Position numbers and translations under genes: made by a program | Origin: Crocinitomicaceae bacterium | Lineage (GTDB): Bacteria > Bacteroidota > Bacteroidia > Flavobacteriales_D > Crocinitomicaceae | Direction of reading: 5' to 3' | DNA: 64,000 nucleotides | Assembly: GCA_024643365.1 (NCBI GenBank) | Contig: JAHENC010000025.1 | Coordinates: forward strand, 1 to 64,000 | In this document: positions 1-64,000 of the stretch, piece after piece | Position numbering within the stretch: position 1 is the first letter of the stretch | Layout of the letters: every line of letters begins with the position of its first letter | The notes under the pieces: model-generated | Told to the model about the DNA's origin: nothing | Databases searched by the model: none | What the model saw: the letters and a program-made list of their open reading frames with translations, nothing else

Positions 1-14
1 ATTGAGAATGGTTC

Positions 15-48
15 AAAAACAAAAAAGCCTCACATTTCTGTAAGGCTT
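15..48 (-). terminator. Rho-independent terminator after tRNA-Asn copy
   Basis: Read on the minus strand, a 6-bp stem (25-30 paired with 43-48) closes a 12-nt loop and is followed by a run of T. It sits just 3' of the tRNA-Asn-like gene at 56-130. Confidence 0.6.
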
Positions 49-55
49 AATTTTG

Positions 56-130
56 CTCTTCCTCTTGGGCTCGAACCAAGGACCCTCTGATTAACAGTCA
101 GATGCTCTAACCAACTGAGCTCTAGGACCA
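56..130 (-). tRNA. tRNA-Asn(GTT)-like gene with mismatched acceptor; distal att site
   Basis: The D arm, GTT anticodon arm and T arm (CTTGG/CCAAG) are intact. The acceptor is not: the 5' strand TGGTCCT against the 3' strand AGGAAGA has two mismatches (2-71 and 3-70), and there is one extra base before the D stem. The block 81-121 is identical to 4867-4907 in the complete tRNA-Asn at 4842-4915, while both outer parts differ. I infer that this is the far attachment site of the element between the two copies: element-derived 5' part, old host 3' part. It may still be transcribed, but I doubt that it folds well. Confidence 0.6.
81..121 (-). repeat. 41-bp direct repeat, far copy (att core)
   Basis: Identical over 41 bp to 4867-4907 and in the same orientation. 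It spans the D arm, anticodon arm and variable region of tRNA-Asn. Sequence identity stops at both edges, as expected for the crossover region of a tRNA-targeting recombinase. Confidence 0.8.
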
Positions 131-217
131 GTGGGCTTTGCAGAACAATCACTGCAAAATTGCGCACGGTTTTCATAGTGAAATTGCCTGATTTTAATTG
201 ATTTAACTAATAAATGT

Positions 218-664
218 TTACAGCCTTGAATTATCCGCAAAACTGTATTTGCCTCCACACGGGCTCAGGATTAAATGGTCAAGTAGATTGATTTCAAATA
301 AAGCGCAAGCATCTTTAATTTTCTTTGTTAGTTGAATATCATTTTCTGACGGTTGCAGATTTCCTGATGGATGATTGTGTGCAATGATTATACCAGATGA
401 AAGTGATTTGATTGCTAATCCCATTAATAGTTTAATATCTACTACCGTTGCGGTATTGCTTCCTACAGATGCCTTGTAGAATCCTATGGGCAAATGAGCG
501 TGATTGATGAATAACACGTTGAATTGCTCCTGACATGCGATAGTTTCATGGTTGAATGTATCACTCAAATATTGAAAGGCTAGCTCGGAGTTGGTGATGC
601 GTTCATTTTTGTACACTTTTTTACTAGGTGTATACTTAACCTGTAGTTCTTTTAGATACTTCAT
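218..664 (-). CDS. RadC-like JAB-domain protein
   Basis: The 148-residue protein has the RadC-type JAMM metal site: HNHPSG at residues 96-101 (His96, His98) and Asp109 in PSEND, ten residues after His98, with a possible catalytic glutamate near residue 46. This is only the C-terminal JAB domain. The helix-hairpin-helix part of chromosomal RadC is missing. Short RadC copies of this kind are common cargo of Bacteroidota islands and plasmids and their role is unresolved; the old DNA-repair assignment for RadC is doubtful. It lies between the far att site and the XRE gene, and the island setting fits a mobile-element accessory. Family is clear, function is not. Confidence 0.85.
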   Translation of the reverse strand: MKYLKELQVKYTPSKKVYKNERITNSELAFQYLSDTFNHETIACQEQFNVLFINHAHLPIGFYKASVGSNTATVVDIKLLMGLAIKSLSSGIIIAHNHPSGNLQPSENDIQLTKKIKDACALFEINLLDHLILSPCGGKYSFADNSRL

Positions 665-898
665 AATTCAAAATTTTTATTCTTTTGATTTATGTATAGG
701 ATATAAGTGGGAAGCCCCTGTAAAATACTCCTGCCTGTTTTTGACGGGGGTGGATGAACTTGGTTGAAGGGTAGGGGGGGATAATCATGAGGAACCGAAA
801 CACATGAAAATATTTAGCATATAACTATAGAATAGTACTAGGTGAACGTAAACACCAGTTCGGTGATTGAAAGAATTTGAGTGAGGATGTTAAACCGT

Positions 899-1144
899 TT
901 ATGCAGACACGCGCTGTAGGAAGGATTCAAAACCTAAAATGAACTCTGACAAACTCATTCCGAATGCCTGTGCAATCTTGTGTACAGTGTGGATTGTCGG
1001 TGTAAATTCACCTCTTTCCATTGCCGAAACATTCTGAAAATTATTACCAAGCACATCTGATAAGTCAGACTGTGACATACCTTTCTCAATCCTAATTTGT
1101 TTAAGGTATTGCCCCAGAAATTTACTGTATGTCTTTTTATCCAT
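899..1144 (-). CDS. XRE-family helix-turn-helix regulator
   Basis: Compact 81-residue DNA-binding protein that is almost entirely a Cro/C1-type HTH: LKQIRIEKGMSQSDLS starts the domain and QNVSAMERGEFTPTI covers the recognition helix. I chose the ATG at 1144, because the longer frame begins at a TTG three codons upstream. It is transcribed away from the small membrane-protein genes at 1233. A near-perfect 20-bp palindrome at 1178-1197 lies between the divergent genes and is the obvious candidate operator, so the protein probably represses itself and the cargo genes. No second domain is visible, so a ligand or protease-sensing function cannot be claimed. Confidence 0.85.
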   Translation of the reverse strand: MDKKTYSKFLGQYLKQIRIEKGMSQSDLSDVLGNNFQNVSAMERGEFTPTIHTVHKIAQAFGMSLSEFILGFESFLQRVSA

Positions 1145-1177
1145 TGGGCACAAAATCTACATTTCCGTGCTCTTATT

Positions 1178-1197
1178 ACTAACAGTATATTGTTAGT
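1178..1197. promoter_or_regulatory. 20-bp palindromic operator
   Basis: ACTAACAGTATATTGTTAGT is an inverted repeat in which 9 of 10 base pairs match; only 1185/1190 do not pair. It lies between the XRE gene (start 1144, minus) and the plus-strand gene at 1233. Its position and symmetry fit a dimeric Cro-like repressor site. Confidence 0.6.
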
Positions 1198-1232
1198 TTT
1201 TATAATTATTTTATATTTGAAGAAAAATTAAT

Positions 1233-1517
1233 ATGCTTGGACCTCAATTTTTTCTAATATTATTTCTTCTAGCTGGATATTGGCTTTACAGAAGGAATTA
1301 CCTCTTGAAACACGACCTAAAGGAAGTTAAGGAGTCAACAATTTTCATTTCATTTATGAAAAGATTTGGAATTTCTTTACTCATTTTGATTGTTGCTGCG
1401 TTAATTGTAGGATTAATCGTACAGAGCCTAGGTAATCAAGCAAGCAGTGGAGGATTTGCAGCATTTATTATTATTCCGCTTGCATTGTACTTAATGAGGA
1501 CCGTATGGAAAAAATAA
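1233..1517 (+). CDS. Small membrane protein, island cargo
   Basis: 94 residues with three hydrophobic stretches, at about residues 4-18, 45-65 and 73-88, separated by a basic segment (KHDLKEVKESTIF). The last residues are basic (RTVWKK). I recognise no family. It is the first gene of a plus-strand cargo set and overlaps the next gene by 13 nt, so the two are probably cotranslated. The palindrome at 1178-1197 in front suggests control by the divergent XRE protein. Its base composition is more AT-rich than the core genes, in line with acquired DNA. A membrane-located role (toxin, immunity or surface function) is possible, but nothing in the sequence decides. Confidence 0.6.
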   Translation: MLGPQFFLILFLLAGYWLYRRNYLLKHDLKEVKESTIFISFMKRFGISLLILIVAALIVGLIVQSLGNQASSGGFAAFIIIPLALYLMRTVWKK

Positions 1518-1987
1518 ATTTTATAAAATATGTTGGATTCATCTTTGGCGTATATCTCATTCTAGCGAGCTGTGAAGATAATAAAAGCGCTAAAGCTAAA
1601 TTAGTAAATGTTGAGTTATCCAATCTGAAGGTTTATCAAAATCCAGATAGGGTAGCACCAAAGTGTTCCGATGTTGATGCATTGGAAACAAATGGTAAAT
1701 ATTCAGAAGAGTTGAAGGATTACACTGGAAAAATAAAAGTTTGCAATAATCAAGGAACCATTGTAACCCTTTACTCATTGAAAAATGGCAAGCACAATGG
1801 TTACTTCTATACCTATGACGACACAGGACTACTCATAGGCAAAACATATTATCAAAATGATCAAAAAAATGGTGATTTCATTCAACTTGATGAGGCTGGT
1901 AGAATTTTAATCAAAGCAAAATATGTAAAGGATGAACTTGTGAAATGCGACGGTCCTTTTTGTGAACAGCTAAAAAATATAAACTAA
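1505..1987 (+). CDS. Lipoprotein with MORN-like repeats
   Basis: 160 residues with a lipoprotein signal: a hydrophobic stretch at residues 9-20 and the lipobox LASC, so Cys23 would be acylated. The C-terminal half has two or three degenerate MORN/YwqK-type units (GKHNGYFYTYDDTGLLIG, then QKNGDFIQLDEAGRIL). In Bacteroidota such repeats are common in envelope proteins and in proteins annotated as YwqK-family antitoxins. Its start overlaps the end of the 94-residue membrane protein gene by 13 nt, which suggests a coupled pair. Partner and function are unknown; a toxin/immunity relation with its neighbour is speculation. Confidence 0.65.
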   Translation: MEKINFIKYVGFIFGVYLILASCEDNKSAKAKLVNVELSNLKVYQNPDRVAPKCSDVDALETNGKYSEELKDYTGKIKVCNNQGTIVTLYSLKNGKHNGYFYTYDDTGLLIGKTYYQNDQKNGDFIQLDEAGRILIKAKYVKDELVKCDGPFCEQLKNIN

Positions 1988-1999
1988 AAATCAATTATT

Positions 2000-2302
2000 A
2001 TGAATTCAGAAATGAAATTGAAATCCGTTCTTCTGTTAGAAATGCTAGGTTTCCTATTATTATCGTGTTTAGTTGCATATTACCTGTGTGATGTGCAATC
2101 AGATATAGAATATACTTGGTACTCAGGAATTTGGCATGGGATATTCCTTATTCCAAATTTTATTTTAAGTTTGTTTCTAGACGATATTATTGTTAAAGCA
2201 AATATTACAACGTCAGGGTATACATTTTTTTGGTGGGCAACAATCATTTTATATAATAGCTATTTAGGGAAGTATTTTAAAATATTATTTACCAAGTTTT
2301 AA
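2000..2302 (+). CDS. Small membrane protein, island cargo
   Basis: 100 residues with hydrophobic stretches at about residues 10-28, 44-62 and 73-90. An alternative start is Met5. No family is recognised. It follows the MORN lipoprotein after 12 nt and is probably in the same transcript. Like its neighbours it is AT-rich and rich in Ile, Phe and Tyr. Its position in the row of small envelope proteins suggests that the island carries an envelope-located function, but no catalytic motif is visible. Confidence 0.5.
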   Translation: MNSEMKLKSVLLLEMLGFLLLSCLVAYYLCDVQSDIEYTWYSGIWHGIFLIPNFILSLFLDDIIVKANITTSGYTFFWWATIILYNSYLGKYFKILFTKF

Positions 2303-2327
2303 AGTTGAACATTTATCAATTCATTTA

Positions 2328-2957
2328 ATGACCAAACTCCATATTGAAGGCAATCATCTCTCCTACAGCATCCTAGAATTTAAAAAGGAAGATGCGTTGT
2401 TCCTTCAAAGTATAATGGAGAAAGAGTTAGTGTCATATGACAAAATCTTTTTTGAGCGTAAGGACTTCAAAAAGTTGGGCTTCAAAAAACTGGAGAATAT
2501 ACCAGTCGTAGCACATTTTTCTGGGTTTCTATCTGAACCGCCAAGATTTCTCAAACCATGTGGCTCATTTAGGTTATTTAATGGGAGAAAAAAAGTTTTC
2601 GAAACACCACTGGATAGATTAGAGGAGCGTTACCATATGGGGATATATAAGGAGTTCTGCCAACTCAAATCTACCATTGGCTCAAAAGACCTTATCTTTA
2701 GGAAAAGAAAGTCATGTAGCTACTTTTTTCTAAGACGAGAACAATCAGGGCAATTTACTGCCAAACTCGAAGTTGAGGTAGCATTAAAGCAATTACTTTT
2801 CCAGAACACCAACCTTCATTCAATGAAGTTGAATTTATGGACTAAGCAGTTTGTAAATGTAATTTACCGTGATAATAAACTTGAGTTTACTGTAGGGAAG
2901 AATAGTGAACTCAAACAACACATTGAGGCATTTGGTAAATTTGGGTTTGAAAAGTAG
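2328..2957 (+). CDS. Hypothetical cytoplasmic protein, island cargo
   Basis: 209 residues without signal peptide or membrane segment. It is basic and rich in Lys and Phe, with a cluster KDLIFRKRKSCSYFFLRRE near the middle. No motif that I can assign. It lies 25 nt after the small membrane protein gene on the same strand and is the last cargo gene before a 500-bp gap and the recombinase. A nucleic-acid-binding function is possible from its charge but not shown. Confidence 0.55.
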   Translation: MTKLHIEGNHLSYSILEFKKEDALFLQSIMEKELVSYDKIFFERKDFKKLGFKKLENIPVVAHFSGFLSEPPRFLKPCGSFRLFNGRKKVFETPLDRLEERYHMGIYKEFCQLKSTIGSKDLIFRKRKSCSYFFLRREQSGQFTAKLEVEVALKQLLFQNTNLHSMKLNLWTKQFVNVIYRDNKLEFTVGKNSELKQHIEAFGKFGFEK

Positions 2958-3460
2958 TAAATGACATTACACAATCAACAATAGCAATTTACCTATAAAT
3001 TTGATTGTTTAGCTTTGATGTTATTTCCTAATGACAAAATGTAGAGGTTAATTACTGTAAATGATAGTATATATCATCATTTATAAGCCTCACGCGCGCG
3101 TAACTAGTATAGTATAATGAATGGTGTTTAAATTGCTTTCTTTTTTGAATGAAGAGTGCAGTAATCCCAAGCAAGTTTTAACACTTGAGATCACCACACT
3201 CTTAAGGCTCAAAAGTTTTGCTTCCTTCCCCGAATGTCTAAACTAGTCATTGGTGCTGTTTAGCCTGAGATTAACTTTCGAATAACCAACTATCCGGTAT
3301 GCATAGGACTCATCTCTTAGTGCCATCCTTGGGTTTTACATACATCCCACAGTAACCCTTGTAAGCTTTCCTTACCACATTAGCTGTTGTTAATACTTCC
3401 GACCTAATGATAAACAAAATTAATAATTGATTAATAAATAATCAAAATATTGACATTTTA
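2958..3460. other. 503-bp intergenic stretch of the island
   Basis: No gene of normal length. A 6-bp inverted repeat (3061-3066 with 3072-3077) follows the cargo operon. On the minus strand, 3310 to about 3410 reads as a coding-like tail ending in GYCGMYVKPKDGTKR and a stop, but it has no ATG. It may be the end of a decayed gene downstream of the recombinase. The rest shows nothing that I can name. Confidence 0.35.
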
Positions 3461-4669
3461 TTAATCATGAGTTTTCAACATGGTATCAACAACTCTCCGA
3501 TTCATCTCATCAATCACCGCATTGTCAAACTGCTCTAAATAGATTCCAGTTACACTATTGCCGTAAGAATGCCCTAAAGCTTCAGCGATGAGGTCTTTAG
3601 AGTAGCCTAGCTGTCTTGAAATGTTTGCATATGAATATCTGAATACATAGGTACTTAGTGCCTCCTTAGAATTGATCAAAATGCCTAATTTTCGGAGATG
3701 CGCATTGATGACTTTTCTTTTTTGGACAATCACTTCAACTAGATGAGGTCTATTCTTCAACTCGACATCACTTAAAACACCAATTAATGTATTACCGCTC
3801 TGCAATTTATTGATGACATCTTGAACCTCAGGAGTTAACGCAAGGCTGTATAGTTTACCTGTTTTGGAGCGCTTGTAGATGATTCTACCACCATTAATAT
3901 TATCTAATGATAGTAATAGTAAGTCCTTGATATTGATACCTCTAAGCATAAATATCAGTTTGCCAATCAACCATGAGCGATAAAGTGGATGAGTACTTTC
4001 TAACTCAAGATTGAAATAGGCTTTCATCTCTGTCATGGTAAAAACACGTGGTGTGGTCTTCTCTTTTCTGATTTTGTATTTCCTAAATGGATACCACTCC
4101 AAGCCCATAATGTCAAAATGTACCGCCTTGTTGCAGATTGCTCTAAATGACCTCATGTAAACACCAATACCGTTTGGACTCATTCCTCTTTTAAAAAGCT
4201 TACTCTCTAACTCTATTATTGATTTGTAGTCTAGCTTTGAAAATGGGATATTCAATACAATCTCTTTGGATATTACCGATAAACTGGTTTGATAAACCTT
4301 AGCGCCACCATGTCTATTGGCAGTTTTCAACTCTTCAATGTGTTGATTCCAGAAATCAATGATGGTAATCTCATTTTGAGGCGTGTCAATTAGAAATGAT
4401 TTAATCTGCTTCAGGTCGTTGCAGCCTAAATGCTCAGCTGTAAAAGTTCGTAGCCTCTTGAGGTAATAGGTTTTCAATTGCTCCAAGACGATATTACCTT
4501 CCATGTCATGCAATAAACAATTAGACTTGTTATCAAATTGTTCTTTAAGAATTTTAAAGCCTGTGCCAATGTCACAGAATTTGTCTTGGGTTCTTAATCT
4601 GAAAACTACTGGGTAAGTACCGTCTTTCCTTGCTCTTCTTGTGTCAAGGGTTAAATTTAATGTTGCCAT
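3461..4669 (-). CDS. Tyrosine recombinase (integrase) of the tRNA-Asn element
   Basis: 402 residues, full length for the Bacteroidota phage-integrase family with an N-terminal Arm-binding domain (1-90), a SAM-like core-binding domain (about 103-195) and a catalytic domain (about 205-395). Visible catalytic residues are Arg243 (MLRGINIKDL), Lys269 (SKTGK), Arg344 (YVFRYSYAN, where the usual HxxR histidine is replaced by Tyr341), His367 (ALGHS) and the nucleophile Tyr377 (GIYLEQF). It starts 173 bp from the 3' end of tRNA-Asn and should catalyse integration into that gene. The N-terminus resembles the decayed recombinase at 31440. All catalytic positions except the first His of box II are kept, so it may be active. 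Confidence 0.92.
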   Translation of the reverse strand: MATLNLTLDTRRARKDGTYPVVFRLRTQDKFCDIGTGFKILKEQFDNKSNCLLHDMEGNIVLEQLKTYYLKRLRTFTAEHLGCNDLKQIKSFLIDTPQNEITIIDFWNQHIEELKTANRHGGAKVYQTSLSVISKEIVLNIPFSKLDYKSIIELESKLFKRGMSPNGIGVYMRSFRAICNKAVHFDIMGLEWYPFRKYKIRKEKTTPRVFTMTEMKAYFNLELESTHPLYRSWLIGKLIFMLRGINIKDLLLLSLDNINGGRIIYKRSKTGKLYSLALTPEVQDVINKLQSGNTLIGVLSDVELKNRPHLVEVIVQKRKVINAHLRKLGILINSKEALSTYVFRYSYANISRQLGYSKDLIAEALGHSYGNSVTGIYLEQFDNAVIDEMNRRVVDTMLKTHD

Positions 4670-4709
4670 TTTTTTATTGATTATGGCAATTCCAATTATG
4701 AAAACAATA

Positions 4710-4730
4710 GCACACGGTTTTGCACACGGT
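4710..4730. promoter_or_regulatory. Tandem GCACACGGT repeats upstream of integrase
   Basis: GCACACGGT occurs at 4710-4718 and again at 4722-4730, 12 bp apart. A close match, GCGCACGGTTTT, lies at 162-173 near the far att site. Being present at both element ends, the repeats are likely arm-type recombinase binding sites or an autoregulatory operator of the integrase. Confidence 0.5.
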
Positions 4731-4800
4731 AGGGGGTGTGATTATGCTAAAATTGATTGTTCCTAAAGCTCCGGCTGTTATAAGGGGAAAGGTGGGAAAA

Positions 4801-4833
4801 CAAAAAACCCAGTAAAACGTGAGTTTACTGGGC
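4801..4833 (-). terminator. Terminator of tRNA-Asn
   Basis: On the minus strand, a 9-bp stem (CCCAGTAAA at 4808-4816 with its complement at 4824-4832) is followed by a T run. It lies just 3' of the tRNA gene at 4842-4915 and therefore between the tRNA and the integrase promoter. Confidence 0.75.
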
Positions 4834-4841
4834 TTCTTTTG

Positions 4842-4915
4842 CTCCCCCTTCAGGACTTGAACCTGAGACCCTCTGATTAACAGTCAGATGCTCTAACCAA
4901 CTGAGCTAAGGAGGA
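4842..4915 (-). tRNA. tRNA-Asn(GTT)
   Basis: Complete cloverleaf: acceptor TCCTCCT pairs with AGGGGGA (one G-T pair), D arm GCTC/GAGC, anticodon stem TCTGA/TCAGA around GTT, and T arm TCAGG/CCTGA. It is the near attachment site of the element. Its 3' half probably came with the element and restores a working gene. Confidence 0.95.
4867..4907 (-). repeat. 41-bp direct repeat, near copy (att core)
   Basis: Identical to 81-121. It lies inside the intact tRNA-Asn and marks the right edge of the integrated element. Confidence 0.8.
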
Positions 4916-5019
4916 ATGTTGCTCTCTTGTTGAGGATGCAAATATAAATAAATTTTTATTTAATCAAAATCAGAAATGCGAAAAAAAATGAGTTTTTTTT
5001 TACTCTTATTTCTAAGTGC

Positions 5020-5457
5020 TTAAAAATCATCTTCATCCATGGTGAAGTCGTCTAGAGAAGTTTCGTAAGAATTATCGTCATTGTCGATTAAATCCTCTGA
5101 AAGCTCGTCTTCACGACTCGCGGGACGCAGAATATTCGTCTTAGAAACGTTTAAACGAATCTCTGAACGAATGGAACCATCTTCGTGTTGAAAGGCTTTT
5201 GAAACTGGTGAACCAATGATTTCAACCATCGTACCGCGTTTTAAAAAATCAACGATACGCATGTTGGAACCTTCGCGTTTCCATATGGTACAATTCACCC
5301 AAGTTGTTTTGGTTTTAACCTCGCCTGTGCGCTTGTCCTTCCAGTTTTTATTGTGAGCAACCGGAAAATTAATGGCAATAATGCCACGATCCATTGTTTT
5401 TGTCAATGCATCTTTTCCGATGTTCCCAATTAACCTTGTTTCAAATATTGTTGCCAT
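5020..5457 (-). CDS. ssb: Single-stranded DNA-binding protein
   Basis: 145 residues. The OB-fold (about residues 3-112) starts with FETRLIGNIGKDA and includes WVNCTIWKREG. The linker and tail are acidic and end in DEDDF, the usual partner-docking tip of SSB. It covers single-stranded DNA during replication and repair and recruits repair and replication partners through the tail. It is the first core gene beyond the tRNA-Asn boundary. A second, specialised SSB cannot be excluded, but the length and tail are those of the housekeeping form. Confidence 0.93.
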   Translation of the reverse strand: MATIFETRLIGNIGKDALTKTMDRGIIAINFPVAHNKNWKDKRTGEVKTKTTWVNCTIWKREGSNMRIVDFLKRGTMVEIIGSPVSKAFQHEDGSIRSEIRLNVSKTNILRPASREDELSEDLIDNDDNSYETSLDDFTMDEDDF

Positions 5458-5543
5458 GAATTAGTTTTCTTTTCACTTAAAGTTCCGAAAAGTATAAAAA
5501 AATTCCGCAATACAAAGATAATATTCTGATTTTCTGTCAGTTC

Positions 5544-6050
5544 CTAGTGCTGATGTCCGTTTGGACCATGTGCGTGACCATGTGCAATTTCATCTACAGT
5601 TGCTTCACGTACCTCTAACACTTCTCCTGCAAAATGCAAGTCTGTTCCAGCTAATGGATGATTAAAGTCCATTTTCACATTCTCTTCGTCCACTTCAACG
5701 ATTTTACCACGCAATTGATTTCCTTCGTTATCGCTCATTGGAACCAAGGCACCAACGTGAAACATTTGATCATCAAATTTACCTTCCTCATCGTGGAAAA
5801 TGTTCGTAGGGATCATTGCCATGTGTTGAGGATCGTGATCACCATAAGCGTTTGCAGCGATGATGTGGAAATCGAACGTATCACCAGTTGTTTTATCCGC
5901 CAAATTCTCTTCGAATTCAGGAATTAAACTTCCAACACCATATAAAAACACAAGTGGATTCGTTTCGTTTGTTTCTTCAATCTGCTCGCCAGTTGAATGA
6001 TTCGATAGCTTGTATTTTAACGTAACTACCTTGTTTGCTGAAATTTGCAT
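5544..6050 (-). CDS. SlyD-type FKBP peptidyl-prolyl isomerase
   Basis: 168 residues from the ATG at 6050; the longer frame begins at a TTG two codons upstream. The protein has the SlyD pattern: an N-terminal FKBP half (VTLKYKLSNHSTGEQIEET, then FLYGVGSLIPEFEENL), an inserted-in-flap chaperone domain with AYGDHDPQHM, and a return to FKBP (NHPLAGTDLHFAGEVLEVR). The C-terminus is His-rich (GHAHGPNGHQH), as in metal-binding SlyD. It catalyses prolyl cis-trans isomerisation and acts as a chaperone in the cytoplasm, possibly with a role in nickel handling. It stands alone between ssb and the polyamine gene. Confidence 0.9.
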   Translation of the reverse strand: MQISANKVVTLKYKLSNHSTGEQIEETNETNPLVFLYGVGSLIPEFEENLADKTTGDTFDFHIIAANAYGDHDPQHMAMIPTNIFHDEEGKFDDQMFHVGALVPMSDNEGNQLRGKIVEVDEENVKMDFNHPLAGTDLHFAGEVLEVREATVDEIAHGHAHGPNGHQH

Positions 6051-6091
6051 ACTCAATTGTTTATTTAAATTCGTTTGTCGCTTCCGACTGA

Positions 6092-7375
6092 TTATTTACG
6101 TAATAATGTTTTTACAAAGTTTGGGGTTGCAAACGTCGCAAAGTGAATGTCCTCGTTGTAATAACGTAATCCTTGGTCAGCAACAAACTGACGGATTTCG
6201 TCTACATTTTGAACGTTTTTCGGATGGCAATTCCCCTTGATTCCATATTGGAAGCTCCACATACCAGTAGGGTAGGTAGGAACAAAGAATAATCCAACCG
6301 GCGCATTGTTTTCACCGAAAATTCCTTGTAAGGTTTGATTCAATTCTGCAAATGCTTTCTCATTGAATTTTGGAGATTCTCCCTGTGCAACAAGAATTCC
6401 TTCCGCTTTTAACGCATTGTAACAATTTGTGTAGAATTCTACAGAGAATAATCCTTCTGCTGGACCAACTGGATCAGAACCATCAACAATGATGATGTCG
6501 TATTCTCCTTGTTTTGCGTTCTTCACGAAAGCGATTCCGTCGTCAACGATTAATTCTAAACGTGGATCATCAAATGAAGCTGCAATTTGTGGCAAATGTA
6601 CTTTACAAGCCTCAATTACTTCACCGTCGATTTCAACCATCGTTACTTTCTCAATGTTTGAGTGACGCAATACCTCTCTAACCGTTCCACCGTCACCACC
6701 ACCAATCACCAATACGTTTTTCGCATTGCGTAAAGTGAATAGGGAAGGATGGGAAATCATTTCGTGGTAATTGAATTCGTCTTTTTCTGTTGTCATGACC
6801 ATATCGTCCAATGCCAACATTTTACCATATTTTAAGGATTCCAAAATACGTACACGTTGGAAAGGTGATTGAACATCAACGAAAACATCTCCTGTGAAAC
6901 GCAAAGACAATGCTTGATCTTCATCTTTATCTGTAAACCATACGTTACGCGTATAGAATTCAGGATTTCTCCATTCTGCAGCTTTTTCGCGAGCTGAAGA
7001 GATATCGAAATCATTGCGTTGCAACAAATTCACTGAACCTCTTTTCATTTCCAATGCTGAATAAGATTTCGCACCGAAACACTCTTTCAAGTGATCAAAT
7101 GAAATCCAGGCATTCATTTCTCCACACGTAAATAAATCTACTGCAGCGTAGCCATATTCCGGCCACGTGTGAATGGCTAGGTGACTTTCCTGGATAACTA
7201 CCACACCAGAAACTCCGTAAGGAGAAAAATGGTGAAATGTAGAGTTAATCACTGTTGCACCAGCTTTTTGCGCTGCTCCAACCATGTCGCGTTCAATAGC
7301 GGCCACGTCGTTCATGACGTGTGGATCACAATTCATAAATTCTACTAAAATGTGATTTCCTAATGCTGTACTCAT
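6092..7375 (-). CDS. Fused S-adenosylmethionine decarboxylase / spermidine synthase
   Basis: 427 residues with two enzymes. Residues 1-115 are a bacterial SpeD domain: [11 protein letters not shown] (63-73) holds the serine (Ser64) that is cleaved to the pyruvoyl cofactor, and Cys84 follows. Residues 135-427 are a SpeE domain: YHEM near 203, the methionine-derived substrate loop GGGDGG at 225-230, and the catalytic aspartate in VDGSDPVGP (Asp298). The protein should make decarboxylated S-adenosylmethionine and use it to aminopropylate putrescine to spermidine, in the cytoplasm. Fusion of the two steps in one chain is known in some bacteria but is not the common arrangement. It has no partner gene in the window. 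Confidence 0.93.
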
Positions 7376-7500
7376 GCTAGATCTTGTTATTTAAGTGAAA
7401 AAGTGGCGCAAAATTACGGAATTCCTAGAGATTTCTAAGTGATTATTGTTACAATTAAGTGAAATCGATTGATTTAATACAGATTTAATCTTGGATGGAT

Positions 7501-9609
7501 TTATTTTTTCAAAAACCGCAACTTATCCAAACTCACTTTTATTCGGGCTTGACCAAAAATAACTGACAATTGTTTGCCTTTCATTTCTTCAACGATTCCT
7601 ATGCGATTTGTCTGAATTAACTGCACTTGACATCCAACCTCAATCAGTTCTTGCTGATAGGTTTCTACTTTTTCTTGCTGCTTCTTCGTTGGTTTCTTTG
7701 GAGCAACCGTTTCTTGTTTTTTGATTTCCGTTTTGGACTTCTCCATTCGGAGGAATTGTGTCAACTCTTGAAAAAGAACCGTATTCACATCCTTTTTTCT
7801 CGATTTCGCGTTGAATCGCTCAATGAATTGAAGCATTTTCTTTCCAGCTTGCAGTTGCTTGCCATTTACTTCCGTAACTTGGTTAACCTGGGTTAATCGA
7901 CTATCCAACTTAGATTCTTTGGATTCATATTCTGCTTTTGCCCGAATGGCTTCACTAGAGACGCGGTCGAACTTACGGGATTTTTCAAGGAGCTGATTGC
8001 GTTCTTTTTGTAAGGAATTCAATAAGGTATCCAATTTAACTTTCTTTTGATCGAGACGACTTTTCGCGTCCTCAATCAATTCTTTGGAAATACCATTCAT
8101 TTGTGCCACTTCAAACGTGAAGGAACTTCCAGGTTGTCCAATCGAAAACTGATACAGGGGCTGTAAGTTCTTTTCATTAAATAACATACAACCATTTTGT
8201 GCATGCGGTAATTCACTCGCTTTCAGCTTGATATTTCCATAATGCGTGGTAATCACCCCAAAGGATTTCAGCTGGTAAATTTGCTCGAAAAACACTTCAC
8301 CGAGTGCTCCACCTAATTCAGGATCAGAACCCGTTCCGAATTCATCCAAAAGCAAGAGCGATTGATGATTTGCCACTTCCAAAAAGTACTTCATCCTTTG
8401 CAAACGGTAAGAGTATGTACTTAATTCATTTTCAATGGATTGATTATCTCCAATATCAGATAATATTGTACTAAAAAAGCACATGATACTGTTCTCCTGA
8501 ACGGGAACTAAAAGTCCAGCCTGCAACATCATTTGAAGCAATCCGACTGTCTTTAAGGTGATGCTTTTTCCACCAGCATTTGGACCTGAAATCACTAATA
8601 AGCGTGAACTCGGACTCATCGAAACAGTTTGTGGAAAGGTTGGTTTACCAGAAGCTTGGTTGGACTTCCACAAAATAGGGTGGAAGGCATCCTTGATTTC
8701 AAAGCCAGTTGTTTGTCCGATGGCCGGTAAATTCGCGTTTAAATCCAATGCAAGCTTACATTTCGCATTAATGAAGTCCAGTTGAACCAACAAGACTTGA
8801 TACGCTTCAATCAATGGTTTAAAATGCGCAATGGTTGACGTTAGTACTTGTAAAATTCGATGAATTTCCTTGCGTTCGTCGTCGAAAAGGAATTCCAATT
8901 CATTATTTAAGGGAACATTGATCACTGGTTCAACAAATGTCAAGCTACCAGTTTTACTTGAACCATGAATATTCCCTGGGACTTTTCGTTTAAATGTAGA
9001 CTGAACAGTTAATACGCGACGATCATTAATGAATCCTTCAAGCGTTTCACCAAGGACTTTATCCTTATTGTATTTCCGTAATTCTCGGTCGAAATTCCGG
9101 TTGATTTGTACACGCAACGTACGAATTCGTCCACGTATTTCTTTTAATTCTGGAGAAGCATCATCCTTAACATTTCCCGCACGATCAAAGACTTTATCAA
9201 TTTCCGTGAGAATTTCTTTTGTAAAATAAACGTCGTTTGTGAGTTCCTTTAATAAAGGATATTGAAACAAAGCTTTTTCAAAGAATTGAATCAAGTGATT
9301 CACCAAATCCGATGCTTGATACAGGCGTCTAAATCCTTCAATTGGAATGACGGCTTGTTGAATCCCTAACAATCGAATTTCCGTTTCTAATTCTTCAAAA
9401 TCCAAAGCTGGGAATTTTTCACCGTGAATTCGAATGGATTTAAATTCGTTCAAACGATTCAAATCAATTCGGATTTGTTTGAAGCGATTTCCTGGAATTA
9501 ATTTCTGCGCCCGAAGTTTCGCACTTGGACCAACACAAAATGATTCCAACCATTCGCGAATGAGTTCAAATTCTAAATCGTTTAATGTTTGTGAATCCGT
9601 TGTGTGCAT
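7501..9609 (-). CDS. MutS2-family ATPase without Smr domain
   Basis: 702 residues. The N-terminal core/lever regions (1-300) precede the ABC-type ATPase domain with Walker A GPNAGGKS at about residue 341, Walker B LLLLDEFGTGSDPELGG, and TTHYGNIK. A long Lys/Glu-rich coiled-coil segment follows (about 500-640). The C-terminus is a KOW-like piece (VGCQVQLIQTNRIGIVEEM) and ends there. Typical MutS2 proteins are about 780 residues and finish with an Smr nuclease domain, which is absent here, so endonuclease activity is not expected. Known MutS2 roles are suppression of homologous recombination and rescue of collided ribosomes. The gene stands alone. Confidence 0.88.
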   Translation of the reverse strand: MHTTDSQTLNDLEFELIREWLESFCVGPSAKLRAQKLIPGNRFKQIRIDLNRLNEFKSIRIHGEKFPALDFEELETEIRLLGIQQAVIPIEGFRRLYQASDLVNHLIQFFEKALFQYPLLKELTNDVYFTKEILTEIDKVFDRAGNVKDDASPELKEIRGRIRTLRVQINRNFDRELRKYNKDKVLGETLEGFINDRRVLTVQSTFKRKVPGNIHGSSKTGSLTFVEPVINVPLNNELEFLFDDERKEIHRILQVLTSTIAHFKPLIEAYQVLLVQLDFINAKCKLALDLNANLPAIGQTTGFEIKDAFHPILWKSNQASGKPTFPQTVSMSPSSRLLVISGPNAGGKSITLKTVGLLQMMLQAGLLVPVQENSIMCFFSTILSDIGDNQSIENELSTYSYRLQRMKYFLEVANHQSLLLLDEFGTGSDPELGGALGEVFFEQIYQLKSFGVITTHYGNIKLKASELPHAQNGCMLFNEKNLQPLYQFSIGQPGSSFTFEVAQMNGISKELIEDAKSRLDQKKVKLDTLLNSLQKERNQLLEKSRKFDRVSSEAIRAKAEYESKESKLDSRLTQVNQVTEVNGKQLQAGKKMLQFIERFNAKSRKKDVNTVLFQELTQFLRMEKSKTEIKKQETVAPKKPTKKQQEKVETYQQELIEVGCQVQLIQTNRIGIVEEMKGKQLSVIFGQARIKVSLDKLRFLKK

Positions 9610-9742
9610 AAAACAAAGTTACTATAAATGTCTTGGTGTATCGTTAATGTCCATTAAACAAAGGAAAATCAAATGAGTTCGTTTTATTTCAACAATAACA
9701 TAATTGAGTTATAATTAATATTATGTTAAATAGATGTTTAAA

Positions 9743-9769
9743 GAGAAAGGGACTGCAAAAACAATCCCT
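9743..9769 (-). terminator. Probable terminator of the rhodanese gene
   Basis: On the minus strand, an 8-bp stem with one G-T pair (9748-9755 with 9762-9769) is followed by a pyrimidine-rich tract. It lies directly 3' of the gene at 9778-10128. Confidence 0.45.
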
Positions 9770-9777
9770 CTATTCAA

Positions 9778-10128
9778 TTAGTCCTTCCAAGAATCGTATC
9801 CACCTTCTAAGTCGTATACTTTTTTGAATCCAGCTTTCTTTAAATCTTTCGCTGCACTCGCTGATCTTCCACCTGCTGCACAATACACTAAGACTGGTTT
9901 GTTCTTGTCTAATTTCTTTTGAGCTGTCGCAATAAACGACGCTGAAAAATAATCGATGTTCATCGAACCTGCTATTTTTCCTTCTGCTACTTCCTTAGAA
10001 GTTCGAACATCTACAATCTGTGCAGATGGATCCTTCATTAATTTTTTAAATTCTGTTTGTGATACACGATTCTGTGCACATGATACTGCTGATAATCCAA
10101 CAAGTAGTATTGACATTAAAAATTTCAT
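9778..10128 (-). CDS. Exported rhodanese-like lipoprotein
   Basis: 116 residues from the ATG at 10128 (MKFLMSILLVGLSAVSC). The hydrophobic leader ends in a lipobox (AVSC), so the mature protein is probably membrane-anchored outside the cytoplasm. One rhodanese domain follows, with VDVRTSKEVAEGKI and the active-site loop YCAAGGRS carrying the catalytic cysteine. Such single-domain proteins carry a sulfur group or act as redox partners; the substrate is unknown. It is convergent with mutS2 and divergent from the hexapeptide gene at 10259. Confidence 0.85.
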   Translation of the reverse strand: MKFLMSILLVGLSAVSCAQNRVSQTEFKKLMKDPSAQIVDVRTSKEVAEGKIAGSMNIDYFSASFIATAQKKLDKNKPVLVYCAAGGRSASAAKDLKKAGFKKVYDLEGGYDSWKD

Positions 10129-10258
10129 ATGTTCTAAATTAGATTGCAAAGATACTGATTGGAAGAAACTCTTTAGTAACTCATGTTACCAAAGTCTATT
10201 TAACATAATAAAAGGTGTTGTTTTCAACTTTTGTTTAATTTCGTCCAAAATCAACGTC

Positions 10259-10852
10259 ATGGCCATCTACTCATTTAATGGATTCGTTCCTGTGATCAAA
10301 GCTTCTAGTTTCATTCACCCACAAGCTTGCGTGACTGGGAACGTCATCATTGGTGAAAATGTGTACATTGGTCCTGGTGCTGCGATTCGTGGAGATTGGG
10401 GACAAATTATCATCGAAGATGGCTGTAATGTCCAAGAAAACTGTACGATCCACATGTTTCCCGGGACGACTGTTCACTTGAAAAAAGGAGCACATGTTGG
10501 ACATGGAGCCATTATACACGGAGGAATTCTAGAGGAAAATTGTTTAATTGGCATGAACAGTGTCATCATGGATGATGTGGTGATTGGAAAAGAATCGGTT
10601 GTTGGCGCCTTGTGTTTTGTTCCGGCAAACACCAATATTCCTCCACGTAGTGTTGTTGTGGGGAATCCAGCGAAAATTGTAAAGGAAGTAAGCGATGAAA
10701 TGATTCAGTGGAAAACCGAAGGAACAGCTCTTTATCAGCAACTTCCGGCGGATTGTCATGCTTCCCTCCTACCTTGTGAACCACTCAGAGAAATCGAAGA
10801 AAATCGTCCTACACAAAAGCAGGATTATTTCGTTTGGCACAAAAAGAAATAA
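10259..10852 (+). CDS. Gamma-carbonic-anhydrase-like hexapeptide protein (PaaY/CaiE type)
   Basis: 197 residues from the ATG at 10259, where homology begins (MAIYSFNGFVPVIK). The open frame extends 100 codons upstream into the divergent gene, which is not credible. Left-handed beta-helix repeats run through residues 15-150 (VIIGENVYIGPGAAIRGDWG, then HVGHGAIIHGG). His residues of the HVGHGAIIHG type match the zinc ligands of the gamma-carbonic-anhydrase fold. PaaY acts as a thioesterase in phenylacetate metabolism, CaiE in carnitine metabolism, and others are carbonic anhydrases. No pathway gene lies nearby, so the substrate is open. Confidence 0.85.
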   Translation: MAIYSFNGFVPVIKASSFIHPQACVTGNVIIGENVYIGPGAAIRGDWGQIIIEDGCNVQENCTIHMFPGTTVHLKKGAHVGHGAIIHGGILEENCLIGMNSVIMDDVVIGKESVVGALCFVPANTNIPPRSVVVGNPAKIVKEVSDEMIQWKTEGTALYQQLPADCHASLLPCEPLREIEENRPTQKQDYFVWHKKK

Positions 10853-10875
10853 ACATTCTTCTTTTTTGTTAACAT

Positions 10876-12545
<1,670 letters not shown>

Positions 12546-12555
12546 AAGAAAGAAT

Positions 12556-14394
12556 ATGGATCGTAATTCGGTAACCGGACTTGTATTGATTGGACTTATC
12601 CTCACGGTTTTCTCCATCATGAATCAACCATCAGCGGATGATTACAAGAAAAAAGCAAAAGCATCAACGACGAAAGTAATTGATAAACCTGCGAATAAGG
12701 AAAAAGACCACACAGCGGTTTCTGCCAATGCAGGATCGGAAATCACCCCAAAACAGAAAACACAACAAGCGAAAAAAGTTGCTACGGGAAAAATCATCAG
12801 CTTAGAGAATGATGTCCTTCATGTGGATTTCAATACAAAAGGAGGAATTGTCGCTGCCGTATATTTGAAAAAATATAAGTCCTACAAGGACTTTGCGGAC
12901 AAACGCGATGCTGAATTATGTTTGTTTAAAAATGGAAATGCATACAATCAACTAGTAATCCCTGTTGGAAATCAAAAACTTCATACACGCAATTACTTAT
13001 TCGAAGTTGTGAAGCAAGATGCGAAATCCATCGTATTCGAAGCACCATTGGCTGGAGGGAAAGTTCGTCAAACGTATTCTTTAAACAAAAGCTATGATTT
13101 AGATTACAACGTTGAACTTATTGACTTAAAAGATGTTGCAACGGATAATATCAAGTTAAATTGGAAAGCAGACTATAACAAAACAGAGCGTTTATTTAGT
13201 GAGCAACGACGTGTTTCTACCGTTTGTTTCAATCAGAAAAACGAAGGATTGGATTATTTGAGTGAGACAAGCAACGACAATCAAGTTGCGGAAGATGACA
13301 TCGAATGGGTTGCATTTAAACAATCATACTTCTCTTCTATTTTGAAACCTGCTAATGCTTTTCCAAAATCAGGAACGAAATTCAGAATCAATACCTTTAA
13401 AGGAAATCAACACAAAAGTTGGACTTTGTTAAAAGGTTACAGTGCAACGATGGCTTTGGATTTTACAAACAACAAAGCTTCATTCAACTGGTTCTTTGGT
13501 CCAAATGATTACGAATTATTGAAAACATACAATAGTAACTACGACGACATCCTGAACTTCGGTTGGGGCTTATTCCGTTGGATCAACTTATACGCGGTTC
13601 AACCAATCTTTACCTTGCTTGTCGATTACGGAATGGGAATTGGAATTGCGATTTTGATTCTTACTTTAATTTTGAAATTGATTTTGATGCCAATTCAATG
13701 GAAGATGTTTGTTTCTTCGGTTAAAATGCGCATCCTTAAACCAGAAGTGGATGAATTGACAGCTAAGTATCCAAAACAAGAGGATGCGATGAAAAAGCAA
13801 ATGGAAATGATGAGTCTGTACAAAGAATCTGGCGCTAGTCCATTGGCGGGTTGCGTTCCAATGCTGATCCAAATGCCTATTCTACTTGCCGTTTTCCGTT
13901 TCTTCCCTGCTGCATTTGAATTACGTCAACAATCATTCGTTTGGGCAGAAGATTTAAGTTCTTATGACTCTATTTTTGATTTCGGATTCTCCATTTGGCC
14001 TTACGGTGATCACGTGAGTTTATTCACCTTGTTAATGGCTGGAACGACCCTAGCATATACCTTTATGAATAGTGGAAATGTGCAACAACCACAACAACCT
14101 GGAATGCCGAACATGAAAGTAATCATGTACATCTTCCCTATCATGATGATTTTCTTCTTCAACAACTACTCTTCGGGATTAAGTTACTACTACTTTATTT
14201 CGACGTTGATTTCCATTTTAATGATGGTTGTCATCAAACATTTCTTTGTGGATGAAGAAAAACTTCGTGTGAAAATGGCGGAACGCAAGGCGAACAAATC
14301 CGGCAGCGAAAAGACAAAGAAAAAATCGCGTTTCCAAGAGAAATTGGAAGAGATGCAACGCAAGCAATTGGAAATGAATAAAAACAAAAAATAA
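12556..14394 (+). CDS. yidC: Membrane protein insertase YidC
   Basis: 612 residues. There is one N-terminal membrane segment (about 6-22), a large periplasmic beta-sandwich domain (about 75-340), then the conserved insertase core with helices at about 350-375, 425-450, 490-510 and 525-565. The core includes [20 protein letters not shown], a highly conserved YidC stretch. The tail is strongly basic and reaches the ribosome. It inserts proteins into the inner membrane alone or with SecYEG. It sits 10 bp after pyrG and 5 bp before the aldolase gene, so the three probably form one transcript. Confidence 0.97.
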
Positions 14395-14399
14395 GACCC

Positions 14400-15056
14400 A
14401 TGAAATTTTTCATCGATACTGCAAACCTCGCAGAAATTAAAGAAGCATACGATTTAGGAATCCTTGATGGTGTAACAACCAATCCATCTTTGATGGCTAA
14501 AGAAGGAATCACTGGAGCGGAAAACATTTTGAATCACTATGTTGCCATTTGTAACATCGTTGATGGCCCTGTTAGTGCAGAGGTTATTTCTACGGATTTC
14601 GAAGGAATGGTACGTGAAGGTGAGCAATTGGCAGCCTTACACAAAAATATTGTGGTGAAAATTCCAATGATTTTGGAAGGAATCAAAGCAATCAAGTATT
14701 TTGCGTCGAAAGGAATCCGTACGAACTGTACATTAATCTTCTCTGCTGGTCAAGCTTTATTGGCTGCAAAAGCAGGAGCGACATACATTTCACCGTTCTT
14801 AGGTCGTTTAGATGACGTTTCAACAGATGGAATTCAATTGATTCAGCAAATCCGTGTGATTTACGATAACTACGCATTTGATACGGAGATTCTTGCTGCT
14901 TCCGTTCGTCACCCAATGCACATCATTCACTGTGCGGAAATCGGTGCAGACGTAATGACTGGTCCATTGAGCGCGATTAAAGCGTTAGCGAAACATCCAT
15001 TAACGGACTTAGGCTTACAACAATTCTTAGCGGATTACGCGAAAGGAAACAAATAA
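14400..15056 (+). CDS. fsa: Fructose-6-phosphate aldolase / small transaldolase
   Basis: 218 residues, the length of the short transaldolase subfamily. The N-terminus [16 protein letters not shown] and [13 protein letters not shown] are family signatures, and the Schiff-base lysine is Lys87 in VVKIPM. It either cleaves fructose 6-phosphate to dihydroxyacetone and glyceraldehyde 3-phosphate or acts as a transaldolase; sequence alone does not separate the two. It starts 5 bp after yidC and the next gene starts 2 bp after it, so it is in the same operon. Confidence 0.93.
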
Positions 15057-15058
15057 GC

Positions 15059-15523
15059 ATGCTTCCAAAGGAAGAAAGAAAGGCATACAACGAAGCATTT
15101 TGGTCCGGATTTAAGGATCACATGCGTGGAAAGATGTCCAGTACTGGTCGACGTGTCAATTGGGCTAATTATCCAACTCAGGTTAAGAATACCTATTTAC
15201 GTATGATTTGCACCGGACATCAAACAGCCATTTGCTACGATGTTCAGTTTCGCGATGCGGGAATTCAGGTGATCTTTTGGGAACAATTAACGGAATTGAA
15301 AGTCGTACTTGAAAATGCGATGTCCATTCCAACAAACTGGGATCCAAGTTTTCACAATGCAGAAGGACTCACCATTGGACGTATTTCCTGGGAACTAGCG
15401 GATGTGAATTTTTACGAAAAAGCCGACTGGCCTAAGATTTACGCCTTCTTTCAAAAACATTTAATGGAGTTTGATTCCTTTTACCAAGAATTTAATGACA
15501 TCCTGATTACCTTGGTAGACTAA
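15059..15523 (+). CDS. DUF4268 domain protein
   Basis: 154 residues, probably a DUF4268 protein (family recalled from the pattern RRVNWANYPT and ELADVNFYEKADWPKIY, not searched). No signal peptide or membrane segment. The domain occurs alone or attached to restriction-like proteins, but no nuclease motif is seen here and the biochemical role is unknown. It starts 2 bp after the aldolase stop, so it is the last gene of the pyrG-yidC transcript. Nothing suggests that it arrived by transfer. Confidence 0.75.
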   Translation: MLPKEERKAYNEAFWSGFKDHMRGKMSSTGRRVNWANYPTQVKNTYLRMICTGHQTAICYDVQFRDAGIQVIFWEQLTELKVVLENAMSIPTNWDPSFHNAEGLTIGRISWELADVNFYEKADWPKIYAFFQKHLMEFDSFYQEFNDILITLVD

Positions 15524-15586
15524 GTAACAAATTGTATGCGGATTCGTGTTCTTGGAACTTGCTACTTTAAACATTAATTTTACAGT

Positions 15587-16384
15587 ATGAAACAACTACT
15601 TACGCTTGCTTTTCTTTGGTCTATCTTACCAGCGTTTGCACAAACCGTTATTATGTCTACGGATTTCCAAGAAGGAATTCCTGCAAACTATACGCTAGTT
15701 GACAATGACGGAAACACACCAGATCCATTGGTTGCGGAATATACAAGTGCATGGATTACGGTTGTAGACCCAGAAAACGCATTGGATACTGTAGCTGCTT
15801 CGACTTCATTTTTCACAGCATTAGATTCAGCTAGCCGTTGGATGATTACTCCTCCCCTTGCGCTTGGTACATATGGAAATTATATTCAATGGAATGCTAA
15901 ATCCCACGACCCATCCTATCCAGACGATTATTTAGTGTTGGTTTCGACGACTGATAATCAGCTTTCCAGCTTTACGGATACGATTGGATACATCAAGGAA
16001 GAAAATTTTGAATGGACGAATCGCGAGGTAAATTTATTCACCGAAGGTTTCCATGACCAAACGATTTACGTGGCTTTTGTCAACAGAACGTTGGATGGAT
16101 TCAAATTGTACATTGACGACATCGAAGTACGCAAGGACGATGCTACTGGACTTCAGGAACCTAGCACGATCAGTTTTGTGGTGTACCCGAATCCAAGTTC
16201 AGACTTGATCTATGTTTCTGGAACTGAAAAGTTAGAAAAAATGGAACTTCTGGATTTGAACGGGATGTTGCTTCAAACAACAGCATTAACTTTCATGAAT
16301 GTTCAGGCGCTTCCATCAGGAATGTACTTGATTCGTTGCACTATGAACGGAATGACATCGACAAAACGCTTCACAAAAAACTAA
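15587..16384 (+). CDS. Secreted T9SS cargo with choice-of-anchor J-like domain
   Basis: 265 residues. The signal peptide is residues 1-18 (ending AFAQ). The body resembles the cleaved-adhesin / choice-of-anchor J beta-sandwich (FQEGIPANYTLVDNDGNTP, WMITPPLALG, LYIDDIEVR). The last 75 residues are a type A T9SS sorting domain (VVYPNPSSDLIYVSG and the end TSTKRFTKN). The product should be exported across the outer membrane and attached to the surface. Ligand unknown. The next gene starts on its stop codon. Confidence 0.88.
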   Translation: MKQLLTLAFLWSILPAFAQTVIMSTDFQEGIPANYTLVDNDGNTPDPLVAEYTSAWITVVDPENALDTVAASTSFFTALDSASRWMITPPLALGTYGNYIQWNAKSHDPSYPDDYLVLVSTTDNQLSSFTDTIGYIKEENFEWTNREVNLFTEGFHDQTIYVAFVNRTLDGFKLYIDDIEVRKDDATGLQEPSTISFVVYPNPSSDLIYVSGTEKLEKMELLDLNGMLLQTTALTFMNVQALPSGMYLIRCTMNGMTSTKRFTKN

Positions 16385-17031
16385 TGACGCACTTAATCGA
16401 TCAAGTTGCCCAGCTCGTTGAAGTAAAATTCACTGGATTAGAAGGCAGCCATGATTGGTTTCACATCAAACGTGTTTGGCAAACAGCACTGTGCTTGCAA
16501 ACGATTGAAGGAGGAAATGCGGATGAAATTTCACTTGCTGCCTTACTTCACGACTATTCAGACCACAAATACAATGGCGGCGATTTTGACGCAGGCTCAC
16601 GTGAAGTCTTGAATTTACTCAATCAATTGAATTGTCCATTCGAACTGGCAGATCGTGTTGCGAAGATTGTCCAAGTCGTTTCTTACAAAGGCGCACTTGT
16701 TTCCGACGAAGCAACATCAATTGAAGGAAAGATTGTCCGAGATGCCGATCGACTAGATGCCATTGGAGCAATTGGAATTGCTCGCGCATTCTCCTACGGA
16801 GGATGTAAAGAACGTCCACTATACGATCCGAGTATCGCTCCCCTACTTCACGCCACCAAAGAGGAATACGCCAAGTCGAAGAGTCACACTGTAAATCATT
16901 TCTACGAAAAATTACTCTTGTTAAAAGACCGCATGGAAACAGTCACTGCGCGCTCATTGGCAGAAGAAAGACATCAGTTTATGTTACAATTCTTGGCGCA
17001 ATTTGAGCAGGAATGGTCTTTGAATCATTAA
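16384..17031 (+). CDS. HD-domain phosphohydrolase
   Basis: 215 residues from the ATG at 16384, which overlaps the upstream stop (TAATG). The longer frame would run inside the T9SS gene. The HD metal site is His27 (SHDWFHIKRVW), His56-Asp57 (LLHDYSDH) and the aspartate in RDADRLDAIG. It matches the YedJ-like family of uncharacterised nucleotide or phosphate-ester hydrolases. Cytoplasmic. The start overlap suggests translational coupling with the surface-protein gene, but no functional link is evident. Confidence 0.88.
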   Translation: MTHLIDQVAQLVEVKFTGLEGSHDWFHIKRVWQTALCLQTIEGGNADEISLAALLHDYSDHKYNGGDFDAGSREVLNLLNQLNCPFELADRVAKIVQVVSYKGALVSDEATSIEGKIVRDADRLDAIGAIGIARAFSYGGCKERPLYDPSIAPLLHATKEEYAKSKSHTVNHFYEKLLLLKDRMETVTARSLAEERHQFMLQFLAQFEQEWSLNH

Positions 17032-17224
17032 ACGGAGAGATATTCTTGTTTTTAAGTTCTGGAATTCTTGATTAACACATGTATGATTTAATATTTAAAA
17101 AAGTTGTTCTTATTTAAATTTTATGACTTTACATTTATCCATTCCATTTTTGTTTAAAATGAAGATAACTCCATTACCGTAAGGATACATTTTTCGTGCT
17201 CTTTTCAAAAGATTCGTTTTGATG

Positions 17225-17524
17225 TTATCGTATTGTGTCCCCACTTGACAACATAGCGATTCCTTGTTCAGTGAACGCAAAAGGAAGATATCTTTTCCCT
17301 CCCCAACTTGAGGTCGCAATTTGCGTCCTCAAGTTCTCCCATTCATTTGAAGTTAGTTCAAACATAAAATCTTCCGGAAAACGTTTAATATTCCTACGAA
17401 CAGACTCCTTCAATCTTTTGGTTTCTATCGTATACAACTGGGCCAAATCAAAATCCAACATGATTCTCATGCCTCGAACTTCATGAATACGGTTCTTAAT
17501 GTGTGCTATTTCCATTTCTTTCAA
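17225..17524 (-). pseudogene. ORF6N-domain protein, truncated
   Basis: The 99-codon frame matches the N-terminal ORF6N DNA-binding domain common in phage and mobile-element proteins of Bacteroidota: HEVRGMRIMLDFDLAQLY, RFPEDFMFELT, LPFAFTEQGIAMLSS. Homology stops at that point and the frame ends ten codons later; the usual continuation (about 80-180 more residues with a helical C-terminal domain) is missing. The 190 bp downstream hold another small open frame with no recognised domain. I read this as a decayed remnant in a core region. ORF6N proteins are thought to bind DNA in phage regulation. Confidence 0.75.
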
Positions 17525-17626
17525 TTTTCGATGATAAAAATCAAATATCGATCGGACAGCAGGAATTATTCGGTTGATAAACAGTTATATCCGAATGTAA
17601 ACAAATAAGTAGGGAAAGAGATTGAA

Positions 17627-18574
17627 CTAAGGTAAATGAAACAAGGGATGCGCCGCTAAAAACTGTGCTTTTCGCTTCATGGTTGTTTCCATATGTTTAC
17701 GCGCTGCTTGACTCTTTGGATATAAGATTTTATGTTGCTCGGCTCGACGAATCTGTTGCCATTGCAAAAGTAAATCGATGGTTTCCTCCGTAAAGAAACT
17801 GGATTGAAAGAAATCCCAAAGTTCTAAAACAGCTTCCTGTGATGGATGGGTTCCATCAGATTTAAAGTAACGGTAATCTCGAAGATCGTCCAAGACAAAT
17901 TCATACGCTGGAAAATAAAACACTCCTTTTTCTTGTTGCAACTCTTCGACAGCCATCAACAAACGTGCTTTACTGCGATTGTTTTCAATATAGCCGTCTT
18001 TGATGTGGCGAACTGGACTCACGGTGAAAAACACATTTAACGACGAATTTTCCTTTTTCAATAAGGAAAGTACCGATTTCCAAGTTGAAACAATTTCAGT
18101 GACTTGACTATTTTCTTTTTGAAAAAGATGACTATTTTGTTTATGACAATTGGCTACGATTTCGCCATCTGAACGCAAGCGATACGCCCAAGCACTGCCG
18201 AAAGTAACGAATAAATGTGTGGATGTGCGAAGAAAAACCCTGAGTTCCAGTCGGAGTTTCTCCATTTTCTTATTCAACTCATCCAGACTCATTCCAAACA
18301 CCGTTCCAGATAATTCCCATACAAAGAAGATATCTTCCTGCTGTAAAATGCGAAAGGAGATGGATTCATCGAAACTCCATTGAATAAGTTTCGCAATAGC
18401 CAAGGGATGAAAAATAGTTCCACCGGGATTCACCAAGGACTCAAAACCATTTGAACGAATGATCTGTCCAAGTTCATCGGAGAAACAACTTCCTAAAAAG
18501 ACAAATGAATCACCATGTGCAAGAGTTGGATAGCTCTGTTCCTTCAGCCATTGTTGATAGTTACTAGCACTCAT
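17627..18574 (-). CDS. GSCFA-domain protein
   Basis: 315 residues. The name-giving signature is visible as FLGSCFSDELG near residue 28, followed by FHPLAIAKLI and a second motif with the SDGTHPSQEA stretch near residue 245, as in SGNH-like esterases. Known members are uncharacterised; the conserved Ser, Asp and His suggest a hydrolase. The start overlaps recN by 4 nt, so it is the last gene of the cluster running leftward from bamD. No signal peptide is seen. Confidence 0.85.
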   Translation of the reverse strand: MSASNYQQWLKEQSYPTLAHGDSFVFLGSCFSDELGQIIRSNGFESLVNPGGTIFHPLAIAKLIQWSFDESISFRILQQEDIFFVWELSGTVFGMSLDELNKKMEKLRLELRVFLRTSTHLFVTFGSAWAYRLRSDGEIVANCHKQNSHLFQKENSQVTEIVSTWKSVLSLLKKENSSLNVFFTVSPVRHIKDGYIENNRSKARLLMAVEELQQEKGVFYFPAYEFVLDDLRDYRYFKSDGTHPSQEAVLELWDFFQSSFFTEETIDLLLQWQQIRRAEQHKILYPKSQAARKHMETTMKRKAQFLAAHPLFHLP

Positions 18575-20220
18575 TTTTCACTTAACAAGTTGAGGGCATT
18601 TTGAAGTGCCGCTTCGGTAATAACTTCTCCACTCATCAAGCGTGCGATTTCTTCTGGTCGCTCCTTTGACTCCAAAACTCTTACGGTTGTTTGCATGCGC
18701 TCGTTTCGCAATTCTTTTGCCACAACCATATGGTGCGCTGCGCGCGCTGCCACTTGTGGTAAATGTGAAATGGCCATGAGTTGAACAGTTTCTCCCATTT
18801 TCTCGAGTAATTGTCCCATTTTCAATGCGACATCACCAGAAACCCCCGTATCAATTTCATCGAAGAAAATAGTCGGCAAGTCTTGTTTTTCGGAAATCAA
18901 TTGTTGCAAAGCCAACATCAAACGGGACAATTCTCCCCCACTTGCTGCTTTTTCAATGGGTACAGCTTCGATTCCGTAATTAGCTGAAAACAAGAATTCA
19001 ACACCTGTACATCCCGTTCGATTGAACTCGCTTAACTCGCTCAATTCAAATTTCAAAGTTGTATGAGGTAATTTTAATTCTTTCAAACGATCCTGAAGAA
19101 CAGCTAGTATGGCTGGAATGCGTTTTTGACGTTGTTCCTGCAAGTATTTAGCATCTTTCCAGAGTTCTGATTGAAGATCCGTGTGCTCGTTTCGCTTTTG
19201 AGAACAGGACTGCAACAATTCATCGAGTGAATTTAGTTTACGCGTCAATTGTTCATACATGGCAGTTAATTCATCAACCGAACTCAAGCGATGTTTATTT
19301 AAAATCTTGTTAAATGCATTCCATTTTTCCATCATGGATGCTTTTTCAGATTCATTCACATCTAATTGATCTATCGCATCATCTGCCTCCAACGCAAGCT
19401 CCTTCAATTCGAGTAAAATCGAATCCAAACGCTCTTTCATAGACAATAATTGTGGATCGTAATTAGATTGCTTATCCACGCTTGCTTTTAAACGATATAA
19501 TTGTTCGTAGGTGCCATTTTCCGCAGTAATTTGACTCATCTCCCCAAATACTTGAAGAATATGAGAAGCATTTTCCATTCGAGTGATGTCGATTTCCAAC
19601 TGAGTAAAATCTGTTGTCCCCAAGGATAATTCTTGTAGTTCATCCAAAATAAAACGATCGTAATCCTCCGCTTGAACTGCTGCGTGGTATTGTTCGTCCA
19701 AGGATTTTAATTCCTTCGTAATGGATTCAAATGCCGCATATTTTTTCTCGAATTTCTTGCGTTCAGAAACGAGTCCAGTTAGGACATCAATCAACTCCAA
19801 TTGAAAGGATTTCGATTTCAGTTCTAGGGTATTGTATTGCGAGTGGATTTGAACCAAACGAGAAGTCAACAGTTTTAAAGTCTGAAGTGAAACCGGAACA
19901 TCATTTATGAATGCTCTAGATTTTCCTTCCTTCGCAATTTCTCGACGAATAATGGTTTGCGCGTCGTAATCCAAGTCCTGTTCCTCAAAAAAAGAAAGGT
20001 AGGAATCGTTCAGATTGAAAATTGCTTCAACGATTGCCTTCGGTGATGATGGACCGATAACAGAAAGTTCTGCCCGTTCGCCTAAAATCAACTGTAGGGC
20101 ATGTAATAATATCGATTTTCCCGATCCGGTTTCCCCGGTTAGAACGGTATATCCTGATTGAAAGTTCAATTCAACTTCGTCAATCAAGGCAAAATTTGAA
20201 ATGCGAAGTGCTGCTAACAT
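18571..20220 (-). CDS. recN: DNA repair protein RecN
   Basis: 549 residues with the SMC-like layout: an N-terminal ATPase half with Walker A GETGSGKS (30-37), a coiled-coil region of about 150-350 residues, and a C-terminal half with SGGELSRLMLALQQ and Walker B IFFDEIDTGVSGDVA. RecN binds DNA ends and helps to align sisters in double-strand-break repair. It overlaps the GSCFA gene (4 nt) and abuts the porD-like gene (1 nt). The order bamD-rpoZ-coaBC-porD-recN is a common one in Bacteroidota. Confidence 0.97.
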   Translation of the reverse strand: MLAALRISNFALIDEVELNFQSGYTVLTGETGSGKSILLHALQLILGERAELSVIGPSSPKAIVEAIFNLNDSYLSFFEEQDLDYDAQTIIRREIAKEGKSRAFINDVPVSLQTLKLLTSRLVQIHSQYNTLELKSKSFQLELIDVLTGLVSERKKFEKKYAAFESITKELKSLDEQYHAAVQAEDYDRFILDELQELSLGTTDFTQLEIDITRMENASHILQVFGEMSQITAENGTYEQLYRLKASVDKQSNYDPQLLSMKERLDSILLELKELALEADDAIDQLDVNESEKASMMEKWNAFNKILNKHRLSSVDELTAMYEQLTRKLNSLDELLQSCSQKRNEHTDLQSELWKDAKYLQEQRQKRIPAILAVLQDRLKELKLPHTTLKFELSELSEFNRTGCTGVEFLFSANYGIEAVPIEKAASGGELSRLMLALQQLISEKQDLPTIFFDEIDTGVSGDVALKMGQLLEKMGETVQLMAISHLPQVAARAAHHMVVAKELRNERMQTTVRVLESKERPEEIARLMSGEVITEAALQNALNLLSEK

Positions 20221-21125
20221 TAGTCTAAAATTTCCTGATAACGAGCTGAATTTGCAGAGTCTAGTTTCTTCAAAAGTGTCACCAAGTCTTGTTTTTCCTT
20301 CAGTTCTGAATCTGAAAATACATTTTTAAATTCAGGAATCTTACAGAAAAGAAAGCTCAGTAAGTTAACAGCATTTGGACGTGTTGCAGCGACAGGCGTT
20401 AATTTATTTAAGGCATCATAAATCGCTTTTTTACCAGCGACTTTGTCTTCATACAATTTATCGATTCCTTTGCGATGGTACATATAGAGACACTCACGCA
20501 TCGGATCAAACACCGGTTGTAACATATTATCAACCAAATAAAAACGATTTCGTTTTCCTGATTCTGATGACTTCCATCCAGGTGCACCTCCTACTTGAGC
20601 GTTTGTAACAATAGCTTGTGCTTCAATGTAGTACGGTGTCCCTCCCTTTAAGGAAAATGAATCGTAATCTAATCCAATCATGTAATAGGCATAAAAAGCA
20701 AGAATGGATGTCAAGTTATCACGGTACTGATTTTGCGCATACACTAAAACAGCATTGCGAGAAAAGGAAACTGCAAAATCTGCATCCTCAAAATTCATCA
20801 ACAAGGTATTATAACTTGAATTAAACGAGGGACGAGTCGATTGTACTTGAATATATCCTTTATACGTTCCTGTGGATGGAATTTCACGAATTTGAATCTG
20901 TATATTGCATTTGATGCGTTCTTCCGTCTTGAATTTATCTTTTGTCCATTGGGTATTATTCATCAAATCAAAAATACTTTGTTCCATTTGTTTGATGATT
21001 TCTTTTTCGGTGGAAGAAACCTCCACTTTTGCATCCACAAGGACAGAAACCTGACAATTTAGTTCTTGACCATAGGAAAAAGATGTTCCCGACAAAACCA
21101 ATAATAAAATAATTAATCCTTTCAT
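20220..21125 (-). CDS. porD: DUF4835 / PorD-like T9SS protein
   Basis: 301 residues with signal peptide 1-20 (ending SYGQ) and the DUF4835 body (ELNCQVSVLVDAKVEVSS, FKTEERIKCNIQIQI, YYMIGLDYDSFSLKGG). The family includes PorD of Porphyromonas gingivalis, named in work on the Por (type IX) secretion system; its exact role there is not settled. It is predicted to be periplasmic or outer-membrane associated. It lies between recN and coaBC. The porD symbol is given by family and position. Confidence 0.8.
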   Translation of the reverse strand: MKGLIILLLVLSGTSFSYGQELNCQVSVLVDAKVEVSSTEKEIIKQMEQSIFDLMNNTQWTKDKFKTEERIKCNIQIQIREIPSTGTYKGYIQVQSTRPSFNSSYNTLLMNFEDADFAVSFSRNAVLVYAQNQYRDNLTSILAFYAYYMIGLDYDSFSLKGGTPYYIEAQAIVTNAQVGGAPGWKSSESGKRNRFYLVDNMLQPVFDPMRECLYMYHRKGIDKLYEDKVAGKKAIYDALNKLTPVAATRPNAVNLLSFLFCKIPEFKNVFSDSELKEKQDLVTLLKKLDSANSARYQEILD

Positions 21126-21127
21126 TT

Positions 21128-22318
21128 TTAATCTTTTAAAACGATAGACAGAATATCTTTTGCTACTTCTTTTTTTGATTTCAACGGGAATTCAAAAGCA
21201 GATTTCTCCTTATCGAAAATAGTAATTTTATTTGTTTCGGCTTGAAATCCACTTACATCTTTTACGAACTCATTTAAAACGATGAAGTCAAGATTTTTAC
21301 GCGTCAATTTATCTAACGCATATTCCTTCGCATTATTTGTTTCCAAGGCAAATCCAACGACAATTTGTTGATTTATTCGATTTTCTGATGCCCACGTTAA
21401 GATATCTGGATTCTTCACCAAATGCAGAATGTGATCATCCGCCTGTTTTTTGATTTTTTGATTTGCTACATTTTCTGGACGATAGTCCGCCACAGCAGCA
21501 CTAAATATTCCAAGTTGACAAGTATCCCAATGCTCTTGAACAGCGCCTAACATTTCTTGAGCCGATTGCACATTTATCCGTTGTAAATTCGGATGAGTTA
21601 ACTGCAAGGAAGTTGGTCCACTCACCAAAAGCACTTGATATCCCATTGATAAACATGCGGTTGCCAATTCATAACCCATTTTCCCACTGGAATGATTTCC
21701 AATGAATCGAACGGGATCAATTGCCTCATATGTTGGTCCGGCAGTGATTAACACACGTTTTGATATTTCCGTTTTATTCAACTGAAAAAAATCTTGAAGG
21801 TATGCCGCAATGTTCTCTGGCTCTTCCATGCGACCTTGTCCTTCAAGTCCACTTGCCAATGATCCTTCCGTGGCAGGTATGATCGAAACTCCATCCAAAA
21901 GCAAAGTATCCATGTTGCGTTTCACCGTTGGATGTTGATACATGTCCAAGTCCATCGCAGGAGCAATAATGGTTTTTCCTTTCATAGAAAAATATGTAGC
22001 GAGCAACAGGTTGTCACAGATGCCACTAGCCATTTTTGCAAGGGTATTCGCCGTTGTAGGAGCGATGATGAGTACATCGGCCCAAAGTGCCAATTCAACA
22101 TGATTGGCCCATTCTCCAGTTTTCTTGTTCCAAAATTCGATGTGAACTGGATTTTCTGTCAAGGTGGAGACGACGAGGGGACTGATAAAATCAGAAGAGG
22201 CAGGAGTCATGATTGCTCTGACTTCTGCCCCTTGTTTTTTTAATATTCGTATAAGGTAAGCAATTTTATAAGCTGCAATACCTCCTGAAATTCCTAGAAG
22301 GATGCGCTTTCCCTGCAT
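21128..22318 (-). CDS. coaBC: Bifunctional phosphopantothenoylcysteine decarboxylase / phosphopantothenate-cysteine ligase
   Basis: 396 residues. The N-terminal flavoprotein half (CoaC, about 1-185) has SGGIAAYKIAYLIR, the APTTANTLAKMASG stretch and the active-site cysteine loop ICDNLL. The C-terminal half (CoaB, 190-396) has GPTYEAIDPVRFIGNHSSGK for nucleotide binding. The two steps convert 4'-phosphopantothenate to 4'-phosphopantetheine on the way to coenzyme A. It overlaps rpoZ by one base, which suggests coupled translation. Confidence 0.97.
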   Translation of the reverse strand: MQGKRILLGISGGIAAYKIAYLIRILKKQGAEVRAIMTPASSDFISPLVVSTLTENPVHIEFWNKKTGEWANHVELALWADVLIIAPTTANTLAKMASGICDNLLLATYFSMKGKTIIAPAMDLDMYQHPTVKRNMDTLLLDGVSIIPATEGSLASGLEGQGRMEEPENIAAYLQDFFQLNKTEISKRVLITAGPTYEAIDPVRFIGNHSSGKMGYELATACLSMGYQVLLVSGPTSLQLTHPNLQRINVQSAQEMLGAVQEHWDTCQLGIFSAAVADYRPENVANQKIKKQADDHILHLVKNPDILTWASENRINQQIVVGFALETNNAKEYALDKLTRKNLDFIVLNEFVKDVSGFQAETNKITIFDKEKSAFEFPLKSKKEVAKDILSIVLKD

Positions 22319-22641
22319 TACTCTTTTTCTTCTGGTTTACGCATGTAGATTTTGTCATCCAATAACTCTTGGGTTGCAATAGCTGTTGGTTTTGGCATTT
22401 TTTCATAATGCTTGGAAATCTCAATTTGCTCACGGTTTTCGAAAATCTCTTCAAGATTATCTGTTGTTGATGCAAATTCTTGTAGTTTTTGCGTTAATTC
22501 TTCTTTAACTTCAGAAGAAATCTGATTCGCACGTTTAGAAATAGCAACCAAAGATTGGTAGATGTTTCCTGTTTTCTCTTCCATACGAATGGTGTCACGC
22601 GTGATGGTTGATTTTTCTGCTGGTGTGTTTTTATAACTCAT
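22318..22641 (-). CDS. rpoZ: RNA polymerase omega subunit
   Basis: 107 residues, longer than the classic omega of about 90 residues but of the Bacteroidota form. The core NIYQSLVAISKRANQISSEVK matches the omega/Rpb6 fold, and a short Lys/Glu-rich tail follows. It helps to assemble and stabilise beta-prime of RNA polymerase. Its position between bamD and coaBC is the conserved Bacteroidota arrangement. No odd feature. Confidence 0.9.
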   Translation of the reverse strand: MSYKNTPAEKSTITRDTIRMEEKTGNIYQSLVAISKRANQISSEVKEELTQKLQEFASTTDNLEEIFENREQIEISKHYEKMPKPTAIATQELLDDKIYMRKPEEKE

Positions 22642-22651
22642 AATTCACTTT

Positions 22652-23437
22652 TCAGTTGTTGTTCTCGCTCAACTTATCAAGGTACGAACTTAATTCTTTC
22701 GAGTATTCTGACTGCGGATGGCGAAGAACAAAGGTACGGAATCTTTCGTTAGTTTGTTCGAAACGCTCTGATTTTTTACTATCAATACTATTGATCGTTA
22801 AAAAGTATGAGTTTTTAACCACCACGTAGTTTATTTCTTCGGCAAAATCTGATTGTCCATGACCCTCAAGAAACAACTCGCCTGAAGCAATAGCGGCTTT
22901 GTAGTTTTCCATTTTGTCGTAAAGTTTCACTTGGTCGTATTGCTTTGTCTCTAGCTTAAATTGCAATTGATCAATGATTTGATTGCACGAATCAATGAGG
23001 TATGATTGTGGGTAACGGTCGATGAATTGTTGAACATTATTGATGGCTAATTCCGTTTCTGTTTGATCCAATGAATGTTCAGGTGAGTTCTTCACGCTAC
23101 ATAGTGCAACCATGAATAATACTTCTTCATTTTTTACGCTGTAAGGAAAACGCTGCATGTAGGCACTGTAATAATATTGAGCCATATAGTAATCCTCCAC
23201 TTGAAAATAACTTTTAGCTAAACGGTAATACGACAATTCACCTTCTGCGCTTTTTGGCGAATGCTGGTAAATTTGCTCATACAAAACGATGGCTTTTTCG
23301 TATTGCTTATTATCGTACAGCTCATTCGCTAGGTTATACTTTGCCGCAAAGTCATCTGCTTTGACTACTGCATTGTAGTTTGAACAAGCTGTTAAAAACA
23401 AGCCTGCAAAACTGAATATGAAGAAATAATTTTTCAT
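22652..23437 (-). CDS. bamD: Outer membrane assembly lipoprotein BamD
   Basis: 261 residues with lipoprotein signal and lipobox (LFLTACSN, Cys18). TPR-like helical repeats follow (AAKYNLANELYDNKQYEKAI, EGELSYYRLAKSYFQVEDYY), typical of BamD/YfiO. It is the periplasmic-facing lipoprotein of the BAM complex and helps fold outer-membrane beta-barrels. First gene of the bamD-rpoZ-coaBC-porD-recN row, 10 bp before rpoZ and directly after the peptidase gene on the same strand. Confidence 0.92.
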   Translation of the reverse strand: MKNYFFIFSFAGLFLTACSNYNAVVKADDFAAKYNLANELYDNKQYEKAIVLYEQIYQHSPKSAEGELSYYRLAKSYFQVEDYYMAQYYYSAYMQRFPYSVKNEEVLFMVALCSVKNSPEHSLDQTETELAINNVQQFIDRYPQSYLIDSCNQIIDQLQFKLETKQYDQVKLYDKMENYKAAIASGELFLEGHGQSDFAEEINYVVVKNSYFLTINSIDSKKSERFEQTNERFRTFVLRHPQSEYSKELSSYLDKLSENNN

Positions 23438-24406
23438 CTATTTTACTCTTAAACTTTTCCCCACTTGAAGAACAGTTGTTGGTTTAATTCCATTCAATGA
23501 ACATATTTTCGAAACAGTCGTTCGATTTCTGTCAGCAATTTCCGTTAAGGTATCTCCAGAACGGACCTGGTAATATTTAACTTGTGGCGCTCGTACAACC
23601 ACAGGTGGTGGAGTAACAGCAGTTGGAGTTTCCGCAGGATGCTCCTCATAATAATCTGTTGGCTTGGCACCTGGACGAAAGAGTCCTTTGTGCACAAACA
23701 AGTTTTCATTCTTCAAAAATCGTTTATCGAAATCAATGATTTCTTCTGGATTCATTGGTGCATCGTAAAAACGAATCTCAAAGTGCAAATGTGGGCCAAA
23801 CGAACGCCCTGTATTTCCACCGAGTCCAATGGGATCTCCAGCTTTCACTTCTTGATCTGGATAAACCAAAAACTTACTTAAATGGGCGTGAAACGTTTCT
23901 AACCCGTTATTGTGACGAAGGATTACGAGATTACCGAATCCACCATCATTGTATTTCGCATAGCGCACTTTTCCAGACCAAGTAGCATACACGGTATCTC
24001 CAACATTCAATCCAATATCAATTCCATTGTGATACCTTCCGCTTCGATAACCATAACGCGAGGTTACAATTCCCTTTGTTGGCATGGAAAACCCATCGTT
24101 TAATTCATCATTGACACACAACCAAATGGTGTCTTTCAATTTGGACAAATCGTTTCGGCTAGTAAAACAGACTTCATTATTCCAAGTAAGTGTAAAAGGA
24201 ACATCTTGATCCTCTGTCATGATTTTATGAATGCGTGCATTCATAATGCCATCAAACTTAAACGGATTATACAGTGCCCAAGTTTTGTTGGAGTAGATGA
24301 TCACCTTTCCTATCTCCGTATCCACAGTATCCAACGCTCGTTGCGCGAATGCTTGAGAGCTTAAGCAAGCGAATAAAAAAACAATATGTAGGATTTTACG
24401 GGTCAA
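23438..24406 (-). CDS. M23 peptidase with LysM domain
   Basis: 322 residues. Signal peptide 1-21 (ending QAFA). The M23 domain (about 110-215) has the metal ligands in HNGIDIG and GPHLHFEIRF, with FHAHLSK as the catalytic histidine stretch, so it looks active. A Pro-rich linker leads to a C-terminal LysM (YYQVRSGDTLTEIADRNRTT). It should cut peptide cross-links in periplasmic peptidoglycan, as in cell separation or wall remodelling. It abuts bamD (1 nt). The N-terminal 90 residues are unassigned. Confidence 0.92.
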   Translation of the reverse strand: MTRKILHIVFLFACLSSQAFAQRALDTVDTEIGKVIIYSNKTWALYNPFKFDGIMNARIHKIMTEDQDVPFTLTWNNEVCFTSRNDLSKLKDTIWLCVNDELNDGFSMPTKGIVTSRYGYRSGRYHNGIDIGLNVGDTVYATWSGKVRYAKYNDGGFGNLVILRHNNGLETFHAHLSKFLVYPDQEVKAGDPIGLGGNTGRSFGPHLHFEIRFYDAPMNPEEIIDFDKRFLKNENLFVHKGLFRPGAKPTDYYEEHPAETPTAVTPPPVVVRAPQVKYYQVRSGDTLTEIADRNRTTVSKICSLNGIKPTTVLQVGKSLRVK

Positions 24407-24445
24407 GTTCGAAAAAATAAGGATTTCAAAGATAGTGAATTCCTT

Positions 24446-25324
24446 TTACATGGCCCTGATATCCATGATTTCAATGTTGTAAAAGACTTGTTCATTTGGT
24501 TTTACCAAATCTGCATACCCACGCGCACCATAAGCTTGAGGTGCATCTAGAATAATGAAATACCGCTCACCTTTTTTTGCATTCTTCATGATTTTTCTCA
24601 ATCCCGGAACAATGGTTTTTTGTCCAGGCGTGTATTTCAGTGGGTAATTACCCAAACGTGTATTCATGACGGAGGCTTTCGATTCCGTTGAAACCATTGC
24701 ATGAAAGGACAACTCCTTGCTTGGATCCTTTGCCAAACTAAGTCCTTCACCATCTTTGATTTTCCATGAGGTGATTCCTTCACTATGAATACTTGGCATA
24801 ACAAGTGCTACCACTTTAACATACAGCCAATTTGCTGAGTTTGCAGGGATAACTCCTTTGATTTCTTTACTTCCCAAAGCCAATTCCGCTGGAATTTCTA
24901 CTTTAACAAAATCCCCCGGTGTCAACTCTTGAAGTGCTAGGTCCCAACCTGGAGTTTGCATATTATATCCGATTACAAATGGAATAAAGGGCATATTGAT
25001 GCGGTTATTCCCATCAACAATCTTTCCATCAGGCAAAGCTAAACGATAGTCGATGAGCGCCATCTCCCCTTTCTTTAATTTTCTTCCTTTTCCTTTTAAA
25101 ATCCATTTGATCACGAGTCCGTTTGAGAAGGTTTTTACATCCGCAACTTTTCCTTTCTCAAAGGATTTCAAGTTGTCTTTTGTCGATTTAAATTCCTTAT
25201 CTATTTGATCAGACTTCTTTAATGGTTTTTGAATGTCCTTTTTAACAGAAACGGTTTTCTTTCCGGACGTTGTGTGACAGGCAGTCAACGTTAGTACGAA
25301 TAAGCAGAGAATAATTCGAGTCAT
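24446..25324 (-). CDS. Lipoprotein with two FKBP-like domains
   Basis: 292 residues with lipobox (LTACHT, Cys16) and a Lys-rich spacer. Two FKBP-like domains are seen: residues about 65-175 (GEMALIDYRLALPDGKIVDG, PGWDLALQELTPGDFVKVEIP) and about 190-292 (VPGLRKIMKNAKKGERYFII, GYADLVKPNEQVFYNIEIMD). Several residues of the usual FKBP active site are replaced, so chaperone use without full isomerase activity is possible. It overlaps the gldI-like gene by one base and is the third gene of a run that starts with the DHH phosphoesterase. A periplasmic role next to gliding/T9SS functions is inferred from position only. Confidence 0.8.
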   Translation of the reverse strand: MTRIILCLFVLTLTACHTTSGKKTVSVKKDIQKPLKKSDQIDKEFKSTKDNLKSFEKGKVADVKTFSNGLVIKWILKGKGRKLKKGEMALIDYRLALPDGKIVDGNNRINMPFIPFVIGYNMQTPGWDLALQELTPGDFVKVEIPAELALGSKEIKGVIPANSANWLYVKVVALVMPSIHSEGITSWKIKDGEGLSLAKDPSKELSFHAMVSTESKASVMNTRLGNYPLKYTPGQKTIVPGLRKIMKNAKKGERYFIILDAPQAYGARGYADLVKPNEQVFYNIEIMDIRAM

Positions 25325-25848
25325 TACTTTAAATCAATTAGTTGAAGATCAATATATAATACACTTTGCGGCGGGATTTTCATTCGATCTCCTAAAAGTC
25401 CGTGTCCCAAATAACTTGGAAGGATTAATTTTGCTTTATCTCCTTTCATCATGAGTTGCAAAGCTTCATGAATTCCTGTTTCTTTTTCACTTTTGGCGAT
25501 CACCACACGTTCAATTTCACCTTTTGCTGTTTCGTAGCAAACGCGTCCATCTAACAACTCAATTCTCACGCGGATAATCGCCTCTTGACCTACTTTCGCA
25601 AGATCCGGACCAATTCCGTGGGAGTAACGCATGAAACGCAATCCAGATTCACTTTGAATAGAATCCATTTTCAATTCTTGGTGATGAGCTAAAAAAAGCT
25701 TGATTTTAATTTCTTCTCGAGCGTTTAACTCTTGATTGAAATCCACCGAATGAGCTGTACCCCACTTTTTCGTTGCGGTATCCTTCGTTTTTTCTGCTCG
25801 ACAAGCGAACAAACTAATGAAAAGAAAGAAATAGAATAAACGGGTCAT
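25324..25848 (-). CDS. gldI: GldI-like FKBP lipoprotein
   Basis: 174 residues with lipobox (LFACRA). One FKBP domain (about 80-172) has IHEALQLMMKGDKAKLILPS and ends IPPQSVLYIDLQLIDLK. It resembles GldI of flavobacterial gliding motility, and its place directly after the DHH phosphoesterase gene is the arrangement I recall for gldI. GldI is required for gliding in Flavobacterium johnsoniae, where it probably helps fold periplasmic motility or secretion proteins. It overlaps both neighbours (4 nt and 1 nt). The symbol rests on domain and neighbourhood. Confidence 0.78.
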   Translation of the reverse strand: MTRLFYFFLFISLFACRAEKTKDTATKKWGTAHSVDFNQELNAREEIKIKLFLAHHQELKMDSIQSESGLRFMRYSHGIGPDLAKVGQEAIIRVRIELLDGRVCYETAKGEIERVVIAKSEKETGIHEALQLMMKGDKAKLILPSYLGHGLLGDRMKIPPQSVLYIDLQLIDLK

Positions 25849-26834
25849 TTCACTGGTGTTAACTCTTCCACTAACGAACGGAAGCGGTCAATTGTTACAG
25901 TTAAGGATTCATTTGAAAATCCACCAGCGGCATATTGATGTCCACCACCCATGAAATGTTTCGCTGAGAATTCATTCACAAAATACTTTCCTTTTGAACG
26001 GAATGAAATTTTAATTCCGTCTTCGTGTTCCACAAAGAAGGCTGCAATGGAGATTCCTTCTATGGACAAAATGACATTCACTAATCCTTCGGTATCGCCT
26101 TTTTGGTAGTGGAATCGATGTAATTCCTCCAAGGTTAAACTGATTAATCCGATGGGTAATCCTGGAAAAAGTTCTAGTTTCTCTGCGATGGCATATCCTC
26201 TTAGTTGCAAACGAGAAACGGTATTAACGTCGTAAATCGCTTCATGAATATCGACATGATTGACGCCAATTTTGAGTAAATAAGCCAATACCTCATGTGT
26301 TTTCGCTTTCACTGAAGGAAAACGGAATGATCCTGTATCGGTCAACATTCCAAGGTAGATTCCATTTCCAACTGCCACATCAAGTTGATGAATGTAGCCC
26401 ATTTCTTCAATGCATTCAAAGATTAATTGAGCAGTTGAGCAAACATCTGGACGAGAGATGGTAATTTGACAAAAATCCTGTGGATGTGGATGGTGATCGA
26501 TCATGACTTTCGTTGCTGGAAAATCCAATACAAACGACTCCATTTCCTTCCCCACTCGACCTGCACCATTGTAATCTAAACAATATATGGTGTCGAAGTT
26601 AGCAATATCTTGATGAAACCCTTGGTCGAAGATGGAATAATCAACATCCTTTAAAAATGGCAACAAGAAATCTGCTGGACGATCAGGAATGACTACATGT
26701 GCTTCCTTCCCTAAGTTTTTCAGGAAGAAATACCATGAAACAACACTCCCAATGGCATCACCATCGGGAGATTTATGTGTTGTTATTAAAGCTTTTTGGC
26801 TTTTATCAATGTGTAAGCGAAGTGCATCTGTCAT
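25845..26834 (-). CDS. DHH/DHHA1 phosphoesterase (NrnA-like)
   Basis: 329 residues. The DHH domain has THKSPDGDAIGSV (metal ligands near residues 20-26), DYNGAGR and the DHH motif in IDHHPHP near residue 114. The C-terminal DHHA1 domain has MGGGHQYAAGG. NrnA-type enzymes degrade oligoribonucleotides and 3'-phosphoadenosine 5'-phosphate in the cytoplasm; c-di-nucleotide products are an alternative. It overlaps gldI by 4 nt and starts the small operon 26834-24446. Confidence 0.92.
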   Translation of the reverse strand: MTDALRLHIDKSQKALITTHKSPDGDAIGSVVSWYFFLKNLGKEAHVVIPDRPADFLLPFLKDVDYSIFDQGFHQDIANFDTIYCLDYNGAGRVGKEMESFVLDFPATKVMIDHHPHPQDFCQITISRPDVCSTAQLIFECIEEMGYIHQLDVAVGNGIYLGMLTDTGSFRFPSVKAKTHEVLAYLLKIGVNHVDIHEAIYDVNTVSRLQLRGYAIAEKLELFPGLPIGLISLTLEELHRFHYQKGDTEGLVNVILSIEGISIAAFFVEHEDGIKISFRSKGKYFVNEFSAKHFMGGGHQYAAGGFSNESLTVTIDRFRSLVEELTPVK

Positions 26835-26843
26835 GCAACAAAG

Positions 26844-28400
26844 TTAATTGTTCTGCTGCATGTGTTCAGCTTCTTCTTTATCTTCTTCAAATAATTTTGG
26901 TAAATCTTTCTTTCCTTGCAAGTTATCCATCAAATCCTCCAACTGAGAAATGGATAAATTTTTCGCGATGATTTTCTTGTCTTTATCCAAAACGAAAATT
27001 CTTGGCGTCGAATATAAATCATAGGTTGTTTGGAAATTCAAAGATTCCAATGTTGTCGGCTTGCCTTTTTCTCCTGTGTACAAGGGAACCAATTTCTCAG
27101 GAGTAGCTTTCGCTATTTCGTAGATACTATTCGTAACCGCAACATTGATGAAATTCAAGTTATTCTCACGGATGTATTTTTTCCACGCTTCAAAATCTTT
27201 ACCAATTCCTTTTCCGACTGCAAATACTTCGATGTTGCGGTTTTTAAATTTCTCGTTATACAACGTCACCAACTTCGGTGTTACTTTCTTACAATGTCCA
27301 CATTCCGGATCCCAGAAATATAAAATCGTGTATTCAGATTTCAGCGAATAGAAATCCAACCATTTTGTATCAGACGTGTCTCTTAAAATGAGGTTATAAG
27401 GCTTTGCACCGACAACCAAGTTCATTTTCCATTTCAGATCCTTACATAACTCTTCAAATTTATCCTCTGCAACCCATGTTGCTGGTGATTTTCCGGTGGA
27501 TGGATCCGTTGTACAGAAATAGCGATTCAACATGTAAATGTAGACTTTATCCATCCCCATAATTTGACTCTTTCCAAAGGTTGAGGCAATCCATCCAACG
27601 CTGTATTCATACATTTTTGATTTTGGATCAAGTCCATCACAAAATTTGAATGCATATTTAATGATGGTATCCCAATGTTGAATCATCATGTTTTTCCCAA
27701 AATAATACTCCAATTTATTGTGGAAAATAGGATTATTCACCAAGGCATCTGTTTTTAAATCAACATTATCCCAGTAATGCTCGAAATAGTATTTATATCG
27801 GAAATTTGAATCGATAATCTCCCCTTTTTCATTTTTAGGAATCTCCGGCACAACGACATCCAAGGACATTTTTACGATTTTTCCAACGAGCATCGCAGGA
27901 TTGGTTTGAACAATGGCTTTCTGGTATTCGTCCACTTCTTTGTTCAAGGCATCAATTGTCACACTTAAGGTTTTGTACTCTGGATCCGTATCCTTTAATT
28001 TTGCGCGTTGTTCGGCCAATTTATTTGCTTCACCTTTTTTCGAACTGATGTACTTTACGTACGGGATAAAGATTTTATTTTCTTCGGATTTTTTAATCAC
28101 CAAATTACCCATGAAGTCTGGACCTTTCGTTTCCAATTGAATCTCTTCATTGTTGTATACGAATTCAAAATATTTTTGACCTGGCAACAACAAGCCAACG
28201 ATTCCTGGTTTTTGTTTTTTTCCATCAAAAACAACTTCACCATTTTTCATTTGAGCTGTATCAGCATAATTCAATCGCGATCCGAAGTACTTAATTAAAA
28301 ACACGGTAGTGTCCTTTTGTCCTTCAACTTTCAAGCGTATTTTTTGTGCATATGTCATTGACGCACAAGCCAAAAACAAAAATGTCAGAATATTTTTCAT
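26844..28400 (-). CDS. Exported thioredoxin-like protein with DUF5106-type region
   Basis: 518 residues with signal peptide (ending MTYA). The first 330 residues have the mostly helical and beta layout of Bacteroidota DUF4369/DUF5106 proteins (MLVGKIVKMSLDVVVPEIP, YFEHYWDNVDL). A TlpA/thioredoxin domain follows (about 350-500) with the active site ECGHCKKVTPKL. It is expected in the periplasm as a thiol oxidoreductase. Client proteins are unknown. It ends 10 bp before the DHH gene on the same strand, so cotranscription is possible. Confidence 0.85.
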   Translation of the reverse strand: MKNILTFLFLACASMTYAQKIRLKVEGQKDTTVFLIKYFGSRLNYADTAQMKNGEVVFDGKKQKPGIVGLLLPGQKYFEFVYNNEEIQLETKGPDFMGNLVIKKSEENKIFIPYVKYISSKKGEANKLAEQRAKLKDTDPEYKTLSVTIDALNKEVDEYQKAIVQTNPAMLVGKIVKMSLDVVVPEIPKNEKGEIIDSNFRYKYYFEHYWDNVDLKTDALVNNPIFHNKLEYYFGKNMMIQHWDTIIKYAFKFCDGLDPKSKMYEYSVGWIASTFGKSQIMGMDKVYIYMLNRYFCTTDPSTGKSPATWVAEDKFEELCKDLKWKMNLVVGAKPYNLILRDTSDTKWLDFYSLKSEYTILYFWDPECGHCKKVTPKLVTLYNEKFKNRNIEVFAVGKGIGKDFEAWKKYIRENNLNFINVAVTNSIYEIAKATPEKLVPLYTGEKGKPTTLESLNFQTTYDLYSTPRIFVLDKDKKIIAKNLSISQLEDLMDNLQGKKDLPKLFEEDKEEAEHMQQNN

Positions 28401-28518
28401 AGGGAATAATAAGTTTTATGATACGAATATGCCTTTAATTTAAATAGTTGATCTTTTTTTAACATTTCTTTAACCAAAGAAATTTGATTCAACTTGGCGA
28501 ACATGAGTCGAATCAGTT

Positions 28519-29427
28519 TCAACGCATTCCTTTCTGTGTAAGTTGTTCTATGAGTGATTCCGATGCATAGGGATTTAATTCCACCAGATCATCGTAACGT
28601 TTTAACCATGTAAGTTGACGTTTTGCATAATTCCGGGTGTGCTGTTTGATTTTTTCAACGGCTTCGTCGAAATGACATTCATCTTCCCAATATCGGAAGA
28701 ACTCTGCGTACCCAACGGTGTTCAAGGCTTTTAAATTTCGGAGTGGAAACAACGATTTCGCCTCTTGAAACAAGCCTTCTCCAATCATAAAATCAACGCG
28801 TTGATCAATTCTTTGGTAAAGATCAGAGCGATTCCAAGCAATGCCAATACGAACAATGTCATAATCGTATTTCACTTGTCCTTTTCGAGATTCAGAAAAC
28901 GGTTTTTGCGTAAGTTCAATAACTTCTAGTGCACGTATGAGTCGAACTGGATTCAGCGTATCGACCTCCGAAAAATAAACGGGATCCAAACGCGCTAATT
29001 CATTTTGTAGAAATTCAAGTCCTTCAGTTTCATGCAAAGCAATCCATTTTTCCTGAACTTTTTTATCGTGTGGAATTTCGTCTAACCCAAGAGTCAATGC
29101 ATCGATGAACATTCCAGAGCCTCCAACGATCACTGCCGCTTGATTTCGAGCTAAGAGATCATCCAAAACCGGCTTTGCTTCTTTTGCGTATTGACTAGCA
29201 GAAACATCTTGTTGAATCGAATGAGAATGTATAAAATGATGTTTAACTTCCGCCAATTCATCTTGACTCGGTTTAGCGGTACCAATAGACATCTCTTGAT
29301 AAAACTGTCGTGAATCCGCAGAGATGATTTCCGTTTGAAACTTTTTCGCAAGTTGAATGGCCAGCGTGGTTTTACCTGATGCTGTTGGACCTTGAACAAT
29401 GAATACCTTACCTTTTACAAGAGACAT
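28519..29427 (-). CDS. miaA: tRNA dimethylallyltransferase
   Basis: 302 residues. P-loop GPTASGKTTLA near residue 14, followed by ISADSRQFYQEMSIGTAKP, then NPVRLIRALE and RQLTWLKRYDD near the C-terminus, all MiaA signatures. It transfers the dimethylallyl group to A37 of tRNAs that read UNN codons. It abuts the transglycosylase gene (1 bp), so the two are probably cotranscribed. Length is normal. Confidence 0.97.
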   Translation of the reverse strand: MSLVKGKVFIVQGPTASGKTTLAIQLAKKFQTEIISADSRQFYQEMSIGTAKPSQDELAEVKHHFIHSHSIQQDVSASQYAKEAKPVLDDLLARNQAAVIVGGSGMFIDALTLGLDEIPHDKKVQEKWIALHETEGLEFLQNELARLDPVYFSEVDTLNPVRLIRALEVIELTQKPFSESRKGQVKYDYDIVRIGIAWNRSDLYQRIDQRVDFMIGEGLFQEAKSLFPLRNLKALNTVGYAEFFRYWEDECHFDEAVEKIKQHTRNYAKRQLTWLKRYDDLVELNPYASESLIEQLTQKGMR

Positions 29428-30768
29428 TTACTTCCAGGACGTATAAATGGCGAATACTTTTTTCACGTAGGAAACAGCATGACCACGATAGGCGCCGCAA
29501 CGCACATGTTCGGAACGGTAATATTTTGGTTCATCGAGGTGACGGACCATTTCCTCTACATTTCCGTCCCAAATTAATGGATTCAGACCAGTTGCACGCG
29601 CTAGGCTTTGAGCATCTTGAATATGACAAGGACCAGCATTATAAGACGCAAGTGTAAACTTCATGCGTTGTTCTGGATCCGGAACCGCCTTCCACATGTT
29701 GTATGTTCGATTCAATAGGCGCATTCCACCAGCAATTTGTACCTCCGGAGTCGAACCAGGGAAAACACCGCAACTCGGACCAGTATTAGGCATAAATTGC
29801 ATCATTCCATAAGCACCACCAAATCCACGCGCATTTGGATTAAAACGAGACTCTTTGAACGCCACAGCAGCAATGATTTTCCAATCCCAAGCATATTTCT
29901 TAGCGACTGACTTAAACACATCATCAAACGGAGAAAGGTGTCCTTTTTTTGTAATGTAAAATTCAACTGGTTTCGTATCCAAGTAATCAAAATAGCGTTT
30001 TTTCAAATCGGTGTAAGCCGGAGATGCACAATAGGACAAAAGGAACTCGTCTAGTTTCTTTTTCAATTCTGGACTATTCAAACGAAGTCCAAAAGCAATT
30101 TTTTGTTGGAAAGAAATACGTGTATCAATATTCAGGTTTGGATGCATTTCCTTACTGATTCGTGCCAAGTTTTCGTGAGCAACGGTAAATGGAATCACGT
30201 TATTAGCAACCATTTCAATTAAATCCTCCGTAATCGGATTATCCGTTTTGTAGCGAATGTTAATTCGTGCACCGATTTCATCTTGAAGATCCGTTAAACG
30301 TCGAGAGAAAGGAGAGTTTTTTCGAACACAAACCGTTTGATTCGCTAATTCCGCTGGCTCCTTGATCAAGGTATCATTCGATCTTTGTACCAAAACTTGA
30401 TGGGTGAAGTAATATGGAGTCGAATATGCGAGTCTTTTTTCATCCTCCAAGGAAACAACCAAGTTGGAAGCAATCACATCACCTTCACCGTTGTTGAGTA
30501 ATCGTTGAAAGTCTTTGGTATCAGTGATTACCTTTACCTCCATCTTTAATCCTTGAGTTTTACAAAAGGAGTCCATGATTTCGTATTCGAAACCAAGACG
30601 TTTCCCTCGGTATTCAAAAAAGGAAAGGGAACTATTTTCTGTAAGGATGGTTAATTTTCCTTTTTTCTGAATTTCTTTGAAGTCGATTTTCACTGCAGGA
30701 CCAACAGATTTACCCCCGCAAGAAACTAAAATCATGACAATCAATAAAGTAGTCCATGTTAGACGCAT
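29428..30768 (-). CDS. MltF-like lytic transglycosylase
   Basis: 446 residues from the ATG at 30768 (a GTG lies two codons upstream). Lipoprotein signal with lipobox VSCGG. The first domain (about 35-265) is an SBP_bac_3 substrate-binding fold (KGKLTILTENSSLSFFEYRG, LGFEYEIMDSFC). The second (about 285-445) is an SLT domain with the catalytic glutamate in AFKESRFNPNA and YGMMQFMPNTG. As in MltF it should cleave the glycan strand of peptidoglycan from the membrane, controlled by its sensor domain. It precedes miaA. Confidence 0.93.
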   Translation of the reverse strand: MRLTWTTLLIVMILVSCGGKSVGPAVKIDFKEIQKKGKLTILTENSSLSFFEYRGKRLGFEYEIMDSFCKTQGLKMEVKVITDTKDFQRLLNNGEGDVIASNLVVSLEDEKRLAYSTPYYFTHQVLVQRSNDTLIKEPAELANQTVCVRKNSPFSRRLTDLQDEIGARINIRYKTDNPITEDLIEMVANNVIPFTVAHENLARISKEMHPNLNIDTRISFQQKIAFGLRLNSPELKKKLDEFLLSYCASPAYTDLKKRYFDYLDTKPVEFYITKKGHLSPFDDVFKSVAKKYAWDWKIIAAVAFKESRFNPNARGFGGAYGMMQFMPNTGPSCGVFPGSTPEVQIAGGMRLLNRTYNMWKAVPDPEQRMKFTLASYNAGPCHIQDAQSLARATGLNPLIWDGNVEEMVRHLDEPKYYRSEHVRCGAYRGHAVSYVKKVFAIYTSWK

Positions 30769-30885
30769 GTGCACTTTTTTATATAAGTTCTTCTCTACGA
30801 AACATCTATCATAAAGTTACGTGTATTTCTAAACATTTGTTTTATTTCAAAAATAAATAGATATTTGACACTCAAATGATTGTGT

Positions 30886-31140
30886 ATGAGCAATGAACAA
30901 AACGAAATGTACTCAAAAGTAGTCCGAGCTGGGAAGCGGACCTATTTTTTTGACATCAAAGCAACGAAGGGAAATGATTTGTACATTACGTTAACCGAGA
31001 GCAAAAAGACATTTGGCGACGAAGGCGACGGTAACTATCAGAAGCACAAGATTTTCCTTTATAAGGAGGACTTCGAGAAATTCAGAGAAGGCTTAGATGA
31101 CGTATTAGCAAAAATCGAAGAATTAAAATCCAATCAATAA
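30886..31140 (+). CDS. DUF3276 (PUR-alpha-like) protein
   Basis: 84 residues from the ATG at 30886 (MSNEQNEMYSKVVRAG); the frame two codons longer begins at a TTG. The body AGKRTYFFDIKATKGNDLYITLTESKK matches DUF3276, a single PUR-alpha-type repeat that folds as a nucleic-acid-binding dimer in Bacteroidota and Spirochaetes. It probably binds RNA or single-stranded DNA. It lies before tRNA-Val and is the last core gene before the second integration site. Confidence 0.85.
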   Translation: MSNEQNEMYSKVVRAGKRTYFFDIKATKGNDLYITLTESKKTFGDEGDGNYQKHKIFLYKEDFEKFREGLDDVLAKIEELKSNQ

Positions 31141-31156
31141 TTTTTTCAAAAAAGTC

Positions 31157-31186
31157 TTGCAGGATTAAAAAGTATGCATATCTTTG
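31157..31186 (+). promoter_or_regulatory. Promoter of tRNA-Val
   Basis: TTG (31157-31159) and TATCTTTG (31179-31186) match the Bacteroidota -33 / TAnnTTTG -7 boxes with 19 nt between. The tRNA begins 17 nt downstream. Confidence 0.65.
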
Positions 31187-31202
31187 CACTCATAAATCAC
31201 AA

Positions 31203-31277
31203 GGGAGTTTAGCTCAGTTGGTTTAGAGCATCTGCCTTACAAGCAGAGGGTCGGGGGTTCGAATCCCTCAACTCCCA
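31203..31277 (+). tRNA. tRNA-Val(TAC)
   Basis: Complete cloverleaf: acceptor GGGAGTT/AACTCCC, D arm GCTC/GAGC, anticodon stem TCTGC/GCAGA with loop CTTACAA (anticodon 31238-31240), T arm GGGGG-TTCGAAT-CCCTC. The recombinase remnant begins 163 nt downstream, so this gene was an integration target. Confidence 0.96.
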
Positions 31278-31284
31278 CACAAGA

Positions 31285-31318
31285 AACCCAGTACAGTCAA
31301 GGCTTTACTGGGTTTTTT
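31285..31318 (+). terminator. Terminator of tRNA-Val
   Basis: AACCCAGTA (31285-31293) pairs with TACTGGGTT (31306-31314), followed by TTTT. The stem is like that of the tRNA-Asn terminator at 4808-4832. Confidence 0.75.
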
Positions 31319-31383
31319 AATGCACTTAACTTTTCTTCAAAAAAGACTGTTTTTGGCTGATTTTAGGGTGAAAAAGGTAAAAT

Positions 31384-31405
31384 GTGTGCAAATTGTGTGC
31401 AAATT
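31384..31405 (+). promoter_or_regulatory. Tandem GTGTGCAAATT repeats before decayed recombinase
   Basis: Two perfect 11-bp units, 31384-31394 and 31395-31405, lie 35 bp before the recombinase start. They resemble the paired units before the intact recombinase of the tRNA-Asn element (4710-4730) and are candidates for arm-type sites or an autoregulatory operator. Confidence 0.5.
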
Positions 31406-31439
31406 TTTGTCTTAGGTATTGCCATAATTGTATCTCACA

Positions 31440-32858
31440 ATGGCAACATTAACACTAGCTCTAGATATGCGTAGAGCCAAGAAAGATGGGGCTTTCCCAC
31501 TTGTATTTAAACTCTCTGTAAATAGAGAAAAATCCTACATTACCACAGGAATTAGTGTGAAACCCACAGAATTCCATACAGAATCCAACCTAATTATAGG
31601 TAACCCTAAAGCAAATGAACTGTTAATGAACCTTGATACCCAATACAGGACTAGGTTTTATCAGTACATTATTAATAACCAAGGACATGAACAATTGTCT
31701 GAAGCTAAAGCATTTATTCTAAACAGGCAGCCTGAGGAATTTACAGTAGCAGAATACTGGGATAACCTTATAAATAATATGAAGGTGGCCGGCCGGGACG
31801 GAGGTGTGAAAATATACCAGCAGAGTCTCAGTACCATTAGTAAAGAGATTAACCTAGATATACCCTTCACTGCATTATCCTACAAAGATGTCATGAACTT
31901 GGAAACTAAGTTATACAAAAGGGGGATGTCTATTAATGGTGCCAGTGTGTATCTCCGAACTTTTAGAGCAGTTTGTAACAAAGCAATTAACCAAGACATT
32001 GTAAAGCTGGAATGGTATCCATTTAGAAAACACAGAATGAGAAAAGAGAAGACAGTTCCACGTGTGATGACTATGGAAGAAATCAAAAGCTATTTTTCAC
32101 TAAACTTACCTCCTACTCACCCAAGTTACACATACTGGAATATTGGCAGGTTAATTTTTATGCTCAGAGGTATTAACCTGCGTGATTTAATTCTACTTAA
32201 ACCTGAATGTTTGAAGAATGGGAGATTGATCTACCGGAGAGCTAAAACTGGTAAGTTATACAGCATCCAAGTTACACCAGAAATTACTGCTACCCTATCC
32301 ACATTTACACCAAATGAGACTCTCTTAGGTGTACTTACCGGTGATCGAATTTCCGGAATCAAACACTTTAAAACAGTTGCCATAAAGAGTTTCGACTACC
32401 TCTGCTCTATTTTATTTCAACCAGAACATTTCCGTGTCATTTCGAATCAAACCTGGTATGAACCCGGAAAAACAAGCGCAACTGAAGGAGAGCAACCAAT
32501 AGATGTTGCATATACAATTATCGCATTATCAGAATTTTACGTTTGTTTCGGTAATTATGACTACCTTACAAGAATGACAAGAGCCTTTGAATGGTATCTT
32601 GGAAGAAATCAATTAAATCAAATCGTATACAATCCAATTTCCGGCGGATGCCTAGATGGCATTGAAGCAAAACAAGTGAACATCAACCAAGGCGCAGAAG
32701 CCACAACTACCTATTTAATGGCGAGAAATCGCATGGAAAAACACCAACGACAAAAAGATCAAGAACAAACGACCCAATTAACCATGAACACTCACAACAA
32801 TTTCAAAATTACAACACCTTATGCTCAAGATCGAAATTTTACCAGAACGAAAAGTTAG
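31440..32858 (+). pseudogene. Chimera: tyrosine recombinase N-terminus fused to a carbohydrate-enzyme C-terminus
   Basis: 472 codons from the ATG at 31440. Codons 1 to about 302 match the recombinase at 3461-4669 nearly end to end, including the first catalytic Arg (MLRGINLRDL, residue 243) and Lys (RAKTGK, 269). The match stops near GVLTGD. Box II, the His and the Tyr nucleophile are absent. From about 32345 the frame continues as the C-terminus of an alpha/alpha-barrel-like domain found at the end of some glycosyltransferase/hydrolase proteins: EQPIDVAYTIIAL, FEWYLGRN, GGCLDGI, NQGAEATTTYLMA. The fusion is in frame, so a chimeric protein could be made, but recombinase activity is not possible. 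It is most likely a deletion scar that removed the island body and the front of a host gene. Confidence 0.85.
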
Positions 32859-33195
32859 TTCACTTACCAACGAATTCAACGAACTATTTCCACACCTCTT
32901 ATTAAAACTTTACTACAAAACAGCAGCGAAGTCCGACCATTCGAAGCATGCACATTTGCAGCGGGAACAATTTGCAGAAAAACCGCGCGACATCCTCTTG
33001 GATTGCCAAGAAAAAAAAGCGGAAGGCATACTTGAATTCCATGCTGAAATGAGTGTTCAAAAATTCAAAGTCCTACTTGAAAACGACTTTGGTATTCACG
33101 CTGAAATTTACCATGAGTCTGGCAAACATCAATGGTCTACCCTCCCCGTTCCCTCGGAAAACCCTTTATTCGAATCAAATTTTGAAACGCATTAA
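32821..33195 (+). CDS. Hypothetical protein after the chimera
   Basis: 124 residues without signal or membrane segment; it starts inside the last 38 bases of the upstream frame in another phase. No recognised family. The sequence has a modest number of His and Lys residues (AAKSDHSKHAHLQREQF) and beta-like ends. Codon use looks like the core genes, so it was probably part of the same host operon as the carbohydrate enzyme whose tail is fused upstream. An AraC regulator follows after 104 bp. Function unknown. Confidence 0.6.
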   Translation: MLKIEILPERKVSSLTNEFNELFPHLLLKLYYKTAAKSDHSKHAHLQREQFAEKPRDILLDCQEKKAEGILEFHAEMSVQKFKVLLENDFGIHAEIYHESGKHQWSTLPVPSENPLFESNFETH

Positions 33196-33299
33196 GCGAA
33201 AAATCTACGCCGTAGGAAAAGTGTAAATCTTCTGCTATCACATGCAATAGATAACACAAATTCTTGCAATAAATTCGATTAAATATTAAAACCAAAGCG

Positions 33300-33881
33300 A
33301 TGAAAATTAACATCAAGAATATGGTTAGCGCAAGATGCGTGAACCAAGTGGTCATCATATTACTAGATATGGGAATTCCCTATCTTTCAGTTGAATTGGG
33401 AGAGATTGAATTGTACAAAGAACTCAGTTTGATTCAAGAATTGGATTTAAAGTCCAAACTAAAACAGGAAGGACTAGAATTCATTGACGACAACCGCACA
33501 TTGTTATCAGAGCGAATCAAACTCATTATTATTCAAATGGTTCACTATTCTGAAGAAAATGTAAAAACAAACTTTTCCGTTTATTTAAGCGAAAAAATGA
33601 AACACAACTACACCTATTTATCCAATGTGTTTAGAGCCGTGAATGGCATGACGATTCAACAATTTATCATCATCAATAAAATTGAACGAATCAAAGCATT
33701 ATTGCTTTACGGTGAATTAAATTTATCTGAGATTTCTTACAAACTCAACTACAGTAGTATTGCTCATCTTTCGAATCAGTTTAAGAAAATTACGGGCTTA
33801 TCACCAACAGAATACCGTCATTTAGAAGTCATGCACCGCATTCCTCTGGAACAAATTGGAAGAATTCAAACAGTCGCATAA
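33300..33881 (+). CDS. AraC-type transcription regulator
   Basis: 193 residues. The C-terminal 100 form an AraC HTH pair: FSVYLSEKMKHNYTYLSNVF is the first helix-turn-helix, and LNLSEISYKLNYSSIAHLSN with FKKITGLSPTEYR is the second, which carries the family signature. The N-terminus (about 90 residues) is short and unlike sugar-binding cupins, so the signal is unknown. It is convergent with the BON-domain gene, with a shared terminator between them. It may regulate neighbouring stress or carbohydrate genes; the sequence does not show which. Confidence 0.88.
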   Translation: MKINIKNMVSARCVNQVVIILLDMGIPYLSVELGEIELYKELSLIQELDLKSKLKQEGLEFIDDNRTLLSERIKLIIIQMVHYSEENVKTNFSVYLSEKMKHNYTYLSNVFRAVNGMTIQQFIIINKIERIKALLLYGELNLSEISYKLNYSSIAHLSNQFKKITGLSPTEYRHLEVMHRIPLEQIGRIQTVA

Positions 33882-33903
33882 AATCAATTCTCACCTTTAT
33901 CAA

Positions 33904-33939
33904 TGAAAAAGTGCGGTTTTTACATCCGCACTTTTTTTA
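33904..33939. terminator. Bidirectional terminator
   Basis: GTGCGG (33911-33916) pairs with CCGCAC (33926-33931), flanked by A and T runs on both sides. It lies between the convergent AraC (plus) and BON (minus) genes. Confidence 0.75.
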
Positions 33940-33959
33940 TGCTATAAAATGATTTTTCT

Positions 33960-34619
33960 TCAGAATTCGTAGATAACAGCCAATTCATTATCTACTTCAT
34001 TTACTCCTGGAGCATTCCAAGCCAATCTTGCCGCTTCATCCTTTTCGAAGATTGATTCTACCGCACCACGAAGAACTACTTTATTTCCATTGACTTTGAC
34101 TTGGATATTGTGATCGTCAACCATCCAACTTCTCGACAATGCTTTTTCAATATCTGCTTGTTCAATGGCGTCATTTGAATTTGTTTTTACGGAAACATTG
34201 TTCGTAACCCCTTTTACACCTATCAAATTAGCCGCACAACTGCGCGCAGCTTCTTTTTGGTAGTTCCATTCCACACTTCCATCGATCGTCACCCAGCCGT
34301 TCTCTACTTTCACCTGAACCTTATCATTTGGTACTGACCAATCCCATTTCATACTAGAAAGGATTTCAGTTGCTAAGTCTTCGTCATTTTTTTCATGAGA
34401 ATTAGTAAATTTCACGTTAATGTCCTCCACTACTGCTCTTACTCCAACAACACTTTTTGCAGCTTTTTCCGCTTCGATTTTCTTCGTGAAACTATTGACA
34501 TTCCCTGTCAATGTTACGACACCATTTTTAGCTGTGACACCAATTTCAGCGGCCTTTAATAAGGGTTGCCATTTGATGGAATCCTGTACGTCTTTTTGCA
34601 ATTCTTCATTTGTTTTCAT
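33960..34619 (-). CDS. Triple BON-domain protein
   Basis: 219 residues from the ATG at 34619 (MKTNEELQKDVQDSIKWQP); the longer frame starts at a TTG. Three BON units of about 65 residues follow each other, each with the pattern GVTAKNGVVTLTGNVNS, VKVENGWVTIDGSVEWN and VKVNGNKVVLRGAVES, and with a glycine-rich turn. There is no signal peptide, unlike periplasmic OsmY. BON domains bind phospholipid or surfaces and are typical of stress-induced proteins. It is convergent with the AraC gene. Confidence 0.9.
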   Translation of the reverse strand: MKTNEELQKDVQDSIKWQPLLKAAEIGVTAKNGVVTLTGNVNSFTKKIEAEKAAKSVVGVRAVVEDINVKFTNSHEKNDEDLATEILSSMKWDWSVPNDKVQVKVENGWVTIDGSVEWNYQKEAARSCAANLIGVKGVTNNVSVKTNSNDAIEQADIEKALSRSWMVDDHNIQVKVNGNKVVLRGAVESIFEKDEAARLAWNAPGVNEVDNELAVIYEF

Positions 34620-34743
34620 CGGTAAATTCGTTAAGTGCAACTGTATTGTTACAGGTCAAATTTCACCTTATATCTTCAGCAAGTCATTACATTAGGACTG
34701 CTAAAATTTACATTTAATCACAAAGAAAATCGCGAAAATCAGT

Positions 34744-35676
34744 CTATTGACAAACCAATGTATCGAACCAGGGAGAATACCCCACCCAAATTCCTAAGGC
34801 ACCACCTTGGATATTTGTTGGGATATTTGTGGGCGTTGAAAAAGGATTTCCAGCCGAATACATTTGATTGTATTTTTTCTCGAAAAAATTATATTCCTTT
34901 CTACCCATTTTGGATAATTTAACAATGACGGTATCACCAAGCTTATAGTATCCTCTATATTCAGGATCTCCATTTGGATCATCAAAACTCATTGGATTTT
35001 CATACGCAAAATCGAACGTTTGTCCGTTAAAGAATTTATCGTTAAAAAACGGATTAAAGGTTCTAGAGAAATTAGGCATTCCTGCTAATTTCACTTGCCA
35101 TGCATAGGAATCTCCACTCACAGATGGATCACTCAGTTTCGCCCATGAGAATCCACGATCGGTGTAAGATCCTTCCGGTTTCCAATAAAGAGAATCCAAG
35201 GGTGTCGCCGGATAAATATTTGTTGTCGATGTATACTCTGTACCATTATTGACCACTTTCAAGGTGTAGGTCTTTCCAACTTCACCAACCATTCCAAGGG
35301 AGATGTACGCACAAAGGTGAAGATTTACCAATACATCAACAGGCAAACCAAAGAATGCCGCTGCAATTTCCTCTGTTCCAGGAGGAAGGTTATCCGAACA
35401 AATCTCTGTTAAGGTATCCGTTTGAACGCCATTAGAAATCGTTACTGTTGCTCCGGATACAAATCCTTCGAGGTAGGCCTGAAAGTTTGTCGGAGAATAG
35501 ACATTATTGGTTGTACTTAACAGAACAACAGCTGGTTGACCGGTTTCAATACTTCCGTCTATTACTAATTGGTCTTTGTACCCTGGAATATCAATTTGAA
35601 CTTCCTTTGTACAAGAAACAGCCACCAACACAATGCTGATGCCTATGAGTAGTTTACTTAAAATTCGAAATTCCAT
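34744..35676 (-). CDS. DUF4249 lipoprotein, partner of TonB receptor
   Basis: 310 residues with lipobox (VAVSCTKEV, Cys22) and a beta-rich body: VIDGSIETGQPAVVLLS and GATVTISNGVQTD are the usual start of DUF4249 proteins. It overlaps the end of the TonB-dependent receptor gene by 19 nt. Receptor plus DUF4249 lipoprotein is a recurring pair in Bacteroidota, comparable to SusC/SusD, and probably handles one substrate at the outer membrane. The substrate is unknown. Confidence 0.85.
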   Translation of the reverse strand: MEFRILSKLLIGISIVLVAVSCTKEVQIDIPGYKDQLVIDGSIETGQPAVVLLSTTNNVYSPTNFQAYLEGFVSGATVTISNGVQTDTLTEICSDNLPPGTEEIAAAFFGLPVDVLVNLHLCAYISLGMVGEVGKTYTLKVVNNGTEYTSTTNIYPATPLDSLYWKPEGSYTDRGFSWAKLSDPSVSGDSYAWQVKLAGMPNFSRTFNPFFNDKFFNGQTFDFAYENPMSFDDPNGDPEYRGYYKLGDTVIVKLSKMGRKEYNFFEKKYNQMYSAGNPFSTPTNIPTNIQGGALGIWVGYSPWFDTLVCQ

Positions 35677-38057
35677 GTTGCGCTAGGTATGATTGGAAAT
35701 AAGGATACTTGTTTTACTGATAATTTGAAATTTCCGGAGAGAAAATCACCATCATTATCAACATATAAAAAGAATGGATTCATGCGATTGTACACATTGT
35801 AAATGGAGAACGACCAATTGCTTCGGTACGTTTTCTTCACCTCAATTTCTTTTCCAGTAGCAGGATCTGTTTTCGTTTTGTATGCTTTACTGTATAAAGT
35901 AGCAGACAAATCTAATCGGTGATATGGAGCCATACGCGTTGAATTACGCGGTCCATAATTGAATAATAAGTTTTGTTCTTGAACGTACCAAGAACTAGGT
36001 AAAGTCAAGGTATTTCCTGTTGCATAAATGAAACTAGCAGAGAAAGTCCAACGTTCATTGAGTTTATAAGTACCTACCAACGTTAAATCGTGACGTCGGT
36101 CATACTTGGCTGGATAGATATTTCCTTCATTAATGTCTGGAAATCTTCTTTCTGTTTTTGCCCAAGTGTATCCCACCCATCCTGTGAAGCGTCCAACGGA
36201 TTTCTTAAAAAAGAACTCAATTCCATAGGCTCTACCTTCACCGAAGACTAGAATATTATCGGTGTTATCATTCACATTATCTCCCGGCAACGCACCTTCC
36301 TCAAACTCAATAAGGTTTTTCATTTCTTTGTAATACACTTCAACAGAACTTTCGAATTTATCATTAAAAAAGTTTTTGAAATAACCAACTGAACCTTGCC
36401 ATCCTTTTTCAGGCTTTGCAATATCCGTTGTTGGAAACCAAATATCTGTTGGAAGGGAAACAGCACTTAACGAAGTCAAGTGAACGTATTGGTAGTTGTA
36501 TGCGTATCCAGCTTTGATCGAACTATTATCTGGTAATAACCAACGCATGGAAACACGTGGTTCGAGTCCATGGTAGAACTTAATCAAATCACCTTTTTGG
36601 TATTGAATTGTCGTGTCTTGCGTACTGATTCCATCTCCTTTAATGTAGCGAGTAAACGGACCAACATGTGCAAACGCACTGTAGCGAAGTCCAACATTCA
36701 ATCGAAGTTTATCATTTAAGTCAAATTCATCCAATACATAAGCTGCTGCTTCATGAGAATATAATTTTTGCGCTGAACCAGTATCAAAAACGGTTGTATC
36801 ATTTTGTGCTGTTACGCTCGTTGGTGTAAACGTATGGTATTTGTAATCTGCACCCCACTTGATTCGGTGAATGGGATTCGGGAAATAGGAAAAGTCCACT
36901 TTTGCACCTATATCACGAATTCCAGAAGCGAGTTCAAAACGAAACTCATCTTGTTGCGAACCAAATTTAAACATGTAATCAGAGAACGTTGTTGTCACGT
37001 TCATGAATAACTTGTCACTAAATAAGTGGTTCCATCTCAATGCTGCAATTCCATTTCCCCATGGCATATTCGCGCCGAATCCACCTTTGGTATCAGAAAA
37101 ATTAAAAACATCTTTACCATAGTATCCACTCAAGTAAATACGGTCCTTAGCAGACAACTTGTAATTTAATTTCGCATTAAAATCGTAAAAGAAATAAGAA
37201 GAACCAGCGAATGGAGACGTATCAGAAATAGCCGCTTTCAACAAGATATCAATGTATGTTCGACGTGCAGAAACGATAAAGGATCCTTTGTCCTTCTTAA
37301 TTGGACCTTCCAATGTTAAACGCGACGAAATCGCACCGATACCACCGGTTACTTTTAATTTCTTCATGTTTCCTTCGTTCATGTTAACTTCAAGAACCGA
37401 AGACATCCTTCCACCAAAGTTTGCCGGCATTCCACCTTTTATAAGGTTAACAGATTTCACCGCATCCGCGTTAAACACGGAGAAAAATCCAAACAAGTGA
37501 GCTGCGTTGTAAACGACTCCTTCATCCAGTAAAACTAAATTCTGATCTGGACCACCACCTCTCACGTAAAACCCTTGTCCTCCTTCTGAAACTGAAGAAA
37601 CACCAGGAAGCAACTGAATGGTTTTAATAACATCAACTTCACCCATGAATGCAGGTAAGGTTTTAATTTGGTCCATCTGCAATTCAATTTGACCCATTTT
37701 CGTCGATGTCACATTTTCCGTCTTTTTCATGTTGACTACAACTTCCTTCGAATCGCTTACTTTGGTACCTAATTCGATAGAGAGTATGGTACTTTTTGTC
37801 AAATCAATCTCGCGAACTTCAGAACCATAGGACACGGAACGATATTCCACTGCATATTTCCCCGGAACTACCGTTAAGGAATAAAATCCATAAGAATTAG
37901 ACATTGCCCCTAATTTTAGGGCAGGAATATACACTTTAACATCTGTCATCGCCTCTCCATCATTGGAATCGGTGATGTATCCACTTAAGGTCACTTTTGA
38001 CTGTGAAAAAGAGGTAAATGAGATGGTAATCAATAGAAAGGAGAGTACTAATTTCAT
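35658..38057 (-). CDS. TonB-dependent outer membrane receptor
   Basis: 799 residues. Signal peptide 1-18, carboxypeptidase-regulatory-like domain (about 22-105, TLSGYITDSNDGEAMTDV), plug domain (about 110-250) with GQGFYVRGGGPDQNLVLLDE and GMPANFGGRMSSVLEV, then a beta-barrel of about 500 residues ending in YNFEF-like aromatic residues (SATWNFEF). It transports a ligand across the outer membrane with energy from TonB. It is cotranscribed with the DUF4249 lipoprotein. No siderophore or sugar gene lies nearby, so the ligand is open. Confidence 0.95.
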   Translation of the reverse strand: MKLVLSFLLITISFTSFSQSKVTLSGYITDSNDGEAMTDVKVYIPALKLGAMSNSYGFYSLTVVPGKYAVEYRSVSYGSEVREIDLTKSTILSIELGTKVSDSKEVVVNMKKTENVTSTKMGQIELQMDQIKTLPAFMGEVDVIKTIQLLPGVSSVSEGGQGFYVRGGGPDQNLVLLDEGVVYNAAHLFGFFSVFNADAVKSVNLIKGGMPANFGGRMSSVLEVNMNEGNMKKLKVTGGIGAISSRLTLEGPIKKDKGSFIVSARRTYIDILLKAAISDTSPFAGSSYFFYDFNAKLNYKLSAKDRIYLSGYYGKDVFNFSDTKGGFGANMPWGNGIAALRWNHLFSDKLFMNVTTTFSDYMFKFGSQQDEFRFELASGIRDIGAKVDFSYFPNPIHRIKWGADYKYHTFTPTSVTAQNDTTVFDTGSAQKLYSHEAAAYVLDEFDLNDKLRLNVGLRYSAFAHVGPFTRYIKGDGISTQDTTIQYQKGDLIKFYHGLEPRVSMRWLLPDNSSIKAGYAYNYQYVHLTSLSAVSLPTDIWFPTTDIAKPEKGWQGSVGYFKNFFNDKFESSVEVYYKEMKNLIEFEEGALPGDNVNDNTDNILVFGEGRAYGIEFFFKKSVGRFTGWVGYTWAKTERRFPDINEGNIYPAKYDRRHDLTLVGTYKLNERWTFSASFIYATGNTLTLPSSWYVQEQNLLFNYGPRNSTRMAPYHRLDLSATLYSKAYKTKTDPATGKEIEVKKTYRSNWSFSIYNVYNRMNPFFLYVDNDGDFLSGNFKLSVKQVSLFPIIPSATWNFEF

Positions 38058-38204
38058 ATTCCACGAAGGGATTTTACTAATTTGACGTGTTCATTTTGAT
38101 TCTGTTACTAGAATTCCATGCAAAAGTAACAACTTAATAACGAAAGTGTTTGAAGATTCTTGTGTTTCCGTTAAACAAAACCTAAATCCTTTTAATTTTG
38201 TGCT

Positions 38205-39413
38205 ATGAAAAAGTGGAAAAACGTTTGTTTTTTGAATAGTAACGATGGAACAGGCTTATTAGCATTCGGCATCCAAAATGAATTTATTTTGGAAAAGGGT
38301 CAATCGGTTGACCAATTACAGCATTACATTCATTCAAATTCCGGATCCTATCTTTTCGGATCACTTTCATACGAGTTAAAAAATGAATTTGAAAAACTAA
38401 CATCATCTCATACCGACGATGTGGCTTATCCGCTTGCTCATTTTTGGGTTCCGAAATTTGTTATTCAATTAGAGAAGGAGAAATTCGAATACCTTCAAGG
38501 TGATCAAGATGAAGAAAGTTTTACATTTTTGGATTACTTCATGGAGGAGGAAATTGATCACAATTTTCATTCCTTTCCCTATCGATTTAAAGCCAGAACA
38601 ACCAAGGAGCACTACATTTCTCAAGTAGAGAAATTAAAAACCCACATTCAACGAGGGGACATTTACGAAGTCAACTATTGCCAAGAGTTTTATGCTGAAA
38701 ATGTCGCATTGGATTACCCCTTGGACACGTATTTCAAGTTGAATCGCATTACGAAAGCACCTTTTTCCACCTTTCTAGAAACAGAAAAACATGCAATCTT
38801 TTGCGGTAGTCCTGAAAGATACTTGAAGAAATCTGGAAGTACGGTTATTTCGCAGCCAATCAAAGGAACAGCTCCCAGAGGAATCAATGAAGACGCAGAT
38901 GAAACATTGAAACAACAATTAGAAAACGATCCAAAAGAACGCGCAGAAAACATCATGATTGTGGACCTTGTGCGCAACGACTTGTCGCGTATCGCTAAAA
39001 AAGGAAGTGTTCATGTGAGTGAATTGTGTGGCATTCACACCTTTGAAACCGTGCATCAAATGATTTCTACGGTGGAATGTGAGGTCGAACTAGATATACC
39101 CTTTATCGACATCCTAAAAGCTAGTTTTCCAATGGGAAGTATGACCGGCGCACCAAAAGTGGAAGCGATGAAAATCATTGATGAAACAGAGGATTTCAAC
39201 CGTGGAATCTATTCAGGTTCTATAGGATACATTCGTCCAAACGGCGATTTCGACTTCAATGTTGTCATTCGTAGCATGATCTACAACCGCGAAAAACAAT
39301 ACCTTTCTTGCGCAGTTGGGGGCGCTATTACGATACTGTCCGATCCAGAAAAAGAGTATGAAGAATGTCAAACAAAAATTCAGAAAATCTTAAATGGCAT
39401 GTATGCTGAATAA
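38205..39413 (+). CDS. pabB: Aminodeoxychorismate synthase component I
   Basis: 402 residues. Chorismate-binding signatures: IQRGDIYEVNYCQEF, QPIKGTAPRG, IMIVDLVRNDLSRIA, GSMTGAPKVEAM and the C-terminal CAVGGAITILSDPEKEYEE. The N-terminus is short, as in PabB of Bacteroidota rather than TrpE. With a glutaminase partner it makes 4-amino-4-deoxychorismate for folate. The glutaminase is not in the window. TrpE is unlikely because no trp genes are near. tilS follows with a short overlap. Confidence 0.9.
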   Translation: MKKWKNVCFLNSNDGTGLLAFGIQNEFILEKGQSVDQLQHYIHSNSGSYLFGSLSYELKNEFEKLTSSHTDDVAYPLAHFWVPKFVIQLEKEKFEYLQGDQDEESFTFLDYFMEEEIDHNFHSFPYRFKARTTKEHYISQVEKLKTHIQRGDIYEVNYCQEFYAENVALDYPLDTYFKLNRITKAPFSTFLETEKHAIFCGSPERYLKKSGSTVISQPIKGTAPRGINEDADETLKQQLENDPKERAENIMIVDLVRNDLSRIAKKGSVHVSELCGIHTFETVHQMISTVECEVELDIPFIDILKASFPMGSMTGAPKVEAMKIIDETEDFNRGIYSGSIGYIRPNGDFDFNVVIRSMIYNREKQYLSCAVGGAITILSDPEKEYEECQTKIQKILNGMYAE

Positions 39414-40674
39414 GTTCCAGACATACTTCCAATCTTTCATTGAAAAACATCCTGCAGCGCAATATTTTATTGCAGTAAGCGGTGGACACGATTCGATGTT
39501 GTTATTGGACACATGTCGAAGAAATTCACTTTCGATTATTGTTCTTCATGTCAATTATCAACTTCGTGGAGAAGAAAGCAATGGAGATCAGGCGTTTGTG
39601 GAGAGCTATTGTCTGTTACATTCCATTCCAATTCATGTTCACCGAGTTGATCTCAAAGAAAAACTAATTTCAGGAGGAAACTTGCAACAACTAGCACGAA
39701 AAGAGCGCTATGCTTTTTTTGAAAGACATTTGAATCAAGTTCCGAATTCCTACTTGATGGCAGCACAGCACCAAGACGATCAATTGGAAACGTTTTGGTT
39801 GCAATTGTTTCGTGGTTCGGGACTATCAGGATTGCAAGGAATGTTAGAGAAAAACGAACGCATCCTTCGTCCTTTCTTGCCTTTTTCCAAAATGGAACTC
39901 GTGCAACTTTCCAAGGAAATGAACTTGAGCTGGCGTGAAGATTCTAGCAACCAAAACACGAAGTACTTGCGAAATCTTTTTCGCCTTAAATTAATTCCTT
40001 CCTTGGAACAGGAAATCCCCACATTACGGGACTCCATTCAAATCATTCAAAGCGTTTTTCAATCCACATTAAAGGAGAATCAAGCTGAAATTGAGGCGCT
40101 CACCAATGAAATACTAAAAAACAAAACTATTACTTTAGATGAAATATTTCATTTATCTGATTTTAAATTAGTTGAAATATTAAAAAGACTATCAATACCA
40201 GTCGTTTTCACAAAGAAAATACCAGAACTTTTACAAAGCGAGGCTGGAAAAAGATTGAACTGGAAAGTCAACGATGGTCCATTTCAGGCAATCGTTAAAG
40301 AACGTGATTTCTTGCGCTTCGTTTCGACGAATCCAATTTCATTCGCTACGCCGACATTTCAAGCGCAATTTATTTCATCGCTCCCAACTGAATTTGATAA
40401 AAACACATTGTTTTTAGATCAATCGAAGATTCGTGGAGAGCTATATGTGCGTCCATGGACAAAAGGAGACCGTATGCAACCTATTGGATTAAGTGGCTCA
40501 AAACTGATCTCGGACATATTAAAAGACGATCACGTTCCTGCAAGTGAAAAACAAGAAAGATTTGTCCTCTGTGACGACGAAAAAATCATTTGTTGCATTG
40601 GACACCGCATTGATCGCAGAAGCATTGCAAATGAACAATCGAAGCTGCTTATTCGCGTCGAAATTCAACAATAA
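39403..40674 (+). CDS. tilS: tRNA(Ile)-lysidine synthase
   Basis: 423 residues from the ATG at 39403 (MLNKFQTYFQSFIE), which overlaps the pabB end; an ATG three codons earlier is also possible. The N-type PP-loop AVSGGHDSMLL is near residue 25, followed by HQDDQLETFWLQLFRG and EDSSNQNTKYLRNLFR. The TilS C-terminal domain has WTKGDRMQPIGLSGSKLISD. It attaches lysine to C34 of tRNA-Ile(CAU) and is essential for AUA reading. Confidence 0.95.
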   Translation: MLNKFQTYFQSFIEKHPAAQYFIAVSGGHDSMLLLDTCRRNSLSIIVLHVNYQLRGEESNGDQAFVESYCLLHSIPIHVHRVDLKEKLISGGNLQQLARKERYAFFERHLNQVPNSYLMAAQHQDDQLETFWLQLFRGSGLSGLQGMLEKNERILRPFLPFSKMELVQLSKEMNLSWREDSSNQNTKYLRNLFRLKLIPSLEQEIPTLRDSIQIIQSVFQSTLKENQAEIEALTNEILKNKTITLDEIFHLSDFKLVEILKRLSIPVVFTKKIPELLQSEAGKRLNWKVNDGPFQAIVKERDFLRFVSTNPISFATPTFQAQFISSLPTEFDKNTLFLDQSKIRGELYVRPWTKGDRMQPIGLSGSKLISDILKDDHVPASEKQERFVLCDDEKIICCIGHRIDRRSIANEQSKLLIRVEIQQ

Positions 40675-40690
40675 TTGGTACTTTTAGGCC

Positions 40691-42019
40691 ATGATTTCAT
40701 TGCCTAAAGATTTTATTGATCGCATCGAAGCAGGTCCATTGGGACAAACGCCCTTGCTCGCCTCACTAGACAGCGATTCACCTATTTCGATACGCTTAAA
40801 TCCGAGGAAAAAATCCAACCAATTCGAAACGGAAGAAGTTGTTTCTTGGTGTCCAGATGGACGCTATTTGAAAGAACGTCCCTCCTTTACGCTAGATCCA
40901 CTTTTTCACGCTGGAACGTATTATCCACAGGAAGCAGGATCGATGTACATTGATGCGATTGTTCGCAGCATTGAACTTCCTGAAAATCCAGTTTTATTAG
41001 ATCTATGTGCTGCCCCAGGTGGGAAAAGCACTCTTTTGGCGAGTTATTTAGACAATCATGGAATGTTGATTTCCAATGAAATCATCCGCTCGCGGGCCTA
41101 TATTCTATCGGAAACCCTGACGAAATGGGGTTTTTCGAATACGTTTGTCAGCAACAATGCTCCGGCGGATTTTGAAAAGCTTCACTCCTACTTCGATTTT
41201 ATTTTGGTTGATGCACCTTGTTCAGGTGAAGGAATGTTCCGCAAGGATCCAAATGCGCGTTTGGAATGGAGCTTGGAAAGTGCAGCACATTGCGCAGTGC
41301 GTCAAGCTGACATCTTGGAATCCGTGTGGCCAAGTTTGAAAGAAGATGGCTACCTACTCTACTCGACCTGTACGTTTAATCCAGCGGAAAACGAAGAATG
41401 CATTGCTGCCTTTCTCGAAGAACACGACGCGGAAATTGTTTCCATTCCATTCTTTGATGGACTCACACAGGATGTCAACGAATACGGATACCACTTCATT
41501 CCTGGAATTGCCAAAAGTGAAGGATTTTACGCTGTTTTACTCCAAAAAAAGTCATTTTCAGGTCAAAACAAGCGGAAATCGGGCAGAATTCAAACGTTGA
41601 ACGAAACTGAAATCCCGCTAAAAATCGATTCGAATTTCCCACATGTCTATTTTAAGGAAGAAGAAAACATCTACGCAACAACGGAATTCTGTGTACAGCA
41701 TTACGACGAAATCAGCAATGTCCTAAAGTGGATGAAACGCGGGACACACATCGCTATTGAACAGCGAAAAGGCTGGCAGTTAGAAATCGAATTGGCATTG
41801 AATTTCTCTTTGCATCCAGACATACCAAACATTGAATTGAGCAGACAAGAAGCTTTACACTATTTACACGGTGACACCTTTCCACTCGAAGGAAAACAAG
41901 GCTACACTTTACTTAGCTACCAAGGACAACAGATTGGCATCATCAAACATTTGGGAAATCGATTTAATAATTCCCATCCCAAAGAGTGGCGCATTCGAAT
42001 GAACATCCCAAGAATTTAG
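40691..42019 (+). CDS. RsmF-like rRNA cytosine-C5 methyltransferase
   Basis: 442 residues. The NOL1/NOP2/Sun core has LDLCAAPGGKSTLLASYL, the first cysteine motif VDAPCSGEGMFRKDP and the catalytic STCTFNPAENEE. The C-terminal 130 residues (LSRQEALHYLHGDTFPLEGK) match the RsmF-type extension. It methylates a cytosine in rRNA, probably 16S, with S-adenosylmethionine. It follows tilS by 16 bp in a run of translation genes. Exact target not deducible. Confidence 0.9.
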   Translation: MISLPKDFIDRIEAGPLGQTPLLASLDSDSPISIRLNPRKKSNQFETEEVVSWCPDGRYLKERPSFTLDPLFHAGTYYPQEAGSMYIDAIVRSIELPENPVLLDLCAAPGGKSTLLASYLDNHGMLISNEIIRSRAYILSETLTKWGFSNTFVSNNAPADFEKLHSYFDFILVDAPCSGEGMFRKDPNARLEWSLESAAHCAVRQADILESVWPSLKEDGYLLYSTCTFNPAENEECIAAFLEEHDAEIVSIPFFDGLTQDVNEYGYHFIPGIAKSEGFYAVLLQKKSFSGQNKRKSGRIQTLNETEIPLKIDSNFPHVYFKEEENIYATTEFCVQHYDEISNVLKWMKRGTHIAIEQRKGWQLEIELALNFSLHPDIPNIELSRQEALHYLHGDTFPLEGKQGYTLLSYQGQQIGIIKHLGNRFNNSHPKEWRIRMNIPRI

Positions 42020-42021
42020 TC

Positions 42022-42615
42022 ATGACAGAAGAAATTGCACACAAACAACTGATTGATTATATCAAGGATAAAATCAGCATAACACCTGAACATGAGGACT
42101 TAATTAAAAGCCGTTTTCATTTGCAAAAGGTGAAGAAAAAAGAATTTTTCTTGCGGGAAGGCGACGAATGTTACACGCAGGGATTCATTGTCGAAGGAAC
42201 GTTTCGCGTGTTTTACATTGATCAAAAAGCTTCCGAACATGTTTTGTATTTTGGTTTCAAGGATTGGTGGGTTGGAGACATTGCTTCTTTCCACAGCCAA
42301 GAAAAAACGAACATGAACATCCAAGCAATGGAAGACAGTTACCTTCTTTCCTTCACGAAGGATGATTTGGAATTGCTATTTGTTGAAGTCCCGCCATTGG
42401 AACGACTTTTCAGAATCATGGCTCAACGAACGTTGGCGGTCCTTCAAAAACGTTTTCTTTTGACGATTTCAGCAAGTGCAGAACAGCGATTCTTGGAATT
42501 GATTCAACGTCATCCAGGCATCGAACAATTGGTTCCACAGCATCAAATCGCTTCATATTTGGGGATTTTACCAGAATCTTTGAGTCGGATGAAGAAGTTG
42601 TTGTATAAGAAGTAG
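42022..42615 (+). CDS. Crp/Fnr-family regulator
   Basis: 197 residues from the ATG at 42022 (MTEEIAHKQLID), two bases after the upstream stop. The earlier in-frame start lies inside that gene. A cyclic-nucleotide-binding fold spans about 30-115 (FFLREGDECYTQGFIVEGTF) and a C-terminal winged HTH ends QIASYLGILPESLSRMKK. The Arg/Ser pair that binds cAMP in Crp is not obvious, and no Fe-S cysteines of the Fnr type are seen. The effector is unknown; Bacteroidota have many such orphan regulators. Confidence 0.85.
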   Translation: MTEEIAHKQLIDYIKDKISITPEHEDLIKSRFHLQKVKKKEFFLREGDECYTQGFIVEGTFRVFYIDQKASEHVLYFGFKDWWVGDIASFHSQEKTNMNIQAMEDSYLLSFTKDDLELLFVEVPPLERLFRIMAQRTLAVLQKRFLLTISASAEQRFLELIQRHPGIEQLVPQHQIASYLGILPESLSRMKKLLYKK

Positions 42616-42703
42616 AGTCCGCCGTTGCGGGGAGAATCAGTGCGAGAAAGAGAGGAAAAAAAAGATTTTTTTTTATATCTTTATTCAACAAATCTAACTG
42701 ACA

Positions 42704-43228
42704 ATGAAGAATATATTCCCACGAATTAGAAATTCAAAATTGAAAATTCTGTTCGAACTAATATTGTTTTCATTGACATTTCACGCCCATTCACAAGAAT
42801 TCAACGCAGGTTTAAATCTCGGATATTTGCCCTGTCAAGGCAGCAACTATTATTTCGTTAGTGGAAACTTCGAATTCCGTCCGAAGCACGCTTACTTTTC
42901 CTTCAATACCGATCCATTTGTCTTGTTTGATAAAACGTATGCGACCTTCACGGAACCCATCTATTTGAAACTCATCATTGGCAATAAACTTCGGATTTGT
43001 CCGAGTGCGGGTGGATTCGTTCGTACTTCAGGTAATTACGGTTGGCTACTAGGACTTCATGTCGAATATCTAATCAAACATAAATTTATCCTTTTTTCAA
43101 AAAATGAACTTTACGCTGATCATTGGAAGGATACTTGGCCTGATCATTTTGGAGGAAGTACTGTGTACATTAATCAAGGGAGGTCACTTCTATTTAGTGT
43201 TGGAGTCAAAATGATGTTGAAGAAATGA
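42704..43228 (+). CDS. Predicted outer membrane beta-barrel protein
   Basis: 174 residues with signal peptide (about 1-30, ending HAHSQE). The rest alternates hydrophobic and polar residues with aromatic belts (YYFVSGNFEFRPKHAYFSF, YGWLLGLHVEYLIKHKF) and ends in SVGVKMMLKK, which suggests a small 8-strand barrel. No family is named. Its stop overlaps the start of the next gene by 4 nt. Confidence 0.6.
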   Translation: MKNIFPRIRNSKLKILFELILFSLTFHAHSQEFNAGLNLGYLPCQGSNYYFVSGNFEFRPKHAYFSFNTDPFVLFDKTYATFTEPIYLKLIIGNKLRICPSAGGFVRTSGNYGWLLGLHVEYLIKHKFILFSKNELYADHWKDTWPDHFGGSTVYINQGRSLLFSVGVKMMLKK

Positions 43229-43461
43229 AATCGTTTTCGTTAGATAAAGTAACCAAGGAACTACCCAATGAAAATTTCCTATCCTTACTCAGCGCACCGG
43301 CAAGGCGTGCGTTAGAAAACAACGGCATAACCACCTTGGAACAGCTATCTAAATACAGCAAAAAGGAAGTGTTAAAATTTCACGGAATGGGAAAAAGTTC
43401 GATTCCTAAACTAGAAAAATTACTAGCGGAAGAAAAAATGGCTTTTCATTTATCATCCTAA
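43225..43461 (+). CDS. Stand-alone alpha-CTD-like helix-hairpin-helix protein
   Basis: 78 residues. LLSAPARRALENNGITTLEQLSKY and LKFHGMGKSSIPKLEKLL match the C-terminal domain of the RNA polymerase alpha subunit and other double helix-hairpin-helix DNA binders. No other domain is present. Such small proteins in Bacteroidota are usually annotated as DNA-binding or RNA-polymerase-alpha-like; function unknown. It overlaps the barrel gene (ATGA) and the DUF1801 gene follows 12 bp on. Confidence 0.8.
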   Translation: MKSFSLDKVTKELPNENFLSLLSAPARRALENNGITTLEQLSKYSKKEVLKFHGMGKSSIPKLEKLLAEEKMAFHLSS

Positions 43462-43473
43462 TTCAAATATGAA

Positions 43474-43881
43474 ATGATGCCCAACGAATTTTCCAATCAA
43501 AACAATGAAGTATCAAACTTCATTAATGAATTAAATCATCCGTTTAAACAGGAAATTGAGCTACTTAGAACGTGCATTTTAACCGCAGATTTAAATTTGA
43601 CGGAAAATATAAAATGGAATGGTCCCAACTACTGTTATCACAATGAGGACCGAATAACGATGAGAATTCAACCACCGAAAAAACAAGTCCAACTCATTTT
43701 TCATCGAGGAGCGAAAAAGCAAGCGAATCCAGAAAACAAACTAATATCCCACAAGAGTAAACTGTTACTTTGGAAAGAGAACGACCGAGCAATCATCACA
43801 TTCAATTCCATGCAGGATATCGAAAATGGAAGAGCTGAATTATCTGAAATCATCACAGAGTGGATTAGTGCGACGAAATGA
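43474..43881 (+). CDS. DUF1801 domain protein
   Basis: 135 residues of the DUF1801/YdhG fold (FKQEIELLRTCILTADLN, ENIKWNGPNYCYHNEDRIT, LIFHRGAKKQ). Members act as frataxin-like or binding proteins with no settled function. It follows the HhH gene by 12 bp on the same strand. Start could be Met1 or Met2 (43477). Confidence 0.75.
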   Translation: MMPNEFSNQNNEVSNFINELNHPFKQEIELLRTCILTADLNLTENIKWNGPNYCYHNEDRITMRIQPPKKQVQLIFHRGAKKQANPENKLISHKSKLLLWKENDRAIITFNSMQDIENGRAELSEIITEWISATK

Positions 43882-43990
43882 CTAAAAAAACAGTGGGATT
43901 TAAACTGAACACCCTACAAAAAATTGTGGAAAAGTCCTTTTTTTTACTAGACTTGAAATCCGTAAATTAGCCCTTCAAAAAACTATACAA

Positions 43991-46135
43991 ATGAATACAC
44001 GTTTAAAAAGTACTTTTTTAGCCATCGCTTTGTTCGTTGGCTTTTTCGTTCGTGCGGACGAAGGAATGTGGTTCTTGATGTTCATTGAACGTCTGAATCA
44101 CAGGGATATGGAGAAGTTGGGTTTGCAGTTGACAACGGAAGAAATCTACAGCATCAACCATTCTTCGATTAAAGATGCCGTTGTTCAATTCAATGGTGGA
44201 TGTACCGCTGAGATCATTTCAAAAGACGGATTGATTTTAACAAATCACCACTGTGGATACGATGCAATTGCAGAATTATCAACACCAGAAAAAGATTATT
44301 TGACTAATGGATTCTGGGCAGGAAATCGCCAAGAGGAGTTAAAACCGAAATCTTTGTATGTGCGCTTTTTCGTACGTATGGATGATGTCAGTAAACGCAT
44401 CTTAGGAAAAGTAAACGATCAAATGACAGAAACGGAGCGCGAGAAAGTCATTAAAGACGAAATTGCTGCGATCGAAAAAGAAAACAGTGAAGGCGGAAAA
44501 TACACGGTGAGTGTTCGTTCGTTTTTCCAAGGAAATGAGTTTTACTATTTCGTTTACCAAGATTTTAAAGATGTTCGTTTGGTTGGTACGCCTCCAAATA
44601 GCATCGGTAAATTCGGTGGGGATACAGACAACTGGGAATGGCCACGTCATACCGGTGACTTCTCGATGTTCCGCGTATACGCGGACGCTAGCGGAAATCC
44701 AGCTGACTATTCAACTGCAAACGTTCCTTTACATCCAAAACACCATTTACCTGTAAACATCAAAGGGATCCAAGATGGTGATTTCGCGATGATTTTAGGT
44801 TACCCGGGAAGAACCAACCGTTGGTTACCTGCAGGTGGAATTGACCAAAACGTAAAATTCGCTTATCCTGCTTGGGTAGAAGCTTCTAAATCAAGCATGG
44901 ATGCCATGAAAAAATACATGGATAAAAATGATGATGTTCGTTTGAATTATGCTTCTAAATATGCACGTATCGCGAACTATTGGAAAAACCGTCAAGGAAT
45001 GATTGATGCCTTAACTGAATTCCAAACAGCAGCTGCAAAAGCGAAAAACGAAGCGAAATTCAACACTTGGGCAAACAAATCAGCAAACAAAGTGAAATAC
45101 GGATCTGTGGTTGAAACAATCAACAAGTTCTACGCTGCAACAAACGAAAAATCTCGTCACGACAATTACTTACAAATCGTTTTCCGTTTCTCAGATTACG
45201 CAGGAATCAGTCGTTCATTAGGTGGACAACTTCAAGCTTATGCGAAAGCTGATGCAGCGAAACGTGCAGAAATGAAAGCTGGATTAACAGCTGCCATCAA
45301 TGAGTTTTTCGAATTAACATATGTTCCAGCTGAAATCGATATCTTAATCGACGGATTGAACTTGTACGCGAAAAAAGCAGGATACAAATTAGTACCAGCC
45401 GTAGAAGACATGTACAAAGATGGTTCCGTTGCAAATGAAATTAACGCGGCATTCGCGATGTCCATCTTGTCATCAAAAGAGCGCATGTTGGCTTTCTTGG
45501 AATTACCAAATGAAGCTGCATTGACAAATGATCCTTTGATGAAATTGTCTGCTGACATTACAACTCACCTGATGTTCCGATCAGAAGAACTCATCAAAAT
45601 GACAGATGATTTTACGAAATCATACCGTTTATTGGTTGCTGGACTTCGTGAGTCAGGATTAAGTACCATTCAGTATCCAGATGCAAACAGTACTTTACGT
45701 TTGACTTACGGAAACGTGAGCGCATTGCCTGCTGACAAACGCAACGATGCGAAATACAACTACTACACAACACTTCAAGGTGCGATCAACAAATACAAAC
45801 CAAATGATGAAGAGTTTGACTTACCAAAACGTTTGATGGAATTAAACGACAAGAAAGATTTCGGCGAGTACGCAGATAAAGCTGGATACATGCCAGTTTG
45901 TTTCTTGACTGACAATGATATCACAGGTGGAAACTCAGGTTCTCCAGTATTGAATGGAAAAGGTGAATTGATCGGTTTGGCATTCGATGGAAACATCGAA
46001 GCAATGGCCGGAGATGTAATCTTTGACACGAAATTGCAAAAAACAATTAATGTGGATATTCGTTACGTATTGTTCATCATCGACAAATACGCAGGAGCAA
46101 AACACATCGTGGAAGAAATGACGATTATTCGTTAA
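43991..46135 (+). CDS. S46 dipeptidyl-peptidase, DPP7-like
   Basis: 714 residues with signal peptide (1-22, ending VRADE). Serine-protease halves: His87 in TNHHCGYDA near the N-terminus, and the nucleophile in TGGNSGSPVLNG near residue 650. Long helical insertion between them, as in DPP7/DPP11. After the serine, AFDGN has Gly where DPP11 has Arg, so cleavage after hydrophobic P1 residues (DPP7 type) is more likely than after Asp/Glu. It removes dipeptides from oligopeptides in the periplasm and supports amino-acid nutrition. It ends at a strong terminator. Confidence 0.93.
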   Translation: MNTRLKSTFLAIALFVGFFVRADEGMWFLMFIERLNHRDMEKLGLQLTTEEIYSINHSSIKDAVVQFNGGCTAEIISKDGLILTNHHCGYDAIAELSTPEKDYLTNGFWAGNRQEELKPKSLYVRFFVRMDDVSKRILGKVNDQMTETEREKVIKDEIAAIEKENSEGGKYTVSVRSFFQGNEFYYFVYQDFKDVRLVGTPPNSIGKFGGDTDNWEWPRHTGDFSMFRVYADASGNPADYSTANVPLHPKHHLPVNIKGIQDGDFAMILGYPGRTNRWLPAGGIDQNVKFAYPAWVEASKSSMDAMKKYMDKNDDVRLNYASKYARIANYWKNRQGMIDALTEFQTAAAKAKNEAKFNTWANKSANKVKYGSVVETINKFYAATNEKSRHDNYLQIVFRFSDYAGISRSLGGQLQAYAKADAAKRAEMKAGLTAAINEFFELTYVPAEIDILIDGLNLYAKKAGYKLVPAVEDMYKDGSVANEINAAFAMSILSSKERMLAFLELPNEAALTNDPLMKLSADITTHLMFRSEELIKMTDDFTKSYRLLVAGLRESGLSTIQYPDANSTLRLTYGNVSALPADKRNDAKYNYYTTLQGAINKYKPNDEEFDLPKRLMELNDKKDFGEYADKAGYMPVCFLTDNDITGGNSGSPVLNGKGELIGLAFDGNIEAMAGDVIFDTKLQKTINVDIRYVLFIIDKYAGAKHIVEEMTIIR

Positions 46136-46146
46136 TCTAAACGAAC

Positions 46147-46190
46147 TAAAAAAAAGTCCCCTGACGAATCTGTCAGGGGACTTTTTTTTT
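46147..46190. terminator. Bidirectional terminator
   Basis: GTCCCCTGAC (46156-46165) pairs with GTCAGGGGAC (46172-46181), loop of six bases, with A and T runs on both sides. It serves the convergent S46 peptidase and aroB genes. Confidence 0.9.
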
Positions 46191-46191
46191 G

Positions 46192-47268
46192 CTATAAATT
46201 AAAGAGCAAGGTTAAATGAAACAAGGACTCCCCTATTTCTTCCTCCTTCACTTCTTGATCGTACATACAACTACCAATACCATCCAAAAGACACGAACGA
46301 ATTTGTCCAGCCTCGTTTTTTTTGTCTTGATACATCAATGAAATAACTTGTGAAACATCCTCTGCTTGCAGCTCAATCATTGGAAAAGAACGAATGATGG
46401 TCGATTCAATTTCCTTGTATGCTTCTTTCGTCAGTAGGTTTCGTTTCATCGAGATATACGACTCTGCAATCATTCCCAAAGCCACTGCGTGTCCATGTGA
46501 AATGGGCGTAGATTGAAGAAAGTAAGATTCTAGTGCGTGTCCAACAGTGTGTCCGAAGTTCAACTTTTTACGTAAACCACCTTCCAAAGGATCCTGTTCA
46601 ATGATGTTCGTTTTCACTCGAATGGCTTTCACGATGACCTCTTGTTGAATCAATTCATCTTCTGATTGAATATGGCGAATTTCTTCCCATAACTCAACAT
46701 CACCAATTAAGGCATGTTTCAGCATTTCTGCGTATCCATTGAAAATTTCTTCCGCAGGTAAAGTCGCTAGAAATCCTGAATCGATGAACACACATGCTGG
46801 TTGAGTGATGGTTCCCAATTGATTTTTGTAACCATCTAAATCAATTCCATTTTTTCCGCCGATTGATGCATCAACCATTCCCAATAAAGAAGTTGGAACG
46901 TGAATAAAGGTAAGTCCACGTTTGAATATGGATGCAATGAATCCACCCATGTCGGTTACGACTCCACCACCTAGGTTGATAACGAGGTCCTTTCGTTCCA
47001 CGTGATACTCCGTAAATGCTTGCCAAACTTGAAAACAGACTTCCATCACTTTATTTTCTTCTCCACATGGCAACAACATAATTTCTGCTCGTTCTAATTC
47101 AGGGAAACTTGTGATCAAGTATTCCAGGCAGTAATCATGTGTGTTTTCATCCACAAGAATAACAATCTTCTGATTTTCAAATGTTTTCAAATACGCTTGA
47201 AATCCACCGTCTAAAATAGATCCGATTTCAAGCCGACAATAGTTCCCTTCGATTTTCATGGTTTTCAT
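46192..47268 (-). CDS. aroB: 3-dehydroquinate synthase
   Basis: 358 residues. NAD-binding and active-site motifs: LGGGVVTDMGGFIASIFKRG, VPTSLLGMVDASIGGKNGID, and metal ligands in KLNFGHTVGHALE and HGHAVALGM. It makes 3-dehydroquinate from DAHP in the shikimate pathway, which supplies chorismate to pabB at 38205. An alternative start is Met4 (47259). It is divergent from the proline dehydrogenase gene. Confidence 0.96.
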   Translation of the reverse strand: MKTMKIEGNYCRLEIGSILDGGFQAYLKTFENQKIVILVDENTHDYCLEYLITSFPELERAEIMLLPCGEENKVMEVCFQVWQAFTEYHVERKDLVINLGGGVVTDMGGFIASIFKRGLTFIHVPTSLLGMVDASIGGKNGIDLDGYKNQLGTITQPACVFIDSGFLATLPAEEIFNGYAEMLKHALIGDVELWEEIRHIQSEDELIQQEVIVKAIRVKTNIIEQDPLEGGLRKKLNFGHTVGHALESYFLQSTPISHGHAVALGMIAESYISMKRNLLTKEAYKEIESTIIRSFPMIELQAEDVSQVISLMYQDKKNEAGQIRSCLLDGIGSCMYDQEVKEEEIGESLFHLTLLFNL

Positions 47269-47331
47269 TCGTGCGATAAAATTAAACTTTCGAGATGACT
47301 TCTATTCTAAAAAACGATGTAAATTTGGAAT

Positions 47332-48501
47332 ATGATATCATTCGACAACACCGAAGTTGCGTTCTCAAGCAAATCTAACCGTGACTTAAAAAGAGCATAT
47401 TGGCTATTTCGCATCATCGCTTCCCCTTCCATCGTGAAATTTGGAAAAAAAGCTACGAATTTAGCCTTGAACCTTCGTCTACCTATTTCTGCGCCCATTA
47501 AAGCAACGATTTTTCGTCAATTCTGTGGCGGAGAGTCCATTGCTGAATGTGATCGAACGATTGCAGATTTAGGGAAATTCGGTATCGGAACCATCCTTGA
47601 TTATTCGGTGGAAGGAAAAACAAGCGACGAAGATTTTGATCAAACGGTTGATATCATCATTCAAACAATACATCGCGCAGCAAATGATCCACATATTCCA
47701 TTTGCCGTGTTTAAAGTAACTGGGATTGGCCGTCACGATTTAATTGAGAAAGCCTCTACACAAGACTACACGCCAACAGCACTAGAACAAGCAGAAATTG
47801 ACGTTATTGTTTCTCGCATTGATCTTATTTGTCAAGCAGCACATAAAGCGGGAACATCCGTTTTCATTGACGCGGAGGAATCATGGATTCAAGATGCCAT
47901 TGATCAGTGGACCTTTGACATGATGTTGAAATACAATAAAGAAAAGTGCATTGTATTTAACACTTTACAAATGTACCGTCACGATCGCCTTGCTTTCCTC
48001 AATGATTGTATTTCCCTAGCAAATGAAAACAACGTAAAATACGGAATCAAATTAGTGCGTGGTGCCTACATGGAAAAAGAACGTGCGCGTGCGATTGAAA
48101 AAGGATATCCATCTCCGATTCAGGCAACGAAAGCTGACACTGACAACGATTACAACGCTGCATTGAAAGTGATCTTAGATAATCGCTCGATTTTCTCCCT
48201 ATGTGCAGGCACTCACAACGAAGCCAGTTCTGAACTGTTAATGAACTACATGCAAGAAGCACAGATTGATCCACAAAGTGAGCAATTTTATTTTGCACAG
48301 TTATTGGGAATGAGTGATCACATTTCATACAATGTAGCACATGCCAAATACCATGTCGCTAAATACGTTCCCTTTGGACCAGTGAAAGAAGTATTGCCTT
48401 ACTTATTGAGACGTGCGGACGAAAACACATCTGTTGCTGGTCAAACCGGACGCGAACTTTCACTCATTATCAAAGAATTGGATCGACGCGCTAAAAAATA
48501 A
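47332..48501 (+). CDS. Proline dehydrogenase
   Basis: 389 residues of the monofunctional PRODH beta/alpha barrel. FAD- and substrate-site motifs are visible: VFIDAEESWIQDAID, NTLQMYRHDRL, KLVRGAYMEKERARA, AGTHNEASSELL, and the C-terminal YVPFGPVKEVLPYLLRRADEN. It oxidises proline to pyrroline-5-carboxylate; the aldehyde dehydrogenase half of PutA is not fused and not nearby. A TAnnTTTG box (47320-47327) lies only 5 bp before the ATG, so a leaderless transcript is possible. Confidence 0.93.
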   Translation: MISFDNTEVAFSSKSNRDLKRAYWLFRIIASPSIVKFGKKATNLALNLRLPISAPIKATIFRQFCGGESIAECDRTIADLGKFGIGTILDYSVEGKTSDEDFDQTVDIIIQTIHRAANDPHIPFAVFKVTGIGRHDLIEKASTQDYTPTALEQAEIDVIVSRIDLICQAAHKAGTSVFIDAEESWIQDAIDQWTFDMMLKYNKEKCIVFNTLQMYRHDRLAFLNDCISLANENNVKYGIKLVRGAYMEKERARAIEKGYPSPIQATKADTDNDYNAALKVILDNRSIFSLCAGTHNEASSELLMNYMQEAQIDPQSEQFYFAQLLGMSDHISYNVAHAKYHVAKYVPFGPVKEVLPYLLRRADENTSVAGQTGRELSLIIKELDRRAKK

Positions 48502-48504
48502 GCC

Positions 48505-49992
48505 TTATTGCTTCATGAATTTGAAGGAATGCTGTCCGATGTTCAAGAAATAAATTCCTTGATTCCATGTACTTGTTTCAATCGTGAAATTGGATTCTAA
48601 TTTTCCTGTCAAGAGGCGTTTACCCATTAAATCACTTACGAAGTAATCTCCACTTACCTGCTCGCTCAAACTGACATTCAAATCATTAGACGTCGGATTG
48701 GGATACATGGTCAAATCAACCATTGTTTGATTTAATTCAATCGTTTCAACGAGTTGATTCAGTGTAAACACGGTATCTGTTGTGACTGGCATCATCAATT
48801 GTGTATTCTTCTTCAACACAAACACATTCGCACCTCCATTTACGGCATTCTGTCCATCCACGATCATCGTGTTAAATCCAACAGCAATATACCCTCCATC
48901 GTGTGTCGGAAACATTTGGTTGCATTGATCTAGTCCAGCATTAATGATGGAAGATGAAGACCCCATCCAATATCCAAATGTTGCATCATAAAAACCAAAA
49001 TTTAAATCCTTAGAAAATGCTGTAAAAGATAGGTTCGTGTACTGACAAACAGAAGAAATGATGTAAGTTGGATTTGGAAGAAATACAATCTGCGTTAATT
49101 TTCGATCCGTAGGAAAGATGTCCAAAGGATTATCACCTTCAGTATACTCGCTTTGCACAACGCCATTCTCATCAATAACTCGCATGTAATTATCATGATT
49201 GAAAGGTTCTTTTTCTAGGTTACCGGTGATGTAAAATTTGTTTTCACCTGGTTCGATATCTTCCAAATGATATTTACCTGGTAAATTTCCAACCATTATC
49301 TGTGATAAAATTGTCCCTTGATCATTAAAAGTGATCAGTGAGCCTTTCACCAAATTGGAATCTAGCACAAAAACATCCGCCACCATCATGTACAAAGAAT
49401 CTTGATAGCGTGTAATCGCATTGGCTTGATCATCTCCAATGGTCCCGAAAGATTTTGTCCAAAGTGTGTCCCCGTTTTTATCAATTCGCATTAAAAGAAT
49501 GTCTGAATTAGCTCCCATAAGCGCTTGACGTTGTCCAATCAACACGAATCCAGTGTCTTTCGTCATGACGGCATCATTGATGCGCTCCCATGCAGAAGTT
49601 GGATAAGTTTTCAACCATTCCTGATTTCCGTTTTCATCCGTTTTTATCAGCATGGCATCGAAATTCCCAAGGTTACTGGAATTGGACATTCCAGCGAGGT
49701 AAAATCCGCTTCCTGGACGGTGCATCACTTTAATAGCCTCCTCGGATTCTGCTCCGCCGTATGCTTGACTCCAAACATAATTTCCAAGTGAATCGATTTT
49801 CATCAAAAAAGCTTGACTATTTCCGCCCCAACTACCAGAGCTCCCCGTTACATAGTAAGAAGTATCGGGCAATTCGATGATGTCCTCTCCTTTATCAAAT
49901 CCATTTCCTGAATACAATTTATAAAAGGACTGTTGGGACCATGCACTTGAACAAATCAAGCACAAGCTAAAGATGGATATTAAAATGCGCAT
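48505..49992 (-). CDS. T9SS-secreted repeat protein
   Basis: 495 residues. Signal peptide 1-19 (ending AWSQ). The body has recurring units of about 50 residues of the type AFLMKIDSLGNYVWSQAYGG, AMLIKTDENGNQEWLKTYP and ILLMRIDKNGDTLWTKSFG, which is the pattern of delta-60/SBBP-type beta-propeller proteins. The last 75 residues are a type A T9SS sorting domain (MYPNPTSNDLNVSLSE). It should be surface-exposed or secreted. It is the third gene of an operon with two outer-membrane proteins and overlaps the second by 13 nt. Confidence 0.88.
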   Translation of the reverse strand: MRILISIFSLCLICSSAWSQQSFYKLYSGNGFDKGEDIIELPDTSYYVTGSSGSWGGNSQAFLMKIDSLGNYVWSQAYGGAESEEAIKVMHRPGSGFYLAGMSNSSNLGNFDAMLIKTDENGNQEWLKTYPTSAWERINDAVMTKDTGFVLIGQRQALMGANSDILLMRIDKNGDTLWTKSFGTIGDDQANAITRYQDSLYMMVADVFVLDSNLVKGSLITFNDQGTILSQIMVGNLPGKYHLEDIEPGENKFYITGNLEKEPFNHDNYMRVIDENGVVQSEYTEGDNPLDIFPTDRKLTQIVFLPNPTYIISSVCQYTNLSFTAFSKDLNFGFYDATFGYWMGSSSSIINAGLDQCNQMFPTHDGGYIAVGFNTMIVDGQNAVNGGANVFVLKKNTQLMMPVTTDTVFTLNQLVETIELNQTMVDLTMYPNPTSNDLNVSLSEQVSGDYFVSDLMGKRLLTGKLESNFTIETSTWNQGIYFLNIGQHSFKFMKQ

Positions 49993-51194
49993 TTTACCTG
50001 AAGTATGATGGATTCACCTGTTTTACTAAATAAATTTTCACTAGCCACGCCAATGTTCCAGCGTGAGAGTTGAAAGCTCGAGTACATCCCCCATTTTAGG
50101 CGAGAGAATCCACCATAGGAAGCACTAACACCAGTTGACCAATGTTTGGTCACTTTGCCATGTACTCCCGCAAAGAAATAAGGGATATAGTTTTGTGAAA
50201 GAAACATTCGTGCTCCGTAGAAACTTTGAACACGTTGAGTTGCTTGCATATCGACCAATTTCGAAAACTGAATGAATCCAGGTAACAATAAGGCTCTTTT
50301 CTCAGGACCTTTTTCAATTCCAAGTGTATCTGCAAGATTCACCGTACTCAAGATGTTTTGTTGTACCAGTTGATTCAAATTAAATCCTGTATATTGAAAG
50401 GAAGAATCAGCAGAATAACGTGTCATATTAGTTGGGAGGATAAATCCAATGTTTTTCGCTAATAACTGAAACGTCATTGCATGGTCATTTTCGTTGGTTT
50501 GAATTCTATAATCGATATCAAATGAAAGTCCATATCCTTTTGAAAACCCTGATCCTTTTGCAAAAGCAAATTCACCTGTGTATTCCATTTGAATCGTATC
50601 ATTTTGACTGTCCTGAATGATGCTTGCCGTTTCCATGTTTCCAAACGCAAATTGATTCAACGAAATCACATTTAGTGTCAGGGCATTATTTGTGGTACGA
50701 TTAAAAATCCCAAATCCAATTTTCGAATACCCCATGGATTGGAAACGCGTTCCGGAAAAGTCCGCTGTATCTCCTAGAAACAAATTGTTTCCCTCAAAAG
50801 CATAGCGAAATAAATCCCTCGAAAAAACGACAGAGGAAAACTGATGGTATCCAGCCTGAACTGTGTAACCATGGTTGTAAAATGGACTACTTTCTTTTTT
50901 AGACAAATTCCCTTTCGAACGAAAGGATAACTCCGCATTCATATCCAAACCAAACTGATTAATGTTTTGAAGACGTTCAATACTGGAGTTCTTCATATCT
51001 TGATCAATGAATCCACCATAGAAAAAGGACTGCACGATGTTTTTGCCAATCGAGTTTGATGCGTAATCACCATTCGAAGTCAAGGTAAGTGACCCTTTGT
51101 ATTTCCCTGTTGTATCTTGAACAGGTGGGAGCATGTTTTGACCATAAACAGGCAAACAAGCGATGAACAAGACTAAACCAATTAAATTTCTCAT
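49980..51194 (-). CDS. DUF5723-like outer membrane protein
   Basis: 404 residues with signal peptide (ending PVYG) and beta-rich sequence with repeated aromatic/glycine turns (SFFYGGFIDQDMKNSSIERL, FAGVHGKVTKHWSTGVSASYG, ending ILQVKCAF). This fits DUF5723 proteins (family recalled, not searched), which are predicted outer membrane barrels near T9SS or surface proteins. It overlaps both neighbours (13 and 4 nt). Function unknown. Confidence 0.7.
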   Translation of the reverse strand: MRNLIGLVLFIACLPVYGQNMLPPVQDTTGKYKGSLTLTSNGDYASNSIGKNIVQSFFYGGFIDQDMKNSSIERLQNINQFGLDMNAELSFRSKGNLSKKESSPFYNHGYTVQAGYHQFSSVVFSRDLFRYAFEGNNLFLGDTADFSGTRFQSMGYSKIGFGIFNRTTNNALTLNVISLNQFAFGNMETASIIQDSQNDTIQMEYTGEFAFAKGSGFSKGYGLSFDIDYRIQTNENDHAMTFQLLAKNIGFILPTNMTRYSADSSFQYTGFNLNQLVQQNILSTVNLADTLGIEKGPEKRALLLPGFIQFSKLVDMQATQRVQSFYGARMFLSQNYIPYFFAGVHGKVTKHWSTGVSASYGGFSRLKWGMYSSFQLSRWNIGVASENLFSKTGESIILQVKCAF

Positions 51195-52771
51195 AGAATT
51201 ACTTTTGTATTCAATTTCATTCGAAGTTTGAAGGACAAGAATGCTTTTGCCTGAACTTGTTTTGGCTCACTCAGTCCTGTAGACGCATTTGGAGAATCAA
51301 AGCGCGCCTCCACAATGATCTTCTTGATGATTGATAAATCAGAAAGCGCTTCTTTTTCGAGTAAAAACTCGATGTGAGAAGGCTGCTTTTTCAACCCATC
51401 CAAAGGATCGATTGCGGCCATTTCACAGGAAGAAATCTGACTGCTTCCAATCAATGTATGTAAAATCTGTCCATCTTCTGTCATTAAATACAACACTGGA
51501 TCACAGCTAAAGGGGAAAGCGTTACTGACATCTAAATAAATCAAACCTGATTCTACATGAGTCTTCTCATCATTTTGCTTTAGGTTAATATCAAAGGTAT
51601 CGCGCAAAGTAAGTCCGTCCAATCCAAGTTTCAAGGGGAGTTGCGCGCTCGCTTTCACTTTAATTCGGCTATTTGGAAAAGCTTCGTCGTTCCCAGCGGA
51701 TGTATTTCCCCATGGATTTAATTGCACTTCGTAGGATGCCTCATTTGCTGCGCCAAGATTCTCCAAAAAAGTTTCTAAATTGGAATTCACTGGATCGAAT
51801 GAAAGTTCTTGTGAATTTGATTGAAGTGAGGACCAAGCTCCAACAGCCGGTGAAATGTAAAAACTTGGCCCAATTTCAGGCGATGTCAATGATACCGTAT
51901 TTCCTAACTGATTGGTGTTTTTTAAGTAATGGATTTGTCCACGAACAGGAACTTTAATTCCGTTTTCAATGGTTATTTGCAAGGCAGTTTCGGGTAAATC
52001 CAAGGTTCCTTCTGTGATTTTACTCAAGAAATCAATGTTGAAGTCTGCGACATCTGAAAATACCTTCGAACCAAAATAGCCTTTCGCATAATCCACTTTG
52101 ATATCTGTTAGACTCGCTTCAAATTTAAAATCATAAGCGGAACTAATGGACACTGGAACACCATTTGGATCTGTCGTCAAACTTAATTTCGTTTGAAGGA
52201 TGTTGTATTCCAAACCGCTCACTCCGCGTAAGTCGATTTGATAGTTGCTTAATTCCAACCATTCCTCTTGAATCGTTGGATTTGCTACAGAACCTTCATC
52301 CACACTATAGTTTTGTTCGAACATCACACCGTTTTGCGTGACTCCTGGCATTTGAACTTTAAATAATACTTTGGTTCCGAGCGGATTGTACACTTTCACT
52401 TTCACACGTCCATCTTTGACACGAATAGACTTCAATTGAATATCGTCTAAATCTACCGAATGTTCTTCGACAGCATTGACGAAAGTCGTACCCGGAGGAA
52501 TGTTGTTCAAAGTGATGATTGGAGAGAAAAGCTGAGTTACAGAGGTGTCCGGAATTTTAATTAGTTCGGACAATCCGATATCCAACAATGTACGAGTAAC
52601 ATCAATCTCAATTTCTCCATTTGTTTCTGTCAGCGTGGAATCATTGACCCAATTTTTCAGGGATAAGGTATCGTGAAGCAATGGTGCTTCCACATCGATA
52701 TTCCAAGCTGTCTCTTCCTTTTTACAAGAAACGAGTACAATTAAGAAACAAAGTACAATCGTTTTTTTCAT
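51191..52771 (-). CDS. Large beta-rich lipoprotein
   Basis: 526 residues with lipobox (VLVSCKKEE, Cys16). The rest is acidic and beta-rich, with several Ig- or LEA-like stretches (VKVKVYNPLGTKVLFKVQM, IKVPVRGQIHYLKN). No family is assigned. It starts the three-gene operon with the DUF5723 protein and the T9SS cargo; the overlaps suggest a joint envelope function. It lies 2 bp after the thiolase gene on the same strand, so it may be read from the thiolase promoter too. Confidence 0.65.
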   Translation of the reverse strand: MKKTIVLCFLIVLVSCKKEETAWNIDVEAPLLHDTLSLKNWVNDSTLTETNGEIEIDVTRTLLDIGLSELIKIPDTSVTQLFSPIITLNNIPPGTTFVNAVEEHSVDLDDIQLKSIRVKDGRVKVKVYNPLGTKVLFKVQMPGVTQNGVMFEQNYSVDEGSVANPTIQEEWLELSNYQIDLRGVSGLEYNILQTKLSLTTDPNGVPVSISSAYDFKFEASLTDIKVDYAKGYFGSKVFSDVADFNIDFLSKITEGTLDLPETALQITIENGIKVPVRGQIHYLKNTNQLGNTVSLTSPEIGPSFYISPAVGAWSSLQSNSQELSFDPVNSNLETFLENLGAANEASYEVQLNPWGNTSAGNDEAFPNSRIKVKASAQLPLKLGLDGLTLRDTFDINLKQNDEKTHVESGLIYLDVSNAFPFSCDPVLYLMTEDGQILHTLIGSSQISSCEMAAIDPLDGLKKQPSHIEFLLEKEALSDLSIIKKIIVEARFDSPNASTGLSEPKQVQAKAFLSFKLRMKLNTKVIL

Positions 52772-52773
52772 CC

Positions 52774-53982
52774 TTACATTCGTTCAATTACCGCTGCGTA
52801 TCCTTGACCAACTCCAATACACATGGTCACCAACGCATAACGTTTATTTGTCGCATTTAATTGTCTTGCAGCAGTTAAAAGTAAACGTGCTCCTGACATT
52901 CCAAGTGGATGTCCCAAAGATATCGCTCCACCCATTGGGTTAATACGCGGATCATTGTCTGCTAATCCTAAGTTTCTTGTACAAGCCAAAACTTGCGCCG
53001 CAAATGCTTCGTTGATTTCAATGATATCCATTTGATCGAGTGTTAGTCCGGCACGACTTAATGCTTTTTGAGAAGCTAACACAGGACCAATTCCCATGAT
53101 GCGCGGTTCCACACCAGCTACCGCTGCAGAAACCATACGAACCATAGGTGTTAATCCATGATTTTTCAATCCATCCTCGCTTGCCATTAGTAAAGCTGCA
53201 GCTCCATCATTTAATCCGGAAGCATTTCCAGCAGTTACCGAACCATCTTTTTTAAACGCGGGACGCAATCCAGCTAAACTATCAATGGTTGTCGATGGAC
53301 GTGCAAATTCATCCGTTGCAACGATTTTCGGCTCTCCTTTTCTTTGAGGAATAGATACAGGAGTGATTTCACCCTCAAAGTATCCACTTGCTGTTGCTTT
53401 TGCCGTTTTTTCTTGAGACCAACACGCGAAGGCATCTTGATCCTCACGGCTTATATTGAATTGTTCTGCTAAATTTTCAGCAGTCATCCCCATGGAATCC
53501 ACGCCATAAATTGCTTCCATTTTTGGATTGATAAAGCGCCATCCGAAGGAAGAATCGAACATTTGTGCGTCGCGACCAAATGCGCTACTCGTTTTTGAAA
53601 TTACCCAAGGTCCGCGTGTCATGTGTTCGACACCACCTGCGATGTACAAATCCCCTGCTCCATCTTTCATGGCACGTCCAGCATTTACAGCGGCCGCTAA
53701 TCCAGAAGCACAAAGTCGATTCACTGTCTCTCCAGCGACTTCTTGTGGAATTCCACCCAACAGCGAAGCCATACGAGCAACGTTACGGTTATCTTCACCA
53801 GCTTGATTGGCACAACCAAGAATGACATCTTCAATTTTCGTTAAATCCAAGTTTGGATGTCGGTCAACTAATGCTTTTAAGGCATGTGCCGCTAAATCGT
53901 CTGCACGAACTGGTGCCAAACTCCCTCCAAAACTTCCGATCGGCGTACGAATTCCGTCCACCAAGTATACTTCTTTTGACAT
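52774..53982 (-). CDS. Acetyl-CoA C-acyltransferase (thiolase)
   Basis: 402 residues from the ATG at 53982 (MSKEVYLVDGIRTPIG); the longer frame starts 20 codons earlier without homology. Catalytic cysteine in NRLCASGLAAAVN near residue 91, His in NEAFAAQ and GHPLGMSGARL, and the C-terminal cysteine in TMCIGVGQG. It catalyses the last step of beta-oxidation or the reverse condensation. The sequence alone does not separate acetyl-CoA acetyltransferase from 3-ketoacyl-CoA thiolase. Confidence 0.93.
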   Translation of the reverse strand: MSKEVYLVDGIRTPIGSFGGSLAPVRADDLAAHALKALVDRHPNLDLTKIEDVILGCANQAGEDNRNVARMASLLGGIPQEVAGETVNRLCASGLAAAVNAGRAMKDGAGDLYIAGGVEHMTRGPWVISKTSSAFGRDAQMFDSSFGWRFINPKMEAIYGVDSMGMTAENLAEQFNISREDQDAFACWSQEKTAKATASGYFEGEITPVSIPQRKGEPKIVATDEFARPSTTIDSLAGLRPAFKKDGSVTAGNASGLNDGAAALLMASEDGLKNHGLTPMVRMVSAAVAGVEPRIMGIGPVLASQKALSRAGLTLDQMDIIEINEAFAAQVLACTRNLGLADNDPRINPMGGAISLGHPLGMSGARLLLTAARQLNATNKRYALVTMCIGVGQGYAAVIERM

Positions 53983-54145
53983 GTAATGTAATGTTTTATC
54001 AAAGATAAAGGAAAAAGCAGGAAACTGAGCGGGACAATTCAATTGTTTTGTGGTTTCGGTGATTAAAATTCAGGGTGAAAACGGTTCGCTCAAAGCGAAT
54101 TATTCCTAAGTTCGCAAGACAAACACACGGATAGAAAATAAGGTC

Positions 54146-55558
54146 ATGCAGGATTCAACCTATACATTTCATGCGCTTTCAGCTGCGGATTTCAGTTATT
54201 TCGAAGCACTTTTAGGCGTGAATGCCATCCATACAGAAGAACAATTAATCGCATACGGTCACGACGAAACGGAGGATTTATCCTTCCCTCCTAGTCTCGT
54301 TGTGCGCCCAGAAAACACCGAAGAGATCTCTAAAATCATGGCGTATTGCCACGAACATGGAATTCCAGTTACACCTGCAGGTGCACGCACGGGACTGAGT
54401 GGTGGCGCCCTTCCAATTCACGGAGGAATTTTGCTTTCCATGGAGAAATTCAATCGCATTTTACATATTGATGAGAAAAATCATCAAGTCACTACAGAAC
54501 CAGGCGTCATCACGCAAGTATTGCAAGACGCAGTGAAGGAAAAAGGATTATTTTATCCACCAGATCCAGCGAGTAAAGGATCTTGTTTTATAGGCGGGAA
54601 CGTTTCAGAAAATTCCGGCGGACCAAAAGCTGTAAAGTACGGGGTGACGAAGGATTACGTTTTAAATTTAGAAATCGTACTTCCAACCGGAGAGATCATT
54701 TGGACAGGTGCCAATGTTTTGAAGAATGCAACTGGATATAATTTAACTCAATTGCTTGTCGGGTCCGAGGGAACTTTAGGCATCATCACCAAAATCGTTT
54801 TGAAGTTGATTCCACATCCAACCCATGACCTGTTAATGCTCGTACCATTTTTCGATGCACAAAAAGCCTGCGAAGCAGTGGCGGCCATTTTCCGAGCGGG
54901 AATTACGCCAAGCGGTCTAGAATTCATGGAGCGTGACGCATTAACTTGGACGCAATCCTTTACAGGTGAAACATCGATTCCAGTTGCTGATAATCATCAA
55001 GCACATTTGATCATCGAAGTGGACGGATTCGATCCAGATCAGTTGATGATGGAATGCGAGAAAATTCTTGGCGTTCTTGAAGGATTCGAAACAGACGAAA
55101 TTCTATTCGCAGATTCCGAAGCACAAAAGAACACACTATGGAGTTTGCGCCGAAAAGCAGGTGAAGCGGTGAAAGCGCAGTCCATCTACAAAGAAGAAGA
55201 TACGGTTGTTCCACGTTACGCCTTGCCTCAACTACTTTTCCATGTAAAAGAAATTGGAAAGAAATATGGTTTTCACTCCGTTTGCTATGGACATGCTGGT
55301 GACGGTAACTTACATGTAAACATCATCAAAGGCGACTTGAGCGACGAGAAATGGAATGTTGAATTACCCATAGCGATTCGCGAATTATTCACAGAAGTCA
55401 TCAAACTTGGTGGAACAATTTCAGGCGAACACGGCATCGGTCTCGTACAGAAATCCTACATGGACTTAGCTTTTCCCGAAGTTACATTGGACTTAATGAG
55501 AAACATTAAAAAGGTCTTTGACCCGAAGGGGATTTTGAATCCAGGGAAGGTTTTTTAA
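54146..55558 (+). CDS. FAD-linked oxidase (GlcD / D-lactate dehydrogenase type)
   Basis: 470 residues. FAD-binding PCMH domain (about 50-230) with TPAGARTGLSGGALPIHGGI and GGNVSENSGGPKAVKYG, then the FAD-linked oxidase C-terminal domain with CYGHAGDGNLHVNI and GTISGEHGIGLVQKSYM. It oxidises a 2-hydroxy acid such as glycolate or D-lactate. GlcE/GlcF partner genes are absent here, so a single-subunit D-lactate or 2-hydroxyglutarate dehydrogenase is possible. Last core gene before the accessory region. Confidence 0.9.
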   Translation: MQDSTYTFHALSAADFSYFEALLGVNAIHTEEQLIAYGHDETEDLSFPPSLVVRPENTEEISKIMAYCHEHGIPVTPAGARTGLSGGALPIHGGILLSMEKFNRILHIDEKNHQVTTEPGVITQVLQDAVKEKGLFYPPDPASKGSCFIGGNVSENSGGPKAVKYGVTKDYVLNLEIVLPTGEIIWTGANVLKNATGYNLTQLLVGSEGTLGIITKIVLKLIPHPTHDLLMLVPFFDAQKACEAVAAIFRAGITPSGLEFMERDALTWTQSFTGETSIPVADNHQAHLIIEVDGFDPDQLMMECEKILGVLEGFETDEILFADSEAQKNTLWSLRRKAGEAVKAQSIYKEEDTVVPRYALPQLLFHVKEIGKKYGFHSVCYGHAGDGNLHVNIIKGDLSDEKWNVELPIAIRELFTEVIKLGGTISGEHGIGLVQKSYMDLAFPEVTLDLMRNIKKVFDPKGILNPGKVF

Positions 55559-55655
55559 TGTGCTAATTTGCTAATTTTCTAATGTGCTAATTTGCTAATG
55601 TGTTAATTTGCTAATGGGCTAATTTTCTAATGGGCTAATGGGTTAATTTGCGAAT
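55558..55655. repeat. Degenerate tandem GCTAAT repeat
   Basis: About twelve units of 7-9 bp built on GCTAAT (GCTAATTT, GCTAATGT, GCTAATGG, TTAATTT), starting right after the glcD-type stop. It is too short and irregular for a CRISPR. It marks the border between core and accessory DNA. Confidence 0.8.
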
Positions 55656-55820
55656 GGACTTCCGTGGCGGTGTAGAGCTAATTTGCTTTGGTGGAGTATT
55701 TTATTGAAGAGTGTTTTCGATTAGTTCGAAGAGGTTTGGAGCCAATTTTTCATAGATAAAACGATTATCGAAATAAAGGTAAACACTGAAAGAATTAATC
55801 TTTTGATTTTGTATAACGCA

Positions 55821-55855
55821 AAAAAGTGCTTTGCACATGGTACAAAGCACTTTTT
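55821..55855. terminator. Bidirectional terminator
   Basis: GTGCTTTG (55826-55833) pairs with CAAAGCAC (55843-55850), with A and T runs that extend the stem. It sits 3' of the S74 remnant on the minus strand and could also stop plus-strand transcription. Confidence 0.85.
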
Positions 55856-55868
55856 TATTTGAATGAAA

Positions 55869-56250
55869 TTATTTTTTCTCTTTCAATAATTTTTCGATCA
55901 ACATTTTCATTTCATCAATTTGTTTTTGCTGAGCTTCAATTTGCAATTGTTGCTCTTGAATTCCTTTTGTTAAAACAGGAATAACTGAATTATAATCTAC
56001 GGAAAGAATTTTATCTTGATCATTGCCTTCTTTCACCACAAACGGAAGTACTTTTTGAATTTCCTGGGCAATAAATCCATTCTCTGATTTGTTGTAATCA
56101 GTTGACTCGATGGAGTTTTTCTTATCATAATGAACAGGGTTCAATTTCATAATGATATCTAAACTATTTTGTAATGGTTGAATGTTGGTTTTTAAACGTG
56201 CATCAGAAGTTAATTGTGTTCCATTCGACCAAATCGTTCCACTTGTTTTC
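55869..56250 (-). pseudogene. Tail-fibre S74 chaperone domain, 3' remnant
   Basis: The last 125 residues are a peptidase S74 / intramolecular chaperone domain: TSDARLKTNIQPL, HYDKKNSIES, NGFIAQEIQKVLP, SVDYNSVIPVLTKGI, then a coiled-coil end. In complete proteins this domain follows a long fibre or surface region and cuts itself off. Here the frame upstream of about 56250 is not homologous (it starts at a TTG with Cys/Arg-rich residues), so the front of the gene is missing. The break lies next to the paired repeats at 56320-56379, so a recombination event probably removed it. Confidence 0.7.
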
Positions 56251-56319
56251 AATACATGAATTGATAACAAAAGATAAAACCTGTATCCCTTTGCCAGAGT
56301 GGTTTTTCGAAATTTTCGC

Positions 56320-56379
56320 GAGCAACAAATGAGCAACTACTCATCAGATTTCGGCTTCTTTGAGCAACATGTAAGCAAC
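56320..56379. promoter_or_regulatory. Two pairs of GAGCAAC repeats (recombinase-site-like)
   Basis: GAGCAAC at 56320 and 56331 (11 bp apart), and GAGCAAC at 56362 with AAGCAAC at 56373 (again 11 bp apart). The 11-12-bp spacing is the same as for the tandem repeats before the two recombinases (4710/4722 and 31384/31395). No recombinase gene remains here. Inference: a leftover integration or operator site. Confidence 0.45.
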
Positions 56380-56655
56380 AAAAAAGAACGACAAAACGAA
56401 GATAAAATAATTTTCGAATAGTTGTATTTTCTTATCGATTTTTTCCGATTTCTACCTACCTCATTTCTTCAAAAAAGTACCCCGGTGAACATTGAACAAA
56501 TGAATAAATGAACATGCGCTTTTGCGCTTTCTGATCTCCATTTTGAAACTCCTTCCGTACTATTATGTCCAGAAATGTCCAAAATTGCGTGACAAACTCA
56601 GCCATTAAGTGACAAGCCTTTTACTTTCCAAAAAATGATTTTACTTTAGTCGTCT
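56380..56655. other. Intergenic stretch before the HTH gene
   Basis: No open frame that I trust. Two short direct repeats lie upstream of the HTH gene: ATGTCC at 56565 and 56575, and GTGACA at 56589 and 56609. They could be regulator binding sites. Confidence 0.3.
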
Positions 56656-57024
56656 ATGGAAGCGAAAAACAGTAAAACCGTCACCAACGAAATGATCTTC
56701 GAGGAGCTCAAATTCATAAGATCTCAAATGGAGAAACTACAATCCGATTTCGAGAACTTCAAAAACCCTGTTGGCGAATTCACCTCTAAATGGGTAGACA
56801 CCTATGATGTGATGCAAATGCTCCGCGTCAGCCGCAGAACCATGGACAATTACATCAAAGCCGGCAAGCTTACGCCTACTCGGATTAGGAAGAGGAATTA
56901 TTTTGAAGTATCCCAAGTAAAAGCGCTCATGAAAATTCCGGAAGAAAGACTTCTTTCGTGGGGTGTCGATGTCCCCTGGTTGCGCGAACATATTCGGCCT
57001 ATGTTGGAGATGGGGGATGATTAG
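56656..57024 (+). CDS. Excisionase/MerR-type helix-turn-helix protein
   Basis: 122 residues. The N-terminus is a short acidic coiled coil (EELKFIRSQMEKLQSDFENF), then an HTH_17-type winged helix at about 52-100: TYDVMQMLRVSRRTMDNYIKAGKLTPTRI. Such proteins in Bacteroidota mobile regions act as excisionase-like or regulatory DNA binders. No recombinase lies beside it now, which fits a decayed element. It could also regulate the defence-like genes that follow. Confidence 0.8.
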   Translation: MEAKNSKTVTNEMIFEELKFIRSQMEKLQSDFENFKNPVGEFTSKWVDTYDVMQMLRVSRRTMDNYIKAGKLTPTRIRKRNYFEVSQVKALMKIPEERLLSWGVDVPWLREHIRPMLEMGDD

Positions 57025-57076
57025 TTGTGATTTTCTGTTGAAATTTTGGAATAAATACTAATGAATCTAGGTATTT

Positions 57077-57171
57077 GTACCCTTTGATTTGGAGGGTGTG
57101 TTTGTTAATTTTGGTGGGTTGAGCTACCGTTTAAAAAATGAAGAAGTAGGCATGTATACAAGTTATGCCAC
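57077..57171 (+). promoter_or_regulatory. Shared upstream module, copy A
   Basis: It contains GTACCCT...AGGGTGT (57077-57099), GTTGAGCTAC at 57118-57127 and a hairpin GTAGGCAT (57146-57153) with ATGCCAC (57165-57171). The same order and similar sequence occur at 60580-60700 in front of the ATPase operon. The hairpin arms differ between the copies but still pair, so the fold is probably under selection. It lies in the leader of the gene at 57189. Confidence 0.5.
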
Positions 57172-57188
57172 ATTTAAAATAGACACAC

Positions 57189-57917
57189 ATGGGACAATTT
57201 GATGACGCGAAAGAACTAGTAGGACATTGCAAGCCGACCTTTAACAAAATTGAGCAGGCTTACAAAGAATCATTGCACGACAGGGAAATTAAAAAAACTC
57301 TTCTGATTGAAATAAAAAATTTTATGGAGAATTTACGTTCTGCTTTGGACTTTACTGCCCACGGACTTTTCGACAAGTATGGTAACAGCACACCTTCAAA
57401 GCCAAGAATATATTTTCCATATGCTTGGGCTTCCTTAGACAAAGTACATTTTCAATCAAATAATATTATTGAAAAAAATCTTCCTGGAGTAACTGCGAAT
57501 AGACCTGATATTGCAACAAAAATTGAAAGCTACCAGCACTTTGAAAATGTTGCTAATAGTTGGTTGCCAAAGTTTATGGAGTTAAATAATGAAAACAAAC
57601 ACCAACAGTTAACTCCTCAAATAAGAAAAGAAACTAAACAATTAAATATATCTTCTGGAGGAGCTTCAATTTCACTCGGACAAGGAGCTTCAATTAGTTT
57701 AGGACATGGGACCTCGATTTCTTTTGGTGGACTCGTCATTCCGGGAGGACAGTCCTTCGATGCCAATAACCCTGCAAAGATCATCGGGCAAGGTAAACAA
57801 GAAGTCATTACTTGGGTATCTTTTCTTTTTTCAACAAATAATGAATTGGTTCTACCTCTATTGAAACAAGCTTTGGATGGGACAGAAAAAATAGTTAATG
57901 AATTATCAAACATTTAA
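57189..57917 (+). CDS. Unknown protein with Ser/Gly octapeptide repeats, partner of protease
   Basis: 242 residues, no family recognised and no signal or membrane segment. Residues 1-150 are mainly helical (IEIKNFMENLRSALDFTAHGLF resembles helical HEPN-like bundles but has no RxxxxH motif). Residues 158-181 are three octapeptide units, GASISLGQ, GASISLGH and GTSISFGG, which suggest a small beta-turn or beta-solenoid piece. The C-terminus is helical again. It is followed after 11 bp by a trypsin-like protease gene, so the two are most likely one operon. A sensor or substrate of the protease is a reasonable guess, but it is only a guess. Confidence 0.6.
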   Translation: MGQFDDAKELVGHCKPTFNKIEQAYKESLHDREIKKTLLIEIKNFMENLRSALDFTAHGLFDKYGNSTPSKPRIYFPYAWASLDKVHFQSNNIIEKNLPGVTANRPDIATKIESYQHFENVANSWLPKFMELNNENKHQQLTPQIRKETKQLNISSGGASISLGQGASISLGHGTSISFGGLVIPGGQSFDANNPAKIIGQGKQEVITWVSFLFSTNNELVLPLLKQALDGTEKIVNELSNI

Positions 57918-57928
57918 TAATAAACACA

Positions 57929-58621
57929 ATGTTCAGAAATGTAAATAAAACAGTTAGGGAATCAATTTATGGAGTGCTTTGTAAGTCAGCAGTTGGAAAC
58001 AATCAAATTGTTTGTGGGACAGGTACAGCTTTTATGATTGCTCCGGGTGTTTGTGCGACCGCTGCACACGTATTACATTTAGACGGAGATAAAACAAAGA
58101 CTTTACATCAGAGTATTGAATTAATTCGTGCTCCTGACATTGGAACACCAATGTTAGTTGCAACGCTTATTGTTGAAGACACAGAAAGAGATTTAGCTCT
58201 TATTAAAATAACAAATCCGACAAACAGCTCGGTAATTCCATTATATAAAACAAAAATAGATTCAGGCATAAATACTGGAGCTTTAGGCTTTCCACTTGCG
58301 CAAGTTTCTTTTGTAAATAATCAAATTGCATTTAATCTTCTGGAACGTTTTCAAGGAGCTTACATTTCTGCATATAACACTGCAGCTTATCCTCACGCTA
58401 ATCCCAATAATATAACGTTAGACACTTATGAAACGGACTCTTTGACTTATAGTGGTTCAAGTGGTTGTCCGGGCTTTACGGTTGAAGCAAAATGTTTCGG
58501 TATGGTTATCGGGTCTGTATCAGAAAATAATAAAGACAATTCCGCTCGACTAGCAATCTCTCTTTGGGTTCCATCAATGGACATTATAAACTTTGCAGCT
58601 GGAAATGGAATAAAAATATAA
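57929..58621 (+). CDS. Trypsin-like serine protease, no signal peptide
   Basis: 230 residues of the chymotrypsin-like fold with the full triad: His47 in CATAAHVLH, Asp88 in ERDLALIKI and Ser178 in YSGSSGCPGF. There is no export signal, so the enzyme probably acts in the cytoplasm, which is unusual for the DegP/HtrA type; no PDZ domain is attached. Small cytoplasmic trypsin-like proteases are effectors in several bacterial defence operons. It follows the 242-residue unknown protein by 11 bp and sits between HTH and AbiE genes in the accessory region. Confidence 0.82.
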   Translation: MFRNVNKTVRESIYGVLCKSAVGNNQIVCGTGTAFMIAPGVCATAAHVLHLDGDKTKTLHQSIELIRAPDIGTPMLVATLIVEDTERDLALIKITNPTNSSVIPLYKTKIDSGINTGALGFPLAQVSFVNNQIAFNLLERFQGAYISAYNTAAYPHANPNNITLDTYETDSLTYSGSSGCPGFTVEAKCFGMVIGSVSENNKDNSARLAISLWVPSMDIINFAAGNGIKI

Positions 58622-58737
58622 ACATGTCATAATACGGGTTTTGCGTTAGTGGGCGGAAGGCGCGAATAGAAACATTTGAGTAATTGATAAACTTTGGTGC
58701 TGGCAGACAGTTTTCAGGCTCAATAATTTATCCAATC

Positions 58738-58791
58738 TGCATGATTTTTTCCTTTTTTTACATGCAATTCAAAAAAAGTACTTTACTTTTG
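58738..58791 (+). promoter_or_regulatory. Promoter/operator region of the abiE pair
   Basis: TGCATG (58738-58743) and CATGCA (58761-58766) form an inverted repeat with an 17-bp gap. TACTTTTG (58784-58791) fits the TAnnTTTG promoter box, 10 bp before the ATG. AbiEi antitoxins are known to bind inverted repeats in their own promoter, which would give negative autoregulation here. Confidence 0.4.
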
Positions 58792-58801
58792 TAATTGAGT
58801 C

Positions 58802-59383
58802 ATGGAACTACTCCGTCAACATATCAAGCAAGGTGAAGTATATCGCCGTTCTGACCTAGAATATTATTCCACGGCCATAGATCGGCATTTAGCGTCGCTC
58901 ACTAAAGATGGAACATTGGAGAAATTGAACCAGGGCTTGTATTACGCACCAAAGCAATCTAAATTTGGGGCTGTTCCACCGGATGATCGCCAAGTAGTAG
59001 AACGTTTTCTGAAGGACGACGATTTTCTTTTGGTTTCCCCAAATACATTTAATTCATTAGGGCTTGGACTTACACAGCTTTATAATACAACATGGGTTTA
59101 CAACCATAAGCGTAAAGGCGAGTTTCAACTGAATGGAAAAACCTTTGAGTTCAAACTAAAATCCGCTTTCCCTAAACATATCTACAGGGAATATTTACTC
59201 GTTGATTTATTAAATAATTTAGATAACCTAGCGGAAGACCAAATCCATGCTGTATATAAATTGCCATCAAATGTACGCAATTTCGATACAGATGTGTTGA
59301 TGAAGGCTACTCAACAATATGGAACAGGCAAAACAAAGCGAACTTTAAAATCCATCGTTAGAAACGTACTACAACATGCTTGA
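58802..59383 (+). CDS. AbiEi-type antitoxin (DUF6088-like)
   Basis: 193 residues. The N-terminal winged helix (LLRQHIKQGEVYRRSDLEYY) is followed by the AbiEi body with EKLNQGLYYAPKQSKFGAVPPDD and LVSPNTFNSLGLGLTQLYNTTWV. This matches the DUF6088 / AbiEi antitoxin family. In the type IV AbiE system the antitoxin represses its own promoter and counters the toxin without direct binding. It overlaps the toxin gene by 8 nt. Confidence 0.85.
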   Translation: MELLRQHIKQGEVYRRSDLEYYSTAIDRHLASLTKDGTLEKLNQGLYYAPKQSKFGAVPPDDRQVVERFLKDDDFLLVSPNTFNSLGLGLTQLYNTTWVYNHKRKGEFQLNGKTFEFKLKSAFPKHIYREYLLVDLLNNLDNLAEDQIHAVYKLPSNVRNFDTDVLMKATQQYGTGKTKRTLKSIVRNVLQHA

Positions 59384-60329
59384 TTTTATTCATAACGACC
59401 CGGAATTCAAGGAACTTCTCTCCATCGTATCCTCCAAAAAAGGAATTGATATTACATTAATTGAGAAGGACTATTGGATCATGCATGCGTTGTTTTCCTT
59501 ACAACAACAGGGAATTGAGTTTGAATTGAAAGGAGGCACTTCGTTATCGAAAGGATTTGGCTTAATTCATCGCTTTTCAGAGGACATTGACATTCACATA
59601 CGAACCAATTTTGGTTTAGAAATCGAAGGAAAAGAAGATAAACCCAAAGTAAGAGCGGCACGCAAAGAATTTTATGATGTGCTCGCCAAATCACTTTCAA
59701 TTAATGGAATTATTGAAATTAAGCGAGATCATGATTTTGATGACCCCGAAAAATACCGCAGCGGGGGAATTCGCTTGTATTATCAAAGTTACACACCAAC
59801 ACTTGAAGGACTTAAAGATGGTATTTTACTCGAGGCTGGTTTTGACACCATAACACCCAATCAGCCCATCGATATTTCATCCTGGATTTGGGAACACCTT
59901 GTTTCAATAAATGCAAGCAGTAATTACATCAACAACACAGCCATTGGCGTTCAATGTTATCACCCAGGATATACGTTGATTGAAAAACTGCAAACGATCA
60001 TCAGGAAATATCGTAACAAAGACAATCCTGGTGCTTCTGATGATAAAAACTTTATGCGCCAATACTATGATGTATATTGTTTATTGGGTGATTCTGACAT
60101 TCAATCATTCATAGGCAGTTCTGAGTACTTAGCACACAAAGCGGTAAGAATAAAAGGAGCTGACAAGCAAATACCACTACAAGAACATCCGGCCCTGTTA
60201 TTAACAGAAACTGAATTTCGAGAATCATTCAAATCTCGTTATCAATCCACTTCAAAGCTATATTACAACGGTCAGCCTGATTTTGAAGAGGTGCTAGCCA
60301 GAATAGACATGTTCTTGCCTATACTTTGA
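59376..60329 (+). CDS. AbiEii/AbiGii-type nucleotidyltransferase toxin
   Basis: 317 residues. The nucleotidyltransferase site is clear: GGTSLSKGFG at 53-61 and the acidic pair Asp70 and Asp72 in FSEDIDIHI. It matches the AbiEii/AbiGii toxin family. Related toxins transfer nucleotides to tRNA acceptor stems and stop translation, causing abortive infection against phage. Start overlaps the antitoxin end by 8 nt, so both are made together. Confidence 0.92.
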   Translation: MLDFIHNDPEFKELLSIVSSKKGIDITLIEKDYWIMHALFSLQQQGIEFELKGGTSLSKGFGLIHRFSEDIDIHIRTNFGLEIEGKEDKPKVRAARKEFYDVLAKSLSINGIIEIKRDHDFDDPEKYRSGGIRLYYQSYTPTLEGLKDGILLEAGFDTITPNQPIDISSWIWEHLVSINASSNYINNTAIGVQCYHPGYTLIEKLQTIIRKYRNKDNPGASDDKNFMRQYYDVYCLLGDSDIQSFIGSSEYLAHKAVRIKGADKQIPLQEHPALLLTETEFRESFKSRYQSTSKLYYNGQPDFEEVLARIDMFLPIL

Positions 60330-60344
60330 AAAATGGTCCTTCTT

Positions 60345-60375
60345 TATGTATAGAAAATCCATTTTTCTATACATA
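60345..60375. repeat. 13-bp perfect inverted repeat
   Basis: TATGTATAGAAAA (60345-60357) and TTTTCTATACATA (60363-60375) pair perfectly around a 5-nt loop, 15 bp after the toxin stop. A shorter partial copy (TGTATAG...CTATAAA) lies 15-40 bp further on. No T run follows directly, so it is either a weak terminator or a protein binding site. Confidence 0.65.
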
Positions 60376-60443
60376 TTGATCGTTGATTGTATAGTTTTTA
60401 ATGTTTTCTATAAATTCACTACGTTTAAAAAGTGAAGGGATTG

Positions 60444-60542
60444 ATGCATGTGCCACAATCGCCACAAATTAGCAGTTTTCGTGCCGACGCACAAATATTA
60501 ATGAGCCGATTAGCAAAAATAGAAAAAGCTGGCGGGGAATAG
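60444..60542 (+). other. Possible 32-codon ORF or gene remnant
   Basis: ATG at 60444 opens a frame with coding-like composition (FRADAQILMSRLAKIEKAGG) and a stop at 60540-60542. It may be the tail of a decayed gene or a small protein. The remaining gap 60330-60749 holds only the inverted repeat and the shared module. Confidence 0.3.
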
Positions 60543-60579
60543 TAGGTTCCCAAATCAAATAAGATTTTTACTTAATAAA

Positions 60580-60700
60580 GTACCCTCATGATTAGGGTGT
60601 AATTACCGTTGATTTTTTCATGGGTAGTTGTTTATTTTGTTCTGTGTTGAACTACTATTAAAAAGTGAAAACGTAGCCATTTATATAAGTTATAGGCTAC
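60580..60700 (+). promoter_or_regulatory. Shared upstream module, copy B
   Basis: Same order as copy A: GTACCCT...AGGGTGT (60580-60600), GTTGAACTAC (60646-60655) and a hairpin GTAGCC (60673-60678) with GGCTAC (60695-60700). The arms differ from copy A but still pair. It lies in the leader of the ATPase operon. Confidence 0.5.
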
Positions 60701-60749
60701 TCTATAACGACAACTACTAAACAACACCAAACACAAATATACTTTGAAT

Positions 60750-60944
60750 ATGAAAGAACTAAGAGATTGGATAGCAGAATTTAAGACTGAAAATGCTGAA
60801 CTAAATGGCTTTGTTGCAAAACTAGAAGGATTCATTTCTGATGCTGGTTTTAACATGTCAAAATTCGAGAATGCTGTTAATCAAGGTCTGAAAAATAAGG
60901 AAGAAGAAATTAGAAAAACTTTTACTGAAGATATTGAAAATTAA
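60750..60944 (+). CDS. Small coiled-coil protein, partner of ATPase
   Basis: 64 residues from the ATG at 60750 (MKELRDWIAEFKTENAELNG). The sequence is acidic and almost all helical with heptad-like spacing (ENAELNGFVAKLEGFI, KNKEEEIRKTF). No family is known to me. Its end overlaps the ATPase gene by 11 nt in the next frame, and that gene has no ATG, so translation of the ATPase probably depends on this gene. It may be a small subunit that plugs or regulates the ATPase, comparable to short partners of other two-gene defence systems, but this is inference. Confidence 0.6.
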   Translation: MKELRDWIAEFKTENAELNGFVAKLEGFISDAGFNMSKFENAVNQGLKNKEEEIRKTFTEDIEN

Positions 60945-63360
60945 GAAAATTACTGTTGAAAATTTCAGGGGACTTCGGTTGCCTGTTTCTATTGATTTTG
61001 TCAAAAATAATAAGACGACCTCTGCGTTGATTTATGGCAGAAACGGAACAGGTAAAAGTTCAATGGTAGATGCTTGGGAATGGCTTCATAATTTCTATAT
61101 TGAAAATTTAAGCCGAGAAGGTGTATTATTAACTGATTTACCACACAAAGCATCGGGTGGAATTAACAGCTACATTTCAGTTGACTTCCAACACACTTCA
61201 ATAAATAATGCAACCGCTACATTCAATCCCAGGAAAATAACCACGCCAACTACGACAGGAGAATACAATGAATTCAGAGCATTAAGTACTTACCCAAATT
61301 ACTTGCGATACACAGACCTAAATGATTTTATTTGTAAAAAGCGTAAAGCTGCGAGATACGAATACATTGCAAAATATTTTGGGCTTGAAAAATTTTCATT
61401 GCTTCAAGATACATTACAATCAAGTCTTAATAAGCAATCAATTAATTTACAAAAACTTAAAACAGATTTTGAAACAAGTAACAATGCAATAAATATGATT
61501 ACAGGATTGACAACGGTTGATGAAACTACTGCTGTTAAATTCATCAACACGATTGCAGCAAAACATAAAATAACGATCATCACAAGTTTCAATCAAGCAG
61601 AAAAAGTCAAGACTGCTCTACAAAAAATCGTTCAGAAAAATCCGGTTACAAAAGAACTTACTGAGTGGAAAGCGTTTCAATTAAGACAAAACCAATTTTA
61701 TCCAATCACAACTGCAAAAGCAAATTGCGGAGCACTTGAAGAATTATTTACTGACTTGAAGCAGAATGAGGAAAATATAAAACAACTTATTCTATCGTCT
61801 CTTTACGAACAAAGCATTGAGGTAATTACCAAACTGGAAGAGAAAACCATGTGTCCAGTTTGCGATGAAACTTTTGATGGTGATTTGTTGCAGCATATTA
61901 CAGATAAACACAATTCTTTGGCAGCACTGAATAAAAGGAAAATTGAATTTGAATCAAAAAAAACATTATTAGAAAAACAGTTCGAAGGAATTTCAAGAAA
62001 AATAGCCGCTATTGAAGCTGAGAGTAGTTCTGTTATATTGTCGGTATTTCAAACTTTCTTTAATGATTTATCAACAATCACTTCATCGCTGCCAACTTTA
62101 ATTACAACGCTTAAAATACCGCTTAAAGATTTAGCAACACTATTAATCAGTAATGAAACAGCAATTGCAAAAATAGAAACCATAATTTCCGATGAAGTAG
62201 CGAGTAAAAAGCTCGTTGCTGATAAAATTGCAGTTTTGTCAAGAGATGAAACTACAAAAACTTTAGCACAGGATTACACAAACCTTTCAAACATTATTGA
62301 CAATTTCAAAAGTCATTCAATCAATAAGGCGAAAGTGACATATTTGGAAGACATCACAGATAATCTTCAAACGTTTTTCAATTCCCTTACTACATACATT
62401 CAGACAGAAATTCAAAATACTTTCACTGTTATTTCCGCTGATGTAGTTGATTACTTTAATGTTCTAGAAAACTCAAATCCTGACATTAAAAATCCTGCAT
62501 TAAAACTTATTACAGGGAAAGATAAAGCTGTTGAATTAGAGATTGAATTTGCTTCTGAGAAAATTACACCTGCGTTTAAATTTCTGAGTGAAAGTCAAGT
62601 AAATAGTTTTGGTCTGGCCTTCTTTCTAGCAGCAGTAAAACGTTTCAACAAAGATTTCAAGTTTTTTATTTTAGACGATGTTGTAAATAGTTTTGATAGT
62701 TTTAAAAGACCAAGAGTCGCAAAGTTAATTGCTTCCAAATTCAGTGAATTTCAAGTTTTAATGATTACCCACGACCAAATTTTCTTTGATACTGTGCAAA
62801 GAAAATTTCCTGAATGGCAACGATATAAATTCACATCTTGGGATTATTCAACTGGACCTAAATTTAAACCGTCAAAAAACTATTTGGAAGAAATTAAAGC
62901 ATATCTAGAAGAGGATAATCCTATAACTGCTGGTCAAACGTTAGGTAAATATTTGGAATGGATTTTTGGCATTCTTTGTCAGAATATGGAAACGCCAATT
63001 CCTTACAGGGTAGAAAATGTTTATACTCTTTCAGACTACTACAATCCACTTGCAAAAAGATTTAGAGATAAAATCAAACTCCCCAATAAACAAAACAACC
63101 TTTTTGAATTACTTGATGAATTTGAAACTGGAACAATATTCAGAAACTATTGTGTGCACTGGAAAAATGAAGCGACTCAGTTCACTTCAGAGGAGATTGA
63201 GGCAATTTTTAAAAAGTGGATTGAAATTGAAGAAGTCATATTTTGCACCTCGTGTAAGTCATTTGTTCATTATCAAAATATTAGCAAAACAAACTATGTT
63301 AGGTGTGAATGTGGAACAGTAAACTTACTCGACGAAAAACATTTTAATAATGCCAAATAA
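60934..63360 (+). CDS. SMC-like AAA ATPase with zinc motif, HEPN-type motif and zinc ribbon
   Basis: 808 residues. ATPase half 1: Walker A GRNGTGKS at 35-42. A long coiled coil (about 160-500) carries CPVC (307-310) followed by His321 and His326, i.e. a zinc hook or C2H2 unit at its tip. ATPase half 2: signature-like LSESQ (551-555), Walker B FFILDDVVNSFDS (Asp581-Asp582) and the switch MITHDQ. The tail holds RNYCVH (737-742), which matches the R-x4-H nuclease motif of HEPN domains, and a zinc ribbon CTSC (771-774)...CEC (791-793). The layout resembles RloC/PrrC-type anticodon nucleases, in which a HEPN RNase is controlled by an SMC-like ATPase. Start codon is a TTG in an overlap with the upstream gene; see findings. 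Confidence 0.85.
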   Translation: MKIKKITVENFRGLRLPVSIDFVKNNKTTSALIYGRNGTGKSSMVDAWEWLHNFYIENLSREGVLLTDLPHKASGGINSYISVDFQHTSINNATATFNPRKITTPTTTGEYNEFRALSTYPNYLRYTDLNDFICKKRKAARYEYIAKYFGLEKFSLLQDTLQSSLNKQSINLQKLKTDFETSNNAINMITGLTTVDETTAVKFINTIAAKHKITIITSFNQAEKVKTALQKIVQKNPVTKELTEWKAFQLRQNQFYPITTAKANCGALEELFTDLKQNEENIKQLILSSLYEQSIEVITKLEEKTMCPVCDETFDGDLLQHITDKHNSLAALNKRKIEFESKKTLLEKQFEGISRKIAAIEAESSSVILSVFQTFFNDLSTITSSLPTLITTLKIPLKDLATLLISNETAIAKIETIISDEVASKKLVADKIAVLSRDETTKTLAQDYTNLSNIIDNFKSHSINKAKVTYLEDITDNLQTFFNSLTTYIQTEIQNTFTVISADVVDYFNVLENSNPDIKNPALKLITGKDKAVELEIEFASEKITPAFKFLSESQVNSFGLAFFLAAVKRFNKDFKFFILDDVVNSFDSFKRPRVAKLIASKFSEFQVLMITHDQIFFDTVQRKFPEWQRYKFTSWDYSTGPKFKPSKNYLEEIKAYLEEDNPITAGQTLGKYLEWIFGILCQNMETPIPYRVENVYTLSDYYNPLAKRFRDKIKLPNKQNNLFELLDEFETGTIFRNYCVHWKNEATQFTSEEIEAIFKKWIEIEEVIFCTSCKSFVHYQNISKTNYVRCECGTVNLLDEKHFNNAK

Positions 63361-63605
63361 ATGGAGACAAAACTTTATGCGCAGAGAAGAACAGCCTGTA
63401 ACAGCGGCTACAAGAAATTTGTGATTCAGAGGTTAAATGAGGTTCTGTGCTTCTATTCAAGTTCAGCACAGTTTAACAATTTTACACTCCAAAACCCGCG
63501 CGAACGCCAAGGATCAAAGCCTTACAAGTTAACTCTTAAACACTTAGAATGTTGATCACCAATTAAAAACAAAAGAAAACTAAATGAAATAAATACAAAG
63601 ATTCT
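63361..63605. other. Intergenic stretch after the ATPase
   Basis: No recognised gene. A 64-codon open frame at 63361-63555 has no family and unlikely composition. GCCTGTAAC at 63394-63402, followed by a GC-richer piece near 63495-63510, resembles short elements I have seen at the ends of accessory genes in Bacteroidota, but I cannot name it. Confidence 0.3.
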
Positions 63606-63928
63606 GGGGGCAGAGGGTCGAAATGATACGTTTTGCAAAATGGTACCACGTCTAGGATATACGCTAGCTGGGAAGGACAATACCAATTTCCAAATTTTCC
63701 TGCAAAGGAATTAATGAGGAATGAGTTATCAACAGACAAAGAACTGTTGATGCCCTGAAATTGGTCCTGTGGATGGATTTTCTAAGCATATTTATTGTGG
63801 TTATGAATTTACAGACTAAGGTAACAATTTCTATACCTGAGATGAGTAGCGTTGCCTCCCTCAAAAGAGGATTAAAGCTTCGAATGAGCATGTGCATTTT
63901 TAACCTGCTACTAATAGTATCTGCCCCC
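63606..63928 (+). ncRNA. Putative structured RNA before a reverse-transcriptase-like ORF
   Basis: Nested helices in about 320 nt: outer 9-bp GGGGGCAGA (63606-63614) with TCTGCCCCC (63920-63928); inner ACCAATTT (63682-63689) with AAATTGGT (63758-63765); hairpin ATCAACAG (63728-63735) with CTGTTGAT (63744-63751); AGTAGC (63845-63850) with GCTACT (63907-63912); tetraloop CCTC-AAAA-GAGG (63859-63870). All arms are perfect. An outer helix that closes the region and ends 20 nt before an ORF is the layout of retron msr-msd and of DRT2-type templates. No protein gene explains this stretch. Structure is from reading by eye; no folding energy was computed. Confidence 0.5.
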
Positions 63929-63948
63929 TCTTTTTAAACTTGATTAAA

Positions 63949-64000
63949 ATGGAATTAGAAACCTGGTTTAAAACAAAAAAGTATCCTCATATCGGTTTAC
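63949..64000 (+). CDS. Partial ORF, putative reverse transcriptase (N-terminus only)
   Basis: Seventeen residues are visible from the ATG at 63949 before the window ends: MELETWFKTKKYPHIGL. The string WF-x3-KYPHIGL resembles the first residues of bacterial defence reverse transcriptases that begin with a YPHIGLP- or YLHFGLP-like motif (recalled, not searched). The structured stretch directly upstream and the AbiE and ATPase neighbours make a retron- or DRT-type defence RT the best guess. The seven conserved RT blocks and the YxDD box are outside the window, so the call cannot be confirmed here. Confidence 0.4.
   Translation, partial: MELETWFKTKKYPHIGL

Follow-up and report, generated by a model that had tools for sequence, protein, structure and literature searches.

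We consider it fairly probable that the gene pair at positions 60750 to 63360 of the window (the whole stretch of 64,000 nucleotides that was analysed) encodes a two-gene and probably abortive immune system, in which an ATP-gated sensor of invader DNA would release a HEPN RNase, in a manner similar to RloC without being RloC. By analogy with Rad50, LmuB, and RloC, the Rad50/LmuB-like ATPase would dimerise through its zinc hook and sense abnormal or invading DNA, and ATP-driven engagement of the heads would then pair the C-terminal HEPN domains. The composite site, to which each chain would bring one arginine (R737 in this protein) along with E675, N738, and H742, is predicted to cleave RNA, perhaps tRNA, and this cleavage would halt the infected cell. 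The pair is unnamed and widespread in bacteria and archaea, although it may already be catalogued, for example in the ABC-ATPase survey of Krishnan et al. 2020. If this reading is right, a widespread two-gene RNase switch is added to the immune repertoire, from Bacteroidota to haloarchaeal BREX loci. The original prediction, made from the sequence of this locus, was mostly right about the system, its HEPN fold, its layout, and its additions to RloC, and it failed in the motif attributed to PrrC and in the constancy expected of Arg737. It is the relocation of this arginine that we regard as a more interesting result than the confirmation of the rest.

Layout of the gene pair

Both genes are on the plus strand. 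The first one (60750 to 60944) has an ATG start and encodes the small acidic partner of 64 aa (pI 4.6), with its 3' end lying 11 nt within the second gene (60934 to 63360), which has a TTG start and encodes an ATPase-HEPN-zinc ribbon protein of 808 aa whose best profile match, and nearest solved relative, is Rad50. The pair is retained in four close relatives (L002-L005, 52-79% identity), where the ATPase gene has an ATG start one codon earlier, at the spot where the window has ATA-TTG; because ATA replaces the relatives' ATG, TTG is the only usual start codon and the likely start of the window ATPase. From the N-terminus onward, this protein contains the Walker A motif GRNGTGKS (G35 to S42, 61036 to 61059), the zinc-hook CPVC (307-310) with H321 and H326 between coiled-coil arms (residues 307-326, 61852 to 61911), the ABC signature LSESQ (residues 551-555, 62584 to 62598), the Walker B motif FFILDDVVNSFD with D581/D582 (residues 577-588, 62662 to 62697), the HEPN-like domain of the predicted structure (residues 648-768, 62875 to 63237), and the C-terminal zinc ribbon, from CTSC (771-774) to CEC (791-793) (63244 to 63312). 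Two short motifs of the HEPN-like domain concern us most, namely GKYLE (residues 671-675, 62944 to 62958), which is the R-x3-E site with Gly at the Arg position and the invariant E675, and RNYCVH (residues 737-742, 63142 to 63159), in which R737-N738-x3-H742 forms the canonical HEPN motif. An ORF and residue check bore out both reading frames and every motif that had been listed beforehand.

The C-terminal HEPN-like domain

A model of residues 636-808, built from five close sequences with a middling pLDDT of 67.5, has six helices and a poorly defined zinc ribbon. In the realigned structure list (VIA), ranks 1-16 are all HEPN or HEPN-toxin entries with Z from 8.4 to 5.6, led by 4nqf (Z 8.4, 122 residues at 3.7 A) and including 1wty (7.4) and HepT-type toxins (about 6.5 to 7.3), and the first unrelated match appears at Z 4.9, with helical proteins from there downward. 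A Z of 8.4 is modest for a helical domain and a middling model, and taken alone it could reflect a common helical arrangement; we nevertheless consider the predicted HEPN fold likely, because the top ranks are uniform and the HEPN motif is present. This motif, R-x4-6-H with a polar residue after Arg, is found in the window protein and in only 12/33 members of its family with the domain. Foldseek by itself was weak (nothing with E under 0.4), and the isolated C-termini gave nothing above the Pfam cut-off, with a weak hint of HEPN_Apea (E 0.0022) in L005. The full-length model, built also from five close sequences, reached a pLDDT of 44 and gives no placement of the domains or of the partner.

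One arginine in two alternative places

By means of tblastn and whole-genome searches we collected a family of 36 members with the hook-type ATPase. In those with the HEPN domain, E675 and H742 are invariant (33/33) and residue 738 is Asn in 31/33. Column 671, four residues before the Glu, is Arg in 21/33 and Gly in 12/33, and column 737 is Arg in 12/33, which are exactly those with Gly671; no member has both arginines together (0/33), and none has neither (0/33). Five shorter ABC-HEPN ATPases outside the hook family (L018, L041, and L043-L045) also have R-x3-E, and the single-arginine pattern thus holds in 38/38 (the 33 members plus these five), which are not 38 independent cases because the sequences share ancestry, the pattern going back to two or three events. 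A tree built on the ATPase part requires three changes of arginine state, or two once the long-branch rows are removed; with these rows, the HEPN-less ones, and L134 (a partial member of the window clade) all left out, an AU test weakly disfavours that the R737 state arose only once (p 0.041). With R-x3-E in the outgroup, the site of the window clade probably goes back to one of RloC type, and the active-site arginine appears to have been relocated between lineages, not lost.

The triad of PrrC and RloC is R-x3-E-x36-52-H (Davidov and Kaufmann 2008, PMC2610378), and in the RloC of G. kaustophilus it was proven by mutation to be R692, E696, and H737 (PMC2610378); the attribution of R-x4-6-H to PrrC in the original prediction was therefore wrong. 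The ordinary HEPN site is R-[polar]-x3-H (PMC3710099), and most of the AAA_13 proteins that we compared have Asn at position -4 of the His (NDGSH and similar). It had also been expected that Arg737 and His742 would both stay constant; this holds for His742 (33/33) and fails for Arg737, a failure that by the letter of the prediction would refute it but is compensated, since each of the 21/33 members without Arg737 has the R-x3-E arginine instead.

Could the HEPN domain be a sensor that binds RNA or nucleotides, with the effector elsewhere, instead of the metal-independent endoRNase typical of the HEPN superfamily? Some HEPN families do bind RNA without cutting it (PMC3710099), and Arg737 is not conserved, but the invariant Glu and His, together with an arginine always in one of two places, make up the pattern expected of a catalytic site, and this points to an RNase and leaves the sensor reading quite improbable. 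If the family is indeed one of RNases, these natural variants bear on how the PrrC/RloC enzymes (R-x3-E...H) and the ordinary HEPN nucleases (R-x4-6-H) can be the same enzyme, an equivalence that becomes testable by a two-residue swap because both placements occur in one family with the Glu/Asn/His scaffold otherwise unchanged.

Comparison with RloC and PrrC

As predicted, the domain order is that of RloC, with an ABC ATPase, a CxxC zinc hook in the coiled-coil insert (here CPVC 307-310), and a C-terminal HEPN RNase-like domain in a protein of similar total length. Most relatives of the window protein also share the R-x3-E...H layout, the Asp-Asp Walker B is likewise found in the AAA_13 proteins compared, and the family profile matches the AAA_13 (RloC/PrrC) proteins with 99.4% probability from the ABC signature through R-x3-E. 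One could then see here simply a divergent RloC anticodon nuclease, an enzyme known for excising the wobble nucleotide of tRNA, given the identical order of parts and an R-x3-E and N-x3-H common to the relatives and to AAA_13 proteins. We find this improbable, since in Pfam the window protein does not match AAA_13 even with E allowed up to 1, and it lacks R-x3-E, with Gly671 at that site and its arginine beside Asn738 instead, its E675-H742 spacing is 67 versus 36-52, and the isolated HEPN profiles of its family and of RloC give no significant match (5-8%). Besides, the family adds a terminal zinc ribbon and a small overlapping partner gene, both of which had been noticed as foreign to RloC and are real and conserved (the partner in 34/36 members, the four ribbon cysteines in about 27-29/33). 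An identity with RloC was rejected on these grounds (AAA_13, R-x3-E, partner, and ribbon), and the window protein is RloC-like in its working more than in its identity. Across the window's whole genome, nothing matches AAA_13 with an E of 1e-30 or below. As for the ribbon itself, it would probably aid RNA binding or the positioning of the HEPN domain.

PrrC is likewise an ATPase-gated HEPN anticodon nuclease, but it differs from the window protein in being only 341-416 aa long, in having no hook insert, and in being linked to a type I R-M system.

The ATPase part, Lamassu, and other ABC-ATPase systems

In the alignment, the CxxC and D582 are each present in 35/36 family members, and the two histidines that follow CPVC are largely confined to the clade of the window protein, H326 being present in 6/36. 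ABC ATPases usually have a catalytic Glu where the window ATPase has Asp582, and because an invariant Asp stands for the catalytic Glu, the sequence suggests a slow ATP turnover, which would suit a latch and not a motor.

LmuB, mad3, and other PADLOC models match most of the ATPase part, the best being LmuB models (up to 2.5e-30 across residues 1-618 of L009), although the significant match of the window ATPase to LmuB models is one that it also has to Rad50, mad3, and others. This leads to the alternative of a single-chain Lamassu-like system, in which an LmuB-type sensor would carry a C-terminally fused effector and the small protein would take the LmuC role. Lamassu does have a CPxC hook and a small partner (PMC10586767), and the window pair shares with it the Rad50-like hook ATPase with sequence kinship to LmuB. 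Set against this likeness, the window effector is fused at the C-terminus in contrast with the separate LmuA, no LmuA gene adjoins the pair (the trypsin-like ORF at 57929-58621 lies beyond AbiE), Walker B has Asp582 where Gln is typical of LmuB, and HEPN is not in the list of LmuA effectors of PMC10586767, all of which makes us see this alternative as rather doubtful compared with an RNase switch of its own kind.

The ABC-HEPN fusions APECO1_4465 and ERFG_01251 (PMC3710099) are also found in mobile islands or near CRISPR-Cas; where PMC3710099 describes them, no partner or ribbon is reported, and they are set apart from the window protein by description and not by sequence. DndD/DndE and PbeC/PbeD (CxC ABC ATPases, PMC10853773) also combine a coiled-coil ABC ATPase with a small protein, but they are hookless or have a CxC hook, in contrast with the CPxC hook of the window protein, and have no HEPN tail, and DndE is a ribbon-helix-helix protein.

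The small acidic partner

A small upstream ORF of 53-81 residues adjoins the ATPase gene in 34/36 members, usually overlapping it by 4 to 26 nt and often by 4 nt. In the window, this small gene is real, given that its dN/dS versus L002-L004 is only 0.06-0.24, as under purifying selection. The partner is negatively charged in 29/29 computed cases, with a pI of 5 or less in 27/29; in haloarchaea, acidic proteins are expected anyway. The partner of the window has no Pfam match above the cut-off and no PADLOC match at E up to 1, where a protein so short and fast-evolving could be missed. The profiles of the partners of different clades show no significant homology (best 31.5%), their sequence drifting too fast for that, and our impression of a shared helical pattern among them was dropped, having no support from this profile comparison.

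The exceptions in the family that bear on the role of the partner are few. The haloarchaeal L047 and L048 (654-657 aa) end before the HEPN domain, without ribbon and with no HEPN remnant in the next 900 bases, and keep the hook ATPase and the partner, whereas L016 (573 aa) keeps the HEPN domain without the hook region and without a recognisable partner; L025 likewise has no recognisable partner. Since L047 and L048, which could be decayed copies, retain the partner without HEPN, and L016 has lost it together with the hook region, the partner probably serves the ATPase/hook and not the HEPN domain. It would then be a regulatory subunit that possibly keeps the switch inactive as long as DNA has not displaced it, and because L047 and L048 keep it without HEPN a role as direct HEPN antitoxin seems less likely.

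That role is the core of another explanation, a toxin-antitoxin pair in which the small protein directly neutralises the HEPN RNase, the main function being the maintenance of plasmids or islands. A small acidic gene that comes first and overlaps a larger toxin-like gene, the many plasmid-borne members, and the AbiE toxin-antitoxin pair adjoining the window pair would all fit; nonetheless, we judge it unlikely in view of the partner kept without HEPN in L047/L048, of the HEPN kept without partner in L016, and of a large hook ATPase that is superfluous for a plain toxin-antitoxin pair. Within the favoured reading of an immune switch, a bolder version, to which we give only a minor chance, is that of an unnamed, domain-crossing immune family whose HEPN catalytic arginine switched from one helix to another on at least two occasions (from R-x3-E of RloC type to the canonical R-N-x3-H) with its function kept, and whose fast-evolving acidic mini-protein is a DNA-mimicking lock on the ATPase.

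Family spread and genomic neighbourhood

The members come from Bacteroidota, alphaproteobacteria, one gammaproteobacterium, actinobacteria, and haloarchaea; many are on plasmids, and many are in defence neighbourhoods. The family is presumably mobile, judging from its patchy spread, given that the pair is missing from the other genomes listed for the genus of the window. The window locus is likely a defence island because an AbiEi/AbiEii pair lies directly upstream (58802-60329) and a Drt2-type anti-phage reverse transcriptase begins about 590 bases after the ATPase (63949-64000 onward, L132:3941-5509, PADLOC E 1e-138). Elsewhere, the L009 pair, in a haloarchaeal BREX-5 locus, has pglX on one side and pglZ on the other, L046 has R-M genes nearby and an AbiE pair downstream, L023 and L026 have restriction (R-M) genes nearby, and L017 a DUF499 gene. 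The expected occurrence of the pair in defence islands was thus found, with AbiE, Drt2, BREX-5, and R-M neighbours. Phage records gave no match for the window protein or for a distant member, and scans of viral contigs yielded one single copy, on a phage-like contig, and otherwise nothing or mostly P-loop look-alikes; L028 is located on a phage-like contig.

Several other reading frames deserve mention. The trypsin-like protease ORF (57929-58621) is similar to the protease parts of the RT-Protease_XI, LmuA, and Avs1b models, and for the preceding ORF (57189-57917) Pfam gave nothing above the cut-off. On the minus strand, the ORF at 55869-56336 resembles by eye a tail-fibre S74-type self-cleaving chaperone end (SDARLKTNIQ...). 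The second ABC-ATPase group (L041, L044, L045, L043, and L018) has about 490-520 aa, no hook, and a HEPN-like end with R-x3-E and N-x2-S-H, and L015/L040 is a relative of this short group split into ORFs, with one TAG stop within the match.

What the first reader, a model, noticed from the sequence alone, without database searches (positions are those of the whole stretch)
63606..64000. Candidate reverse-transcriptase defence system with structured template RNA
Seen: at least five perfect helices in 320 nt, with a 9-bp outer helix that closes the region 20 nt before an ORF that starts MELETWFKTKKYPHIGL. Known: retrons and DRT2-type systems place a structured RNA, closed by a long-range helix, just before the reverse transcriptase gene, and they sit in defence islands. 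Inference: this is such a system. The template would be longer than usual retron RNAs (about 320 nt against 150-250), nearer to the DRT2 templates, so it may be a new subtype. Only 17 residues of the enzyme are visible.
Basis: partly seen in the sequence, partly recalled or inferred. Interest (0 to 1): 0.85.

Follow-up and report, generated by a model that had tools for sequence, protein, structure and literature searches.

The report
Divergent DRT2 defence with hidden gene
This stretch is the start of a DRT2 anti-phage system: a folded RNA whose middle part, once copied over and over into DNA by the neighbouring reverse transcriptase, is predicted to form a promoter and an endless toxin gene that do not exist in the genome itself, here written with Bacteroidota-type gene-expression signals rather than the E. 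coli-type signals of the known example.

Summary
The 17 visible residues begin a complete 519-aa reverse transcriptase (YSDD) that continues past the window. It belongs with DRT2: PADLOC Drt2 E=1.5e-138; its AlphaFold model matches the KpDRT2 cryo-EM chain far better than DRT9, group II or retron RTs. The upstream RNA is closed by the reported 9-bp helix, which covaries at all nine pairs across related clades.

New here is a prediction of what the RNA encodes. A short direct repeat (ATACC, 63680 and 63833) bounds a 153-nt template. In 10 loci the template is 144-156 nt, always a multiple of three, and the same antisense frame stays open through the repeat junction. Two sister clades give the same answer with other repeats and lengths. 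In 14 of 19 units the junction, and nowhere else on the circle, forms a Bacteroidota-like promoter (NTTG-N19/20-TANNTTTR), followed by an in-frame ATG, nearly always without Shine-Dalgarno. The window's own promoter has one mismatch.

So: a divergent DRT2 (below NCBI's Drt2 cut-off) predicted to build a neo toxin gene by rolling-circle reverse transcription, with phylum-specific expression signals. The DRT2 preprint called Neo annotation difficult in divergent clades. New variant of a known kind; cDNA, transcription and defence untested.

The parts
63604..63936 (+). DRT2 non-coding RNA, approximate extent (from the closing helix to the U run after it); real ends not mapped
   Evidence: conserved upstream of the RT in relatives; fold z -2.7
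63606..63614 (+). 5' arm of the 9-bp closing helix (GGGGGCAGA)
   Evidence: covariation at 9 of 9 pairs over six distinct helix sequences
63920..63928 (+). 3' arm of the 9-bp closing helix (UCUGCCCCC), followed by UCUUUUU
63627..63634 (+). UACGUUUU; its core ACGUUU is near-invariant in the 5' part of the RNA over the wider Bacteroidota clade; role unknown
   Evidence: alignments
63646..63671 (+). covarying hairpin 5' of the template (CCA..CUAG / CUAG.UGG), perhaps the equivalent of the KpDRT2 5' handle
   Evidence: consensus fold: 4 of 7 pairs have two-sided changes
63680..63684 (+). ATACC-1, 5' copy of the direct repeat that bounds the template (predicted jump donor site)
   Evidence: only repeat pair shared by all 10 loci of the clade
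63833..63837 (+). ATACC-2, 3' copy of the repeat (predicted re-annealing site)
63680..63832 (+). predicted 153-nt template region of the RNA
   Evidence: length multiple of 3 and open antisense frame in all 10 loci
63680..63832 (-). predicted neo unit, 51 codons, read endlessly once the units are joined: EIVTLVCKFITTINMLRKSIHRTNFRASTVLCLLITHSSLIPLQENLEIGI
63816..63823 (-). -7 box of the junction promoter, TACCTTAG here (consensus TAnnTTTG, one mismatch)
63691..63694 (-). -33 box TTTG of the junction promoter, 20 nt from the -7 box only when two units are joined
63787..63789 (-). first in-frame ATG of neo after the junction promoter; no Shine-Dalgarno, A at -3
63949..64000 (+). start of the DRT2 reverse transcriptase gene; it continues to contig position 65508 (L002 6949-8508, 519 aa)

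Best explanation
A divergent Bacteroidota DRT2 system. The RT binds the roughly 330-nt RNA encoded just upstream of its gene. On phage infection it copies the 153-nt template between two ATACC repeats; after copying the 5' repeat the nascent cDNA end re-pairs with the 3' repeat and synthesis starts again, giving tandem repeats. After second-strand synthesis each junction forms a promoter on the strand opposite to the RNA (TTTG-N20-TAnnTTTG, Bacteroidota sigma-A type). Transcription then yields an mRNA with one frame that has no stop in any repeat. Translation from an ATG without Shine-Dalgarno makes a repetitive, fairly hydrophobic Neo protein that arrests the cell before phage can spread. Shown here by computation: RT identity, RNA conservation and closing helix, template bounds, length 3n, open frame, junction promoter in relatives. 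Inferred from the K. pneumoniae system: RT-RNA binding, jumping, second strand, transcription, toxicity, defence.
For: RT: PADLOC Drt2 E=1.5e-138, next family 1e-23; KpDRT2 chains E about 2.5e-52; AlphaFold model pLDDT 88 matches 9c0i at E=7e-37, next DRT9 at 5e-12. RNA: closing helix covaries at 9 of 9 pairs. Template: of 28,209 alignment column pairs only ATACC/ATACC (and its one-base shift) shares a 4-mer in at least 9 of 10 loci; all lengths are 3n (144-156) and one common antisense frame is open, no sense frame; L054 was fetched after the rule was stated and fits. Two sister clades give one solution each (129 x5 and 141; 114, 114, 108). About 205 substitutions without a stop, chance about 4e-5 if unconstrained. 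Promoter: perfect NTTG-N19/20-TANNTTTR across the junction in 14 of 19 units, the only such site on the circle. A Photobacterium DRT2 read the same way gives 111 nt, open frame, TTGACA-N17-TATAAT.
Against: No experiment on this clade is known to me. The window's own -7 box has one mismatch (TACCTTAG; P=0.05), and L006-L008 and L010 do not have the sigma-A box. Neo amino acids show no clear purifying selection (pN/pS 0.92 and 0.74). In the window and its nearest relatives a CAATTTC repeat would give an equally open 141-nt unit. The ten loci are related, so they are not ten independent tests. In L063 no in-frame unit was found with the motif tried, and other clades gave no unique solution.
Confidence: 0.85

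Rival explanations
1. A DRT2-clade RT with a templating RNA whose cDNA acts as DNA (as for DRT9 poly-dA or DRT10 repeats), with no Neo protein; the open antisense frame is incidental.
For: Neo residues are not clearly under purifying selection; Tang et al. considered alternative mechanisms for divergent DRT2 clades (PMC11100668).
Against: Length 3n and the same open antisense frame in three clades with different lengths and sequences; a promoter exactly across the junction; no poly-U template.
Confidence: 0.08
2. A DRT2 locus that is partly decayed in this genome: RT and RNA intact, but the junction promoter too weak to express neo.
For: TACCTTAG instead of TATCTTTG; a relative, L009, has an RT split by a frameshift.
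Against: RT ORF intact with an intact YSDD; closing helix perfect; neo frame open.
Confidence: 0.05
3. A retron: the RNA carries msr and msd parts and the RT makes msDNA.
For: Structured RNA directly upstream of an RT gene.
Against: Retron RT models score far below Drt2 (48 against 461 bits in PADLOC; 57 against 340 in NCBIfam); the fold matches KpDRT2 first, retrons far lower.
Confidence: 0.01
4. The antisense frame is an ordinary small gene on the minus strand (77-aa ORF, 63664-63897), unrelated to reverse transcription.
For: Such an ORF exists in the window and similar ones in near relatives.
Against: The promoter elements lie in the wrong order in the genome and form a promoter only at the junction; the length between the repeats is what stays 3n; RNA structure elements flank it.
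Confidence: 0.01

Closest known systems
K. pneumoniae DRT2 (UG2; PDB 9c0i; PMC12039810, PMC11100668)
   Same: RNA directly upstream of a single RT gene; RT fold (Foldseek E=7e-37); template bounded by short direct repeats; antisense unit of 3n nt open across the junction; promoter formed only at the junction.
   Different: RT 519 against 425 aa, about 30% identical; RNA about 330 against 280 nt; template 153 against 120 nt; repeat ATACC instead of ACA; Bacteroidota-type box instead of TTGACA/TATAAT; no Shine-Dalgarno; below the NCBIfam Drt2 cut-off (339.5 against 390 bits).
DRT2 of Photobacterium damselae plasmid pPHDD1 (L050)
   Same: Same anatomy when read the same way: AGAT repeat, 111 nt, open antisense frame.
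   Different: Gammaproteobacterial signals (TTGACA-N17-TATAAT, GGAG, ATG); far away in the RT tree.
DRT9 (UG28)
   Same: Class 2 RT with an upstream templating RNA.
   Different: DRT9 copies a poly-U tract into poly-dA as an RT hexamer; here no long U tract in the template and a much weaker fold match (5e-12).
Retrons
   Same: Structured RNA next to an RT, phage defence.
   Different: Different RT family; retron models score far below Drt2.

Membership tests
DRT2 (UG2) | RT of the UG2/Drt2 family with the catalytic YxDD | tested here: met
   PADLOC Drt2 E=1.5e-138; RYSDDLIIV; best solved match KpDRT2. It stays below the NCBIfam Drt2 equivalog cut-off, 339.5 of 390 bits.
DRT2 (UG2) | Single-domain RT without an effector domain | tested here: met
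   Only RVT_1 in Pfam; the model covers all 519 aa as one RT-like fold.
DRT2 (UG2) | Conserved structured RNA directly upstream of the RT gene | tested here: met
DRT2 (UG2) | Template bounded by two matching short motifs (ACA-1/ACA-2 in KpDRT2) | tested here: met
   A matching pair is present, but as ATACC, not ACA.
DRT2 (UG2) | Unit length a multiple of three and stop-free antisense frame through the junction (neo) | tested here: met
   10 of 10 loci in the clade.
DRT2 (UG2) | Promoter reconstituted at the repeat junction | tested here: inconclusive
   Perfect Bacteroidota-like box in 14 of 19 units; one mismatch in the window (P=0.05); a different box in L006-L008.
DRT2 (UG2) | 3' pseudoknot, and 3'-end priming from a primer-binding site in the template | not tested
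   Pseudoknot and primer not modelled; only a 5' hairpin and the closing helix were assessed.
DRT2 (UG2) | Concatemeric cDNA on infection, Neo toxicity, abortive infection | not testable with these tools
   Needs experiments.
Retron | RT of the retron family | tested here: not met
   Retron models far below Drt2.
DRT9 (UG28) | UG28 RT and a long U tract as template | tested here: not met
   No UG28 model among the 25 best PADLOC hits shown; much weaker fold match; no long U tract inside the template.

The most novel reading that the evidence does not exclude
Divergent DRT2 systems of Bacteroidota still make neo genes, but the jump repeat and the junction promoter have been rewritten for the host phylum (TTTG/TAnnTTTG-type boxes, start codon without Shine-Dalgarno), and one lineage (L006-L008) carries TAnnTTGY, which resembles a flavobacterial alternative-sigma box. 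The hidden gene would thus be tuned to the RNA polymerase and ribosome of its host.
Probability: 0.6. Interest if true: 0.65.

Novelty: new variant of a known kind. Interest (0 to 1): 0.58.

Why it matters
DRT2 effector genes are invisible to annotation because they exist only after reverse transcription. The 2024 DRT2 preprint found Neo hard to annotate in divergent clades and suggested other mechanisms there (PMC11100668). Here three Bacteroidota clades yield explicit neo units by a simple rule: short direct repeat, length 3n, common open antisense frame. An independent promoter signal, in the host phylum's own code, sits at the junction. This suggests that the mechanism extends well beyond KpDRT2 relatives and gives exact sequences to test. 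It also suggests that these loci may not work in E. coli, which matters for screens done there.

Tried and rejected
Rfam: no family near its cut-off in the region. Sense-strand coding: no common open sense frame. Codon-level selection on Neo: no clear purifying signal, kept as evidence against. A free promoter-plus-repeat scan of single sequences gave too many chance pairs, so only clade-wide scans are used. MAFFT alignment A2 misregisters the closing helix in L006-L010; the arms were compared in register by hand. Conserved accessory gene: none; L006, L007, L008 and L010 share flanking genes with each other but not with the window, and L004, L005, L009, L011 and L012 share only the RNA-RT region. 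Viral contigs: no relative. Same genus: no match in 36 other genomes. An ACA-bounded open template was not found in the Photobacterium control, while AGAT works. KpDRT2's own nucleotide sequence was not retrieved, so the control is a relative 53% identical over the RT part compared. A stem equivalent to KpDRT2 SL2 was looked for by eye around ATACC-2 and not established.

Full report
What was seen. The 9-bp helix 63606-63614 / 63920-63928 and the ORF start 20 nt further on are real. The RNA fold is somewhat more stable than shuffles (z -2.7). The helix alone is weak evidence: 5 of 300 shuffles have one as long.

The enzyme. The window is the first part of contig 7 (86,393 bases) of a 2.53-Mb genome. 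The ORF runs to contig position 65,508 and encodes 519 aa with GIPQGSPIS and RYSDDLIIV. It is a Drt2 by PADLOC (E=1.5e-138, next family 1e-23) and by solved structures (KpDRT2, E about 2.5e-52). The AlphaFold model (pLDDT 88) matches 9c0i at E=7e-37, with DRT9 next at 5e-12. NCBI's curated Drt2 model scores it 339.5 bits, below its cut-off of 390, so it is a divergent member. No match was found in 36 other genomes of its genus, while the RT of Belliella pelovolcani is 82% identical; this sporadic pattern suggests horizontal spread. Neighbours include AbiEi/AbiEii and an SMC-type ATPase, but none is shared by the related loci.

The RNA. Relatives carry the same RNA upstream of the RT. The closing helix is GGGGGCAGA/UCUGCCCCC in the window, GGGCCAGA/UCUGGCCC in L004 and AGGGUCGAG/CUCGACCCU in L006-L010. 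Sister clades have GUGGGCAGC/GCUGCCCAC, GGAUAGGGC/GCCCUAUCC and AAGAGAAGG/CCUUCUCUU. All nine pairs change on both sides, 98% of cells pair, and no shuffle reaches this. The arms were found and placed in register by hand, so this count leans towards the helix; the compensating changes themselves are plain in the sequences. A hairpin 5' of the template also covaries.

The template and neo. In KpDRT2 the template lies between two ACA motifs, its antisense unit is 3n long and stop-free through the junction, and the junction forms a promoter (PMC12039810). I first noticed ATACC at both ends by eye, then tested all column pairs of clade alignments without using the promoter. Of 28,209 column pairs over ten loci only the ATACC pair (and its one-base shift) shares a 4-mer in at least nine. 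Its lengths are 153, 153, 153, 153, 156, 156, 144, 144, 144 and 150. The same antisense frame is open in all ten and no sense frame is. One of the ten, L054, was fetched after the rule was stated. In two sister clades only one repeat pair passes: TTTC at 129 (five loci) and 141 nt, and ATTTC at 114, 114 and 108 nt. About 205 substitutions have accumulated in the first clade's templates without a stop; if they were unconstrained the chance is about 4e-5. The Neo residues themselves are not clearly conserved (pN/pS 0.92 and 0.74); the template was also the least conserved part of the RNA in the published family. The same reading applied to a KpDRT2-like Photobacterium plasmid gives AGAT, 111 nt, an open frame and TTGACA-N17-TATAAT followed by GGAG and ATG. 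That control used its sigma70-like boxes to place the search, so it is a check of anatomy, not a blind test.

The junction promoter. Bacteroidota housekeeping promoters read TTTG/TAnnTTTG (PMC6847099; PMC9723704). In 14 of 19 units a perfect NTTG-N19/20-TANNTTTR spans the junction, is the only such site on the circle, and arises in 0 to 1% of shuffled units. The pattern with N and R was relaxed after seeing the units; the strict TTTG-N20-TATCTTTG is present in L004, L005, L009, L011, L054 and L059. The window has TTTG-N20-TACCTTAG, one mismatch, P=0.05: the weakest point for the local copy. L006-L008 instead have TTGACA-N17-TATATT, which also reads TAnnTTGY, a box assigned to a different sigma factor in F. 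psychrophilum (PMC9723704); this resemblance was noted after the fact. An in-frame ATG follows 28-55 nt into each of 21 units and 20 of them lack a Shine-Dalgarno, as expected for this phylum (PMC6847099).

How it most likely works. As KpDRT2: RT-RNA complex, phage-triggered rolling-circle reverse transcription between the repeats, second strand, transcription from junction promoters, translation of an endless repetitive protein, growth arrest. Everything after the anatomy is inferred. The exact jump point is uncertain within the repeat, which does not change the unit; a CAATTTC pair would give 141 nt in the window and its nearest relatives, with the same promoter and most of the same protein, but that pair is not shared by the whole clade.

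Novelty. The mechanism is known (2024). What is not in the papers I could read is its extension to these Bacteroidota clades, with other jump repeats and phylum-specific promoters; Tang et al. reported that Neo annotation in divergent clades was difficult. Papers outside the held library, and the supplements of those read, could have covered this. Verdict: new variant of a known kind.

Noticed in passing
window 57189-58621: A 242-aa protein of no known family is followed 11 nt later by a trypsin-like protease (230 aa) that weakly matches protease parts of defence proteins (RT-Protease_XI, LmuA, Avs1b): a possible two-gene defence unit.
   Followed up: partly
window 58802-60329: AbiEi/AbiEii type IV toxin-antitoxin pair, consistent with a defence island.
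   Followed up: partly
window 60934-63360: 808-aa SMC/RecF-like ATPase with a TTG start as called, LmuB-like N-terminus (E=1.5e-19) and a CxxC...CxC motif near the C-terminus, directly upstream of the DRT2 RNA; not shared with other DRT2 loci.
   Followed up: partly
L002 8657-8971: 104-aa ORF of no known family just downstream of the RT, before a 201-aa membrane-like protein and histidine kinase- and response regulator-like genes; not conserved at other DRT2 loci.
   Followed up: no
L006, L007, L008 and L010, flanks of the RT: In this lineage the RNA-RT pair sits inside one conserved operon-like gene set in the same orientation, which looks like type I restriction-modification genes (my reading of the arrangement, families not searched).
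   Followed up: no
L009 2992-4520: The RT of this close relative (a MAG) is split into two overlapping ORFs by a frameshift, although its RNA and neo unit look intact.
   Followed up: no
window 63627-63634 and equivalents: UACGUUU near the 5' end of the RNA is almost invariant over clades whose templates share nothing; its partner or role was not found.
   Followed up: no
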